This document shows positions 1-64,000 of a DNA stretch of 64,000 bases, piece by piece (the stretch's first letter is position 1; each line of letters starts with the position of its first letter). The notes beneath the pieces were generated by a model. It worked only from the letters and a program-made list of their open reading frames with translations, was not told the DNA's origin and did not search any database. Position numbers and translations under genes: made by a program. The DNA is taken from assembly GCA_006503535.1 (NCBI GenBank), contig QYRS01000010.1:744001-808000 (forward strand). The letters run 5' to 3'. Source of the DNA: Arthrinium phaeospermum (taxonomy: Eukaryota > Ascomycota > Sordariomycetes > Amphisphaeriales > Apiosporaceae).

Positions 1-3000
1 TTTGGCTCCACCGCGCGCCTCCCAACCCCTCGCGCGCCCAAAAAGACACTACATCAGTTGCATGTAACCACGTACACCCAGTCACCTAACCTTAGATCAA
101 TCAAACAGAGCTTGCTTGGAGGTTCTTGAGCAAGTGCGGCTACAAAGAAAACCATTAGACTTCCAGCAATTTAGAGCGAGAGACGGAAAGAAAAAGAAAA
201 AACAACCGGGATGGCTGTACGTAGAGTCCAGACCGGAACACCGTTGACCATGCATTTGCAGCCAAGCGGAGACCCCGATACCTACCTATGCGTACGTACA
301 TACCACTACAAGGCACATCCGGAGCACTCGAATCAGATAAAGTAGACGAGACGCGTACAATCAGGGTGATTATATGACCCCCTGAGGATTGATGCCTCTC
401 GTAAATAGAGCTGGCCACGTGTCTGGCAATTCGGTGTGTTCTAGAATCAGTACATCCAACACACGTATTCCTGTCGTGTCTCACAAGGCATCCCTCCTCT
501 TCCCAACTTCCAGGCCAACATGGAAGGAAGGGGGGGACAGAAACATAAGCTTAAGAGGAAGTTGTGTTCCACCGAAGATGGCCGACTACCACCTCTCTGC
601 CGCTCGTAAGAGGTGGCACACCCATCTTACGTTCTCGCCGGCAATCAACAATCGCCGTACACTGAAGTAGATATCACGACAAGCCCCGAGGTTAACGTCG
701 ATGATGATGTAGAAATGAGATTCCCAAGTGCCCCTCCAGTTCCACATGACGGACTACCTACAGAAACCTGCACTTATTGCTAGTAATAGAGCTGTCAGCC
801 CATCGACCTGTCCACCGCACTTGTTAGTCCGTGGTAGATGCCTGCTGCTAGGTGTGCACTGGCTCACTGGACCGACCACTACTGTAGCCCGGTATGTGGT
901 GGGGAATGCCCCATGATTAGAGCCTGGGTGCTGCTGGGTTTAACAAACAGGGCAAATGGACGGGCCCCGCCAGGGCGTTCTGTCTCGACTTGACGCTCGC
1001 CAATCGCACCTTTTTATAGAAGGGGCACCCCTGTCTAGCACCTGCCGTAAGGGCGACATGTTCGATATTAGCGCCCTTCTAGCATCGATAGCCAGCCTCT
1101 TTGTGTGAATGCTGTCTTTTTTTTCTTCGGTGCCTCATTTTTTCTCTGCCCCTCCATGTCGGAGATGGTGGGCATGCCCACTCTCTCTTCCAGCCACGCA
1201 AGACAACGACACCGACACCGTCATGGGCTGCTTAAGTCCGTCCTCCCGGCACAGCAGCAACCGTGAGAACGTTACAAACTGTTGATTACTCGCGAGGATA
1301 GCGCTCGGCCGCTCGACCTGACAGGAGCCTCTCCGGTGGGCCGACACCCCTTTTGACTTTGACCAACCCTTCCTTAAAAAAGAAAGAAAAGGGCCAAGGC
1401 CGAAGAAAAAAAAACGAATAAAAAATCAAGGTTACTTTCTTCCTGTTCCTGTGCAGAAGATACAGAGTAAAATCAATCAATAGGAAGACCAGAGTTGTGG
1501 CACTGGTCAGGTTACCAATGCTTGTCCTTAGTGCCAAAGCATATCGCGGGTACATGGGTAGCGTTCTTTTGCATCCAACCTCGAGAGACATACGTGCATG
1601 TGCTCAGGAACAAACAATCCGTCCTGTTTTTTTGTCGTATGAAAGAGGAGTCTGTACCTGGCTGGTCAGGAGCATCAACCTTTAGTGGATGCGCAAAGCT
1701 GTAGGATAGTGGGCACCTCTTGGATGTACGCGCTTGCATGTATGGGATATTCAAGAATAGCACCCAAGGTCAATCAATGTATCAATTAGATAGAGCAGAG
1801 GAGTAGAGTAGGCTGGGCCGAATGTACCTACAGAAGGAAGGGACACGGAACATTGAAGGATTGATTAGTTGCGAAACCAGGCACACACAAGTTCGTATCG
1901 TTGCTGTAATAGGGCCTTGTCAATGACTTGACACACCACCAATAACAGCGATACCCTCCATCCCTACCTCGCCCATCCTTCCAGCCAAGCGGCGCGCGGT
2001 AGGTGGTAATGCCCCTGTCGCGGGTTTCCTGTGAAAGTACTCGGGCTTTATGCCATCAGAAGGGGGACAGAGAGTCAGGTCAGTTCGAATGGGGGAAGGG
2101 CAATAAGTCATCATCATTGACCCATTCTCTCTCATCACATTTGCCCCGGCCTCTCCTTTGGACAAAACTCCCTCTCTTCCACTCTCTCCTCCCCCCTTGC
2201 CACACATTCCGGTTCGGCTACAGCTACAGACCCCGATTTCGATTTTCATCCCATCAGCTTTGGTCCTCAGTTTCGACAATCTCCATTGCATTCAATCACA
2301 GCATCCCCCGGCTAGCCTTGAGGACATCCAGCTGCTGCTGCTACACCGAAGAACCGTCGTCCCGCAATAGCACGCATGGCCCTCGGTAGAATTCATTTAT
2401 CGTGATCGCCCGAGCTCCCCCCCGTCCATTTCTGGATCCTGCCCCTCCGGTGGTTGGTTCTTTAGTCTCTCGAAGGACCGAGCTTTTCCTACCGCTGGAC
2501 GAACCAGCGCTTGCTTCTCGTCGTTTGCTTTGCGATGAGATCCCGTGTGTAGGCTCTAAGGTCTAAATAATACCAAGGCATTATTGGGCTGGCCACAGTC
2601 TTTTTTATTTTCCTCGACACCATTTTAACTCTATCCATTTCGAACGTCGCGCAAAGCCTCTAGCTGTACGGTTTTCCCACCTCCTCCTGGCTCGCCTCTC
2701 CCGGTCGCCAGTAGTGTCTTAGTGCCCGCCCAGTAGTAGAGATACTTCGTCATTCAGCTCAGCCCGCGCGCCCGTTCCTTTCCCCCACCAAAAGGCCCGG
2801 AAAAGAGCAAGAAACGAAACTGCGCCTGTCAATCATCACAGCCATCCCCTCCAATCGTTAATAAGGCATTTTTGGGTGGAAAAGCGAAGACTATCGGATG
2901 ACTTGAAACGGCTTATTTTACTATTTCTCCCATCATCCCCCTTCCCCCCCATTCTCCGCCTTCCATTCTCAACTCCGCCTCTTCTCAGGCTGTGTCGCAT

Positions 3001-3148
3001 TCCATCACATCACCCCTCCGATCCCCACTGTGGCCTTTTAACAAGCAACGTCCTAAGCTGCATACCGACTCGCGACGACACTTGCCACACACATACCCCT
3101 CTAAACGCCGATAACCTGTAGCCGTTCTCATTAGATCGCCCGCAAGTT
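1..3148. other. Gene-free upstream region and probable long leader of the C2H2 factor
   Basis: I see no supported gene before 3149. The open frames here are short, mutually overlapping and without recognisable domains. From about 2100 to 3148 the + strand is strongly pyrimidine-rich with many C and T runs, as is typical of promoters and long 5' leaders of filamentous-fungal regulators. The region probably holds the promoter and leader of the zinc-finger gene. Transcript data would be needed to place the start. Confidence 0.5.
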
Positions 3149-5186
3149 ATGGCGGCAACATTCAGGCCGGTCAATATCGAAGTGAAACGGGAGGACAGCA
3201 CCATGGCGCCATCCCCGACGACCCCAACGCCGACCAAGGCAACGTTTAGTCAACGTCCCTTGCCGACATCGCCATTTCCCCAGGCCGTCCAGATCCCCGA
3301 GAGCATCGATGAGAAAAAGGTACCGCATCGCGAGAACTCGCAACAGTCCAGGAAATCTCGAGGCGATTCGGAAGATGTTGGCATGGAGGATTCGGACGGA
3401 GAGGGCCACGGCGACGACGGGGCTGGATCCGATGACGAAAGTGTTAACGCCGATGGGACGAAATCGAATAAGAAGAAGAAGTCGCAGAGATTCTACTGCA
3501 CCGACTACCCACCCTGCAACCTTAGCTTCACAAGAAGCGAGCACTTGGCAAGGCATATACGGTAAGCACGCTCGCCGTTGCCATCCCATGCCCTCAATGT
3601 ACTAACTTGCAGCAAGAAAACATACGGGCGAACGCCCATTCCAATGTCACTGCTCGAGGCGGTTTTCGCGTTTGGACAACCTGCGCCAACACGCCCAAAC
3701 GGTTCACGTTAACGAAGACATCCCCATGGATTCTTTAGCCGCCACAGGCACTCGATTCCAACGGCAGATCCGGACAGACCGGGTCCGTCAGCCAGGCAGA
3801 GCTCGTGCCTCTACGGCAGGAAGCATGGCTGGTCCAAACCGGGGCCACGGAAAATCGCTCTCTACCTCGAGCATCGGTTCCATGGGGTCTAATCTAAGCA
3901 GTCGTGAAGATGCTCGGCGACGGCCGCCACCCCTGGTGATGGCCGATCCGCGGTCACGGTTATCACTCGAGTCCTACCACAGTGCCGGTGGTGACAGTCA
4001 ATACTCCTATCGAGCCGTGTCTCCTAGTGATTTCAGCACGCCTACTTCCGCAACCTTCTCGACAGGTCAGAGCAGCCCGAGGTGGTCTGGGATCGCCTCG
4101 CCAACCTCGTCTCATTCTCGATCTCAGAGTATGTACACTGGCTCGCGAACCCCCGGACGGCGCCTCAGTGTTCCGTCGGGCGGCAATCCCTTCCAGTCTC
4201 CTCATGGTGCGAGTATCGGGCGGCCCTTGTTCGGTCACTCGCCGATCAGTGCCACAAACCAAGGTGCCTTCTCTCCCGTGGCCAGCACTTTAGGGTCGCC
4301 AACATCTTCTGTATTTTCGCGACGGGACTCTGTGTCGAACGCTGCCGATGAAGCTTGGCGTCGTCGGACTTGGCACCCCGACTCCAGCAACTTCAATTCC
4401 ACCAACACAAGCAGCCGCCTGAGTCAAGTCATTACGCCGTCTCAGTTCCAAAGTCCTGTCACCGGGCCCGTAACGGTTGCCAACCCTGCGCCGCAGAACT
4501 CCGGAATCCGCTTGCCCGGTATCGAGTCTTTTGATCCCCTGCCACAACGACCGACATCGCCCCTGAGACGCAACCCCTCGCCGATGATGATTGATTCTGA
4601 GTCTTCGCATCCACCGGCGCTCCTCCCGGCTGCAGAGAATTCATCTGAGGGCAGGCGGGGGACTGCTAATTGGGACATGGGGCTCCATCGAGGTCTCACG
4701 CGGCTTGATATCGCCTCTAACACGACGCCGCCGCGCGACGGTGCTGGAACTTGGGCTCAGGAAGTACACCAAGCTGTCGAGGCCGAAGCCGACAGAGTCA
4801 GACTGAACCCACCGACAGTTCGCTTCAACGATAATGTTATCATTGAAAATGGACATCCAGGCCCTAGTGGTGGCAACAGAGCCTTCCACCAACACACCAT
4901 GTCAGCACCATCCTTCACTCATAATAGAGAGGGGAAGCGCCATGGATGGTATAACGGTCCCGTCATCCACAATGAAGGCCCCCCTGAGAAGATTGCCCGA
5001 GTCGAACGGGTCGGGCGTATGGTTCACCCCAATATCAGTCACTTCGCGGGGTTTCCGGCCAGACAGCCCCCGGTGCCTCAGCAGCCAGCCCCGGCCAATA
5101 ACTCCACCGACAAGGACAACATGCTTCGCCTCCAAGCACTTGTAGCAGTTGCCACAAGCGAAACCAATGCCACCGCTGCCTACTAG
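3149..5186 (+). CDS. C2H2 zinc-finger transcription factor (two tandem fingers)
   Basis: Two exons, 3149-3561 and 3617-5186, give 660 aa. Residues 75-112 are acidic then lysine-rich (a likely nuclear signal). Two fingers follow at about 115-168. Finger 1 is C117-x5-C123-x12-H136-x3-H140 and finger 2 is C148-x-C150-x12-H163-x4-H168, joined by a TGERPF linker. The single-residue C-x-C spacing in finger 2 fits the fungal Adr1/Usv1/Rsf2-like nuclear regulators. The remaining 490 residues are Ser/Pro/Gln-rich and probably disordered, suiting an activation or repression region. The 55-nt intron falls exactly in the linker between fingers. Frame requires an AAG acceptor at 3614-3616, because the CAG four bases earlier would shift the frame. 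The target genes cannot be read from sequence. The family call is firm; the exact orthologue is not. Confidence 0.9.
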
Positions 5187-6756
5187 AAGTCCTTTTCGGC
5201 CTCCTTTTTCACCCGAACTCAAACACAACTCGCTACGGTCGGAATTGTCCCGGCATCGCTTTTCATTTATCCTTACACTTGCGGTCCTGCATTTCATGAC
5301 AACATGTCTCACGAACGTTTCCCGACTTATGACAACCATATCCCCTATCATGACGCCTCTATCTGCATTTCAGGATGGCTTGGCTTGCTTCGAGTATTTG
5401 CAACGGTGTTCCGGCGTTTTTTCTTCTTCTTCTTTTTGTTATCGGGTATACGAATCACCTACATTCGCTGCTTGGTTCAGATCCTCTCACCTCTTATCTG
5501 GGCATACGAATCCGATCCCGCCGTATAACTTTGATGATTTCATACCAATGCATCCATCAGCCGCGGCGGATGGTCTGAATTTTCAGCGCCTTAGACGTCT
5601 TGATCGACGGTATTGCTTTATCGTCGCACGAATTTCCTTTTTGATGATTGATGAACAACCCAGATACCCATTCATTCTAAGATGGGGGTATTCCAAGACG
5701 AAGGGATATAATTGGTGGTCTTTTGATTTATACCCACTGCATGGTTTTTCAGACAGGCTCGCATAGTATATATGTATATATGCGATGCCTCGTGGATGGA
5801 TTGGCTTGGCTGGTTATACAGGGCCTCAAGGGTTTTGAACTAGTTGGCTGCTCCCCGATATTTGATGATTGATACCCTGAGTTTATTTTCCCCTTTAGCG
5901 GAATCGTTTGCCTTGTGGCCATCGGGTTAGGGTGCTTGTTCTTTCCCCGGTACGTTCGTATCTACTCATATCTGGGGACAGCCCAAGGATTTGTTGAACA
6001 CGAGCGATAGATAGACAACACTAGCTTCCTTTTTTAATGAGCAAATGTCAAACACGAAAGCCCTCGAAAGATTCCGATATGATCGTGATTTGTCTTTATT
6101 TGTGAAATTCATTGGCGAGAGGCTCGAGATTCATCACATTGATGACTGATAAGTTAGAGGTCGCTAGATTGCACTGTCGAACTAAGCAACAGAACATGGC
6201 ACGTAATCTTATACATGGCATAGTTGATCCAGCCAAGAGGGCATGTTAAGCTATTGTCAGACATAGCGAGTGTATGAAGAAGGATGAGTATCTCCGATAC
6301 GTATGTAGAGAGATGCTATCTCGTTATGATAACCTACCTACGTGTAGGTGCAGGGGACACATAAAACATTAGTATCGTTCGTGATATCAAATGAAGCCTT
6401 TTTTTTTCATGAACCGCTGGGAAGACACTTTGAATCGGGGGGAAGCTCAACATCAAAATGAAATAGGTGGCATCCATGGGAGCAACGCGAACCTTCGGCT
6501 GTACGGGACCCACGGGAAAAGAGATCTTGGATATGCCAGAACTTTACTGTGTGAAGCAGCAACTGATTTTGGTAAACAAACGAAGAAGGCGCGACTGTAC
6601 TGGTCCCGCTTTCACAAGTTCCAAGGCCTTACTGCTACTTTATGTTACATAAACCAAATTCTCACTTCCCAGTGACCGTCTGGTCATGTTCGTTGTACCG
6701 TGCGGGAACCACCAGACCAGGCCCATGACAACAATCTTGCCACATACTTAGCCATC
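5187..6756. other. Intergenic region, 3' UTR of the zinc-finger gene and promoter of the next gene
   Basis: AT-rich sequence with T-runs just after the stop (for example TTC repeats near 5421-5437), as expected of a 3' UTR. No domain-bearing frame is visible. A 205-codon open frame at 5149-5766 overlaps the end of the zinc-finger gene and resembles nothing I know. Confidence 0.5.
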
Positions 6757-8127
6757 ATGGACTTCCCTTCAGAAACTGAACTCCCCAATCGCAATGTGCC
6801 CGGTAGCGAAGGCCAGTCTGAGACAAGCATGGCAGACAACAATGGCCAGGAGATGTCAGATTCCACTTCCAAAAGCGAAAGCGACGAGATACTGAGTCCG
6901 GGTTCTGGTTCCTTCTCGGAAGAGGCAGCAGGCCACCAAGCACCTCGGGTGGTCCTTGGTACACCCATAGATGAGATGTACGAGAACCTCATAAACGAGA
7001 TTGAGTCCGATGTGAACGCGATAGTCAAGCTACCAAAGCGCTTGCTGCATTTGCTGATATCACCTAGACCGGCGATTCCTACAACAGAGACTGCAGCAGA
7101 CAGTGCTGCAAAGACTGCTGCGCCAACCACCATGAAAACCAAGCTTCCCGATTGCCTCAAACCAAAAAAGTCCCGCGTGGAAAAGCCGAAAGCAAAGAAA
7201 AGAGCCAAGAGGAGTGAGAGGAAAGTGCAAGCCATACAAGCATGGGCGGAAGCCCAACTAACAGATCCCGACAGCGACACCGACGAGACCGAATCTCCTA
7301 CCTTTGAGAATCGGGACGAGCGGGCGGCTGTGCAGAGAGCCGGTAGGCTCATGAACCCCGAGAGTATGCACACGCGACCCAGACTTGTCTTCTGGACTGA
7401 CGGCTCCGCCCAAGAACGCCCTGCACAAATGACTGCTTTCGGATCGGCTGTTACTTATAAGCGACCATTTGGCAACGACCAGCAGTGGGTTGACTTCGCC
7501 TACAAAATCTTCGGAGCAGGTAAAGTGCTCAATACCGAGTTGTTCGCCATTGCAATGGCCCTCCGGATTACCAGTCAGGAGGCCCAGCTTTACCCCGATC
7601 GCTCGGCTTTCTTGCAGGAGCCCGGTGTTTCTGAAGGCGAAGAAGTCTTACCGAAAGTCTACATACTCACAGACTGGGCCGACGGCCTGACCTTGATCAA
7701 ACGCTCTATCGATGGGGCCCCAGTGAAAGATGAGATAAGCGCCGCAATTATGCAGATCATCCAACAGGCTCTGGAGAGCCTCGGACGCCTGGGCGTGCTG
7801 GTTCGACTCTGCTGGGTCCCCGGGCACGTCGACTTGGAAGGCAACACGCGTGCGGACCTGCTGGCAGGAGCAGCCAGGAAATGCCATCGCGTTGACTCTC
7901 CCCATCCCCGGAATTCCAGCGAGTCCTTTGAGGCCTTTCTGATAAGTCCCGAGAGAAACATCCCAGTAGTAGAGGGCGGTTCTTCTGATGGCTTGCGTGA
8001 ATCGAGTGACTGGGATGAATTCCAAAGCTTTTGGATGGCACACCGAAAGAGCGGAAAAGTGTCCCGGGCGAAGAGACGGGCGAGGAGAGTTTCGACTACG
8101 AAGGCTGGGCAAGGATCGGAAGGATGA
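6757..8127 (+). CDS. Stand-alone RNase H-fold protein
   Basis: Single exon, 456 aa from the first in-frame ATG (6757; the frame is open from about 6700 but only with a GTG). Residues 1-200 are acidic, Ser-rich and then Lys/Arg-rich, probably disordered. Residues about 208-375 form an RNase HI domain with all four acidic residues: D215 in TDGS, E261 in the N-T-E-L helix, D306 in TDWAD, and D367 in GNTRAD. H357 sits in WVPGH. RNase HI cuts the RNA strand of RNA/DNA hybrids. The usual TDS at the third acid is TDW here. No reverse transcriptase, integrase or flanking repeat is present, so this is a cellular or domesticated gene rather than a transposon body. Substrate and biological role are unknown. 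Fungi carry many such orphan RNase H-like genes, often derived from non-LTR elements. Confidence 0.8.
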   Translation: MDFPSETELPNRNVPGSEGQSETSMADNNGQEMSDSTSKSESDEILSPGSGSFSEEAAGHQAPRVVLGTPIDEMYENLINEIESDVNAIVKLPKRLLHLLISPRPAIPTTETAADSAAKTAAPTTMKTKLPDCLKPKKSRVEKPKAKKRAKRSERKVQAIQAWAEAQLTDPDSDTDETESPTFENRDERAAVQRAGRLMNPESMHTRPRLVFWTDGSAQERPAQMTAFGSAVTYKRPFGNDQQWVDFAYKIFGAGKVLNTELFAIAMALRITSQEAQLYPDRSAFLQEPGVSEGEEVLPKVYILTDWADGLTLIKRSIDGAPVKDEISAAIMQIIQQALESLGRLGVLVRLCWVPGHVDLEGNTRADLLAGAARKCHRVDSPHPRNSSESFEAFLISPERNIPVVEGGSSDGLRESSDWDEFQSFWMAHRKSGKVSRAKRRARRVSTTKAGQGSEG

Positions 8128-8385
8128 TGGACGTGATGGGACTGCCGGGTTCCTCTCCTGAAACTTAATTCAGGAATGGAAGAGAGAAACGAACGAGATG
8201 GGTGAATGATATTGGACTCTACCCCGCCAAGTTGCGTCACGCCTCATTCGGCAGGTACTTCATGGGTGGCACGGTGGTTGAAAGTGGAAGCGATTTCTGA
8301 TCGCCCCTTTGATAGAAACATTACTTAAACTTTAGGTACTTTCCCTGAATGACCAAATAGAAGATTCATCGAGCAACATTCCAAC

Positions 8386-9454
8386 ATGAGTTTTTCCAGC
8401 GATCTTGTTCCAGGTTTGAGCGTGGCTTTGAGAACCGTTGGCATCTTGGTGATCAGTTACTATCTGTACAGTGCAGCTAGTTTTGTTGCCCTGTACCTAA
8501 AACCATCCAAATTGCCACGCTATCTGCACGACACCGATGGCAGGCCTGCATGGGCCCTCGTCACAGGAAGTACCAGTGGGATAGGCAAGAGTCTCGTATA
8601 CGAGCTGGCCGAGATGGGTTTCAACATTGTTGTGCATGGGAGGAACGAAGAGAAGTGTGCCAAACTTGTCGAAAGCTTGCGGGTGTCGTTCCCAGCACGG
8701 GAGTTTCGCGTACTGATCGCAGACGCCGAGCGAGTCGCCTGCGGTAACTGCCATCAGAACGATGCGGCCGCGAGGGGCGTGAAAAGCGTCGACTTCGACG
8801 CCCTCGTTTCGTCGCTCGAGGACCTCAACCTGACGGTGCTCGTCAACAATGCCGGCGGCGGTCCTCGGGATCCCACCTTCGCGACCCTCGACTACTTCCC
8901 GGAGCAGCAGGTCACGTCAACTGTCTGTCTGAACCTGTTCTTCCCGATGCACCTCATGAACCGGTTGATCCCGCTTCTGAAGAGAAACAGCCCTGCGCTG
9001 ATAATCAACATTGGCTCGCTGTCTGACATTGGAATCCCGTACCTCGCACCCTATTCGGCAAGCAAAGTATCACTGTTAGTTATAAATCAACCAGTGGGGT
9101 GCTTACCCGTAAGAACTCTGCTGATCCTTTGAGCTCTCCAGAATGAGCCTCTCGACCGTTGTGGCGCGCGAGATGCACATCGAGGGCCACGACGTGGAAG
9201 TCCTGGGCGTTCGGGTAGGAGCCGTGACGGACGTGTCGCACACCTCGGCCGCCGCCTCGTTTGCCATGCCGCAGGCGAAGACGATGGCGAAGGCGGCGCT
9301 GTCGCGGGTCGGCTGCGGCCGGTCAAACGTCATCGGATATCTCCCGCACGCACTCCAGGCGTGCTCTTTGGGATGGCTGCCGGGTTGGGCGGCGGAGAGG
9401 TTGATCGAAAAGGTCGCGGTGCAACAGAGGGACGAGGAAAGGAGACAGAAGTGA
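8386..9454 (+). CDS. Membrane-associated short-chain dehydrogenase/reductase
   Basis: Exons 8386-9074 and 9142-9454 give 333 aa. A hydrophobic segment at about 13-40 probably anchors the enzyme, as in the ER family containing very-long-chain 3-oxoacyl-CoA reductase (Ifa38/HSD17B12). The nucleotide-binding motif TGSTSGIG lies at 60-67 and an NNAGGG motif follows. The catalytic set is S211, Y223 and K227 (YSASK). The intron splits the codon directly after the catalytic YSASK segment, and joining restores a normal helix. An insertion of about 15 residues before the NNAG strand is rich in Ala/Cys/His and may be lineage-specific. It oxidises or reduces a hydroxyl/keto substrate with NAD(P)(H); the substrate is not predictable. 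True fatty-acid-elongation reductase is possible but unproven. Confidence 0.87.
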
Positions 9455-9916
9455 AACACCGCCGTGGAATCGAGGCTGGCGAGGGTTTACGCCCCGTTTC
9501 TGGGCGTTGTACAGGTGAACATACACTTTGCACATGAACCAAGTGGAGGAGGACGGGGCATTCTTGTAAGCTGATTAGGTAGGTACTTACATAGCTAGGA
9601 GTTTCCATTGTGTAGCTGGAGCCTTAGTAAAACAGCACGCCAATGAAAGGGCTTGCCGCAGGCAGGCACCTGTTTACGGCGCTACATTGTGCATCTGCCG
9701 TATATGACAATTCAGCTTGCCTCGGGTAGCGCCTTCCAATTCATGTCGTACGGAACGCCCTGGTGAGACTTGGCCAGAGATTGGTTAGTATGACGGGCGT
9801 GTTTTACATGATGTCAATACAGCACCTTGATCTAGACCCATGCATAACTCACCCTCGACATAAATATCGAAGTATCAGGCCGATATCATTCTGCGTTCTT
9901 CTTCTCCTTCTCACGC
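9455..9916. other. Intergenic, promoter of the DUF2278 gene
   Basis: No coding frame with recognisable content. The last 60 bases before 9917 are CT-rich, as is usual near fungal transcription starts. Confidence 0.4.
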
Positions 9917-10663
9917 ATGGTTCTGCTTCGTCTGCGTTCTGTACCCACATCACACCTGTTACGACCATACCGTCATTATTCCACAATGCCCATCTCGAGA
10001 TACGGAGTCTGGCGAGGCACGGCAACCAAATGGGAGCCCACCGAGCAAGACAACGACCATGGCCACATCACCTTCACTGACGGCCAAGATTCGGACCTCG
10101 ACTGCGCCGTCGACGTCAAGTCCAAGGACCGTGACTCTCGCCTCGTCTTCTGGGACGTCGCCTCCTTCGACAAGGACCACCCCCTAGCCCAGAAGCTGGC
10201 CCAGCTGCAGCCGGGCTACCACGCCATCGAAGACCACAGCGCCCAGGGCCTGGGGCTCGACTACTACCGCAGCCAGCTCGTCAAGCCGCAGCAGGGCCGC
10301 CTCCTCCCCTACCATGAGAACGGCCCCGACAACGACATCCTCGACTTCCTGTACCCGATCCTCAACGCCGCCGTCGATCAGGGGGCCGACATGTACCTGT
10401 TCGGGAGCAAGTACGACGGCAGCGACGGCGACGGCATCCACGACATCCACATGAACCAAGGAGACGCCGGTCACTTCGCCAACGAAAACGGGGTATACCA
10501 GGATGGAGGCATGATCTTCAACTTTAAGGAAGGCACCGGTGAGATGGAGGGTTGGCAAGGTGTGTTCTTGGCGTTCGCTACTCAGGCTACCCAGACAGAC
10601 TCGAAGGGCGATGCGATAGGACCGACGTTTGCACAGATCCTTGGCACTTCTTCCAAAGCCTAA
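9917..10663 (+). CDS. DUF2278 (YukJ-like) family protein with two in-frame starts
   Basis: Intronless frame of 248 aa from the ATG at 9917, or 225 aa from a second in-frame ATG at 9986. The core from residue 24 (MPISRYGVW) to the end matches the DUF2278 family known from Bacillus YukJ and common in fungi. It shows the conserved YGVW-type opening, an H-Y-x-I-ED core, an N-DILD segment and a GIHDIHMNQG motif. Function is unknown across the family. The first 23 residues contain five Arg, no acidic residue and several Leu/Val, resembling a mitochondrial presequence. The short form would be cytosolic. The gene sits tail-to-tail with the MFS exporter (124 bp between stops). Confidence 0.85.
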   Translation: MVLLRLRSVPTSHLLRPYRHYSTMPISRYGVWRGTATKWEPTEQDNDHGHITFTDGQDSDLDCAVDVKSKDRDSRLVFWDVASFDKDHPLAQKLAQLQPGYHAIEDHSAQGLGLDYYRSQLVKPQQGRLLPYHENGPDNDILDFLYPILNAAVDQGADMYLFGSKYDGSDGDGIHDIHMNQGDAGHFANENGVYQDGGMIFNFKEGTGEMEGWQGVFLAFATQATQTDSKGDAIGPTFAQILGTSSKA

Positions 10664-10787
10664 CTTGAATCGTTGGCAGCCCCATTGGGGGACCAGATGA
10701 GATATGAGGAACTACGGTGGTAGTATATGTCCTCCGCAGTAGTCTGGTACTTTGACAGATAGGGTTTACACAATACCTAATAGATTC

Positions 10788-12692
10788 TTATGCAAGACTG
10801 CCTATCGGCGCCCCTCTTTGCATGCCAGTTGCATGACCACTAATGCCAGGCTCATCGGGATACGTCTCGCCCTCCGTATCTGTGCCCCAACCTTCTCTCT
10901 CGTCCTTGGGCATTCTAACAAAAGCAAAGTCGATCAAGAGTCCCGCCACTGCTAGACCAACGCCAAAGAACAGCGCTGCCCGGTAGCCCCTTACCGGGTC
11001 GACCTGGTCCTTGGTGAGTTCCGTCTCGATAGTACCGGCGAAACCGAGACCGAGACTGTTGCCGTAGAGGTTCAAGGTGCCTATGAGACTGCCCGCGACG
11101 CCCTGCTGCTTGCGGCTCACGCTGTTGCTGGCGATGATCTGGGCCGCCACGTAGACGAAGTCGGGGCAGATGCTGCCGACGAGCACCGCTGGGAACGTCT
11201 GCGCCCAGTACGTCTGCTGCAGGGGCATGGTGGCCAGGAGCAGGTTCGAGACCACCATGACGCCGATGCCGATGGCCATGATCCACTGCGCGGCGAGGCG
11301 GGGGATCAGCCACGCGGCCAGCCCCACGGCGACGACGGCGCCCACCGCAAACGGGATCCAGCCCACGGCGGTCTGCATCACGCTCCAGCCCCGGAGCTCC
11401 TGCTGCCAGGAGATCATGTACCAGAGTGAGATGCCGAAGCTCATGTAGCTCAGCAGCACGACGAAGACCAGGGCCGTGAAGGTCGGGGTGCGGAATATGT
11501 CCAGCGGCATGACGGGCTCGGTGGCCACAAACTTTTCCCAGAGGAGGAATGACGCAAATAAGACCAGTGATACGATCAAGCAAGCGATCTCATAAGGCGT
11601 TTTCCAGCCTACCGATGGTGCTTGGCTATACTACGAGTTAGAAAGTGCGAGAAAGCCGTCAGCATATTTTAGACGGTAGACTCACTTCCAGCAGAAATTG
11701 AAGAGCAACAGGCTTCCTAGCCCCAAACAAGCTCCCATGTAGTCAATCTTACCCCCTTTATCGATGGGCTGCTCTTTGGGCAAGAGGAGCGCGAGCCCCC
11801 CAAACACAAAAAGGCCAAGGGAAGCTCTGGAGAAGAGATCAGCGACGGTTCCTACTTATTGTATGGACTGCAAATGCTCCTCTACCCCTTTATGCAAAGG
11901 GGGGATGCGTGGGGGTCACTTACATGAAGATGAACAACCACTTCCACTCACCCCGCGAGCCGGAAAAGACGCCAGCGAAAAGGGCCCCAAGCCAGCCACC
12001 GATGGGCGCGGCCGAGGCGAAGAATCCCATGGTGACGTTGCGGGACCGGCCAGGGGGCAGCATGATGGTGATCATGGCGACGGCGTTGGGCATGACGAGC
12101 CCGCCGCCGACGCCCGTCAGGGCCCGCACCGCCACGAAGCTCTCGTACGTGCCGCAGAAGGCGTTGGCCACCGAGAAGACGACGATGATGGCGCCGCCCA
12201 GCAGGAGCATGCGCTGGTGGCCATAGACGGCGCCCAGGCGGCCGCTGATGAGGACGAAGGCGCCTTGGGTCAAGCTGTGGGGAATTTCCAAAACCACATG
12301 TCAGAAATCATTTCATGGAGCTTACTTAAATCCATTGCAGCTTCTACTTCTTGATAATGGCATATCATTGAGACACCATACCTGTAGGAGGCCGGCATCC
12401 AGTTCGCCTGGCCGGGGCCCGACTTGCGGCCAAAGTCGCGGGTAAAGGTCGTCCCCGCTGCAATGGTGACAAAATTGGAGATGAACTGGACGACATTGGC
12501 GCAGATGATGAGGGTGGTGATGAGCGTCCGCGAGGCCTTGCTCAGAATGTTGGACGGTGCCACGTCAAAGATGCGTCGTCGGGTCGAGCCAAGCCGAGTT
12601 GTTGGAGTTGTGGGGTCCGACCCCGGGTTGTTGAGTGCGGGGAGCGGGGTGAGCTCGACGGTGGTCGTGGTGGTTCCCGACACGGTAGCCAT
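10788..12692 (-). CDS. MFS drug/toxin exporter, DHA2-like, 14-TM type
   Basis: Four exons on the minus strand (12692-12382, 12274-11924, 11826-11686, 11625-10788) give 546 aa. Every junction restores a continuous MFS sequence. Exon 1 carries a polar N-terminus and the first membrane helix. Exon 2 has the motif-A-like GRLGAVYGH loop and the RALTGVGGG helix typical of drug:H+ antiporters. Exon 3 holds an LLPKEQ linker before helix 7, and exon 4 the C-terminal half. The length and two extra helices favour the 14-TM DHA2 group, located in the plasma membrane or vacuole. An ATG at 12692 is used; the open frame begins further upstream only at a TTG. It is divergent from the flavin monooxygenase (1.2 kb apart), so it may export that enzyme's substrate or product (inference). 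Confidence 0.9.
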
Positions 12693-13902
12693 CGTGATGA
12701 CTGCGAGTTGCAAGTTAATGCTCTTCTATCCAATGTCACAAACAGGGTTCTTTTTGGGAGGGTTTGCAGATCCGGCCCAACGGGTCTTTATACATGGTAC
12801 AATGTAACGTCTGCGTATGGCTGACCAGAGGCGCGAGCAGCTTTGTAAGCGTTGTGCCCATGGCCCACTTCCCCATCACCCCGGAGTGTCGTTTTGAGCA
12901 CCCCGAGGAAAAATGTTCAGCCTCTGCCTGCTTTGCGGGATCAGGGATCTACATCGCGAACCTGGATGGATGGCGGACGGACGGAGCTAATCGGATTCGG
13001 GCCTAGCCTCACCTGATTCGTAGATACTGACGCGTAGATACATACAGTAGTGATGCATAGTCCATATCTTCATACTGTAGACTCTGTACAATTCCTTCAC
13101 TTGATGAGTCCTTGTTTCTGTAACGGAGATCCCTTTTGAGGAAGCCCCGGCTTTCGCTTGTTTCCGGTGCGGACCCGGCAGCGAGATGCACGATGAAGCC
13201 GATGTCGAGCAATGTCTCGACGGCCGGGTCAATTCCAAGCGAGAAAAGGGGGGTGGGCAAGGACCTCTGCTGCTACTGCTGCACCCTTCACTATGCTCCT
13301 GCACAGTCCAAGATCATGAGCTCAACATGCGGAGATAGGGGCGGAGAGGATGTTGTTTTTGCTGCAGCAGCACCCACTCCCGGTGTAGATCACATTACAG
13401 TGGGCAGTGGGGTATACTGTCGAACAGTTGGCAACGTCCTCCTCAATTCTCCTAGTTTTACCCCAAACTCTACTGCTGGAAGGGCCAACCCCGCAAGTCA
13501 GGTAATGGTAGGTACTGTAGTGCCTAGGTGCCTAAGATTTGATTAGAAGGTACGCCCATCTTCAAACATGCTACCGTACAGCCCGCATTAGTTGCCGCCA
13601 CCGTCCTCATCTGCATAGAGCTGACCACCCATCAATCAATCTTGTGCATCTCTACCAAGCCCAGGGCAATGCAGTCTTGCGGTTTCGGTCTCCCATCTCC
13701 CATTGACCCTGTCGCTGGCCCCTGCTCTTATTAATTGGAAGCAGGGCTTTGTATAAGATAGGCTGCGATCCTCCTTCCACAAGCTAGTATCGTGTCTCTT
13801 TCCCTTGTGTAACAATAGCTTATCGTCCCAAGCCCTAACTAAATCTTGCATCCCATACCACAGTACTGCTCTAACATAACATCGCCGGAACTCCTTTGAA
13901 CC
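12693..13902. promoter_or_regulatory. Divergent promoter region between MFS exporter and monooxygenase
   Basis: 1.2 kb between two divergent start codons with no credible gene. Short frames on both strands lack codon structure or domains. The region must hold both promoters, and the shared position would allow co-regulation. I recognise no specific operator. Confidence 0.5.
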
Positions 13903-15882
13903 ATGACTGAAGTTCAAGTGAACGGGACTCTCAAAATCCCCCCGAGCAACCGCTTGGAGCCCAATTCCTTCAATGTGGTGCCCGCAGAATTCCCTCGGGG
14001 CGAATTTCCCGCCTCCGTAGAGGTCGATAAAATAGCCGACGAATTCATCGAGCACTTCAACAAGTATCTAGCAAGCCAGGATTACCAGGCTCTGGCTGAC
14101 CTGTTCGTTGAAGACGGCCATTGGCGAGACCATCTTGGCCTCTCGTGGGACCTGCGTGGCCTGCGCGGAAAAGACAAGATCCGCAAATACCTCGCCGCCA
14201 ATGGCAAAAGCCTGAAACAAGTCAGCATCGACAGGTCGGCATCACATTTCTCTCCTGCCGTTGCACCCATCGATGCGTTTGGCAAATCGAAGTGCATTGC
14301 CTTCGCTCTGAAGATTGTGACAGAAGCAGGCACCGGGCAGGGATACGTACGGCTGATCCCGCAGGATGGGGGCTGGAAGGCATTTGCTATTTACACGGCG
14401 CTGCGGGAGTTGAACGGCTTCGAATCGCCCCAGGGCCGCAACCGTCCAAAGGGGGACGAGAACAGAGGCAGCCACGGCGCCAACAACTGGAAAGAAGCCC
14501 GCACCGCACAGTCCAATTTCCAGGAGTCGGAGCCGGTAGTCCTCATCATTGGCGCCGGTCAGGGCGGCCTGACTTCAGCTGCCCACCTGAAGATGGCCAA
14601 TGTTGAGTCTCTCGTCATCGATCGGGAGACCCGGATTGGGGACAACTGGCGGCAGAGGTACAAGCAGCTGATACTGCACGATCCGGTCTGGTTCGACCAC
14701 ATGCCCTACATGGACTTCCCAAAACACTGGCCCGTCTTCACCCCCAAGGACAAGCTCGCCGAGTTCTTCGAAGCCTACGCGATGCTCTTGGAGCTGAACG
14801 TCTGGACACAAACGAATATGACCTCGGCCACGTGGGATGCTGAGAAGAAACACTGGTCAGTCACAGTCGAGCGCCAAATCGGCGATAAGACGGAAACCCG
14901 CACCTTTCATCCACGCCACATCATCCAAGCGACTGGCCACTCGGGCAAGAAGAACTTTCCCACCATCAAGGGGATGGAAAGCTTCGGCGGGAACTTATGT
15001 CACAGCTCAGAATTCCCTGGGGCCAGCCCTAACTCGGGAGGAAAACGCGCCGTTGTCGTCGGATCTTGCAATTCAGGGCATGACAGTAAGACTTTATCTT
15101 CACAACCCCTTTCCCACCTTTAACCTCGGACCCCGATAGGGGCTTTGAACAATATGTATCGTGATGTACTAACTCCGTGACTAGTCGCCCAGGATTTATA
15201 CGAAAATGGCTACGACGTGACAATGGTCCAGAGATCGTCCACTTGCGTGGTCTCGTCGGATTCTATCGTAGACATCGGTCTGGCTGCCCTCTACTCGGAA
15301 GGCAAGCCTCCCGTGGACGACGCGGACCTCATCCTCTGGAGTCTCCCGAGACCTGTCCACAAGGCGATCCAGCAGCAAGTAGCGGCCCTCTCCATCGAAA
15401 ACGACCGCGCTACCCTCGAGGGCCTCACCAAAGCCGGCTTCAAGCTGGACAGCGGTCCCGACAGCGCCGGCCTTTTCTTCAAGTACTTCCAGCGCGGCGG
15501 CGGCTACTACATCGACGTCGGCTGCAGCCAGCTCATCATCGACGGCAAAATCAAGATCAAGCAGGGCCAGGAGATCACTGAGGTTCTGCCCGACGGCCTT
15601 CTCTTCGCCGACGGGTCGCGCGTCCAGGCCGACGAGATCGTCTTCGCCACGGGCTACCGGAACATGCGCACACAGGCCGAGGAAATCTTTGGGTCCGAGA
15701 CGGCGGCGCCTTTGCAGGATGTCTGGGGGTTCGATGAGGAAGGCGAATGGCGGACCATGTGGCGCCGAAGCGGGCACCCGGGCTTCTGGTTCATGGGAGG
15801 CAACCTCGCGCTCTGCCGCTACCACGGCCGGTTTCTGGCGTTGCAGATCAAGGCGCTGGAGGAGGGCTTAATGACATACTAG
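13903..15882 (+). CDS. Flavin-dependent monooxygenase with N-terminal SnoaL/NTF2-like domain
   Basis: Exons 13903-15085 and 15185-15882 (99-nt intron with a CTAAC branch and a TAG acceptor) give 626 aa. Residues about 40-170 resemble a SnoaL/NTF2-like pocket (an FVEDGHWRD stretch). The FAD Rossmann motif GAGQGG starts at G217. A second nucleotide-binding motif, VVVGSCNSGHD, binds NADPH; its middle glycine is Cys. The FATGY motif lies near the C-terminus. This layout belongs to fungal flavin-containing/YUCCA-like monooxygenases that insert one oxygen atom with FAD, NADPH and O2. The intron splits the codon at the end of the NADPH motif. The substrate is unknown. The neighbouring exporter suggests a role with a small hydrophobic compound. 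Confidence 0.9.
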
Positions 15883-16849
15883 AGGCTCACGCCTTGTTTC
15901 TACGGGGAGGAAGAAAGACAGAACCCCATTGTTATTCTGGCGGATCATTAGATGTTTATAGCACTAGTAAGAGAGCAAGATACATGGCAAGATTTATTAT
16001 CATCTCGAAGACTATATTGGGGTATCGTAAAGAAAGGGGCAAATGTACCCGGGAAACTGTGATGACATCGCCGATCTTCACTAAAGAGCCGTCATCGCGG
16101 CCATGAAAGTCGGTGAAAACACCCTGGTCAACGCCCGCCCATATCAATTTTCCTTGTCCTGTTTGCGCCTGCAAGTCCCAGGTTTCCATCTAGAGCGCGC
16201 CGAACGCCATCGTCCTCTCCTAAGGGGGCTCCTGGTAGCAACTTGCGGGGGCTGTGTCAAGGCTGTTGTTGAGAACTGAACCGAAATGAAATATAAAGTC
16301 ATAGTAGAGGACTGTAAAGAAACGGAGACGATGGGGTGCAGGCCCAAATCGCAGATAATACTTCTGGCCGTCTTGTGATGGTCTCGTTGTCTTCGTGTTC
16401 ATCACTTCATGCCTCCGTTCTTTGCTCTTTCTGTGTAGATGTAAGCATCGACGAAAATAAAAGTGTAGGCATCGACGAAAATGGGGGTGCTGGCATCGAC
16501 TAAAATAGGGGTGTGGACATCGACGAAAATAGGGGCGTAGGTATTGCCGAGAACAGGGGTGTAAACATCGCCGAGAAAGAAATAACCATGTTTGTTCCAA
16601 GAAATTCATTGTTGTCTGCTTGTCTCCAGAACCTTTTGGAGCTCCAGCTCGCCCTGGGTGCGTTCAAGCTCACGCTAGCTGTGAGCCCACTCACAATGTA
16701 TGTGTTGGGCAAGAACGCTGGAAAGGGACGACAGACAGACAGACAGCGCACGTGTACAGATGACCGGGGAAGCTTCTTCCGGAGAGGGCGTGGGTAGCCG
16801 ATGCGAATTCGGTACATGACATCCTTATTGTTGGCCATCGTGTACTTGC
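15883..16849. other. Gene-free interval containing a minisatellite
   Basis: The interval separates the convergent monooxygenase and RBR genes. It holds the 24-bp tandem repeat listed separately and a short GACA microsatellite near 16731-16746. No frame here shows a known domain. A 129-codon minus frame (16609-16220) runs through the repeat with a true ATG, but I do not consider it supported. Confidence 0.45.
16441..16584. repeat. 24-bp minisatellite, six units
   Basis: Six tandem units of exactly 24 bp, anchored on a GCATCGACGAAAAT-like core at 16445, 16469, 16493, 16517, 16541 and 16565. The last two units are the most diverged. The period is a multiple of three, so frames stay in register. 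On the plus strand the unit reads as an eight-residue I-D-E-N-R-G-V-like repeat broken by one TAA in unit 3. On the minus strand it is open through all six units. Confidence 0.9.
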
Positions 16850-17829
16850 TCATAGCCAACGCCAGGCTATCTGCTCATCCGGTCTTTCCCCCAGGAGCTG
16901 GAAACGTTCGCCAAGTGCTCGAGCCATGTGCCTCTGGAATAGGTCTTGGGGTTCGTTGGCCCCGTCCAGGTTGATAATCTGGTGTTCGTTATCGACGTTG
17001 CCGCCGGCCAGGTCGATAACGATGGGATTGTCGGCGTGAGCACCAGCGTGAGCGCCAACAGGAGCGCCAGCGGGAGCACGAATTTGAGCGAGGGCTTGAG
17101 CGCGGGCTTGAGTGCGGGCTTGAGCGCGGGCTTGAATGTGGACTTGAGCGGGGACGGGAAGGCGGACTGGCGGGTTGGGGGCGTTGATGGGAGCGAGGAT
17201 GGGAGCGCCGAAGGGCTGTAGGCGACAGGGGCAATTGCTCCACTCCTTGCCACAGGCGTAGCAGAACTGATACGAGCATGGACAACTGCAGGGAGACGAG
17301 TTAGTGCCACTGTTCTCATTGACCGAAAAACAATGAAGAAGCACAAAAGGACGAGAAGGTGAAGAGGCACAAGAAGCAGGTTGGGGAAAACTTACGTCAT
17401 GTGATTGCAGCCATGGATACGCTCGATGATGCGACCGCAACGGCTGCACTCAGCCCAACCCTGCTGGCGCGCGAAAGCCCGGACGGCGACGGCCTCGCTG
17501 TTATCACGGGCGGCGCGGTGAGCTGCGGCGGCGTCCTCCTCCTCCTGAGCCCGTCGATCGTGACGCTGGATCAGCTCGTCGCCGACGAGCGCCTGGACGA
17601 TGAGGCGCTTGGTGTCGATGGGGAGGCGGCAGCAGCTCGCCGGGAAATTGCCGCCGTTGAGGCTGGCGCTGACGAGCGTGGGGAGACAATCGCTGCAATA
17701 ATAGCAATCACATCCCATCTTCGCGTAGGGGAACGCGACGGGCTGCAGACAGCCAGTACATTCCGGTCGAGGGCGAGGCGGCGCGCCGGCGCCGGCGGCA
17801 GGCGCAGCATTATTTGCTCTTGAAGCCAT
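16850..17829 (-). CDS. RBR-like (RING/IBR) E3 ubiquitin ligase, compact
   Basis: Exons 17829-17396 and 17285-16850 give 289 aa. Residues 24-67 carry a Cys-rich RING-like set (C-x2-C, then C-x-C-x2-C-x2-C and CC). Residues 128-165 match the IBR/RING2 end of RBR ligases: C-x2-C, I-x2-IHGCNHMTCPC and FCYACG, then WSNCPC. C141 aligns with the catalytic cysteine that accepts ubiquitin in RBR enzymes. The intron (110 nt) splits the Thr codon just after C141-N-H-M. The tail is Ala/Pro/Gln-rich with a short tandem repeat, ending in an acidic segment. A full RBR has RING1, IBR and RING2; here one Cys-rich module appears to be missing or degenerate. RBR-like ubiquitin ligation is inferred; activity is uncertain. 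Confidence 0.8.
17091..17150. repeat. 12-bp tandem repeat inside the RBR gene
   Basis: Five units of 12 bp (consensus CGGGCTTGAGCG on the plus strand) encode a four-residue Q-A-R-A/T repeat in the low-complexity tail of the RBR protein. The repeat is in frame, so unit gain or loss would change tail length without breaking the gene. Confidence 0.85.
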
Positions 17830-19493
17830 GGTATCGGTTTGGGTTTGCGCTTGTTGATGGGAAAAGATGGGTGGTTGACAGACAGAGAAAAAATGCGGTG
17901 CCCTCTTCGATTATTTTATCAGTTGAGTTGCGGTTTCCGGAGCTGGTGCTGTTGAAGCTGCCTTCCTTTTGGAGTTGTGGTTCGGAGCTGGTCCAGGAAG
18001 GTGTTTGGGAGGAGGAAGGGAAACACCAGAATCTTTCTGCGAATGGAGAGAGATGTTGGGAAGAAGAGGTAGATGGGGACGCGTCTGGAGTGAATCTCGG
18101 AATGGAAGAGATCAAGCTATGCTTGCCTTCCGGGTGATTGTCCACCTTGGGCACATTCAAGGTGGTGCTCGTTTTCGGGAGCTTGGTTGATTCTATTGTG
18201 TGCCGGAACAAGTTCTGGACGTCGTCAAGTTGCCGTGGGCCCGCTTGAGAAACACCTTCTCGCCGGCCTCAAGTTTGAGCTCCAAGTGTGCTTCACGCCC
18301 CTTTCAGAGACGCAAGTACGAAGGTAGATGTGCGTTTGGTTGTGGACAGCATCTTCTCTTGGTTGGGATGGACCCGCCTCAAAGTATGTACTCGCATCGC
18401 CGACAAGCTTCGTCGACGACGACCCGCAACTTCTCTAGACAGTGACGGTATCCGAATTCACCCTGCGTTATTCTTGCTAGTGCTCATGCAACACCCGATA
18501 GACTGCCTCTACTTGTATAAACCAATCCCAGCATAGCCGCAAGACACACCAAAACTGCAAAAATCAGCTACGGACAATACGAGTTGATATGCAAAACTTG
18601 AAAACGATACAGCAAAATAGGCATTTTGCATCAAGAAGGGACCAGGGAAGAGAAGACCATTTCCTAAGCTGGTGTTCGTGACACCTGCAGCAATATCACT
18701 GTCCCATCGGTGCATCGCCGACGTACATGTAGATAGGTATGGGGCCAGAAAACTCAATACACCCGAAAAGCAAAGCATAATAGGAAATAATTCGAAGCCC
18801 TGTTTCTGGTAGCAAAGCACCCAAGAGCAGTGTGTGTGATGAGGAAATTTCAATTGCGACGGTTTGATATGACATGTATGGTATATGCGCGTTTTACTTA
18901 GGGCGACACGTGCCTGCACCCCTTTTACAATGCTTCGAACGATCTGTTGGACACGTACTCAAAAGGGGGGGTCCCTTATACACTGCATTTCACGGGAAAC
19001 AATATGGCTTCATGAAGGGAGTTCCGGAGTATCGATTCATAGGCATATATCATGGCTTGCTATGCTGCACGCCCTTTCTGCCATGGCCTCCTGTATCTGA
19101 GGAAGAACATTGTGAATGTAGACACCATGCATCGAAACTCCACTGCGGCAGTTTTAAACCCTCAAGAGGCTTGCAAAATGTGACAATTTGCTTGATTTCG
19201 CTTCGGTTTAATGTAGCTAAGTGTCGGCAACTATGTGCAGCGCCAGTTCTCCGATCGAATATCACCATTTCCCCAAAAACACTCGCGTATCATCCTTTAT
19301 ATGCAATCAACACCATCCATGCTACCTTTGCCTATGACCCATACCCGTACCCATCCATTCCCGAGAAACGCCTGTGCTATGATCATACAGACCCTCGCTG
19401 CCTTGCGCGATAAGCCGATTAAAACAAACTTGCGTACTAATACAAGGGTCTCAGAATATCAATGAAGCATGACTCGCGCACATGGTTGTCATC
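17830..19493. other. Gene-free interval
   Basis: Contains the promoter of the RBR gene (minus strand) and the sequence downstream of the receiver gene. A 179-codon plus frame at 18874-19413 has no domain or codon bias that would support it. I see no repeat or RNA gene here. Confidence 0.45.
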
Positions 19494-20615
19494 TCACCGC
19501 CCTAGCACCACGTCCCTCACGTTTGTTTCGCAGGGCGGTGACCAAGGACGCAACTGTAAGGGGTACCCGGCCTCGACTAGCTCCTTCTCATCAATGCCCC
19601 CGTAGAGGCTCACAATGTTGGTCGAGGGCCCTCCAAAGAGCAAGTCCACGATCATGCGCACGTGATACGGTTTGCTCATGACGAGGTCGAAGCCTGCGTC
19701 CGTGTACCGAGAGCTGAGTGTCGCGGCTCCAGGCGCCGAAGCTCCCACCAAGATGGCCCGTCGTGTCGGCCGTTGATGAGGGCATTTCTTGTCCGCATTA
19801 TCCTGGGTGGTCGGGCACCCATTGGGTTCGGTCGAGATTTGGCCAGATAATGGTGGGCCAGGAGCGTGTGCGCGCATGGATTCTTCCTCAAAGGCGCGGA
19901 TCTCTCGCGCAGCATCAAATCCATTCAGGACGGGCATTGCTGAGTCTTCAGGTACCGTTAGATGTTGATTTTGTAGAAATTTCTACCCCATCGTCTGTCT
20001 AGCGAGCTCGGGGATGGAGCTGCGTGCTGTGGATGTGTGAAAGGTACGGAGAGGATCATGGCACTTACCCATCAAAATGCAGCGGAAACGCCCTGGATCT
20101 GATTTGTACATATCCACGGCTTCGCGCCCGTTAGACGCAACTTCACAGGGCTGCCCATACTTCTCGCATAGTTTGCTTATGAGCTGTCCGGTTGCACAAT
20201 CGTATATTAGCCCGTCTATCCTTATGCGACCGTCGTACCGTGACACAGTGAACGAAATAGGCAATATGTGTGGACAGTGCTACTATACCTTTTGATTTAC
20301 ACGATTGTCGTCGACACAGAGCAGAGTGTAGGCACCCTTGATTACAGGGGGCGCAGGCTGACGGCGCGCCGTCGAAGACCTGGACGAGCTGGAGCGAGAT
20401 GGGGGAAGTAAAATTGGTGGTGAGTATGCATCATCGTCTTCTTCTTCGTCTGGCTGGCCGAATGGGTTCACCGGAGCAGTAGTAAAAGGGCTCAGGTAGA
20501 GCGAGGGCGCCGGCAACGGTATGGCAATGGAGGAGAAGCCTGGCTGGGGTAGGAGACCGAGGCTGGTGGCAGCCACGACCAACGGGTGGCGGTCGTCAAG
20601 GCGTTGCGTCGTCAT
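19494..20615 (-). CDS. Orphan response-regulator receiver protein
   Basis: Exons 20615-20289, 20183-20069 and 19945-19494 give 297 aa. Residues 1-95 are a Pro/Ser-rich leader with an acidic run. Residues 96-250 are a CheY-like receiver with every key residue: D102/D103 (CVDDN), phospho-acceptor D148 (ILMD-SAMP), S217 and K239 (SKP). About 40 polar residues are inserted between the alpha-3 helix and the S217 strand. There is no kinase or HATPase domain, so it would receive phosphate from a phosphotransfer protein in the His-Asp relay. It is neither Skn7, Ssk1 nor Rim15. The D148 codon is split by intron 2 and needs an AAG acceptor; a CAG six bases later would delete it. The frame stays open upstream of the ATG to about 20733, so an extra 5' exon is possible. 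Confidence 0.8.
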
Positions 20616-21848
20616 GCCCGGCAGAATATCAAATAAAAGTAGTTCAGAAGAAAGGGATTTGGAAGAGCACAGAGAAACGGCTTTGATGATAGTACCGGTC
20701 GGCCCAATTATCTTCTGGGTTGGCAGTTATTTGGTTTGGAGCCGGCCAGGCGGATACAAGACACGGGGAAGAGCAGGAGTATGGCCGAGAAGAATCAATC
20801 GGGCCCCTCAGAAGCTGTTAAGATGGTATGGGAGGTGCATGCAACCATGTTCCCAGTTTGTGAGAGTTTACAGCAATATGGGGCGGGCAGAGGGGGGCTC
20901 GTCTCGTGGCTCAGGAAGAGCAGGGAAAAGCTGTATTAAAGAGAGCAAGTACGTAAGTGAGTAAGAAGTTGAAAAAGTAAGCCGAAATATGTGCGTGCCC
21001 CCGAGATAAGAAGGTGCCTAACGATGGCTACCACAGCAAGAAGCAGCAGCACCAGCACCAGCAGGCAATGAATGGGACAGGGCGGTTGAGGGTTGAAGAG
21101 AGTCGGGTCAGACTTACTGCACAGGTTAATTAAATGAACTACCGACAGGGCGAGCAGCTTGAAGAACGGACTTTTTTTTAGGGGTCCATCCAGAGGACCC
21201 CCAAAGGGAACTTTACGGTTTCTTATTTGGAAGCTGCCATGCCCACTTTCGCCAACCACTGACCCTGCCGATCGCTACGTCACGCCTACGGAAGCCCTGT
21301 CTCCAGAGTCCTCCCGCCAATCAGAATCCGGCACGCTAGTGAACCAACACCGTTCTGCCCAATTAGACTCGGGGCCCAACTGGGGCTTGCCCGGAAGAGC
21401 TTGCTAAGCGAATGTGAGAAAACGGGCAAAGCAGCAGAGCAGACGAACCACAGGGCTGATTAGCCCAATCAACGGTCGCCCTCAATTTCCATTACTCGAG
21501 TCCCCGAGTCAAGCTCGTGTTGGCAGCAGCGCCCTTTACATACTACTACACCCGCCTCACGGTCCCCCCTTGGCAACCTGGTTAAACCTGGTTGAATATA
21601 GCGTCACGTGTTCCAGAGTACGAAGAATAGGTAGTTAGTATCGTGATTCTCAAAGCAATTGCTATCCATACAGGTCTAACCGCCTTTTGGTCAATTGATC
21701 GTGTCCTTCCCCGAAACGCCGTGCGTAATGCATGCCATTACCAAATACCATGATGGCCGTGATTGTATCTCATCTCATGATATTAGGATACATACCATCA
21801 GAATCTAGTTGTTAATGTGGTCTCCAGTGCCCCAGTCTGCTGCCCATC
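20616..21848. other. Intergenic, no supported gene
   Basis: Lies between the receiver gene and the 3' end of eIF3e, both on the minus strand. It should hold the receiver promoter and leader. A minus frame at 20936-21259 encodes one hydrophobic stretch but lacks homology I recognise. No histidine-kinase remnant is visible upstream of the receiver. Confidence 0.45.
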
Positions 21849-23201
21849 CTATCGGGCAACAGCTGCACTCAAAACCTGGGTCCGGAAGAACCCGCCCTTT
21901 GTTCGCTCAATCACCTGCTGGTACACGCTGCTCGGGGGGTGGTTCATCACAACTGTGCCTTCCTTGTAGTCGATCTTGGCATCCACGCGGGTGTCGCGGA
22001 TGAGGTTAACAATCCACTTCTCGCCCTCGTCCTGGTCCAGACCCAGGCGCGTGCTCAGATCCTTGATATCAATACGCGAGTGGATCTTGCAGTAGCTCTC
22101 CGAGATCAGGTGACGCGCCGCATCCAGGAAGGAGTCGGCAGCGGAGAAGAGGAAGAAATCGGCCCGGAGAAGCTCGTCGGCCAACGACAGCTGGCGCTGG
22201 GCCTCCTCGAAGTCAAAGTCGATGTAGAGGGCACGCACAAAGTCGGTAACGGGGTCGCTGTACTCGTAGGCCTCCTGCTTCACGATGCGCACGATGTCCT
22301 TCAGCTGCTTCTGGTGCTGACCCGAGTTACGTGTCCGTCCGCGGCCAGTAATAACGGCAGCGGCCAAGTATCTCAGGACCCACGGGCAGCTGGTCTGGAT
22401 GGTGTTGATGAAAGGGGGGCTGAAGAAGAGGTCCAGGATGGTGTCGCGCGAGCCTTCATCGTTGAACAGGGGGAACAGAGCCCAGTGGATGAGCCAGCTG
22501 CGGCTCTTGAGCTGCGCCAGGGGGTTGTTGAAGAGCTTGGAGTCGATGCTCTCCTTGACCTTGGTCAGCTCCTCGACCGCGCCCTCCCAGTTGGTGATGA
22601 GGATCTCCGAGGCAAGCTTTCCCCAGGTGGCGGCGGCAACCTTGTCGTTGTCGGTCGACAGCACACGGAACTGGTACAAGAGCTCGGCGGCCGCAGCGTA
22701 GTTACCGCAGCTGTACTGGAAGTTGCCAAACTCGTAGAGGGCGTTCACGTTGTCAATGGTGACCTAGACCTCTCGCATTAGCACCTGTTTCTCCGTTTCG
22801 CGATTCTTCCCAAAATTGTAGCATACCTCGTGCTCCTTCTTCAGGAACTCCAAGTTGGCAACCTTGTCGCTGCGCAGGTTGTTGACAACCTCCTCGCGTC
22901 CCAGAAGATCGGTGATCTTGCTGGTGTCCTCCTCAAACTGCGACAGGCGGGTCAGAACCTTCTCGCGCATGTCGTTGAACTCGGCGGGGATCTCGTCCAA
23001 GTTCTCGAGATCGGCCTTGAGGTTGCCAACGAAGTCGGTCATGTTGGTGGTCTTGAGCAGCTCATATTTGGCCTTTGTGATCTCGCGCGTCTTGGCATCG
23101 TCGTCTTCGGGGATCTGACCAGTAGCAAACTCCAGCAGAGGGAATATCATGTGTCGGTCAAGGTGACCGACGAGCTTCGGCATCAAATCGTATTCGGCCA
23201 T
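21849..23201 (-). CDS. Translation initiation factor eIF3 subunit e (INT6)
   Basis: Exons 23201-22827 and 22763-21849 give 429 aa. The sequence begins [10 protein letters not shown] and has the conserved [13 protein letters not shown] segment of eIF3e. It continues through helical repeats ([13 protein letters not shown], an [11 protein letters not shown] block) into a C-terminal PCI domain with a winged helix (residues about 330-400) ending near residue 425. eIF3e is a structural subunit of the eIF3 complex that binds the 40S ribosome and mRNA in the cytosol. Length agrees with fungal homologues (about 430-450 aa). The intron is 63 nt, phase 0, with a TAG acceptor. The start is the ATG nearest the conserved N-terminus; an in-frame upstream extension has no conserved content. 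Divergent from mL49. Confidence 0.96.
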
Positions 23202-23645
23202 ATTGTCGGGTGTCCGGGGATTCGGTTTGACGGTGTTTTTTTGCGGGTGGATTGAGGCCGTGATGCACCGTTGCCCGAAATTCTCTACAGCAGAGGGATC
23301 TTGCGAACTGAGGGGCACGGGCGAAGCGATTTTGCACACAAACTTGAGAAATGGTCTATTTGGTGGGGCTCGCCAGGCTCATCGACTTTTTTTTGGAGAG
23401 CGAGGTTGAGTCAACCCGAAAATCTGCCGTTGAGTCAGCAGCTGCTACTGGTGACTGGCTCGCCTTTGGGATTTGCATGCAAATTGCTGCCCCACTTTAC
23501 TACTGGCGCAGTGGCTGCAGTGGCCCCTGCTTCTCCATGATCCTTCCCCAAGGCTGCTGGAAAAAGTTCAAGCTGCGTGATTGAATTTGTACGGCCCGGA
23601 CACAGAGATCTCGGCAAGACAACAACCACCCTCTCCGCCATCACC
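23202..23645. promoter_or_regulatory. Bidirectional promoter of eIF3e and mL49
   Basis: 444 bp separate the divergent start codons of a cytosolic initiation-factor gene and a mitochondrial ribosomal-protein gene. No other gene fits. Both leaders must lie here, so at least core promoter elements are shared or adjacent. I recognise no specific factor site with confidence. Confidence 0.65.
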
Positions 23646-24236
23646 ATGTCCTGGCGAACCCTCACCCCGCTGCGGGCGGCGACAACCGTCCGGCTGCCAT
23701 TCGCGGCGCGCACTGCCATACCGATCTGCGTCCGTTCCCTGACCACTGCGACCACTCAAACACCGCCAGAGGTACCCATAGCCACGCCCTCCGAGCTGCG
23801 CAGCGCGGCTGCAACACAGCAAGCGGGCTCTGTACCGAACGTGCCGTATTTCGTTGGACGAACCCACCTGAATAGCCTGGCAGTCTACCAACGTCAGACT
23901 CAGGGAACTCGCCATGTTACTTTATTGAAGAAGGGAGAGGGGAATCTGCAGGCATTGAAGCAAGATATAGCGCTGGCTCTGGATCTACCAAACAAAGATG
24001 TGAAGGTCGGTTCGGTGACGGGCCATATAGTAATAAAGGTAAGCACGCACGCCTTGCCACCTACCATATGGTCAATGCCACTGCAAGTCTTGCGGTGGAT
24101 TGGATTGCATCAATGTTCCGGTTTCGAGAATTGGGCATGGCAGAAACGGATTGCATTCACCAGACCAGCATCTAACAAGTCTCAGGGCCACAAACGGGAT
24201 GAAGTTGTGGCGTTTCTCCAGGCTCTGGGCTTCTAA
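23646..24236 (+). CDS. IMG2: Mitochondrial large-subunit ribosomal protein mL49 (Img2)
   Basis: Exons 23646-24038 and 24186-24236 give 147 aa. The N-terminus (residues 1-35) is rich in Arg, Thr and Ala without acidic residues, typical of a mitochondrial presequence. The mature part shows the mL49/IMG2 pattern: Y-FVGRTHLNSLAVY, T-LLKKGEGN, an A-L-KQDIALAL helix, GHIVIKG and a final VVAFLQALGF. It is a protein of the mitochondrial 54S subunit. The phase-0 intron of 147 nt is longer than most in this window and separates the last 16 residues. The encoded C-terminus after joining fits the family exactly. Divergent from eIF3e. Confidence 0.93.
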   Translation: MSWRTLTPLRAATTVRLPFAARTAIPICVRSLTTATTQTPPEVPIATPSELRSAAATQQAGSVPNVPYFVGRTHLNSLAVYQRQTQGTRHVTLLKKGEGNLQALKQDIALALDLPNKDVKVGSVTGHIVIKVSTHALPPTIWSMPLQVLRWIGLHQCSGFENWAWQKRIAFTRPASNKSQGHKRDEVVAFLQALGF

Positions 24237-24910
24237 GCGGCCGGAAGGAAGCCGGGGTCAGGCGGAGATAAAAGTGGTCGACAACCCGGGGCACGCCGAG
24301 CGACGGTTGGAGAGCCCGACAGCGAGTTAGCTGTGTGCTACAGAGGCACAGGCCCATCTTGCATCGCGTCCCGAGGGAGAATCTTGGAGCTAACTCCGTG
24401 TATCATCTACCATGTGTATAACCAATGAGCGGTCGCGCAGCCGGTGATCGATCGTGTACAGACATGTACAAAAAAGCAATAGACGAAACAAATGTTCATA
24501 CCCACAGGCTACTTGAGCACTTGTTTCTCTCCTGCGTTCCCGTGACACGATGCGGTATGGCATGGCAATGACAATGGCAGGTCTGATGGAGACCCGAGCT
24601 ATCAGGCAGAGTGGAGGCTACTTTCGGCCATCTTCGGTTCCGCAAGCGGGGCCTGAATTCCGAATTACGGAGCTGAGCAGGGGGTCCTCGGCACGCCCTA
24701 CCTATGCGAGTCTTGCGCATACTTGCGTGTTCAGCACTGCCTAACTAGCCATACGCCACAGCCGCAGTTCAATAACCAATAGTTTGAAATCTGAACCTCA
24801 AAAACTACCTAGTTGTTCTTGTATATATCGAATATCTTCTGGTTCTACATACGTCAGTGTGTCGATTGAACACGATTTGAAGAGTCACGCCCTCGTCCTC
24901 CAACAATACC
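24237..24910. promoter_or_regulatory. Promoter region of the PLP-lyase gene
   Basis: No coding frame supported. A TATATA element at about 24822-24827 lies some 85 bp before the start codon and could be a TATA box. The rest shows nothing distinctive. Confidence 0.4.
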
Positions 24911-26203
24911 ATGGCCTCCTCCATCCATCTCAACCCCGCGGCGCGAGACTATACTTACAACGTGCCCAGCGGCGCAGAAGGGGGCACCGACGAGCACACC
25001 GTCCTCGCCTTCCACCAAACCCTCCCCTCCTACAACGAGACAACCCTGCACACGCTGCCGTCCCTCGCTGCCTCGCTGGGGCTGTCGCACGTGCTGGTCA
25101 AGGACGAGTCGGACCGCTTCGGCCTGCCCGCCTTCAAGATCCTCGGCGCATCCTGGGCCGTGTACCGCGCCGTGCTGTCGGCGGCCCTCGACGCCAACCA
25201 TGACCAGGAGAACCTGACCGTCGCCGAGCTCGGGGCCGCCGCGCGGGACCGCGGCCTCGGCATCGTCACGAGTACGGAGGGTAACTGCGGCCGCGCCGTC
25301 GCGCGCATGGCGAGGTACCTCGGCCTGCCCGCCCGCGTCTTCGTCCCCGCGTACATGAGCGAGGGCACGCGGCAGATGATCCGCGGCGAGGGCGCCGAGG
25401 TCCTCGTCGTGGACGGCAGCTACGAGGATACCATCCCCGTCATCCGCAGGGAGGCCGCCGAGAGGGAGGGGAGCGTGTTGGTGCTTGACGTGGGCCTCGA
25501 GGGGTACGAGGTGGTGCCTAAGGTATGGATGAAAGGCTTTGATGATCACAATGACAGGACGTTGGCTGGGGCCCTATCCTCTCCCAGTATCCGTGGGGAA
25601 CTGTCAATGAGCGCGGGGGCATAGTGAAATTAGATTGCTGATGTCAAGCTGCAGTACTTTGTGCAAGGTTACAGCAGCATGCTCGCCGAATCCGAGAAAC
25701 AGGTTCCGGAGCTCACGGGCGGCAAGCCGGCAACGCACGCCATCGTGCCATGCGGTGCCGGCTCCATAGCCCAGGCGGTGGTGCAGCACTACAAAGGGGC
25801 TCAGCGTCAGAAACAGCACGGGAACGCAGCGGTAATCGCGGTAGAGGCCACCAACGCGGCGTGTCTGAAGGCATCCCTCGAAGCGGGCGAGGCTACCGAC
25901 GTGCCGACCGCCGACACCATCATGAACGGCATGAATTGCGGCACCCTGTCCACGCTGGCCTGGCCGGTGTTACGCGAGGGCGTGGACGCGAGCGTCGTCG
26001 TGACGGATCAGGAATCGCACGCGGCCGTGGAGGAGATGAAGGGCAGCGGGATCCTGGCAGGGCCCTGTGGCGCGGCTACACTTGCCGCGCTGAGACGGGT
26101 GTGTGCAGATCCTCGTGCCCGATCCTCGCTCGCTCTGGGCTCCGAATCGATTGTTGTGCTACATTGCACCGAAGGGCCCAGAGACTACCAGATCCCTTCT
26201 TAA
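24911..26203 (+). CDS. Diaminopropionate ammonia-lyase-like PLP enzyme
   Basis: Exons 24911-25522 and 25655-26203 (132-nt intron, phase 0) give 386 aa. This is a fold-type II PLP enzyme related to tryptophan synthase beta. The likely Schiff-base lysine is K76 in the motif PAFKILGA, preceded by VLVKDESDRFGLP, the diaminopropionate ammonia-lyase signature. A TSTEGNCGRAVA motif replaces the usual T-DGNHGR and binds the cofactor phosphate region. The PCGAGSIAQAVV glycine loop and an EATNAACLKAS segment follow. The family splits 2,3-diaminopropionate (and D/L-serine weakly) to pyruvate and ammonia. At 386 aa it is close to the bacterial length (about 400). The specific substrate in fungi is unproven. 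Other threonine-dehydratase-like activities are possible. Confidence 0.88.
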
Positions 26204-26938
26204 CTCCTCCAGCATTGCATATCATACAGCGAGGCTAGATTCTGGGGTTTTTAGTGCCACTCCCCCTATTTCCGCGCCTTCGTTATCTGATTACTGGAAT
26301 TCGACGACACACGTCAGTCTTGATATTGCATGCGAACTATACTCCATCATTTGCTATAGTTCCGCTCAAACTTGCATTTGCAGTGAAATTGCGTAGATGA
26401 ATGCACGCGTGCCCGGCGATAGGAAGCCCTGCCGAGTCGGGCCAATCGGGAGCCGCGCCAATTGCTGGTGCTACCCTCGCGTGGCCACGGCGGCAGCAAT
26501 GCAGAGAATCGGGCGGCGGCGTGATTTGTTGAAGACGGGGTGATGTGTCAAAAGCATGCAGCTGTCATGCGGGACATCAAAGCCGTTTCGGGTGCCTTGC
26601 CTCATTGTCCTGATATGGCTTGCTGCATCCCGGTCCAATTGGAGACGGGCAATCATGGGAAGTCACACCGGGCCAGCGCATTCGAGCCTCGAATCCAGGC
26701 AATCATACAAAACCTCGATGAGGCCTCGGGCCGGTCGTGGGCCTCCCGCATAATACATAGAGGAATGGCGAAATCTTGGGGTTTATGGGCTCTTGGGCGC
26801 TTGCTGGACGTTGGTTTGGGCTCCCGGGGGACTCGACCTTTCTCTTCAACTTATCTATGTACTTGATAACTGGGGAGAAGCAAAAGATGGTACTCTGAAG
26901 ACATGATCAATCTTTAACAGATATATGATTCTCCAAAG
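26204..26938. promoter_or_regulatory. Promoter region of the collagen-like gene
   Basis: No supported coding frame. A CAG acceptor-like site at about 26918-26920 shortly before the start codon leaves room for a 5' UTR intron or an upstream coding exon. This matters because the encoded N-terminus lacks a clear signal peptide. Confidence 0.4.
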
Positions 26939-28563
26939 ATGGCCATCCTGGTTTATGCAGTTGGAACGACCTCGGCACAGCCCTCTAAGCTAGCTACGCC
27001 AACCCTGGCTATCCGGCAACCTAGTCTAGTTACCCTGGTCATCACCAGACCGACCTTGACCAGCACGACTGTCATCTCCCTCGGGAACGATGGGCCGGAC
27101 CCCACTACAGCAATTCCACTAGCCGAGACATCAACTAGTGCTGAACCGGCTCCGGCAGGGGGATCAGACGGCATATCCACGACGGGCGTCGTTATCTTGG
27201 GCCTAGTGCTGGGTTTATCATGCCTTTCACTCCTTCTGTGTTTTCTCTGCCGCAATAGGTGTTGTCCCGGTCGTAGAAGCAACGAGAAACTGAAAACATA
27301 CTCAGATTATCCATGCCACACATGCCGTCGGGCTCGCGGCCCTCGTGGGCATCGCGGTCCTCCCGGCATCCAGGGACTGCCTGTGAGTTATCCCGTTAAC
27401 TACATCTTTCATTGCTGTACTAGGTAAACTGAACTGCCATAGGGAGTTGGGATGCAGGGGCCTCAGGGGGTACCAGGTGATCGAGGTCCTCAAGGTGATC
27501 CAGGCGTTCCAGGCGTTCCAGGTGATCCAGGGATACCAGGCGACCGAGGTGAGCCAGGGATACCAGGCGCCCAAGGCAACCAAGGCGAGCAAGGTGAGCA
27601 AGGGGAGCAAGGGGACCAGGGACCTCAGGGCCCCCAAGGTGATACCGGGGCGGATGGACCTGTAGGTCGTAAGTCATGCCTCATCACCACATTGACACAT
27701 ATCGTGATTGACGTTACTTATTCCAAATGTCTTGTAGCTCGAGGCGAACCTGGTCCATCGGGTCCTGCCGGTGCCGCTGGTACGTTGACTCCTTTATTGG
27801 AAAATCCCCTGTATCAGCGACGAACGCGGGCAGCTCACTACACGCAGGTCAACCCGGACCGTCGGGACCGCAAGGACGTCCTGGGCCTCCTGGTGCAGAC
27901 GGACAGAAAGGCCAGTCCGGGTAAGTGAATAGCCACCTAGTAAAAAGCTCCAGTGGCCTTCCACAAAACAGGCTAATTTACCCCCAACAGACCCCCAGGA
28001 AAAGACGGCAGAGATGGAAGAGATGGTCGCCCTGGAATCGACGGTCGACCAGGGACGCCAGGGTAAGTCGCATAGCTGCCTCTATATTTGCACCATCACT
28101 AATCAACATGTTTGAAGACGTGACGGCGCACCGGGTTCGCCGGGGATTCAAGGGATACCAGGGATACAAGGGATACCCGGACCGTCTGGGTCGCCTGGAC
28201 CGCCTGGGTCGCCTGGGTCCCCGGGGCCCGAGGGACCTGAAGGGCCAGATGGCCCGCCTGGCCCTCCTGGTCCTCGTGGTCCGCCTGGTGCGAGAGGTCC
28301 TTGTGGTAACGGAGAAAGGGGCTGTCCGGGACCTAGGTATCCAACCCCAACTGCTTTCCCATTGCCGAAGCCAAGGGCGCTTATTCTAACGTGCGAATAG
28401 GGGAGACCGAGGTCCAAGAGGACCCAGAGGTGATCAGGGGCCAAGAGGGGACGAAGGTCCCCGGGGCGACCCCGGTCGAGGGAATGATTGGTGTGGGACG
28501 CGGCCATGCGATGGAGGTTGTGGCACGCGACAATGCAATGGAAATTATGATTCTTGCGGATAA
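26939..28563 (+). CDS. Membrane-anchored collagen-like protein
   Basis: Seven exons (26939-27382, 27443-27668, 27738-27779, 27848-27920, 27991-28062, 28118-28336, 28401-28563) join in frame to 412 aa. Residues 1-80 are Thr/Ser/Pro-rich. Residues about 83-104 form one membrane helix followed by a Cys/Arg-rich segment (RNRCCPGRR). From 133 to 383 there are about 80 Gly-X-Y triplets, with only two small breaks (a GV and a GN). The tail 384-412 has five Cys (390, 395, 399, 404, 411). Pro at X and Y, plus Arg and Asp/Glu pairs, suit a true triple helix. By the positive-inside rule the collagen part would face the cytosol if the N-terminus is outside, which would be odd. The exon 6 acceptor is AAG. 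Function unknown; the collagen-like nature is certain. Confidence 0.9.
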
Positions 28564-28792
28564 CTGGAATTCGGTTTCAATACCGCCGGTTGAGATATAC
28601 GATATGACCAGGCTTATGATGGACTTTTATCGTTGTAAGATCAAGATGTGTATTTTATCCAGATTGTATTCGCTCGTATACTGGGATACAGGGAACATAC
28701 GGGAAGCATTGGGAATAAGCGCATACGACGAACAATTCAAGTATATGATCTAAACTTGGCCAGTGCTTTCCCCGTCATTCTTGCAGGACAGT

Positions 28793-29977
28793 CTATCTAC
28801 CATCTTGTAGTTCCACATCCACTGGATGAACCTCAAACACCGGCGTGACCTGCCCCGTCACGACATCCATAGTATTCTTCCGCTCCAGGCGATGGAAATG
28901 GGACAGTTTCCCCCATGTCTCAGGGTCGCCGATCCCTAGCTGCTTCAAAATCTCCACGACCGCCACATAGAGTATCTCGATGCTCCCATCCTCGATCTTC
29001 ACCGCGAGGCCTAACGCCTGGCCTTCTGAGTCGCCACCACCGCAGATACGTGCCGTCTGTTGCGAAGCACGGATACCGACCCCGTAGCACCCGTCGGCGC
29101 CCAACTTGCCGATCAAGCCACCGCCGTACGCCTGCATGAACAGGGTGCAGAAGCGACCCTCACCACCAACCATCTCGGGGTAGTCCGACATCGCGTGGAA
29201 GATACGGGCCATTCTGCGAGTCCTCTCCTCTGCATTATTGGCCTTGGTGCCGTTGCTACCACTGACTATCGGAGTGGCGTTCCTTTCATCGTTTATCGTC
29301 GAATCGTCGGCCGCCTTTGCAAAGCCAGCAAACGTGCGAGCGAGGTCCTTCAACGGCATCGCCGGCGCCGGAAGATTACACCCATCGACACCCCACGCGA
29401 TACGGTCACCGTCGCCGTCACCGTCACTCGACCCGAGCCCAGCCAAGTCCTCCGTGACCCGCCTAACCCGGACCTGCATAGGATGATCCGGCCTCTCGTA
29501 GCCCTCGAACGGCACCCCGAGCACCGCCGCGCCCGCCAACATGCCAACATGCTTGCCAGAGCAGTTATTACAAATACCCGTAGGCACGAACCCGTCCCGG
29601 ACCCAGTCGCGATTCACCCCGTCCGAGACGGCCGGGTGCCCGCCGCAGCGCAGGTCCGCCTCCCGCAGCCCCGGGACGCGGGCGAGCATGCGGCGCGCGC
29701 GGGCGACGTGGCGGGCCTCGCTGCTGTGCGAGGCGCAGAGCAGCGCCACGTCGGCGCCGTCGAACGCGAACCGCTCGGCGGCGCCCGTCTCGAGGATCGC
29801 CAGCGCCTGGGCGGGCTTGGCGGTCGAGCGGGCGAGCGTGAGGCGGGCGGGGTTGCCGACCGAGTGGAGGAGCCGGCCGGAGGCGTCGACGATGGCGGCG
29901 TGGACGGCGTGGCGGTTCTCGACGATGCCGCCGCGGTCGGTTACGATGTAGTCTTCGGTGCGGGTTGAGACGGTCAT
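28793..29977 (-). CDS. L-asparaginase, Rhizobium etli (class 3) type
   Basis: Single exon, 394 aa from the ATG at 29977; the open frame further upstream begins only at a TTG. The sequence matches the asparaginase II family typified by R. etli ReAV, unrelated in sequence to E. coli AnsA/B. Its active-site pieces are visible: S51 and K54 in RSTAK, S83 in CASHS, and the zinc-site residues C139 and K142 in CNNCSGKH with C200 in VDGCNLPAP. It hydrolyses asparagine to aspartate and ammonia, and no signal peptide is seen, so it is probably cytosolic. A hydrophilic insertion around 183-192 (Asp/Gly repeat) and another near 225-250 are not part of the core. The gene is convergent with the collagen-like gene (229 bp apart). 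Confidence 0.92.
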   Translation of the reverse strand: MTVSTRTEDYIVTDRGGIVENRHAVHAAIVDASGRLLHSVGNPARLTLARSTAKPAQALAILETGAAERFAFDGADVALLCASHSSEARHVARARRMLARVPGLREADLRCGGHPAVSDGVNRDWVRDGFVPTGICNNCSGKHVGMLAGAAVLGVPFEGYERPDHPMQVRVRRVTEDLAGLGSSDGDGDGDRIAWGVDGCNLPAPAMPLKDLARTFAGFAKAADDSTINDERNATPIVSGSNGTKANNAEERTRRMARIFHAMSDYPEMVGGEGRFCTLFMQAYGGGLIGKLGADGCYGVGIRASQQTARICGGGDSEGQALGLAVKIEDGSIEILYVAVVEILKQLGIGDPETWGKLSHFHRLERKNTMDVVTGQVTPVFEVHPVDVELQDGR

Positions 29978-30469
29978 GTCAAGGCTTTGTTCTAGACGAC
30001 GTGCCAATGTTGTGCGATAAAAAGAAGTAGGTCCGAAAGATCGAGTGAATAAAACCAGACTTCACGATGGATGCTGAGTCGACGAATCTCGGGTATCTGG
30101 TTGCCGGGTCTTAAGCCACAGCGGCGGCCGGTCCCGTCGACTCGGGGTTTGTCAACTAAGCCCGAAGCCTGGTCAGCTAGCTCGGTATCCTTGACCAGAG
30201 AGAGTAGCGTCGACTCACACCATGACTCATAAGTACCTGGAGTTCCCCAATATGACGTTTATGGGTGTTTTGAGCCCTGGACGGGAAGCTTTTGGAGACA
30301 GATGCACTCTCCTTGGACGAAATTTGGTTAATAATCTGGGAAATTCAATGTATTGCGCAATCCAAACCCATGGGACTGATTACTAGATTGATTGAAAATA
30401 AACAAGATGACAGTCCTTGAAACACCAGACATACAGGTAGGTCCATGGAGAAGACAAAGCTAGTTCAAG
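29978..30469. other. Intergenic between asparaginase and GH31
   Basis: 492 bp holding the asparaginase promoter and the 3' end of the GH31 gene. No coding frame or repeat is seen. Confidence 0.5.
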
Positions 30470-33155
30470 TTACAACGTCAGCTTCCACAGTTTCCTCCCC
30501 TTGCTATCACGCCCAGCATCCGAGACCTCCCCCTTCGCCGCGTCTCCCACCGTCACAGCGCGCTCCTCTCCGACCGGGAGCACCACCGTGATACCGTTCT
30601 TGACCCACAGCGGCTCGAACGCGCCCTGCTTCTTCATGCTCACGCCCACCCGGATCTCCTCGGGCGAGGAGGTGCTGTACTCGATCTCAAACGTGCAGAG
30701 CTCGCTCTTCTCCACGCGGCTGGTACCGTCGTCCTCGAACCACTGGTTGGTGAAGGACTGGGTAGTCCCGTCACTGCTGGTTACAGAGGCGGCAGCGTCA
30801 CTCGGGAGGTTCGCATCATGAACAACCGGCGGCGGGAAGATCTCGACTCCGCGCCAGTCGTCCTTGGCAATGTTGGGGAACTCCGGGTCGTCTGCGGCGA
30901 GACAAGTAGTCGGCATCGACTTGCCCACCGGGATGATTGAGCCGATGCGAGCGAGTACGGGGATGGACGTATACCATGTGGAGTCGATGTCGTGCCACTT
31001 CCCGGACTCGAAGTGCTGGTAGGGCGCGGCAAGGTTCAGGAATCCCGGGTCTTCGTTGTCCTTACGAGGCAAGTAGACCTTGGCGAAGTTGACCCCGGGC
31101 TCATAGACACCCGCCACAAGCATGGCGTCTCCGAACCAGTACTGAGAGTCACCCTTGAGAATTTCCTTAGACCATACATTTGGGTCGGACTCGTAGCCCC
31201 AGCCAGTCCATCGTTGCGGAGGAGTTGCGTCCTGGTGAGACTTCAACATGTGCGAGTAAGTGTAGGGCACGAGCTCATAGCGCCGTTTTATAGCAGCTCG
31301 AATAATCGGAGCAACAGAAGGGTATTGCCAGGGCTCGATGACTTCACCAATCAGGTTGTCGGAGGGATTGGTCTTGTAGCAGTTGATGGTGAAGCGAGGA
31401 GAGTGGATGCCCAGTTGGATCCAACGCACAAGATGCTCCGGGGTTGGCTGGGGTCCTTCGAACCCTCCAATGTCATGACCGTAGCACTGGTATCAAGTTA
31501 GCGTCTGTAGCACGGTATAACGACCCCTGGTCACTTTGACTTACTTGCAAAAGAGAGAATCCGGCATTGAGTGCCAAGGCATTTGCTCCCTTCATGCCTT
31601 CCCAACTGGTGACGTTGTCGCCACTCCAAGAGCTAGCACAGTACTTCATTGTACCGGCGGTTGCGCTTCGTGTCAGTACGAAGGGGCGCACACCAGGTTC
31701 GGCTTCGAGAGTGGCATCATGTGAGCTTTTACCCATCAGCTCCGTGTGGAGGGCCCGACCCCAAAGGCCAATGTCGTGACGGGTCTCTCCTTCCGGTACA
31801 TCGACGGTCTCCAGAGCGCACTGCCAATCATCGCCGGGGATGTTGTACTCGTTGTTGTCGTTCCACATAGCGTCAATGCCCACCTCCTTGAGGGCCTTGA
31901 CCCCGTTATACCACCAGTCGTAGCCCGCCTTGGATGTAAAGTCGATGTGACTGCCCTCTCCGCTCTCGCCACCGCCGGCACTCCAGAGCCTAGCAACCGC
32001 TGTCTTTTTCGTCACAGGGTCCTTGAAAAAGCCACCAGCCTTCGATAATTCGGCATAGCCTGGATGATTGGCCAGGACATAGGGTTTGACGTTGGCCAAC
32101 AGCCGTACCCCATGCTCATGACACTCCTTGGTGAAAGCTCTGGGGTCGGGAAATCTGTGGCGGTTCCAGGTGAAGACGTTCCTCGTTTTGGGCTCTGTTT
32201 CTGCCACCGTGTAGCCCGAACTCATCTGGAACGCAGAGCACGGCATGTCGTACTTTTCGCAGTTCTTGATGAACCCCATAAGAGCATCACAAGCCCGAGG
32301 GGAGTCCTCCATGCTGTACTTCATACCACCTCCTACATAGCCCATCATGTATCTCGGCATCAGCAGTGGAAACCCAGCCAGTTCCGCATACGAGCGGACA
32401 ACTTCGGCCACGGTGCTTCCGACAATAAGATACTCCTCAAGTCCTCCATGCGCTTGCCTGTAAACCTTGAAGTGGCCCCACATGCCATCGATCTCGGAGC
32501 CAACAGACCAGGTCCCTCTGGCATGAGACGTCGAGAACATGCCAACACACCCAGAGGGAGTAACATTGATCAGGAGCGGGATGTGCTTATACAGTGGATC
32601 TGTACGATAAGCATCGTACCCGAAAGTGTCTGACGCCGAGACAATGAAGCCGCGCCCGCTCAAATCCATGGGGGCGGCCTTCTCGCCGAGCCCGACATGC
32701 AGTGTATCTTTCTTGTACACCGAGTAGTGCGCAATCCCTGTGGCGTCCAGTCCATATGAACGGTAGTGGAGGTCTTTATGGACGGGCTCTTCAGTGCCAT
32801 CCAAGAAGAGTGAAATGACTGGTGAGTCGGACCAGTCCACTACCGCCTTAGTCTTGCCACATTTGATTTCTCGCTTGCAGTGGTTTAGGTCAGTGGTGAC
32901 CTCGGGAGCAGAGCCACCAAACTCCGGAGCCACACGTTTGACACTTGGGAAAGGGGGGACAGGATGCTGTGGGGTCGTGAAGGTGGTGCGGAAGACATTA
33001 GGACGGATTGCTTCGAATTGGAAAGTGCATGGATCCGACGTGCTCTTGTCGCTGGATCGAAGCGAGATGGCGGGGGTTGAATTTGATCCTGACGCATTAT
33101 CCGCTGTCTCATTGAGCTCGTAGCTATGAGCGACACGTTCATACTGATGCAGCAT
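30470..33155 (-). CDS. GH31 family alpha-glycosidase (alpha-glucosidase/alpha-xylosidase type)
   Basis: Exons 33155-31545 and 31486-30470 (58-nt intron, phase 0) give 875 aa. An N-terminal beta-sandwich (about 1-260) is followed by the GH31 barrel. The nucleophile is D433 in the MWNDNNEYN motif, and the acid/base is D513 in SWSGDN. YGHDIGGFEG and a WIQLGIHSPRF block are also present. The C-terminal beta-domains end in a KLTL-like tail. GH31 retaining enzymes remove alpha-linked glucose or xylose. No signal peptide is visible, suggesting an intracellular enzyme rather than a secreted one. The usual nucleophile context is W-x-D-M-N-E; here the Met is Asn. Exact substrate (alpha-glucoside, alpha-xyloside or sulfoquinovoside) cannot be fixed from sequence alone. 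Confidence 0.93.
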
Positions 33156-36100
33156 GATGCCTGGTTCGCGGGCGAGACCGGAAAGAAAAACAGATTAACT
33201 CGGCCCAAGGAAAAGGTACAGCCTGTTATGGGGCTGTTTAAGGAGCAGGCACGGAATATTTGGATCAGATTAAGGGGAATGTCAATGAATTTGTAGGTGA
33301 ACTGCTTTGGAGTATACCACGGAAAAGATCGTGACGAGGAAGATCGGGGGTTTCAGCTACAGGGGAAGCGAAGGCACCGGGAGTTCTTGTTAGCCGCGTT
33401 AGACCCGAGATTCAAGCATGACCGGCCTAGCTATTGGGTAATATCTTGACGAGAAGTGTAGTACGAGGGGTGAGGGGCTCGCTCATCGGAGCGCTCACTA
33501 CGCAAGCTGGCGGCCCAAGGATTGCAATTGCGGGGACACCGGCGCGTTGACGGAGCCATCCCGCGGGATGGCGGCGGATGGTGACCAAAGGGAGGTCTCA
33601 CGATGCCCAAATGGAAGCATGCTGTGACAAACTCGCATGATATGCTGGAGAAAGGTCTCCGCCGAATAATTGAACAGGGTCACGAAGCCAGAACTTGTGG
33701 GTAAGAGGAGACATGAAGTCCAAGAATTCCAAGAAGTCGTGAGCGGTCGACTGATAACAGCTCTTGCCATGCCTTGCAGCTTGGTCGGTGGCTGGACAGA
33801 GCCGCTCAATAGCTGTCACCACATTGGACCAGGGTCTACGCCGGTAGAGTTAGGAGCCATGCCAATGCCAATACCATGCATGACTCAATCAATGCAGCAG
33901 CATGTGCTCACTGAAAGAGAGGACCTCGCACCGACAGCAGGTGACTGTCCAGTTTCGGGCTTATTGTGCACCGAGATTATGTTTCTCGTCTGCCGATTGC
34001 GGTAAGTTGCCAGTGGCTTGGCCTAGGTCTCCAACTCTGGCCCCTAGCACCCCCCGACGTCGTGGCAGCACCATTGCGGTTCCACCTGGACAGCAGACAC
34101 GTTTGTGGGCGCAGACTGGGGTGAGGACTTGACGACCAAGTTGAAAAGGGCGTGCCCAAAATGTAGGTCGCGATAAAGCCGGACCGTGGGGCCCAGATGC
34201 CAGATGGTTTTCTGGAAGAACCTCGAGTGATCTGGCAGCATTCGCGAGGTCCAGACCTTTAGGCAGTAGGATCGTGTGGACATCATCTCCATTCTGTCTG
34301 GGGAAAATGGAGAACCAAGTGTCAAAAGTCCACAGCGCAGCGAGATTAGCTGTGCGGGGTTAGTGCAATGCGGGGAAATAGTCTAGAACAGGGATCCCGA
34401 AAGTTGGCTTGGAACTTCGGATGGCTTCACCTGACCTAGCCTGTTGCCTGCCCGTCCTTGCGGAATAAAACACCCACGACGGGCCAAGAGCCTAACGTAG
34501 CAAGTTGACTGATGTCGGACGAATGCCGCTCTGGGGTAGCAACCCATCGGTCCCCGTCCGATGGATCCATGCCACCACCATCTAATCTGAGCTGGTTCCC
34601 TAGGTTAGCGAGCAGCTAGGGGCCAGGGGGGGACCAAGGGGGCTCAGGGGGCTCGAGGCAACCGGCAGAAACGTCGGCATCTTGTACCCCCAACTTTGGG
34701 GGTTCGCAGTCGTCCGATTGAACGAACAGACGAAAATCCGCCGACTTGGTCCTTGGTGCTGTCGTTCAACGTCACTCCCTTCTCGGTGAATTTTCGGTAC
34801 ATATCAGGTCGCCATCGTAGCCATGATGCTTGCCTTGTCAATATCGACGTGTTTTATATACGCAACGGGCGGCCCGGGCATGGCATTGGCAGACCGGTCA
34901 TTTTGCTACACCCGGGGCACGTTTTGCCATGTGACTGTCAAAACAATCAATAACTAACTGTCTAGGCTACCGCCTCCCCGTACCTGACGTTGCTTCATTC
35001 ATCCAAACCCCTGAGTCTTGCACACTAGATTTTGCTCAACAACACGTCATGGAGTGTACTACTAACCCATAGCTCGGAAATAACTACAACAGAGCACGCG
35101 CTACAGCATGGATGTCGGAACGAGAAACACCCACGCCAAGTTGGGCGGCTCACTGGAATAACTTCTTGTGTCCGGCTTGGTCTGTTTACCTCTGCGCATG
35201 GGTGCTGTCCGTATGGACAATAAGCCCGGCCAAGAAGCTTGGAGGCGCTAAAGGACCGGGACGGCAGCCACGTCACGGGAGATTGTAGCTTGGTTCTTAG
35301 AGCAACGGTGTAGCCACGCATTTTCACTGTAATGCGATAAAAAGCAAGTACGGGTATATATTTCCATTGAAGCTCACCATATAATTTATCGTGTAAAACA
35401 CCTCATCTGATGGCGAATATAGAGTGTGTCGGACGTATGAAGAATGTAATTGAAATGCAATAACCAAAAAGAACCTGGCAGGATGTGCGGTACTACATTA
35501 ATATCATTGATGGATCCTTCCCGTGCGATGATGGTATCAATGACTCTTTCCTTCCAACCCTAACAACAAAACTAGCGCTGACGCTCATCAGCTGCCATCT
35601 ACCATCCCCCATGCCCCCTCTCCCCCTATCAATGAACGTGCCGTCTCTGGTGAACTGCGCATTGCCCCCACACCCTCCCCCCTAGATCGATCAGGGTATA
35701 GTGGCAAGGAAGACATAGCCCATGGCAAGCACCATTCCCCGGACCCCAGATTCCCCAAGCCGTTTCATGGGGTATGCACGCTCATGACCCCATGCGCTAC
35801 TCCATTTCCCCAAGCCTCGGGTCAACCCCCAGAAGGAAAGAGACTAGCGAGAAGCGAGCCATCATCATGCAAGTAGGTAGCTCTTCGTTGTGATAACCCC
35901 GGCTGGAGGTCTTGGGCTCATCCCCATCCTGTTGCTACCTGCTGTAGACAGACAGCCAGTAGGACCGTTATCCGAATGGTGTCGCACCTTCGTTGTTGAG
36001 CGCCGTGTTTAAAAGCGACCTCGCGTCCTGCTCTTTCGGCATTCACCTCCTTCCTTCATCTCAGATCCATCGTCGTCAGCCTTTACTAGCTAGACTGTAT

Positions 36101-36172
36101 ATAACCTTACATATGTATATATACCCAGTACGACGACAAGGATATTGACTATATTAAAGCACAATACACACT
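33156..36172. other. Three-kilobase gene-free gap upstream of two divergent genes
   Basis: Lies between the divergent GH31 and Dal5-like genes, and is the longest interval without a supported gene inside the window apart from the left edge. Overlapping short frames exist (for example near 33498-34005) but none has a domain or coding bias I can recognise. A TGATAA at 35891-35896 could be a GATA-factor (nitrogen control) site for the permease. A TATATAA at about 36098-36104 lies 69 bp before its start codon. No transposon ends or target-site duplications were seen. Confidence 0.4.
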
Positions 36173-37998
36173 ATGGGCAATGAGACCGAATCCCAGGCCG
36201 ACAAGGCCGTGGTGGACGTGGTCGAGGACATCGCCACCCACCACCGCCGCGACGCCGCCGCCGAGTTCCTGAACAAGGTGCCCGAGGGCCGGATCGAGGT
36301 GACGCCGGCGGACAACAAGCGGGTGCTGCGGCACATCGACAAAGTGATCCTGCCGCTGATGCTGACGGTGTACTTCCTGCAGGCGCTGGACAAGGCGACG
36401 CTGGCGTACGCGTCCGTCTTCGGCCTGATCGAGGACACGGGCCTCAAAGACGACCAGTACTCGTGGCTCGGCAGCATCGTCTACCTGGCCCAGCTCGTCA
36501 TGCAGTTCCCCCTCGCCTGGCTGCTCGTCCGCCTGCCCATCGCCAAGTTCACGAGCGCCATGGTCCTGGGCTGGGGCCTCACCCTCTCCTGCATGGCCGC
36601 CGCGAACAACTTTGGCGGGCTCCTGGCCTCGCGCTTCTTCCTCGGCGCCTTCGAGGCCAGCATCGCGCCCAGCTTCATCGCCATCACGCAGATGTGGTGG
36701 AGGAGGCACGAGCAGACGACGCGGACCAGTTACTGGTACGCCATGAATGGCATTACCAACATGGTAAGTTCTCAAGTCGCATCCGATAGCTCGAGGTCAA
36801 TAACTAAATTACGGAATCTATAGTTCGGAAGTTTGTTGACTTGGGGCCTTGGCCACATCAAGTCGTCCACGTTGAAAGAATACCAGGTTCGTGTCCGGGA
36901 ACCTGCCCATGCTGTAGCCGCCATGCACTGACCGATGCTTATACCAGATCATCTTCATCTTCTTTGGTGTCATCACCGTCGCCTTCTCCTTCGTCATGTT
37001 CTTCTACATGCCCGACTCCCCCGTCGAGGCCAAGTTCCTCGACGACCACGACAAGGCCATCGCGCTGGAGCGTCTGCGCGGGAACCAGATGGGCGTCATC
37101 TCCCGCGAATGGCGCCAAGACCATCTCAAGGAGGCCCTGGTCGACCCCAAGACCTGGTTCTGGTTCTCCCTGGCCCTGTCCATCTCCATCCCCTCGGGCG
37201 GCATCTCGACGTTTGGGCCGCTCATCATCAAGACTTTTGGCTTCGACCAGTTCCAGACGATCCTGTTCAATATCCCCTTCGGTGCTGTGCAGCTGGTCTC
37301 CACGCTCGGGGGAGCCTACCTGGCCCAGAAGATCAAGATGAAGGGTCCCGTCATTTCACTACTCTGTATCCCTCCCATCATTGGATGCGTGATGCTATTA
37401 GTATTGCCCCACGAAGCTTCCAAGCAGGCACCGCTTCTGGTTGGCTACTATTTCATTTCGGTCTACCCCGGCATCAGTAAGTCATATTTCCAAACTCTTC
37501 TCGTGAAACTACATAAGTACATAGAGCTGACAGTCATTGTGAACAGCCCCCCTGATCTACTCCTGGTCCGCACAGAACACGGCCGGTGACACGAAGCGCA
37601 AGGTCACGAGCGCCATCATCTTCGTCGGCCAATCGGTCGGCAACATCGTCGGGCCCCAGCTCTACAAACCCTCAGAGGCCCCCGCCTACACCCGCGGCCT
37701 GACCTCCAACCTGGCCCTCTACGTCGTCATCATCGTCCTCTGCGGGCTGACGACGCTCTACCTGGTCGCGCTCAACAAGAACCACGCCAAGATGCGCGTC
37801 GCCATGGGAAAGAGCGCCGTGATCCTCGACACCAGTCTGGACTCGGCCAAGGAGGCGGCAAGAAGGCAAGATGCCGCCGACGCTGCCGCCGCTGCCGACG
37901 GTAGCGCAAACAATGTTGCGGCGGTCGACACTGCTGGGGACAAGGCCTTTGAAAACGCAACGGATCTCAAGAATGAGGATTTCATCTTTTGTTACTAG
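36173..37998 (+). CDS. Dal5-type MFS permease (anion:cation symporter family)
   Basis: Exons 36173-36763, 36824-36886, 36948-37476 and 37547-37998 give 544 aa. It has twelve predicted membrane helices with a cytosolic loop after helix 6 (LKEALVDPKTWFWF motif) typical of the Dal5/allantoate permease family. The N-terminal DKVILPLMLTVYFLQALDKATLAYASVFG block is the family signature. A WSAQNTAGDTKRK loop and an Ala-rich cytosolic tail follow. The family imports allantoate, ureidosuccinate, nicotinate, biotin-like acids or dipeptides with protons. Exon 2 is only 63 nt and was placed from the splice sites; joined, it completes helix 5. A GATA site upstream would fit nitrogen regulation (weak evidence). 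Confidence 0.92.
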
Positions 37999-38325
37999 GA
38001 TTTACCACCGAGACGAGGTGTTTGCGGGTTGGTTCACGCTTATGGTTTTGGAGAGCGCGCAGTTGGGAAGCACATGAAAGATACCCGTAGTCGATTCAGG
38101 CAAAATAACGAACGAATGAACAATAAACACGATATTTGATACCGTCTATGCCTATTCAGGAGGCCTGAATGAAGATGTAAAGCGTAAAGATAATCGTGGT
38201 ATTCGGACATCGCATAATTTACAAATCATACAACTGCCATGACATAGAAAAGATTCCTAAACGAAAGACACCCGACCCCAACGCCCCTTAACCCCTGACC
38301 CATTAACCCTTTTGCCCCCGATTCC
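37999..38325. other. Convergent 3' region
   Basis: 327 bp between the stops of the Dal5-like gene and the coiled-coil gene. An AATAAA at 38122-38127 on the plus strand could be the poly(A) signal of the permease transcript. Confidence 0.4.
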
Positions 38326-40563
38326 CTAAATATCCATATCCTCTTCCAAAAGTCCCAATCCACTATCATACCTCCGCCTCCTCTTATCCTGCCCCGACCC
38401 CGACCTCGCCAGCCCACCCGAAAGGAAGGTACCGGGCCGAATCTCCTGTTGCTCCGCGTCAGGCGTCGCGACGCCCTTCCCCCTCGAACTGCGCCGCAGC
38501 GCCTTCTTCGGCGTCTTCGCCGCCGCCGCCAGCACGCGCTCAAGCTCCGCCTGCATCCGCTCGACCGCCTCCCGGCCCGCGCGCCTCTCTAACTCGAGCC
38601 CCCCAGCGAGATTCGCGTTCTCAACGCGCAGCCGCCGGATGGTCTCGTGGGCGCCGCGGAGCGACTCGTTGATCCCATCGATCTCGCCCCGCAGCTCGGT
38701 CACGCGGGCGTCGCGCAGCGCGAGCCCCTGCCCGTGCGCGCGGTGGAGCGACGCCGTCTCAGCGGCGCGGCGGGCCTGGAGATCGGCGAGCTGCGCGCGC
38801 AGGTCAGCCGCCTGGGCCACGACGGCGGCGAGACGGGCCTCGAGCGCGCGCACGGCCGCGTCGTGGCGGTCGGCCGTCTCGGCCTTTTGGTGCTGGAACT
38901 GCTGCTCCATGTCGTCGAGGGCCGCGGTGCGGGCCGCGTCGGCCTCGGCGTCCAGGCGCTGCACCAGGGCCTCGAGCTCGCCCACGTCGCGGCGGTAGCC
39001 GTCGGCCGCGCCCCGCAGGCGGTCGACGCCGACCTCGAGCTCCGCGATGCGGGCGTCGCGGTCGCGGACCTGGGCGGCGCCCTGGGCCAGCTCGCGGCGG
39101 AGCGTGTCCATGGCGCCGACGCGGGCGCCGAGCTGCTGGCGCAGCGACAGCTCGAGCTCGTGGTACTCGTCGATGGCGTCCTCGTGCTCGCGCGTCTTGC
39201 GGGCGAGGTCCCGCAGGCGCGTCAGCACCAGGTCCAGCACCTCGGCCCCGCGCGACGACAGCGGCAGCGTGATCTCCCCGGGCGTCAGGTACTCGAGCTC
39301 GAGCCGCGCGGTCCGCAAGGCCGACGCCAGCGAGGCCACGACCTCGCCGGCGTCGCCGCCGCGGAAGCCCAGCGCGCCCAGCGAGGCGTTGAGGTCCTGC
39401 AGCGCCGCCGTGCGGTCCGATAGGCTCTGCAGCACGGTGTCGAGGTGGACTTCCAAGCCGGGCTCGTACTCTAAGCGTGATGCGGTGGTCTGCGCGGCGG
39501 CTAGCTTTCCGGCAATGCGCGACTTAAGGCTTTCGTGGCTTTCGAGGGCGTCGGTGAGCTTGGTGAGCTCGAGACGCAGAGAGCCTAGCTCAGCCTCCAG
39601 AGCTTCTTTCTCCTGATCCGGCAAGCAGGCCTGGACACTAACACTAGCATGCGACGTAGTGGGTGTTGGCGACTTCCTTCGGACGGAACAGGGGCTCGTA
39701 GGTATGGTAGGGCTTGTGCAGGGAGGACTTGGAAAAGAAGCCCTGGCTCGCGACGGCGTGCTGCAGAGTAACTCTCCCATCGTGACGTCGCCGAACCCAT
39801 CCCCGTCGTCTCCCATGTAGCTGTCGGAGAAGGGGTCTCGGGCAGCCATGGTCCAGTCGTACTGGGTCTGATCCACAAGGGTGCTCGAACGGTTACCCAG
39901 CTCGCTGCGGAGATGCTCGACCTGCTGCTCCAGATCGTGGATGCGGCTCGTGTCCTGGAGAAAGGTGACATCCTTCAGTCGCTCTATCTCGTCGTCCTTC
40001 TCGGCCAGTTCGCTCCGGAGGCGTTCGAGCTCTGCCTTGTCCTGCGTGGCTCGCTGTCTCTGTTCTAACTGGATCACATTCATCTCCTCGGAAAGACCAT
40101 GGCGTCTTATGCGCCGCTTGACACGGTCGTCCAGAACTTGGCGCAGGGACACGAAGCGTATCTCATTGCTTGCAGGCGTATTGGCGAGCTCGTCCACATC
40201 GTCCTCATTGCCACGAGTTCTCGTGGGTGTGGAGCAGCGTCTCCTCTTCTTGGATGAAGGTGTGGTTGCTCCAAGAGAAGAGCGGCGGACCATAGGGGTC
40301 AGACCGGTTGAGCCGTAGGTGTTATGAAAGCCATTGTCGTCGTCATGATTGTGACCGGCAATGTCTGGTCCTGGATCGGAGAACCTGACTCTTTTTTTGG
40401 TCTTGGTTCGGACCGGGGTCCTCGCAGGATGAGATTCCAGAGCAGGTCCACAATCCGGTGGTACGGTGGTGTTGGTGTTGGTGGTGGTGTTCCTGTCCTT
40501 CCCACTAACACTGCGCCGCGGGGTCCGCCGCAGGGCAATTGGCAGATCCAAGCTCCCTTCCAT
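38326..40563 (-). CDS. Large coiled-coil protein with a PP1-docking-like motif
   Basis: Single exon, 745 aa. The first 110 residues are Ser/Thr/Arg-rich, with KKRVRFSDPG at 56-65: an RVxF sequence (58-61) of the kind that docks protein phosphatase 1. A basic SSKKRRRCSTP stretch may be a nuclear signal. Residues about 160-230 and 310-700 are mostly charged heptad-type coiled coil, with many Leu/Glu/Arg/Ala and few Pro or Gly. The C-terminus has a KKALRRSSRGK motif and ends in an acidic patch. I do not recognise a named family. The layout suggests a nuclear or mitotic scaffold that may recruit PP1 (inference from the motif only). The gene has strong G+C and no introns, unlike many neighbours. 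Confidence 0.78.
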   Translation of the reverse strand: MEGSLDLPIALRRTPRRSVSGKDRNTTTNTNTTVPPDCGPALESHPARTPVRTKTKKRVRFSDPGPDIAGHNHDDDNGFHNTYGSTGLTPMVRRSSLGATTPSSKKRRRCSTPTRTRGNEDDVDELANTPASNEIRFVSLRQVLDDRVKRRIRRHGLSEEMNVIQLEQRQRATQDKAELERLRSELAEKDDEIERLKDVTFLQDTSRIHDLEQQVEHLRSELGNRSSTLVDQTQYDWTMAARDPFSDSYMGDDGDGFGDVTMGELLCSTPSRARASFPSPPCTSPTIPTSPCSVRRKSPTPTTSHASVSVQACLPDQEKEALEAELGSLRLELTKLTDALESHESLKSRIAGKLAAAQTTASRLEYEPGLEVHLDTVLQSLSDRTAALQDLNASLGALGFRGGDAGEVVASLASALRTARLELEYLTPGEITLPLSSRGAEVLDLVLTRLRDLARKTREHEDAIDEYHELELSLRQQLGARVGAMDTLRRELAQGAAQVRDRDARIAELEVGVDRLRGAADGYRRDVGELEALVQRLDAEADAARTAALDDMEQQFQHQKAETADRHDAAVRALEARLAAVVAQAADLRAQLADLQARRAAETASLHRAHGQGLALRDARVTELRGEIDGINESLRGAHETIRRLRVENANLAGGLELERRAGREAVERMQAELERVLAAAAKTPKKALRRSSRGKGVATPDAEQQEIRPGTFLSGGLARSGSGQDKRRRRYDSGLGLLEEDMDI

Positions 40564-41384
40564 TTTCTTCTGCAGGCAGTACTTGTAAGGAACGACAGTA
40601 GTGGGTTAAATGAACAAGACCTTGCGCATGCATGCATATGTGATTCGACAATTGCATCCTTATAGCCTTCGCAACTCGTGGCGTATACCCCACCGACGCT
40701 CGAGCGCCCTCGCGTTCTCTCCAAGCATAGCATCAATGGGAAGTAAACAACAACCCACCCGCGTGCCAGTCAGTCGCCCGCAAGTGAGCCAGCCCTGTGA
40801 TGCCTTTTATTTACTTAGTACCTATCGCGGTCTAGCGTGGCGGGATGCATCCCTTGCCGGCCAATCATACCCTCGCACCTCGGTTCAGGGATCCCTGGAG
40901 AGATCTATCCCACTAGTTTGCATTGACACTGCCGTCTAAAAAACCGGGGTTCCCAAAACATTCACCTTATCCCTCCCTCCGTTTTCTTACCTATACTCTC
41001 CATCATTTTGCCTAGTCGCCCCAGTTGTCATAACGACTGGCACCAATGTCGCGGTCACGCTCGCGATCGCGGTGCCAGTCAGTCGAGCGCGAGAGAACCG
41101 TGACGCGCTGGGCGAGGACTGGACACCAAGTCTACTACGTTCGCGTTCACACCTAGGTTAGCTTTCACTTCTTTGTCAAAGTGTAAAAAGAAAATGTCTA
41201 TTTTTGTACGCCTGCCATAGCCTACAACTCAACAAGAAACGAGGGAAATAAACATAAGTAAGTACCTAATGTACTCACCAATGTGCTCTGTGGGCTGCGA
41301 CTTGTAGCCGGCAATCGTATCATCGGGGTCTGCACACGCCCGCGTAAAGCGCCCGTGGACAAGTACAGTAGGCACTTGCCCATC
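40564..41384. other. Promoter of the coiled-coil gene
   Basis: 821 bp without a supported gene. It contains many CT-rich stretches typical of fungal promoters. Nothing else is recognised. Confidence 0.4.
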
Positions 41385-42497
41385 TTACGGCCTGACGGGC
41401 GTGGAAACTCGGGGGTGTCTCCGAAGACCCAAGCGACTCCAACAGTAATGCAACAAGTTCTGCCTAGCCTCTACCAAGGAACAGCTGCCATTGCCGCGCC
41501 AGATCGCGTTACCCTGTACGATGATATGCAAGCGTATGTCGTCAAACACAATTCTCGAAGTCAACAAGAGGTCTGCTAAGGCATCGCGGAGCTCAGGGCT
41601 GCTTTCCATGAGCTGGCCCATGCTCCAGCAGCCGTGAAGCGTTCCACGTGCCGGTCCCTCGATGTTGAGTCTGTCAAAGGTTTCACGGAGCGCCGGGGCC
41701 AGGGCAAGCGCCTCGCCTGGTGACAACGAGAGAAAGTCGTTGGGGAGCACGTTCAAATCGACCGGGTCGCTGTCTAGGTCCATAGGATCATCAACACAGG
41801 CAATTCCTTGAGTCGACGCCTCGGGTGATGACCAAACAACCGAAGGGACGCTGGTCCGGGCCGTGTACGGGTCACTCGGACCAGGGGGGAGGCCGTTGAG
41901 CCATGTCCGGGCTTTCTCTCTGCCCTGGCTACAGCGGCTAACCCATGCCATGTCATTCGGATCGCGGGTAATCACTCGGCCTCCCATGATAGCGCAGGCT
42001 ATCATATCTTCGAAGCAGGGGTGTTCCTCTGCAACCTGCTCGATATCCATTCCCGCGAAATCTTCGGGCAGGAAGTGGCCATAAGGGTGTCGTAAGCTGT
42101 ACTCGAAGAGCCAGTCCCCACTCTCGACCTGTTCCAACCAGACGTCGAGAATAGCCGGGCATGCGTGAAGAACACTAAGCATCGTCTTCGTATGCCAGCT
42201 CAGTGGCAGCTCGTTTCGTACTGCCCGAGACGGCAGACTGTCGCGCCATCTCTGTAACTTGGCGATGTAGCTGGAAAGGGTTTGGTCTGCAGCTACACGG
42301 CCAATGTTAGCAGCCTCGACTTCATTTTTCTTCGCTTCTAAGACGTCGCAGCCATTTATGGGGTCCCAGCCATCCTTGCTCCTTCTCTTCATCTCTCTCA
42401 ACTGGGCTGCGTAGTCCGGCAACCGGATCGACTCCCATGGGTTGAGCCCATTGGCAACGGTCCCGTCTGACGACCCGGAGGCCTGGACTGGTATCAT
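41385..42497 (-). CDS. Unrecognised protein, 370 aa
   Basis: One open frame from the ATG at 42497 to the stop at 41385. An in-frame TAG lies shortly upstream, and the few codons between offer only a GTG, so this is the first usable start unless a spliced 5' exon exists. The protein has a basic N-terminal region (REMKRRSKDGW), a Trp/Cys-rich central part with a PCFEDMIACAIMG helix, an acidic DPMDLDSDPVDL stretch and no membrane helix or known motif. The codon mix and length look like a real gene, but the function is unknown. A weak similarity to lineage-specific Sordariomycete proteins is possible and untested. Confidence 0.55.
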   Translation of the reverse strand: MIPVQASGSSDGTVANGLNPWESIRLPDYAAQLREMKRRSKDGWDPINGCDVLEAKKNEVEAANIGRVAADQTLSSYIAKLQRWRDSLPSRAVRNELPLSWHTKTMLSVLHACPAILDVWLEQVESGDWLFEYSLRHPYGHFLPEDFAGMDIEQVAEEHPCFEDMIACAIMGGRVITRDPNDMAWVSRCSQGREKARTWLNGLPPGPSDPYTARTSVPSVVWSSPEASTQGIACVDDPMDLDSDPVDLNVLPNDFLSLSPGEALALAPALRETFDRLNIEGPARGTLHGCWSMGQLMESSPELRDALADLLLTSRIVFDDIRLHIIVQGNAIWRGNGSCSLVEARQNLLHYCWSRLGLRRHPRVSTPVRP

Positions 42498-43327
42498 GCT
42501 GGATGGTATGGAGAGCACTGTACCCGCAGGCTTCTACCGAACTTTCTCTCCTCGTTTTTGGGTGACTGTTGCTGAGATAGTAATTCAGCAGAGACGGATC
42601 TTTTCTGTACTGGCTGGGTGGAATCCAGCAGCGGTGCGGTACCAGATATAGTAGTTGGCCGACTGAGAGATCGGTACTCTGCGCCGAATTCGTACCCTCA
42701 GTTCCTCAGGCCAATTGCTTCACTTACCTGTCTAAACCATATATCAAGAGCATCATCACACTCGATGAGGTTCTCTGGGGCAGTCTCTGGATTTTGGCAA
42801 AGAAGAGTGTTTTAGATGGTGGACAACAGATCTCTTTGTGTTGTATTGTATGTCTAGAGCTGATCACGAAGCCATGAGAAACAGGTAGACAGATCTTGCT
42901 CTGTCGACGCGGGTATAGCCACCTATCGATGCACAGGGGCTCAGAGGGGCCCATGCTCCGATTATATTGCTGCCTGCTACAGCTAACAGCTCCTTGACAG
43001 CAATGCTTGTGAAAGAAAATGCCAACAAAGCTATTGCGTTTTCACCGTTGGTTGTTTTCCGGTCGTGGCTTGAAAGCGTGTTAGAGCCACCGTTCAACCA
43101 ACAAATTGCTTTGTCGTCAGCTGGTAACAACGTCGTCTGCCTGTCTACTGTTATCCGAGAAAGAAGTCTATGTACCGACCGTCCACAGGAGCATTCTCTA
43201 GATGAGTCAGGGTAACACTTAGGCCAGGACATCAGTTGGGAAGTGGGTATCTATTGTATGGTATTGGTTGCATCAAAGTTCGTAAACAATTCGTATTTCT
43301 TTCTCGTAACCTTCATCCATCCCGTTC
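42498..43327. other. Intergenic, no supported gene
   Basis: 830 bp between the unrecognised gene and the GH128 gene. A 122-codon minus frame with an ATG (43232-42864) exists but lacks recognisable content. No repeat is seen. Confidence 0.4.
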
Positions 43328-44434
43328 CTACCACGCGACCAGGCCGATCGCGACCAACCCAGCCACGACGGCGGCCCATCGCGACGCCAAATACATGCTC
43401 GCCGCCGCGCCCTCCTCATCGTCGTCCCCGGGCGGCCCCTTCTTCCCTGGCTCGAAACCACCGCCGCTGCCGCCGTCCTGGCCGTTGCCATTGCCATTGC
43501 CGCCGTGACCCGACGACAGGTACAAGGACCCCAGCTCCGTCAAGCCGCCCTCGTCGTCGAACAGCGAGACCGCGTCGCCCGTCCACCCGTTCGCCTTCTC
43601 CCCGCTCCGGAACGCCCCGAACCAAGCGTACCCGCCCACGTAGTCGAGGCCGTCGAGGTAGGGCAGCGTCTGGTTCATCATGCGGAGCGTCGCCTCGTCG
43701 TCCTGCTGCGGGAGGGCCATCTCGGTGATCCAGAACTTGGGGCTGCTTTTCTCGGATGACGGGCTGTGCTCGTAGAACTCGTGCAGCGTGTCCAGCCAGC
43801 CCTTGAGCCCCTCGTACTCGCCGTACCAGTGCACGGCGACGAAGTCGGCGGGACACCCCTTCTCGCGGTCGAGGTCCCAGCACGACTCGTTGAAGCGGCG
43901 CAGCCAGTCGAGCCCCCGGGGCGAGCCCGTCACGGACGGGTGGCTGATGTTCCAGGTGCGGCCGCCGTCGCTGTCGCCCGAGGAGCGCAGGGGCGCGATG
44001 CGGTCGATGTACGACTTGGCCGCGTCCTCGGGCTCGATGGCGCTGCCGCCGGAGCCCGTGTCGCCGTCGGGCTCGTTGAAGGTGAGCAGGTGGCCCGACG
44101 AGGAGGGCAGCGCATCAAGCTGCTTGCGGAAGTCGTCCTCGGCCACGTCGTCGGTGCTGTGCACGAGGGGCAGGAACTCGACGGCGGCGCTGTCTTCGTT
44201 GGCCTCGGGCGCCGGCCAGAGCGACCAGGTGTAGTACCAGGCCACGGGCGACTCGGGCGAGAAGAGCAGCCTGTTGTCTGCCTTGTGCGCGCCGTTTTGG
44301 TATGCCAGCCCGCGCTTGGATTGTGCCTTGTTGTTGTTGTCGTTGCTGTCTGCAGCAGCAAGAGGAAGGAGATTACATAATAGTAGAGGAATTATGCAGA
44401 CCATGGAGGTCTGATAGTGATATAAAGGTCGCAT
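43328..44434 (-). CDS. GH128 family glucanase, GPI-anchored type
   Basis: Single exon, 368 aa from the ATG at 44434. The N-terminus has a signal-like hydrophobic stretch (residues 11-28, ending AAA-D). The glycosyl hydrolase catalytic core (GH128, Asl1-like) shows W-YY-TWS, then the acid/base E121 in LTFNEPD and the nucleophile E238 in FWITEMALP. GH128 enzymes cut beta-1,3-glucan in fungal or plant walls. After the catalytic domain, a Gly/Asn-rich linker and a C-terminal hydrophobic stretch (about 345-368) suit a GPI-anchor signal, so the enzyme probably sits at the plasma membrane or wall. Its own wall remodelling is the likeliest role (inference). Confidence 0.9.
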   Translation of the reverse strand: MRPLYHYQTSMVCIIPLLLCNLLPLAAADSNDNNNKAQSKRGLAYQNGAHKADNRLLFSPESPVAWYYTWSLWPAPEANEDSAAVEFLPLVHSTDDVAEDDFRKQLDALPSSSGHLLTFNEPDGDTGSGGSAIEPEDAAKSYIDRIAPLRSSGDSDGGRTWNISHPSVTGSPRGLDWLRRFNESCWDLDREKGCPADFVAVHWYGEYEGLKGWLDTLHEFYEHSPSSEKSSPKFWITEMALPQQDDEATLRMMNQTLPYLDGLDYVGGYAWFGAFRSGEKANGWTGDAVSLFDDEGGLTELGSLYLSSGHGGNGNGNGQDGGSGGGFEPGKKGPPGDDDEEGAAASMYLASRWAAVVAGLVAIGLVAW

Positions 44435-45334
44435 AGTGGCTACCAACTAATAGAGTGGTTTCCACACATGTGGTGGTATATAGATGGATGGAGATGGACT
44501 AGATAATGGCATCGTAGGATCGCGTTTCAGGATCATATGCATAGTCCGCTAGATATATACCGAAAGAAAAACCACCCATGTATGCTTTACCGCCTCGGTA
44601 AATCTTGAATCTTGAAATTGAATGATCATGCCAAGTCGTGTTCTTGGAATTGCCCATGTCCAGCTTGTCGCCAGGGGGTTTGGAGAGCATATGACGTCAC
44701 CTTAGACAACTCATACGCCAAGACACCAAGACATCGCCCCCCAGCGGCTCTCAGCTAAGCTGCTTCGAGATCAGCCGGTGGATTTGAGAACAACAAGCCT
44801 CACCACAAGGGAACAAGTTCATCAATTCTGCTGATGGTTTCAGTGACCCGAACGATGTATAACATCGCTCATCGGGTGACATGGGCATGCATCTACATCC
44901 CCAAGGCACGCGCACATCAAACTTTTCCCACATAGAGTATCATGGTGAAGTAGGTTCAATTTGTCTTAGTATAAAAAGGTATTAAAGTGCGTCTAATCTA
45001 TTCCAGACTAAATCTATATCTATGGGGTATCGTGAACATAAGAAGGTGAGAGCGACGTTCTCATGAAGTCGGTTGTCGCTTTCTCGAATCCGAGTCCCAT
45101 TGCGTGGATCGCATACGTGTCATAAATCACATTAAACTGTTTGCGCCATCATTCGGTGCCCGATCCACATACTCTACGCGACCTTGGCTGTGAACAGGGT
45201 CGTCATAGGGGCACTGTGCTTTGTTCTCTCTCTTCTGCGTACGCATTGGTACTGGAGAAACAGACCGCACAGCAAGGTCGACTGGTGTAATTATCATTTT
45301 GTGTGTTTTCTTGTTGTGGCTTGCTTTCGTCGAT
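44435..45334. other. Intergenic, GH128 promoter
   Basis: 900 bp between two minus-strand genes. It should hold the GH128 promoter and the 3' UTR of the MFS gene. No coding frame is supported. Confidence 0.4.
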
Positions 45335-47162
45335 TTAAGGATTGCTGACATAGCTCCGGGCCCTTCTCAGGTCATCGTCATCGGTATCGTTCTCGCGGAC
45401 CCGCGAGTTGCGGCCCTGCTGGTGCTGCTTCTCGTTGTTCTCCTCGTCGCCCGAGTAGGCGTACTTGCTCCGGCGGCGGATGGCCTCGCCGTACTTCCAG
45501 AACAGGAACGGGATGCCGCAGCAGGCCAGGCTGATGAAGAAGAGCAGCGTGCTGGCCCACTGGTAGCCGAGGCGGTCGTACATCTGCTCCGTGAAGAGGA
45601 CGACGGCGGCACCCCAGAAGGATCGGATGAAGGTCTTGGCCGCAAGCGCCGACGCGGCCTGGTGCTGGTAGGTGTCGACCAGGTAGTTGTTGGCCGAGTT
45701 GTACAGGAAGATGAAACCGAAGCCGACGGGGAAGCCGCCCAGGGCGGGTCCGACCCAGATCAGATGGGGATACGACGTCCAGGCGAAGATGATGAGGCCG
45801 ATGGGGATGAACCAGCAAGAGCACATCATGGGGATCAGGCGAAGCTCGGCCGGCGGGATCCTGCCGGCGTAAGGCTTGATCACCTTAAGGTAGTGTTGGT
45901 TGACCCAGGGCGAGCACATGGCCGAAACGATGACGCCCACGGCGACGGGGATGAACATCAGTCCCGTAGTTCCGGCGGAGTACCCCTTGCCCTTCTGGAA
46001 GATGATGGGGTAGGCGACGAAGAACATGTAGAGCAGGCCGTAAAGCACCGACATGTACAGGCTGATGAGGAACACAATCAGTTCGCCGAAGAGGAGCTGG
46101 AACGGGCGGATCAGGAAGATTCGCAGACGTTCTGACATCGGGCGCAGGTCAAGCTCCTGCTCTGTCACGAAGTCCTTCTTGCCCGTCTCCTTCCTCTTCT
46201 TCTCCGCTCGTTTCTTCAGGATGGTGGGTGCGTAAGTCTCGGGCACGGTGAACGAGATCAGAACCCAGACCACGAAGGACAGGATGAGCTGGATCCAGTA
46301 TAGCCACCTCCAACCCGCAGCATCGCTCAGGTAACCACCAACGAGAGGCCCAATGGCAGGTCCGATGAAAGGGGCTGCGGAGAAGGCTGCCATGGGAATG
46401 CCTCGCTCCTCGGCATGCCACAAGTCTGCAAGCGTACCTCCGACCAGGGTCATGGGGGCGGAAAATGCAATGCCATCAAGGGCTCGGAAAACCAGGAGGA
46501 CCGCAGGGCCCTTGGCCACAGCACATGGGATGATCCAAACCACAGCCAACAGTAGCGTGCTCGCGTATAAGATGCGTCGGCCGTAGATCTCGGAAAGCGG
46601 CGCGAAAGCCATGGGTCCTATGCTAATGTCAGCCCCTAATCCGAACTAAGAGTGCCAATCCAAGTAGTAATCACATACCGACTCCGAATCCCACCACAAA
46701 CAAGGTGATAGACAGCAGTGCAACCTCCTCGCTCACGTGGAACTCCTCGGACACGCCCGCAATGTCTGCGGTGACGACGCTGGAAGCGAAGGCGACGACG
46801 AAGCAAGTCACGGCCACGACCATGGTGCAATACCACTTGTAGGCCTTGCTCCAATTCTTGGGGTTCTCTGGGTCGTTTTCGACAAAGGTGACTAGCTGGT
46901 AGTTGGCCTGACCATCAGGCTCGGGGGGACCCTCGATAGTCCCCGTGATGGTCTCTTCCAGGTATTCGTTCATGTTTGCGTCGGCGGATAGAGTTCTGTA
47001 GGGGAGGGTGAGATCGACATCGGGACCGACGTTGGTCCTCGCGGACTCCCTCGTCTTGGTCCGCTGGGGAGCATCGGCCGCATCGACGGCAGCGGTGCTG
47101 GTGCTGGAGCTGGAGGCGTCGACCGTAGCCGGCTCCCGCTCGGGGATCTGTACGTGCTCCAT
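45335..47162 (-). CDS. MFS transporter, DHA1-type (12 TM)
   Basis: Exons 47162-46679 and 46617-45335 (61-nt intron) give 588 aa. The N-terminal 95 residues are polar and acidic and end in the ENDPENPKNWSK motif of fungal DHA1 carriers. The intron lies in the loop before motif A; joining gives GFGVGPMAFAPLSEIYGRR, a canonical motif A. The RALDGIAFSAPM helix, a long central cytosolic loop (KKRAEKKRKETGK) and a second set of six helices follow. The C-terminal tail is polar. Family members export polyamines, azoles or other toxins, usually at the plasma membrane. The substrate is unknown. Confidence 0.92.
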
Positions 47163-49472
47163 GGTGTATGGGATTATTGTCGTATCAATACCCAGTGGAT
47201 AAGAGAAAGGGGACAAGAGCGTCTTTACTGCGTACGAGTACGGTGCCAAACCATTGTCGAGAAGGGGGGCCTTCTCTCTTTTAAATGTTTTCCCATTCTT
47301 AGCATACGGCCTCAAGCAGTCAAGGGGGGCGAGGGACCACCCCTGCGGAACTATGTTGATCTAAGTCGGCTGTCGAATGAGAGGGCCAGGATCCGGCTCG
47401 GACAGCATTGTTTACGGTAATTTGGTTCGAAGGTCACACCAGAATTCAAGAGCCTCAAGCCTCACGCCGAAGGGGGCACGGCCGATAGCGGGGATCATTC
47501 GGCGTTTCGCGACTTCGCGCCTTCAGGAAGCTGATTGAAGATGCGAGAGTGAGAAAGTTGACAGAAAAAAAGTCCCACAATAAGGGTCGCGCCAAGGCTT
47601 CGAGCTGAAGTTACGATAAAAGATTGCAATGCGAGTTGCGAGATGGCTGATAGCTGTCGCACGTGGGAGTGACGTCGGCCTGCCTTGCAACGAGGGCATG
47701 ATCATCGGGGCATCTCGACTCACGATGCAAACGGGTGAGGGGAAGGGTTACCGCCACCAAACATCACACGGCGAGAGAAGACGTCACTCTCTCAGTGTCC
47801 TCGATGGCGAGAACATTCTTGAATGGCAATCCAGTCAGTCGGTCGCCGACTTTGAAAGAGGTGAGATTCTCATTTCGGGAAGCAAAAGCTTTTCAGGGAT
47901 TAAAACATTTGGGTGGATCGAAATACCGAACCCTCCCGAGTGCTTGGCTTGGGGGTCCACACCGGGCCACAAGGGCCACAGAGCCAGTCCACGAACCACT
48001 TTAGCCCTACAGCTATTGCCCAGATCACTGGCCGGACCGACTGAATTGGGACACTTTGGTGTCCAATTGAGAGGAAAGCCTCGAGTTGGGACGCTTCCAG
48101 CTTGCAACACCAGAAACCCAGGCTCCGGATTCTAGACCCTATCCTTGTTTCAGCTGGAACCCCAATGGCCTACCAATCACCTACAGCGTTCAATCTATCC
48201 AGAACAGAAGTCGGACGCGACTATCGTGTCCTCGAACCGCGACCTCGCGAGGTAGTTGCCAACTTACCTTACAGTATGTTTCACCACGTACGTAAGTTAG
48301 CCCATAACTCTATATTTGCCAAGCGACAGAAACCTCCTCTCAGTGGGACTTTTTGCCTTTATCTCCAAGGTCCCCGATGTTCGCAATGACTCGTACCTGA
48401 ACTGTGGCCCGCTCCCGTCGCCCGAATACCGTGGGCATCCGTAGTCCCGAAGGAGCGAAACCAGAAACAGCTTTTTGCACATCCATCGGAGCAAGGACAG
48501 CATCTGCAATCATGGTCGCATTTGTTCATGATCAACGCGTATTCCAAGCTTGGCTCTTATCTGATTAAGACTTTGCCATTCAAGATGTCCACGTTGGGGC
48601 ACGCCTGTAGACATGTTACAAGTAGTCAGAGGCAAAGCACGCCTGTCAAGCCAAGGCGATCAACCACAAAAAGGGGGGCCAGCTCCTCGACACATCGCAT
48701 TGAAGTTCTGGTTCGATATGCAGCACCACGCACACGCGTCCTATCGGTGAAATACCGTTGGGCCGCAGTACACCGCTGCTACCTCATCAGGGCTCTCCAT
48801 CTTTTTTTTTATAACACATACAGCCCTCATGAGGATGTAGCTCGGGTCTGGGTTGGGGAGAAGCTATTGATGTATTTGATGGAACCAGTATTGGGGAAGA
48901 TTCCGAATGCGCATGCCGTCTAGAACCTCGTACTGCCTCGTGAGTCGTGCCCTTCACCCCTTCACCCCCCAGACGCGCTTGATTTTGAAAGCCGGAACTA
49001 GTGGTGGGCACTGAGATCTTATCGCGGTTATCAAGCCCACGTTGGGTGCTTTGCTGGGCAGGCTCCAGGTCTGTCCTTGGGGCTTCGGTGGAGTCCAAAA
49101 TTTGACGCCATCCAAGTCTAGGCCTGGCTTCGTGATCGGAGTTGGACCCTGTCTGCAGCTCGTTCAGAACGTACTTACTTGTGCTTCGAACCATCTGCCT
49201 ACAATCAGCTTATTGAAAAATACCTCTATGTATTAGGTACCAATGAAGAGTGTTCTGCACGCGAACACCCCAATGCTACCCAGACTATATTAACTCCGAA
49301 GAACTGTCTTGTTGCCATAGTTGCAGCGACCATACACATTCGGTGATAAGCCAGCAGAGCCAGACAGGGATGGGGCAGTATAGATGAAATTGTATGGTTG
49401 TAAATATTATGACCCGATTATGTATCTAGATCTAAGTTCTAAAAGTTCTAATTATATGTAACATGATAGCTT
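47163..49472. other. Gene-free interval
   Basis: 2.3 kb between two minus-strand genes. Short frames occur on both strands without domains. I see no repeats or RNA genes. It contains the promoter of the MFS gene and the 3' end of the TDT transporter. Confidence 0.4.
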
Positions 49473-50741
49473 CTATGATTGCTTCTCTTCGTCGAATTGT
49501 TTGGCGACCTTGGCCATTTTCGATAACTCGTGGTTATGATTGTCCGAGAAATCTGCGTCTTTTGAGGCAACCCAGATGCTGTTCCGGAGAATGGCCCGTA
49601 CATGGTGAAAGAAGACAAACAACCACGTGATGATGATGAGGATGGTCATGATGGCCCCCACCCATTCCACGGCGGTACTTTCGAGACTCTCCCCGATAGT
49701 TATGGTCGCAATGGTAAAGCCCACATTCGGGAAGACAAAGGCCCACCAACTCAGAGAGTATTTCAACTGCCTCCAAACCTGCAGGCAAGCCAGCGTGGAA
49801 ATACACCAGAACCACAGGCTGAGGGACCAGATAAATATACCCGTGACGGTGGCCAGCACCTTCAAAACTTGCACCGTCATCTCGGCATCGCCCCAATACC
49901 CCTGGGCTGTTGGGAAGTTCTTGGCCATTCCGATCAATGCTAACGCCGTGAAAGACGGCGGGCCGACAGCGATATACATGCCCGGTCGTGACTGGGTGGC
50001 GGGGAAGCCGTATTCGATCATCCGGGCGCAGTACAATGCGTACATGCACAGCGAAATCAGCATGCCCAGACCCTGTGCCGTGCAGCCAGCAACAATCATG
50101 GGGACGGCATGTTCCGGGGGTTGGTGGCCTGCGCCAGCGGATGCGATTGTCCCCGAAAGCATGAAGGGGAAGATGGGAAGGTCCCACGCAGGCGTCATGT
50201 CTGCCCCCTTGAGTTTGGGCGAGGTGAACAACAAGGTGTACTGGCCCACGGCGATGAGCCAGCCCACGGCAAAGTAAATCCAGAAAAGAATCCGGAAGGC
50301 TACTATTAGCCACGGGCCGCATTCGGGTATACCATATCGCGCGATACCAACGATGATCGATGCCAGACTAAGCTGGGCCGTTCCCAAGAACAGGCCCTCG
50401 CTCGGATTGGTGATGGACTTCGTGAGCGAGCCATTGAACCTGAGGAAGCGCGTGACCATGCACATCGTGATGAAGGAAAACACGACGAGGTCGAAAATAT
50501 AAAAGACCTTCCCTATTGTCTGAAGGCCTCGGAAGTTGAAAGGTTGGGTCTGCTGTGCGAGTAATAGCGATATACCGCCAGTCGACATCGGAAAGGTGAA
50601 GTTGGCCCATGTGAAATGCTCTAACCGGTCCAGGAATCTGATCTTCCTGACCTGTTCTAGCTCCTCGTTCTTGGTATCGTCGGAGTCATTTTGACTATCG
50701 TCTTCGTCGTTACGTCGTCGCCACATTTTTGTGGATGGCAT
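49473..50741 (-). CDS. TDT-family transporter (SSU1 sulfite / Mae1 malate type)
   Basis: Single exon, 422 aa from the ATG at 50741 (frame open further upstream only via GTG). After a polar N-terminus rich in Asp/Asn, the sequence starts the membrane part with RLEHFTWANFTFPMSTGG, the opening block of the tellurite-resistance/dicarboxylate transporter fold. About ten helices follow, with a LKGADMTPAWDLPIFP segment and an SRPGMYIAVGPPSFTALALIG block typical of the family, then a short polar C-terminus. Members export sulfite (SSU1) or import malate (Mae1), or are nitrate/anion channels. The substrate is not decided by sequence alone. Plasma membrane. Confidence 0.9.
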   Translation of the reverse strand: MPSTKMWRRRNDEDDSQNDSDDTKNEELEQVRKIRFLDRLEHFTWANFTFPMSTGGISLLLAQQTQPFNFRGLQTIGKVFYIFDLVVFSFITMCMVTRFLRFNGSLTKSITNPSEGLFLGTAQLSLASIIVGIARYGIPECGPWLIVAFRILFWIYFAVGWLIAVGQYTLLFTSPKLKGADMTPAWDLPIFPFMLSGTIASAGAGHQPPEHAVPMIVAGCTAQGLGMLISLCMYALYCARMIEYGFPATQSRPGMYIAVGPPSFTALALIGMAKNFPTAQGYWGDAEMTVQVLKVLATVTGIFIWSLSLWFWCISTLACLQVWRQLKYSLSWWAFVFPNVGFTIATITIGESLESTAVEWVGAIMTILIIITWLFVFFHHVRAILRNSIWVASKDADFSDNHNHELSKMAKVAKQFDEEKQS

Positions 50742-53339
50742 GGTTGTTGTTGAACCAGCTCGATATGTGTTGGATGAAAGGGAAGTTGTGCTTGGCCGGT
50801 GGAATTTGCGGGTGGCCGCTGGGTATATCAATATACCAAGCGATGGTACGATTTCCGGGTGACATTGTACAGGCACATCAGGATTTCACGGACAGGAGTC
50901 GATGATAACATATCGATCTCTCAGAGGCCCGGGTTCACCTTGATGTTGCAGTGGAGAAAGTTCCCAATAATGGGCCCGCAGAAGGACCGCTGCAAAGAGC
51001 AGTCATCATGGGTAAAGATTTTCGCCCCATAATATGGCCGTGACTGTTGAATGTTTCGAATGAGAGTCGTATGTAAAAGACGGACAAGTCTGTCGATGAT
51101 AAGAGTGAAGGGGTTGCCGCCCAAGCAACGTGTTGTCGAGACAGTGGCTGAGCCTCCTTTTTCCATCCAACCCACCGTCCCAACCTCGAGTTGCTGCGGA
51201 ACGACAGCCTACCAAAAGGCTTGAGTCCGGGTTTCGCAGCGACTTTCGGACACGGATATCGTACCGGTTTTTGGCCAGCACACAGCTAGAATCTGCCCTC
51301 AGCTTCGAGACTGCGAGGGCTGACCAAGCTCGGGTTACCCACAATTGCCCGCCGCTAGAAAACGCGGTGGAGGCCGGAGCAGGCCGGGGCCCAGCGTTGG
51401 CCTCACTGACGTCTTGCAGGAGCCGCACCAGATCGATTGGGATCCGTTTCTCGACCCAAAAACCCTGGCAGCCGGAGCAAAATTTTGAACTGACGTACCT
51501 ATTTGTAACTGGTACTGGCCGGTGCGGTCTGTGACGACATGACAATGCGCACTGCTCATCTGCGCCCTAGGATAGTGAAAAGAATTGAGAGCGCCTGCCA
51601 GGTTAGCATGAAATTGATCCAAAATCACGGCATGTTTGCCGGTTTGGCTCCTGATCAACTCAGGTACGCGAAGTCTAGGTAGAACCCAACACGAAAAAAG
51701 ATGTTAACATGGCCAGGACCCGCCTTTTCTATTCCGGGACTTTACTCCTGCTTTAGCTGCTGTAACATTGCAATCGCAGCCCTGGACACGCGTGGCGCAT
51801 GGGAACGAACGGACGGAATGGATGCGCCGTCGCCAATCCGCCTGCCCAAGTCTTCTGATGATTGGGCCGGAACTCGCTTTCGGTTTGGACGCTTGCCTGG
51901 AATTGCTTTGGTCTCTCGTAAGTTGAACGGTCAAAAGTACGCGAGGCCCCGCCAAGAATCAGTCGATGGTCACGGTGTGGCTTGGTCTGTGCGGCTTCCA
52001 TCACACCACGCCGCCGCCGCTTCCAGAATCAAATATCGAGATTTGGCCGTGATAGGTTCAACGTATGATCAGGCCAGGGGCGCCTTCCATTGCATTCCGC
52101 GCCTTCGAAGCTTATCATGCAGGGACATAAGCAGTACACCGAAGCGAAGGAAATTTCTGTAGGATATGAGTCGGTCGGGCCAACGTCAGCCAAGTCAGTG
52201 GCCCCTTCGCATTTGATGCATTGGCGATTCCTGGAATAGTATTCACGGGTGACTCGCCCAAGCTTAGTAGCCGACTCTTTCCCTTTGCCTTAGCCCGCCA
52301 GATGTACAGTTGCCTTAGGTATCTAGTATGGCCCAGCGCGACTGGAACGACAGATGGTCTAGAGTCCTCGATCAATAGATCCTGTGGATTCACGCCGAGA
52401 GACCGGTCACCGCTGGATATACTGGAGATAAAGGGGAGACCAACCAGAATGGAGACCACGACGGAACAGTCTGTTCAAATTCTGTTTCCGTTCACCGTCG
52501 GATGTAGGTAGGTACATATCACCTCTCAGCCCTACCGGTTGCAGTGTTCGTGGGGGCCCTGCTTTAGCGTTGAGGGCACCGAAAAGGCAGGTACATCTGG
52601 CAAAGCCATAACCTGATTGGCTCCCTGCCGATCAATTGGGCACCTTCCGATAGGCCGGCTTAAACCAACGTTTCTGCTCCTGTTTGCTTGTGCGCGTGCC
52701 AAGGATGCGCACCTGTCTACAACACGGCTTTGAGTACTTCTTAGGTTGGTACTTGCCCTTGAATGATGGAAAACGTGTGCGAACCGAGAAGATACACACC
52801 CTCAAGATGGTGGTGTCCGGGGCCTTCCAACGAGTCCCGATCAATGGGATACCCTTGCCTGATCAACGCCCCGGGTTCTTTAGCCAGTGCCTCCCTGGCA
52901 GACAACAAACCTGCCGGGGTGATCGCACCGATCGTGCCTCCGCTATCCACCACCCAGGATGCGCACTGATGCCTACCTTGTTTCTGTGGCTCTAATCCCC
53001 GGGCTGCTCCATTTACAACGTTGCTTACTTAACTAACGAGGACGCCATAGCGGTTTTTGACAGCTCTCTTTCTGATAATCTTGAGTCTCAATAGGCCTTG
53101 GAAAGGTAGCAGGGCAAATTCACATAAATATATAGCACACACAGTCTCTAGATGGGCAACCCGAAAACAACGTCGTAGTCATATCTACCTAATCGTTTTA
53201 AGATATATTATTGGGGGAAGACCGGTATTACTAGTGACAATGATCCCGGACAACATATCAGGCCATGAAATTGCCCTAGTCTACAGTAACTGAGCCAGGC
53301 TTCGCTCGCTACTTGGCCCGTCTTACAATAGTAAGCAAC
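50742..53339. other. Gene-free interval
   Basis: 2.6 kb without a supported gene. Several overlapping frames of 80-180 codons (for example 51006-51545 and 51130-51534) oppose each other and have no recognisable motif. It must contain the TDT promoter and the 3' UTR of the galactanase gene. Confidence 0.4.
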
Positions 53340-55418
53340 TCAGGACTCGGGGGGATACACGACGATGCGATCGAGGTCCGCGCCCTTGTAGTCCACCCCG
53401 TTACTCAGCCCGCCCACCGTGATGGTGTTGCTCGACCCCTTCTCGAGCGTCAAGAGCAGCGGCGTCGACAGAATGATGCCCTTGTGCGTATCGCGCTGGA
53501 ACAGCGTCTGCAGGCTGGCCTCGTCGCCGTTCACCACCACGCTACTGATACGGCGGAGCTGCCAGTCCCCTTTGATGCGGTCGGGCGAGCCGCCAGCTAG
53601 ATTTCGCAATTGTTCCCCTTGTCAGCTTCGTAGCAGACTAGCTAGCAACCTGGGATAAGTTACAGAGGGGATGCTGGCTAAGATGAGTACTTACGTTGGT
53701 CGCCGAAGCCCATGTCATCGGTATCTAAAGAGCAGGGAGAGAATGACAGTCAGCATGACGACGGCGGCGGTAAGGGGCTGCTAGGTAGTCACTGACTTTG
53801 GTAGTAAAACGAGACCCATTGCGGTTTTCCCGTGCCCTTGATGCCGTTGAAGGTGACGGTGCTGTCGTTTCCGTATATGCCCGTTAGGATGACACCGTCA
53901 CTTGCGAAGTTCTACAGACCGACGAGTCAGTGACAAAAGTGACCACTCATGCTGCCTTCACATATGGGATACCACTGACAGCCTCTTGCTTAAACGCGTT
54001 TCCCTTCGTGACGGCATCTTTCCCGAAATACGTCTCTCCTTGTACGGGCTTCCAGTCTCCGGTCTTACTGTTTTAAGTTAGTTGGTATATGCTGTCTGCT
54101 TCGACAAGCACTCTCGCTCCTGGCTTACACGTCTAGATCGTAAACATCGTGCCACTCTATCTGCAGATCCTTCTTCGTGTCGTCGATTGTCATGGGCAGC
54201 CAGATATACCTGCTTTCCCAGAGCGAGTTGGAATCCCACTGAAAACAGACCGCGTCAGTTGGTGCATGTTGCGTACCGCGGCAGAGGTGGTGTTGAAGTG
54301 ATGCCCTACCTGATCGCCCAGATAGAGGTACGTTGTTTTCTTCGTGCCTCGGATAGTCAGCGTGTATCCGGACTGCGAGTTGAAGCCCCTTGTGTTGAGG
54401 GGAGCCACGATCCAGGGCTGCGACCAGGGGCCGGCCAGCGAATCGGCGCGGAACGCCACGACATCTACACAACCACCCATGTTGTTAATAAGATTGAAAC
54501 TGATAAAACCTGCGTCCCCAGGGGAATAGAATAGTAACTCCCAAAAAAGACTCACTGTTGGGTCGGTACCCCGTCTTGTGGCTCATGAGGGCGTAGTAGC
54601 TGCTCTCCGTCTGCACGATGCAGGGCGCCTCCAGGTCGTACTTGTCGAAGCGGTGAACGACCTCCTCGAGCGCGCCGACGTCTTGGTCGTACGCGGCGAC
54701 GTAGACGTCGCGGCCCTCGCGGCGGTCGCCGTTGGAGTACAGCGCGTAGGACCGCCCGTCCTTGTAGTCGGTGAACAGGCCGAAGTCCTGGGACCAGTTG
54801 CCCAGCGGCGACGTCGCGTTCACGAAGGTGTAGGGACCCCCTACGGTCGGACTCGCGGCTAGGCCCTGGAGGAGGAGGCCGTAGGAGGAGTTGTCGGCGT
54901 GCCACCACATCTGCGTCAGGGGGTCGTCAGATTGAAACAGACGGTTGGATCTGAAGAAAGGAGAGAGCACGGAAAAGAAAAGAACAGTAGTATGTGTTGC
55001 GGCGTACATGGTATTGGCTAGTCCCTTCGCTGTAGACGACCTTGGGCCGCTGGATGATCATATCGGGGGAGATATAAGGGTGTCCTTCGATTGGTTCTGC
55101 ATTGTGCTGCACCGTTAGTTGCGGCTCCCCCTTTTACGGCGAGCGAGACTCACCCAGTGCCAGCCCATGATACGACCAAGTCGCCAGGTCCTCCGAGCTA
55201 TACACACTAACACCCCCTCCCTCGGTCTGGCCTTCGATCTTGTACTCGCCGAACCACCAAAACTTGCCCGTCGCATCGTCGAAACTGACACTGCCGGCGT
55301 GGGCGTTGACCAGGTTCCCGTCCGTGTCATGCCACCTGGCGCCGGGCACGATATATTTGGCCGTCGACAGGGCAACCCAGAAGCAGGCGATAATAGCCCG
55401 GAGAAGAATAGGTCGCAT
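53340..55418 (-). CDS. GH43 (subfamily 24) exo-beta-1,3-galactanase with CBM35-like module
   Basis: Nine exons (55418-55154, 55096-55008, 54910-54556, 54464-54310, 54238-54129, 54067-53980, 53911-53797, 53724-53695, 53596-53340) join to 487 aa. The signal peptide is about residues 1-20. The catalytic beta-propeller starts at IVPGARWHDTDGN, with GKFWWFGEYK, a HPYISPDM block, MWWHAD, an F-DKYDLEAPCIV stretch and NTRGFNSQSGYTL. The last about 120 residues form a CBM35/CBM6-like beta-sandwich (DSTVTFNGIKG to the end). This fits fungal galactan 1,3-beta-galactosidases acting on arabinogalactan side chains outside the cell. In characterised members of this subfamily the usual GH43 base is replaced. 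The eight introns are 48-98 nt. Exon 8 has only 30 nt. Confidence 0.9.
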
Positions 55419-56043
55419 CGCGGTCGTGTATTATCCTTGCTACTTTCCCAGAATGCTACACCAAGGGTGATGTAATTTTTGTCTTCAGCGATGTCGCAGA
55501 ACAACGTTGCAATGCAATGACCTATTCATTCAGCCATGCAAAGTGATGTTTATGGACAAAGGAAGATCTCTGCCCATTTTATAGGCGAGGGTTGGCCAGT
55601 GTGATGGTGCGAGTATGATGCCAAGGACACTCACTACAAGCGCGTGTATCCTACCGTATACCGGGTCTTCGTGGCAATACCCTCCGTGATTGACCGCAAC
55701 AATTTCTCCGCATCACGCTATTTTTTATTCCTCACACCCCGGCTTGGATGCTCGTGATGCGGGGTTAGAACTCGCTTGACGAATTGGCCTACGTCAGGTA
55801 CTGAGCCGGGGCATTTGCTTCATGGTAATCATACGACCCCATAGCTAAGAGGGCTCACGGTCCGTACCGGTCCGAAGTGAACTGGGAAACAGAGCATTTG
55901 CACGCCATGAAATTCATTGTCTACGAGCTGCAACATGCTAATGTATGTGTTGCCTGTCCTTTCAAACGATGTATTACTTTCTGCTGTACACTTTGAGGTG
56001 AAGCACACCGAAGACGCCTTACCAATGCTTTGTTTGCCAGCCC
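55419..56043. other. Intergenic, galactanase promoter and CFT2 3' end
   Basis: 625 bp between two minus-strand genes with no coding frame supported. Nothing distinctive seen. Confidence 0.4.
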
Positions 56044-58875
56044 CTAGTGCCCAACTACTGCTAACTTTTCGTACACCATCTGCCGTACCTTTTGCACCGT
56101 CTCCGTCTCCCAGCCGGCCGCTTCTACGCTGATGCGCCCAGCCGTGGCGGCTTTGCGCACGATGACAGCGTTCTGAACCAGCAAAGTTCCCTCGCCCATG
56201 AATTCGGTGGATAGGCCACTGTCGCGCAGGTCTTTTCTCAAATTGGCGAGCCGGAGGTCTCCGACGTGGAAGGGGGTGACTGAATGACTTGCTGTCAAAC
56301 CAGCGACTGCTGCTGGGACGTCGAGCACAGGGCTATCATCCGCAACCGTCAGGCGACCGACGAGGGTGGCAATCTTGATGCCACCCACGTCCTGCCAACG
56401 TAGGCTCTTAACTAGCGCGGGCGCTAGGTTGACCGTGTATGCGTTTGTATCCGCCGAAGCATCGACAGACGTTCCCATGTTTGGCTTGAAGATGTCAATC
56501 GGATTCTGTGTGACAAGCTGAGGAAGATCAGCGGCGAGTTCGTCCGTTTCCTCAGGACCGCCGCCGGTAAGGATCAATTTGCGCGGCTGAATGAGCGGTA
56601 TCAACATGTGTAGACTTCGCTTGTCGTGGATGCCACTAAAGTCGATGAATGCAATGTTGAAGTTGACCGTGAATTTCTCCGTGGTAACAGCAAGCTTGTA
56701 GGGTCCCGTGGATGTGTCTTCTTCCTCATCCGGGACATCATCCAGCTCGCCAACCAAGGGGCCGTCGACGACGACCTTGTCATACTCATCCGACACATTG
56801 CGCTCCAACTTCGGTCGCTTATCGGAGTTGGGGCCCTGGCCCTTATTAGGGGCTGCATCGGCCCATTTGCGCTTTTGACCTAGGTTGGCTTCTGCCTCAT
56901 TCTTGCCAGTAGGCTCCCCGTCGCGGGTGTCCTCATCACGCTCTTCTGCCTTGACGAAATCTTCCAGGCGAATGAATTCGCCGTAGTCATCAGCACGCCT
57001 CCGCTGGACTGGATGAGGGAACATGGCGTCTCTTCCCGTCTTTCCTCTCACGTCGTAATCGTAGACGCCCTTCTTTTTCAGGAGGATATTGGCGCCAAGG
57101 TCTTCGTCAGCCAAGGCAGCTTTCTTCCTCGTAGCCCTTCCGAGGGTGGTCGCAACATTCAGGGCTTTACCCTGTTGGTGTGTTTCCGAGTCTTCCGATT
57201 CAGTAGATGACTCGGACGAGACATCATCGACATCAAGTGATGACTCCAGGGCGGTGCCCGCGCCTGTTTGTACCGTATCTTGCAACTGACGTTGCTGGGC
57301 AAGCCAGAAACGGTATATGGCTAGATCGTCGCCTTCAAGCGGTTGTCGACTCGCATTCCTGGTTTCGGCCTCTCTCCCTTCGCCCCGTACCTGAATCAAG
57401 CTGCCATCAGCACCCACGCCTGTCCTGCTAACATCCGCGCCTTGCTGCTCCTTTTCAATGACGGCATCTCTCCACCACCTGTAAAACGTGCTGGCGAGGG
57501 CCGCGTTGCTAGCAGCTGGTTGGGCAGGCAGTCCGGTCAAAATGAGGAGGTTCTTTGGGTCTGCCACGAGTGCTCGGAAGGCGTCTCGGGAGAAACCCCA
57601 CTCAAGGCTAGAGTCACTGGCCAAGATAACCTTGCCGACAGAGCCCTCGCCATTCGCCTTGGGTGCAAGAAGCTTGTCGACTTGACCTTTTCTATCGAGC
57701 AGCTTCAAGTACTTGAAATCAAAGGGGCCGCCTTGCTTGCCTGAATTGCCACCATCGCCGGCTCCGTTAGTCCGCTTCGAGCCATCAGCCACGTCCTCGA
57801 ATTCTTGAACGATTCGTTCGTCCATCCATTCGAGCATACTCCTCGCATATTTCATAGTACTATGAATACTGCGCCCGGCAAGATAAAGACCAGCTGACTG
57901 GAGTTTCCCGTCCCCAACGGCATTTTTTCTCCAGGCGTGTTCCATGAGATAGGCAAGCTCCAATACACGGGCGCTCGAGTCTACGGGTATCAGGACCACT
58001 CCGCCATTGGCGACGCATGACTGGATCGTCTCAAGCAGGGGTTCGTCCCTTTTAGATCTCGGAAGGCCGGGTTTTGTTGCACCCTTGCTACTGCACACAA
58101 GGGCTGTCGGTTTCCGCAGTTGCTCGATTACCTCGGCACCACCGCCGCCTGCTCCGCCCAACCAAGCTGCGCCAGCATAGACATTTTCACGTCCCTGGTT
58201 CCAGTCTACAGCGTATACTATGGATTCTAAACCATGCTGAATATGCCATATCGTCCCGCCTAGCGTGCTGCCGGAGTTGTGGGCTGTGATAGTAAGACCA
58301 TTCAAGGGAGGCGAAAATGGCGAGGCGAGCGGTTGATGAGGCTGTGAATACTTCAAAGCATGGATGAGGGAGAAGTAAGTTGCTATCTCATCGTGTGTCG
58401 GAGGCTGGAGGAGGATGTTTGATTCGGAGGAAGAAAGCTGGGAGTTGTACGAATACGAGAGTTCGTCCAAGGAATCTTTTGATATGGTCGTCGCGGCCAA
58501 TGGGGTGGACGCGTAGAGCTCTTGTAGGAGCGTGCGCCCCAAAGATATGACGGGAGTTGTCGCATAGACCGGGATGCGGGTGAATTGCGGAATATGTTTG
58601 CAGCAATGCGCATATGCGCCGAGGTGGGATACCGTCGCATGCGTGAGGAGAATCAGTGACAGAGTTGGGACTTGTCTGAGGAGTCACAGTTAGCATGGGA
58701 AGACGGCAAGGGCAGGTGTCCAAACCCACTTCTCAAGTTCCTTCAGTTTGTGAAGGTCGAAAGTCTCGTCCCAACCAACGTCAACAAGGACTTTGACGCC
58801 ACCGTCAAGCTCCAGAATGGACTGGACGGCCGTCGACTCAGAGCGCGCCCCCTGGAGCGAAGTGAAGTTGAACAT
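56044..58875 (-). CDS. CFT2: Cleavage/polyadenylation factor subunit CFT2 (CPSF100)
   Basis: Exons 58875-58730 and 58675-56044 (54-nt intron) give 925 aa. The N-terminus MFNFTSLQGARSES opens a metallo-beta-lactamase domain. The metal motif that in CPSF73 reads H-x-H-x-D-H is H61-A-T-V-S-H66 here, missing the second His and the Asp. This is expected for CPSF100, a non-catalytic partner. A beta-CASP domain follows, then a long polar region with acidic patches, and a C-terminal domain ending in MVYEKL. In the nucleus Cft2 pairs with Ysh1/CPSF73 for pre-mRNA 3' cleavage. The intron sits directly before the motif strand. Divergent from SEC24, 1.0 kb apart. Confidence 0.93.
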
Positions 58876-59883
58876 GGTGGGCGAGGCTTGGTCTCAGGCT
58901 TCCGGTGGCCACTGCTTCAAGGTAGAGCTGGAGAGTGTTTGTTCGTTCCGGGATGGGATCGCGACGATGGGAACGGGTGGGATGCGACAGTGGCACAAGC
59001 CACTGGCATCAAATCAAGAGCAGCATAGACAGATAAAAAACGATATGAGTGATAAGTAGTCGAGTCAATTTTGGTTATCTGGCTTTGTGCTAGTAGTCTC
59101 TCACGGATGTAAAAGAGCGGTTTGCGAATTCAAAACCCTTCCTCCCAAGAACACTTTTTGTGCTGCCAATGGTGATGATTGATGGTCAGGAATGGAGAGC
59201 CAGAATCCAATCCAAGCTACGCGGCTCGCGGTCGCGCCTACCGCTAGGTTAGCTGGTTCTACAGCTCTTCCCTAAGCTCCAAATTTTTAGCGCAGTCAAT
59301 CCCCTGGAAAGCAATCCTGGTCGGCCTTTTTTGGGTGCAGGAGGGACCTGGGTCCTAAGGCTGCTGCTGCTGCTGCTGCCGCAGGCTTGGACTCAGCTCT
59401 GTAGGTGATAGGACGGCAGTGGAATGTGGGTGGGGCACTTCCAGATACGGTCGGAAAGGAAAAAGGCTATCGGAGGGAAGGATGTGCGCCTATTGGAGAT
59501 GTGTCCCCTGAAATGCGGTATGCAAGTACCTGGGACGTCGTATTTAGCTACAATAAGTACGGAGGTTGCTAGTCGCCAGGGTGGCCAGTTAGGATTTGCC
59601 CAATCGGCGGGCAACATAAGACAGGACATAATATCTACATAATCCCAACCTCGGCCGTGAACTGCACCCAAGCCAACTTTTCTCCCGATAGTACTGTGAA
59701 TATTTCCATGCTTGCTGCGACTTGCTGGCCATGGGCAGGGCAGCTTGGTGTATTTATGATTTGGCATTCCGCAGACAGGCGTCGAATTGATTGATTGATA
59801 TCCTCTCCCGAACCGCCCACTACCGAATCGGATAGGCCTATCGCAATTGCATCCTCTCTTTCGCATTCCATCCTACGCATACC
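58876..59883. promoter_or_regulatory. Divergent promoter of CFT2 and SEC24
   Basis: 1008 bp between two divergent essential-gene starts with no gene in between. A CTG microsatellite (six units, about 59361-59378) lies in the middle. Both promoters must be here. Confidence 0.55.
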
Positions 59884-62800
59884 ATGGCCGACTATTCCAT
59901 GTACCATAACCTGGGACAGGGCGAGCAGCTCGATCCGAACGACCCCAACCGAACGAGTCAACCCGCACCACCCCAGTTTGTCCCTCCTGCCGCCCAGCAA
60001 TACTACGGGGGCCAAGCACCACCGCAACAACCCATGGGGGCCCCATCTCCTCAGCTTCCTCAGGGATATGCGCCGCCACACGGTCAGGATATGTACGGAG
60101 GACAGTCGCCGCAGCAGGAGCAGGACCTGGCCTCTCAGATGGCAGGGCTTGGCATCGCAGATGGCCACCAGGCCGGTGCGGCCAAGAGGAAGAAGAAGGA
60201 CAGGCACGCCTTTCACAACGTCGAGGCACCAGCTGGCTCGTCACAAGCTTTCAACGGCATGCCCCCCGTCGGCACCCCTGCCACTCCATTCTTGAATGCC
60301 GATCCTTCTGTTCAAGGTGGTGGTCAATTCTACGGCGCACCCGCGACGCCCAACCAATTTGCGCCGAACGGCCAGTTCCCCGCCTCGGCCGGCTCTCCTT
60401 ACAACCCAACTGAGTTGCTAGCGAAGAACGCGTCTCAGGACGACTGGGGCGTATCACAGTCCGCCTCCGTGCCGGCGTCAGGCGGCGGCGCGGTATCTCC
60501 AGATGACATCCCGAGTGTGCCAATCTCGAGAGACATCCCCCAGCAATTCTACTTAAATAATGTATATCCCACTTTCGAACGTCACGTGCCTCCGCCGGCC
60601 AGTATTCCTTACGTCGCCTTCGACCAGGGCAACTCTTCGCCCAAGTTCACCCGTCTGACAATGAACAACATCCCATTCAGCGCCGAGGGCCTGAGTTCCA
60701 CCGGTCTCCCTCTTGGCTTGGTTGCCCAGCCCCTTGCCAGGCTCGAGGCTGGAGAGCTGGAAATCCCAGTTCTGGACTTCGGCGACGTTGGACCACCTCG
60801 TTGCCGACGATGCAGGGCATATATCAACCCGTTCATGATGTTCCGCGATGGCGGCTCCAAGTTCGTCTGTAACTTGTGTACTTACCCTAATGATACCCCT
60901 TCGGAATACTTCTGCGCCACAACTCCCCAGGGCGTAAGGGTGGACCGCGATCAGCGCCCTGAGCTATGCCGAGGTACCGTGGAGTTCCTGGTGCCCAAGG
61001 AATACTGGACCAAGGAGCCTGTTGGCCTGAATTGGCTCTTCGTCATCGACGTCACACAGGAGGCCTTCAACAAGGGGTTCCTCGAGGCGTTCTGTGAGGG
61101 CATTTTAGCAGCTTTGTACGCCCCTGAAGGCAGCGAGGACGAGACAGACGAGAATGGGGAGCCGAAGCGACGGATACCCAAAGGAGCGCGAGTAGGATTT
61201 ATCACTTACGACAAGGACATTCACTTCTACAACTGCAACCCCGCGTTGGAGCAGGCACAAATGTTGATCATGCCCGATATCGAGGACCCCTTCCTGCCCC
61301 TGAGCGACGGACTTTTTGTCGATCCTTATGAATCCCGGGCGGTCATCAGCTCGCTGCTCACCAGGCTACCTACACTCTTCGCTAACATCAAGAACCCCGA
61401 GCCGGCGTTGCTGCCAACCCTGAAATCGGCAGTCGCTGCCTTGGAAAAGACGGGTGGAAAGGTCGTTTGCTCGCTGTCCGCTTTGCCGACATGGGGCCCC
61501 GGCAGGCTCTTCATGAGAGACGACGGAAAGCACCCTGGCGGCGAAATCGACAAGAAACTCTTCAACACTGAGCATCCCGAGTGGAAGAAGGTCGCCGAGA
61601 AAATGACTGCTGCTGGTGTTGGTATCGACTTCTTCCTGGCCGCGCCATCCGGTGGTTATCTCGACATTGCTACGATTGGGCACGTTGCTTCGACAACGGG
61701 CGGCGAGACCTTCTACTATCCCAACTTTGTTGCTGGGCGCGACAACGCAAAGCTTTCACAGGAGCTCAAGCACACGGTGACGCGTGAGACCGGATACCAG
61801 GCTCTTATGAAGGTGCGCTGCTCCAATGGTCTCCAGATATCAACCTATACGGGCAACTTTATCCACCACACGATCGGAGCAGACCTCGAGATTGGCGTCA
61901 TCGACGCTGACAAGACCATCGGGGTCACGTTCGGCTACGATGGCAAGCTGGACTCGAAGCTTGATGCCCACTTCCAGTGTGCTCTGTTATATACTACCGC
62001 CTCTGGCCAGCGACGCGTGAGATGCCAAAACGTCATTGCCAGCGTCAGTGAGAATGTACGAGATTGCCTGAAGTTTATCGACCAGGACGCTGTGTACACT
62101 ATCATAGCCAAAGAAGCCGCAAACAAGCTGGCAACTACGTCTACCACCCTGAAGGATGTCCGTCTGGCGATCACGGAGAAGACGATTGACATCCTGGCTG
62201 GGTACAGGAAGAACCATGCCATACAGTCGCACCCACCTGGACAACTGGTAATGCCAGAAAAGATGAAGGAATTCGCGATGTACATGCTGGGTATGGTTAA
62301 GTGCCGCGCCTTCAAGGGCGGTAACGAGAGCTCCGATCGCCGAGTTCATGAGATGCGCATGATACGATCAATGGGTGCAGGCGAGCTCAGTCTCTACCTG
62401 TATCCCCGCATGCTCGCACTCCACAACCTAGCGCCCGAGGATGGTTTCGCTGACGAGAACGGCCATCTCAAGGTGCCACCAGCGGTCCGCACGTCGTTCT
62501 CTAGGGTTGAACCTGGCGGTGTGTACCTCGTGGACAATGGCCAGCAGTGTCTCCTTTGGTTCCACTCACAGACTTCTCCCAACCTCCTGATTGATCTGTT
62601 CGGAGAGGGCAAGGACAGCCTCAAGTCGCTGGACCCTTACAGCTCCAGCTTGCCGGTATTAGAGACACACCTCAACGCGCAGGTGCGCAACATCATCGAA
62701 TTCCTGAAGACGATGCGCGGATCCAAGGCTCTCACGATTCAGCTTGCGAGACAGGGCATCGACGGTGCCGAGTTCGAGTTTGCTAGGATGTTGGTCGAGG

Positions 62801-63041
62801 ACCGGAATAACGAGGCGCAGAGCTACGTGGACTGGTTGGTCCACATCCACAGAGGAGTGCAGCTAGAAGTAAGTGCCATATTTCCCTTTTCGTAATCTCC
62901 ATCACGTTTGCTATCGGGGTTGACCGACGGCGGCTAACATGTCCACTCTCTTCACAGCTTGCTGGCCAGCGCAAAAAGGAGGGCGATGACAATGGAGGGG
63001 TGCTGTCCAACTTTGCAGGGTTGCGGCCACAGTACTGGTGA
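59884..63041 (+). CDS. SEC24: COPII coat protein SEC24
   Basis: Exons 59884-62868 and 62958-63041 give 1022 aa. The first 230 residues are Pro/Gln/Gly-rich and disordered. The Sec24 zinc finger is C307-x2-C310 to C329-x2-C332. The trunk (vWA-like, about 370-640), beta-sandwich, helical domain and a gelsolin-like C-terminus follow, ending in LRPQYW. Sec24 is the cargo-selecting subunit of the COPII coat and pairs with Sec23 on ER exit sites. The last intron (89 nt, phase 0) separates only the final 27 residues. Length agrees with filamentous-fungal Sec24 (about 1000 aa). The start ATG gives the usual MADYSMY-type N-terminus. Confidence 0.97.
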
Positions 63042-64000
63042 TTTGATCTTCCTGGGTTGAGGGAGGCAGAGGAGCGAGTGAATGATACACCTCACGAGGC
63101 TATGATAAACAAAAATGAAACCGGTGTATAAGCGAGCTGTGTGTTGTACCCGTAAGTTCATAGTCCCCCACGGGACCCAAAGAGAATGTGGTTATTGCAA
63201 CCGAAAGCCCACAAACGAGATTACATGTGTCCCCCGGCTTGCAGCAATGCAGTGGTGCCCAGCCACCCCCCGATCCCGTCATGCCATCAACCGTAATACG
63301 ATCGTAATATGTACGGATCAATGCCAAAGAGTGGGAGGGTCTCGGTAGGAGGAAGCCATCCGCGGAGATCAGTAATCTATCATGTCAGAAGGCACTTTAG
63401 ATAGCGAGACGTGCCACCTCCTATTGGCCAAGTGTTTGGGGGGGAGGCGTTGCGTTGTCAAGATTTCGAACCGCAGGATCGGCGACACTCCCTGACAGGA
63501 TGAAGTGCTTGAGCCATGCATGAGAGGTGGCGTGCTGCTAACGCGCGGTACTTTTACTTTGTTAGCTCTCGGGCTCTGGTACCCCGACTCACCAGCGTTT
63601 ATCCTAAGACCTAGACGTTGGGAGGTGCATGAAAGACAAAAAAGAAAAGAAATGAAGTCCCAGAGTGCTGGCGGATGGCAGCAAGGGTTCCCCATAGCGG
63701 CGAACGGCTGGTGTTGAATGTTGGGCGTCACCCTTGGGTGTCAACCATTGCCGGGACAGACGAGCACTGCATTGGAAAAGTCAAGCAGGTGGTGTCCGTA
63801 GTGGGGTTAGAATGTATGCGTGTCGTTTCCCTTCCTTTCTGTATGCATCATCTTATTTTGACGGGGTGTGAGTAGTATTGCATATTAAGGATACTGATGC
63901 AGATGGAATCGTTGGTGATGATACCGTACGAACAAGCAAACCCCGGGAAGGCTGGCAGGTAGGGGTCCCAGCCCCACGCCAGGAAAGATGAGCCGAATGG
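63042..64000. other. Downstream flank of SEC24
   Basis: 959 bp to the window edge with short frames only. A gene beginning beyond 64000 cannot be judged. No repeat or RNA gene is seen. Confidence 0.4.

Follow-up and report, generated by a model that had tools for sequence, protein, structure and literature searches.

A candidate gene for a membrane-tethered collagen-like protein in the ascomycete Arthrinium phaeospermum

Introduction

Does a filamentous fungus encode a collagen that is tethered to a membrane and, if so, on which side of the membrane does the collagen lie? These questions are raised by a locus in a 64,000-nucleotide stretch of the genome of Arthrinium phaeospermum (contig QYRS01000010.1; hereafter the window), for which the original prediction, made from the letters alone, proposed that the fungus makes a single-pass membrane protein with a collagen-like region and a Cys-rich tail. 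Animal transmembrane collagens, or MACITs (collagens XIII, XXIII and XXV and COL-99), are described as type II proteins that furin can release and whose conserved C-terminus includes two Cys (PMC4678570). According to the same 2015 paper, none had been identified in non-metazoans (PMC4678570). Here we ask whether the gene structure, the collagen repeat and the relatives of this locus support the proposed protein, and what they suggest about its orientation.

Results

Gene structure and protein layout

Joining seven exons on the forward strand (26939-28563), as the original prediction had done, gives one open frame of 412 codons followed by a stop (Table 1). All six introns are of the GT-AG type and 55-70 nt long, with the donors GTGAGT, GTAAGT, GTACGT, GTAAGT, GTAAGT and GTATCC in that order; by a simple score with a maximum of 6, five of these lie at 5.3-6 and the sixth (GTATCC, at 28337) is weak, at 3.8. 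Exon 1 by itself holds both the membrane helix and the first five triplets of the repeat, and the link between membrane and collagen is thus independent of splicing.

Table 1. Features of the predicted gene and its product (positions are those of the window).
Feature	Residues	Positions	Strand	Remarks
Ser/Thr/Pro-rich head	1-83	26939-27187	+	Ser/Thr 25/83, Pro 9/83; 95% / 82% identity to Apiospora proteins
Membrane helix	84-104	27188-27250	+	19-residue hydropathy maximum 2.78 at residue 84; borders by eye
Basic Cys-containing stretch	105-133	27251-27337	+	net +7 over 30 residues from 105
Collagen-like region	134-386	27338-28482 (introns inside span)	+	83 triplets
Five-Cys tail	387-412	28483-28560	+	Cys 390, 395, 399, 404, 411
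Exon 1		26939-27382	+	head, membrane helix, basic Cys stretch, first five Gly-X-Y triplets; residues 1-95 match three Apiospora proteins
Exon 2		27443-27668	+	alternative in-frame start 27458 abolishes first break
Exon 3		27738-27779	+	open frame
Exon 4		27848-27920	+	junction with exon 5 coincides in A. marii protein models
Exon 5		27991-28062	+	both junctions coincide with A. marii protein models
Exon 6		28118-28336	+	second G1G break between Cys 348 and 355
Exon 7		28401-28563	+	includes stop codon; exon 6 junction coincides with A. rasikravindrae model

It had also been suggested that a signal peptide might be encoded by an exon further upstream. No convincing exon of this kind was found: strict donors allowed one join and relaxed donors allowed 34, and of these 34 the 25 listed were inspected. 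The join that looked most signal-like by eye, MAKSWGLWALGRLLD followed by MAILVYAV, was not adopted; its donor, GTTGGT, is weak, and an Asp lies within its core. The neighbours of the gene are a pyridoxal-phosphate enzyme (PALP) upstream (24911-26200, forward strand) and, downstream on the reverse strand, L-asparaginase II (28796-29974) and a glycoside hydrolase family 31 enzyme (30473-33194); none of the three has an evident tie to it.

The 412-aa product consists of a Ser/Thr/Pro-rich head of net charge -2, one membrane helix, a basic Cys-containing stretch, the collagen region and a Cys-rich tail. Hydropathy, composition and charge bear out the head, the single helix and the basic stretch of the original prediction, and the five tail Cys that it counted are all there, out of a total of 14 in the protein. 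A CC pair sits four residues past the helix, and the basic stretch ends in RRAR (residues 130-133), a motif that may serve as a furin/Kex2-type processing site. No coiled coil is apparent by eye after the helix. A Pfam scan of the product at E<=1 returned Collagen as its sole match, the Flo11 domain being absent. The tail had no match at E<=1 in the protein set (67 candidates), nor at E<=10 among PDB sequences; four matches to phage records, three of them listed with E of 5 to 10, were taken as chance.

The collagen repeat

The Gly-X-Y repeat is longer than chance would produce. It comprises 83 full triplets, where about 80 had been predicted, and matches the PF01391 profile, with Gly at every third residue over a long stretch and a score of 136 bits against a curated cut-off of 27.2 (E=3.7e-40). 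At E<=0.001 it matches 35 distinct PDB sequences, 32 of which are named collagen, and Pro occupies 29 of the 83 X positions and 31 of the 83 Y positions. In all six frames of the window outside 26901-28600, the longest run of G-x-x is five triplets, while single exons inside the gene hold runs of 25 and 21; among 1000 codon shuffles of the collagen stretch itself, the longest run was ten triplets. All four bases are used nearly evenly at the third position of the 83 Gly codons (26 T, 21 G, 19 A and 17 C; 1.98 bits). A Gly at every third codon with a free third base is as expected under selection for glycine in the collagen frame.

As modelled, the repeat has the two tiny breaks that had been described, both of the form Gly-X-Gly (G1G): GLP-GV-GMQ at residue 149 and GPC-GN-GER at residue 349. 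The first falls on the junction of exons 1 and 2 and disappears if an in-frame CAG acceptor 15 nt downstream is used (ending at 27457 instead of 27442), which gives GLP-GPQ and a protein of 407 aa with 82 triplets and one break. The first break may therefore be an artefact of the choice of acceptor. The second lies inside exon 6, with a further Cys on either side (348 and 355), and the spacing of Gly there fits two of the related proteins described below (P0001 and P0003).

Other collagen-like and prolyl-hydroxylase genes

The assembled genome (48.4 Mb in 19 contigs) contains at least 23 PF01391 profile matches at no fewer than 12 places, the present gene included. When the 11 other places were inspected by eye, a mixed collagen composition was seen in L011 and L012 only, and these two look, from their sequences, like true collagen genes; the others are a Pro-Lys repeat (L013), a place lacking any run of six triplets (L018), and repeats built from few amino acids. 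The original prediction overstates the rarity of collagens in fungi, given these two or more additional Gly-X-Y genes of mixed composition and the fungal PF01391 proteins already in print (PMC8621652, PMC3490861, PMC11105155). No convincing second copy of the head, the helix region or the tail was found in the genome, other matches having E of 0.025 or worse.

The L011 gene (L011:3748-4320, on G000:C3; Pfam Collagen, 37.6 bits) would encode a short protein in which a short head and a membrane helix are followed by a Lys-rich stretch, then by 20 triplets and, after CGCC, by an end rich in Ser and Pro; its triplets feature a repeated Asn-Gly-Thr and its Gly codons are mostly GGC (12 of 20). The L012 gene (L012:3641-4090 and about 4198-4967, on G000:C4) has 32 collagen-like triplets with no helix seen ahead of them. 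It shortly precedes a stretch of high AT content (up to 93%) whose ends are inverted (CCAACGCACCCC/GGGGTGCGTTGG) and which is likely a mutated transposon. Past this lie two open frames, neither of them matched by Pfam; the second contains two hydrophobic stretches. L010, L014 and L015 carry simple Gly-x-x repeats within open frames, namely (GSN)n in a frame of 862 codons, (GDP)n in one of 138 codons, and GxP repeats with an open frame on either strand.

The original prediction had also proposed looking for prolyl 4-hydroxylase genes. PF13640 matches fall at eight places, and the one that was taken into a comparison with solved structures, L032 (G000:C3:2311000-2314000, minus strand), has an N-terminal hydrophobic anchor by eye. 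Its Pfam score is barely above the cut-off (29.1 against 27 bits), and among solved structures it matches 'Prolyl 4-hydroxylase subunit alpha-2' (E=1.3e-8) and 'prolyl-4 hydroxylase' (2jig; 1.6e-7). The genome thus holds one anchored gene resembling prolyl 4-hydroxylase, although its product need not act on the collagen-like protein. A search for lysyl oxidase gave no match in the genome, but its controls were equally silent, and the result is uninformative.

Which side of the membrane

The net charge is -2 before the helix and +5 after it, which predicts that the collagen lies inside. The original prediction had invoked this charge rule, and its arithmetic is correct; the argument is nevertheless not decisive as to the side, because the protein might be processed at the basic stretch, as described for animal transmembrane collagens (PMC4678570). 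Collagen prolyl hydroxylases act in the ER, and every collagen known to us lies outside. We consider it probable that the rod of the present protein is likewise outside (type II), a placement favoured by the tail Cys, which suit an oxidising place, by the anchored hydroxylase-like gene, by RRAR, by the failure to find a signal peptide for the head, and by the location of known collagens.

A rod in the cytosol is unlikely, though this is the alternative that survives best. It would put an O-glycosylated head outside in the wall and the rod and Cys tail in the cytosol, with the Cys near the membrane lipid-modified; an equally doubtful extension of it is that the protein has the layout of a wall-stress sensor with a rigid inner tail. 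The charge difference across the strongly hydrophobic helix points this way, as do the paired Cys just beyond it and the abundance of Ser, Thr and Pro in the head, since such heads in fungal membrane proteins are usually outside. By eye, the helix and collagen gene at L011, which is unrelated, likewise has basic residues between helix and repeat. Against this stand the prolyl hydroxylases, as ER enzymes, and the want of a convincing signal-peptide exon, which would leave the 83-residue head to cross the membrane unaided; moreover, we know of no cytosolic collagen. Somewhat less likely again is the full version, in which a triple-helical rod and Cys tail in the cytosol, with the glycosylated head outside, would form the rigid inner arm of a wall sensor. 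A cytosolic rod would, as far as we know, be the first cytosolic collagen. That the rod is neither outside nor cytosolic seems improbable.

Relatives in Apiospora and the reading frame

Relatives were sought with three separate queries, namely residues 60-145 (481 candidates), residues 1-95 (240 candidates) and the tail (67 candidates). The collagen repeat was not used as a query against the large protein set because any Gly-X-Y protein would match it. Residues 60-145 and residues 1-95 each returned the same three proteins, two from Apiospora marii (P0001 and P0002) and one from Apiospora rasikravindrae (P0003), with identities over residues 1-95 of 95%, 95% and 82%. The search for fungal homologues that had been proposed therefore succeeded within Apiospora, but with the head and helix-region queries it found none beyond these three among the 240 and 481 candidates, respectively.

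The protein models of all three relatives depart from the collagen frame within the helix, by eye after its first 6-9 residues; conservation can thus be judged for these 6-9 helix residues, the remainder of the helix and the bulk of the basic stretch falling outside what the models show. If the database models were correct, most of the helix would be spliced out, the repeat would be read in another frame, and there would be no collagen. Three of three proteins from two species are modelled in this way. In the window, however, a stop at 27663-27665, shortly before exon 2 ends, interrupts that frame, and both A. marii models do without this last part of the exon. It is in the collagen frame that Gly recurs at each third codon with a free third base. 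Nor is any Pfam family listed for the three relatives, and none was found at E<=1 in the two that were scanned (P0001 and P0003).

The residues of a relative restrict the codons that can underlie them, and we could thus ask whether Gly is possible at every third place in the collagen frame. As a control of the method, the true residue of the window lay within the computed set at 290 of 290 places. Gly could stand in every triplet over unbroken runs of up to 50 triplets in P0001, 41 in P0002 and 61 in P0003, against at most 12, 11 and 10, respectively, in 1000 shuffles of each. By this measure the Gly period seen here could also hold in the relatives. Of the 112 differing aligned residues of P0003, 53 need a single change at the third base of the collagen codon, 22 need one at the second and 1 needs one at the first, while 2 are undecided and 34 multi-base differences were excluded, all of these counts being rough since the alignment is rich in gaps within the repeat. 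Single-base changes in P0001 (18 at the third base, 11 at the second, 1 undecided) and P0002 (20, 11 and 1) lean the same way, each weakly when taken alone. With Gly kept possible in the relatives over 41-61 triplets, we regard the database frame as very unlikely to be the right one.

The alignments further indicate that introns 4 and 5 are common to the A. marii models, in which intron 6 is read through, and that intron 6 is common to the A. rasikravindrae model. The original prediction suggested that the tail Cys could lock trimers; in A. rasikravindrae the tail allows a Cys at two of the corresponding places and, one residue out of step, at a third, but not at the CHTC pair, nor is a Cys possible at either place flanking the second break. 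That the locus is a pseudogene or low-complexity DNA without a product, as the variation of repeat length between species might suggest, is just as improbable in view of 412 open codons across seven exons with six junctions in register and a head that is 95% and 82% identical in other species.

Discussion

Our conclusion is that the original prediction, a protein with one membrane pass, a collagen-like repeat and a Cys-rich tail, agrees with the exons, the Pfam match, the Gly codons and the relatives. Taken together, and with the doubt as to a gene product included, we give a slightly better than even chance that this is a real, lineage-restricted, membrane-tethered collagen with its rod probably outside. 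From the features of the chain we infer a trimer, a membrane side, a processing step and a role. The membrane helix would hold three chains side by side, and these would intertwine as a single triple-helical rod with the Cys-rich tail as its cap. As the collagen triple helix rises by 0.286 nm per residue, the rod would be about 70 nm long (250 residues x 0.286 nm). Lying outside, it could span the cell wall or run along it, serving as a rigid spacer or an adhesive hair, and it might be released through cleavage at the basic RRAR stretch.

Such a layout resembles that of the MACITs as they are described (PMC4678570), with an N-terminal non-collagen part, one helix, a possibly cleavable basic stretch, an interrupted repeat and a short Cys-containing C-terminus. 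The likeness is one of overall build, with no defining feature found in full and none tested and failed. For type II orientation, the charge across the helix argues against and the absence of a signal-peptide exon argues for. One or two G1G breaks interrupt the repeat after the helix, where the MACIT definition places the repeat in the ectodomain; RRAR likewise follows the helix, and its cleavage by furin is possible. The present protein differs from MACITs in a charge polarity that argues for the opposite orientation, in its 83-aa Ser/Thr/Pro-rich head, in having no coiled coil by eye after the helix, and in having so few breaks.

Among fungal proteins, Mcl1 carries a signal peptide and is secreted. 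Mcl1 of Metarhizium anisopliae is described as a collagen-like protein of the surface coat (PMC7348879, PMC11105155). By description, then, it is alike in being a collagen-like protein of a fungus; unlike it, the present protein has a helix ahead of the repeat and no signal peptide that we could find. Flo11-type adhesins with a PF01391 region, proposed to form a straight rod, are described from two Candida species (PMC8621652) and share a collagen stretch in a fungal protein. The present protein differs from them in lacking the Flo11 domain. The Aspergillus collagen-like (acl) genes are, again by description, similar in that they too are Gly-X-Y genes of ascomycetes.

No fungal transmembrane collagen appeared among the literature matches listed (titles and the starts of abstracts, with most subscription journals outside the search), and within the same scope no paper combined Apiospora, genome and collagen. 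If the proposed reading is true, this would be a membrane-anchored collagen outside animals, and the layout of transmembrane collagens would apparently have arisen independently. The models of three public relatives leave the collagen frame and have no family assignment, which suggests that gene prediction can hide fungal collagens; others may be concealed in the same manner by out-of-frame models and so be missed by family scans.
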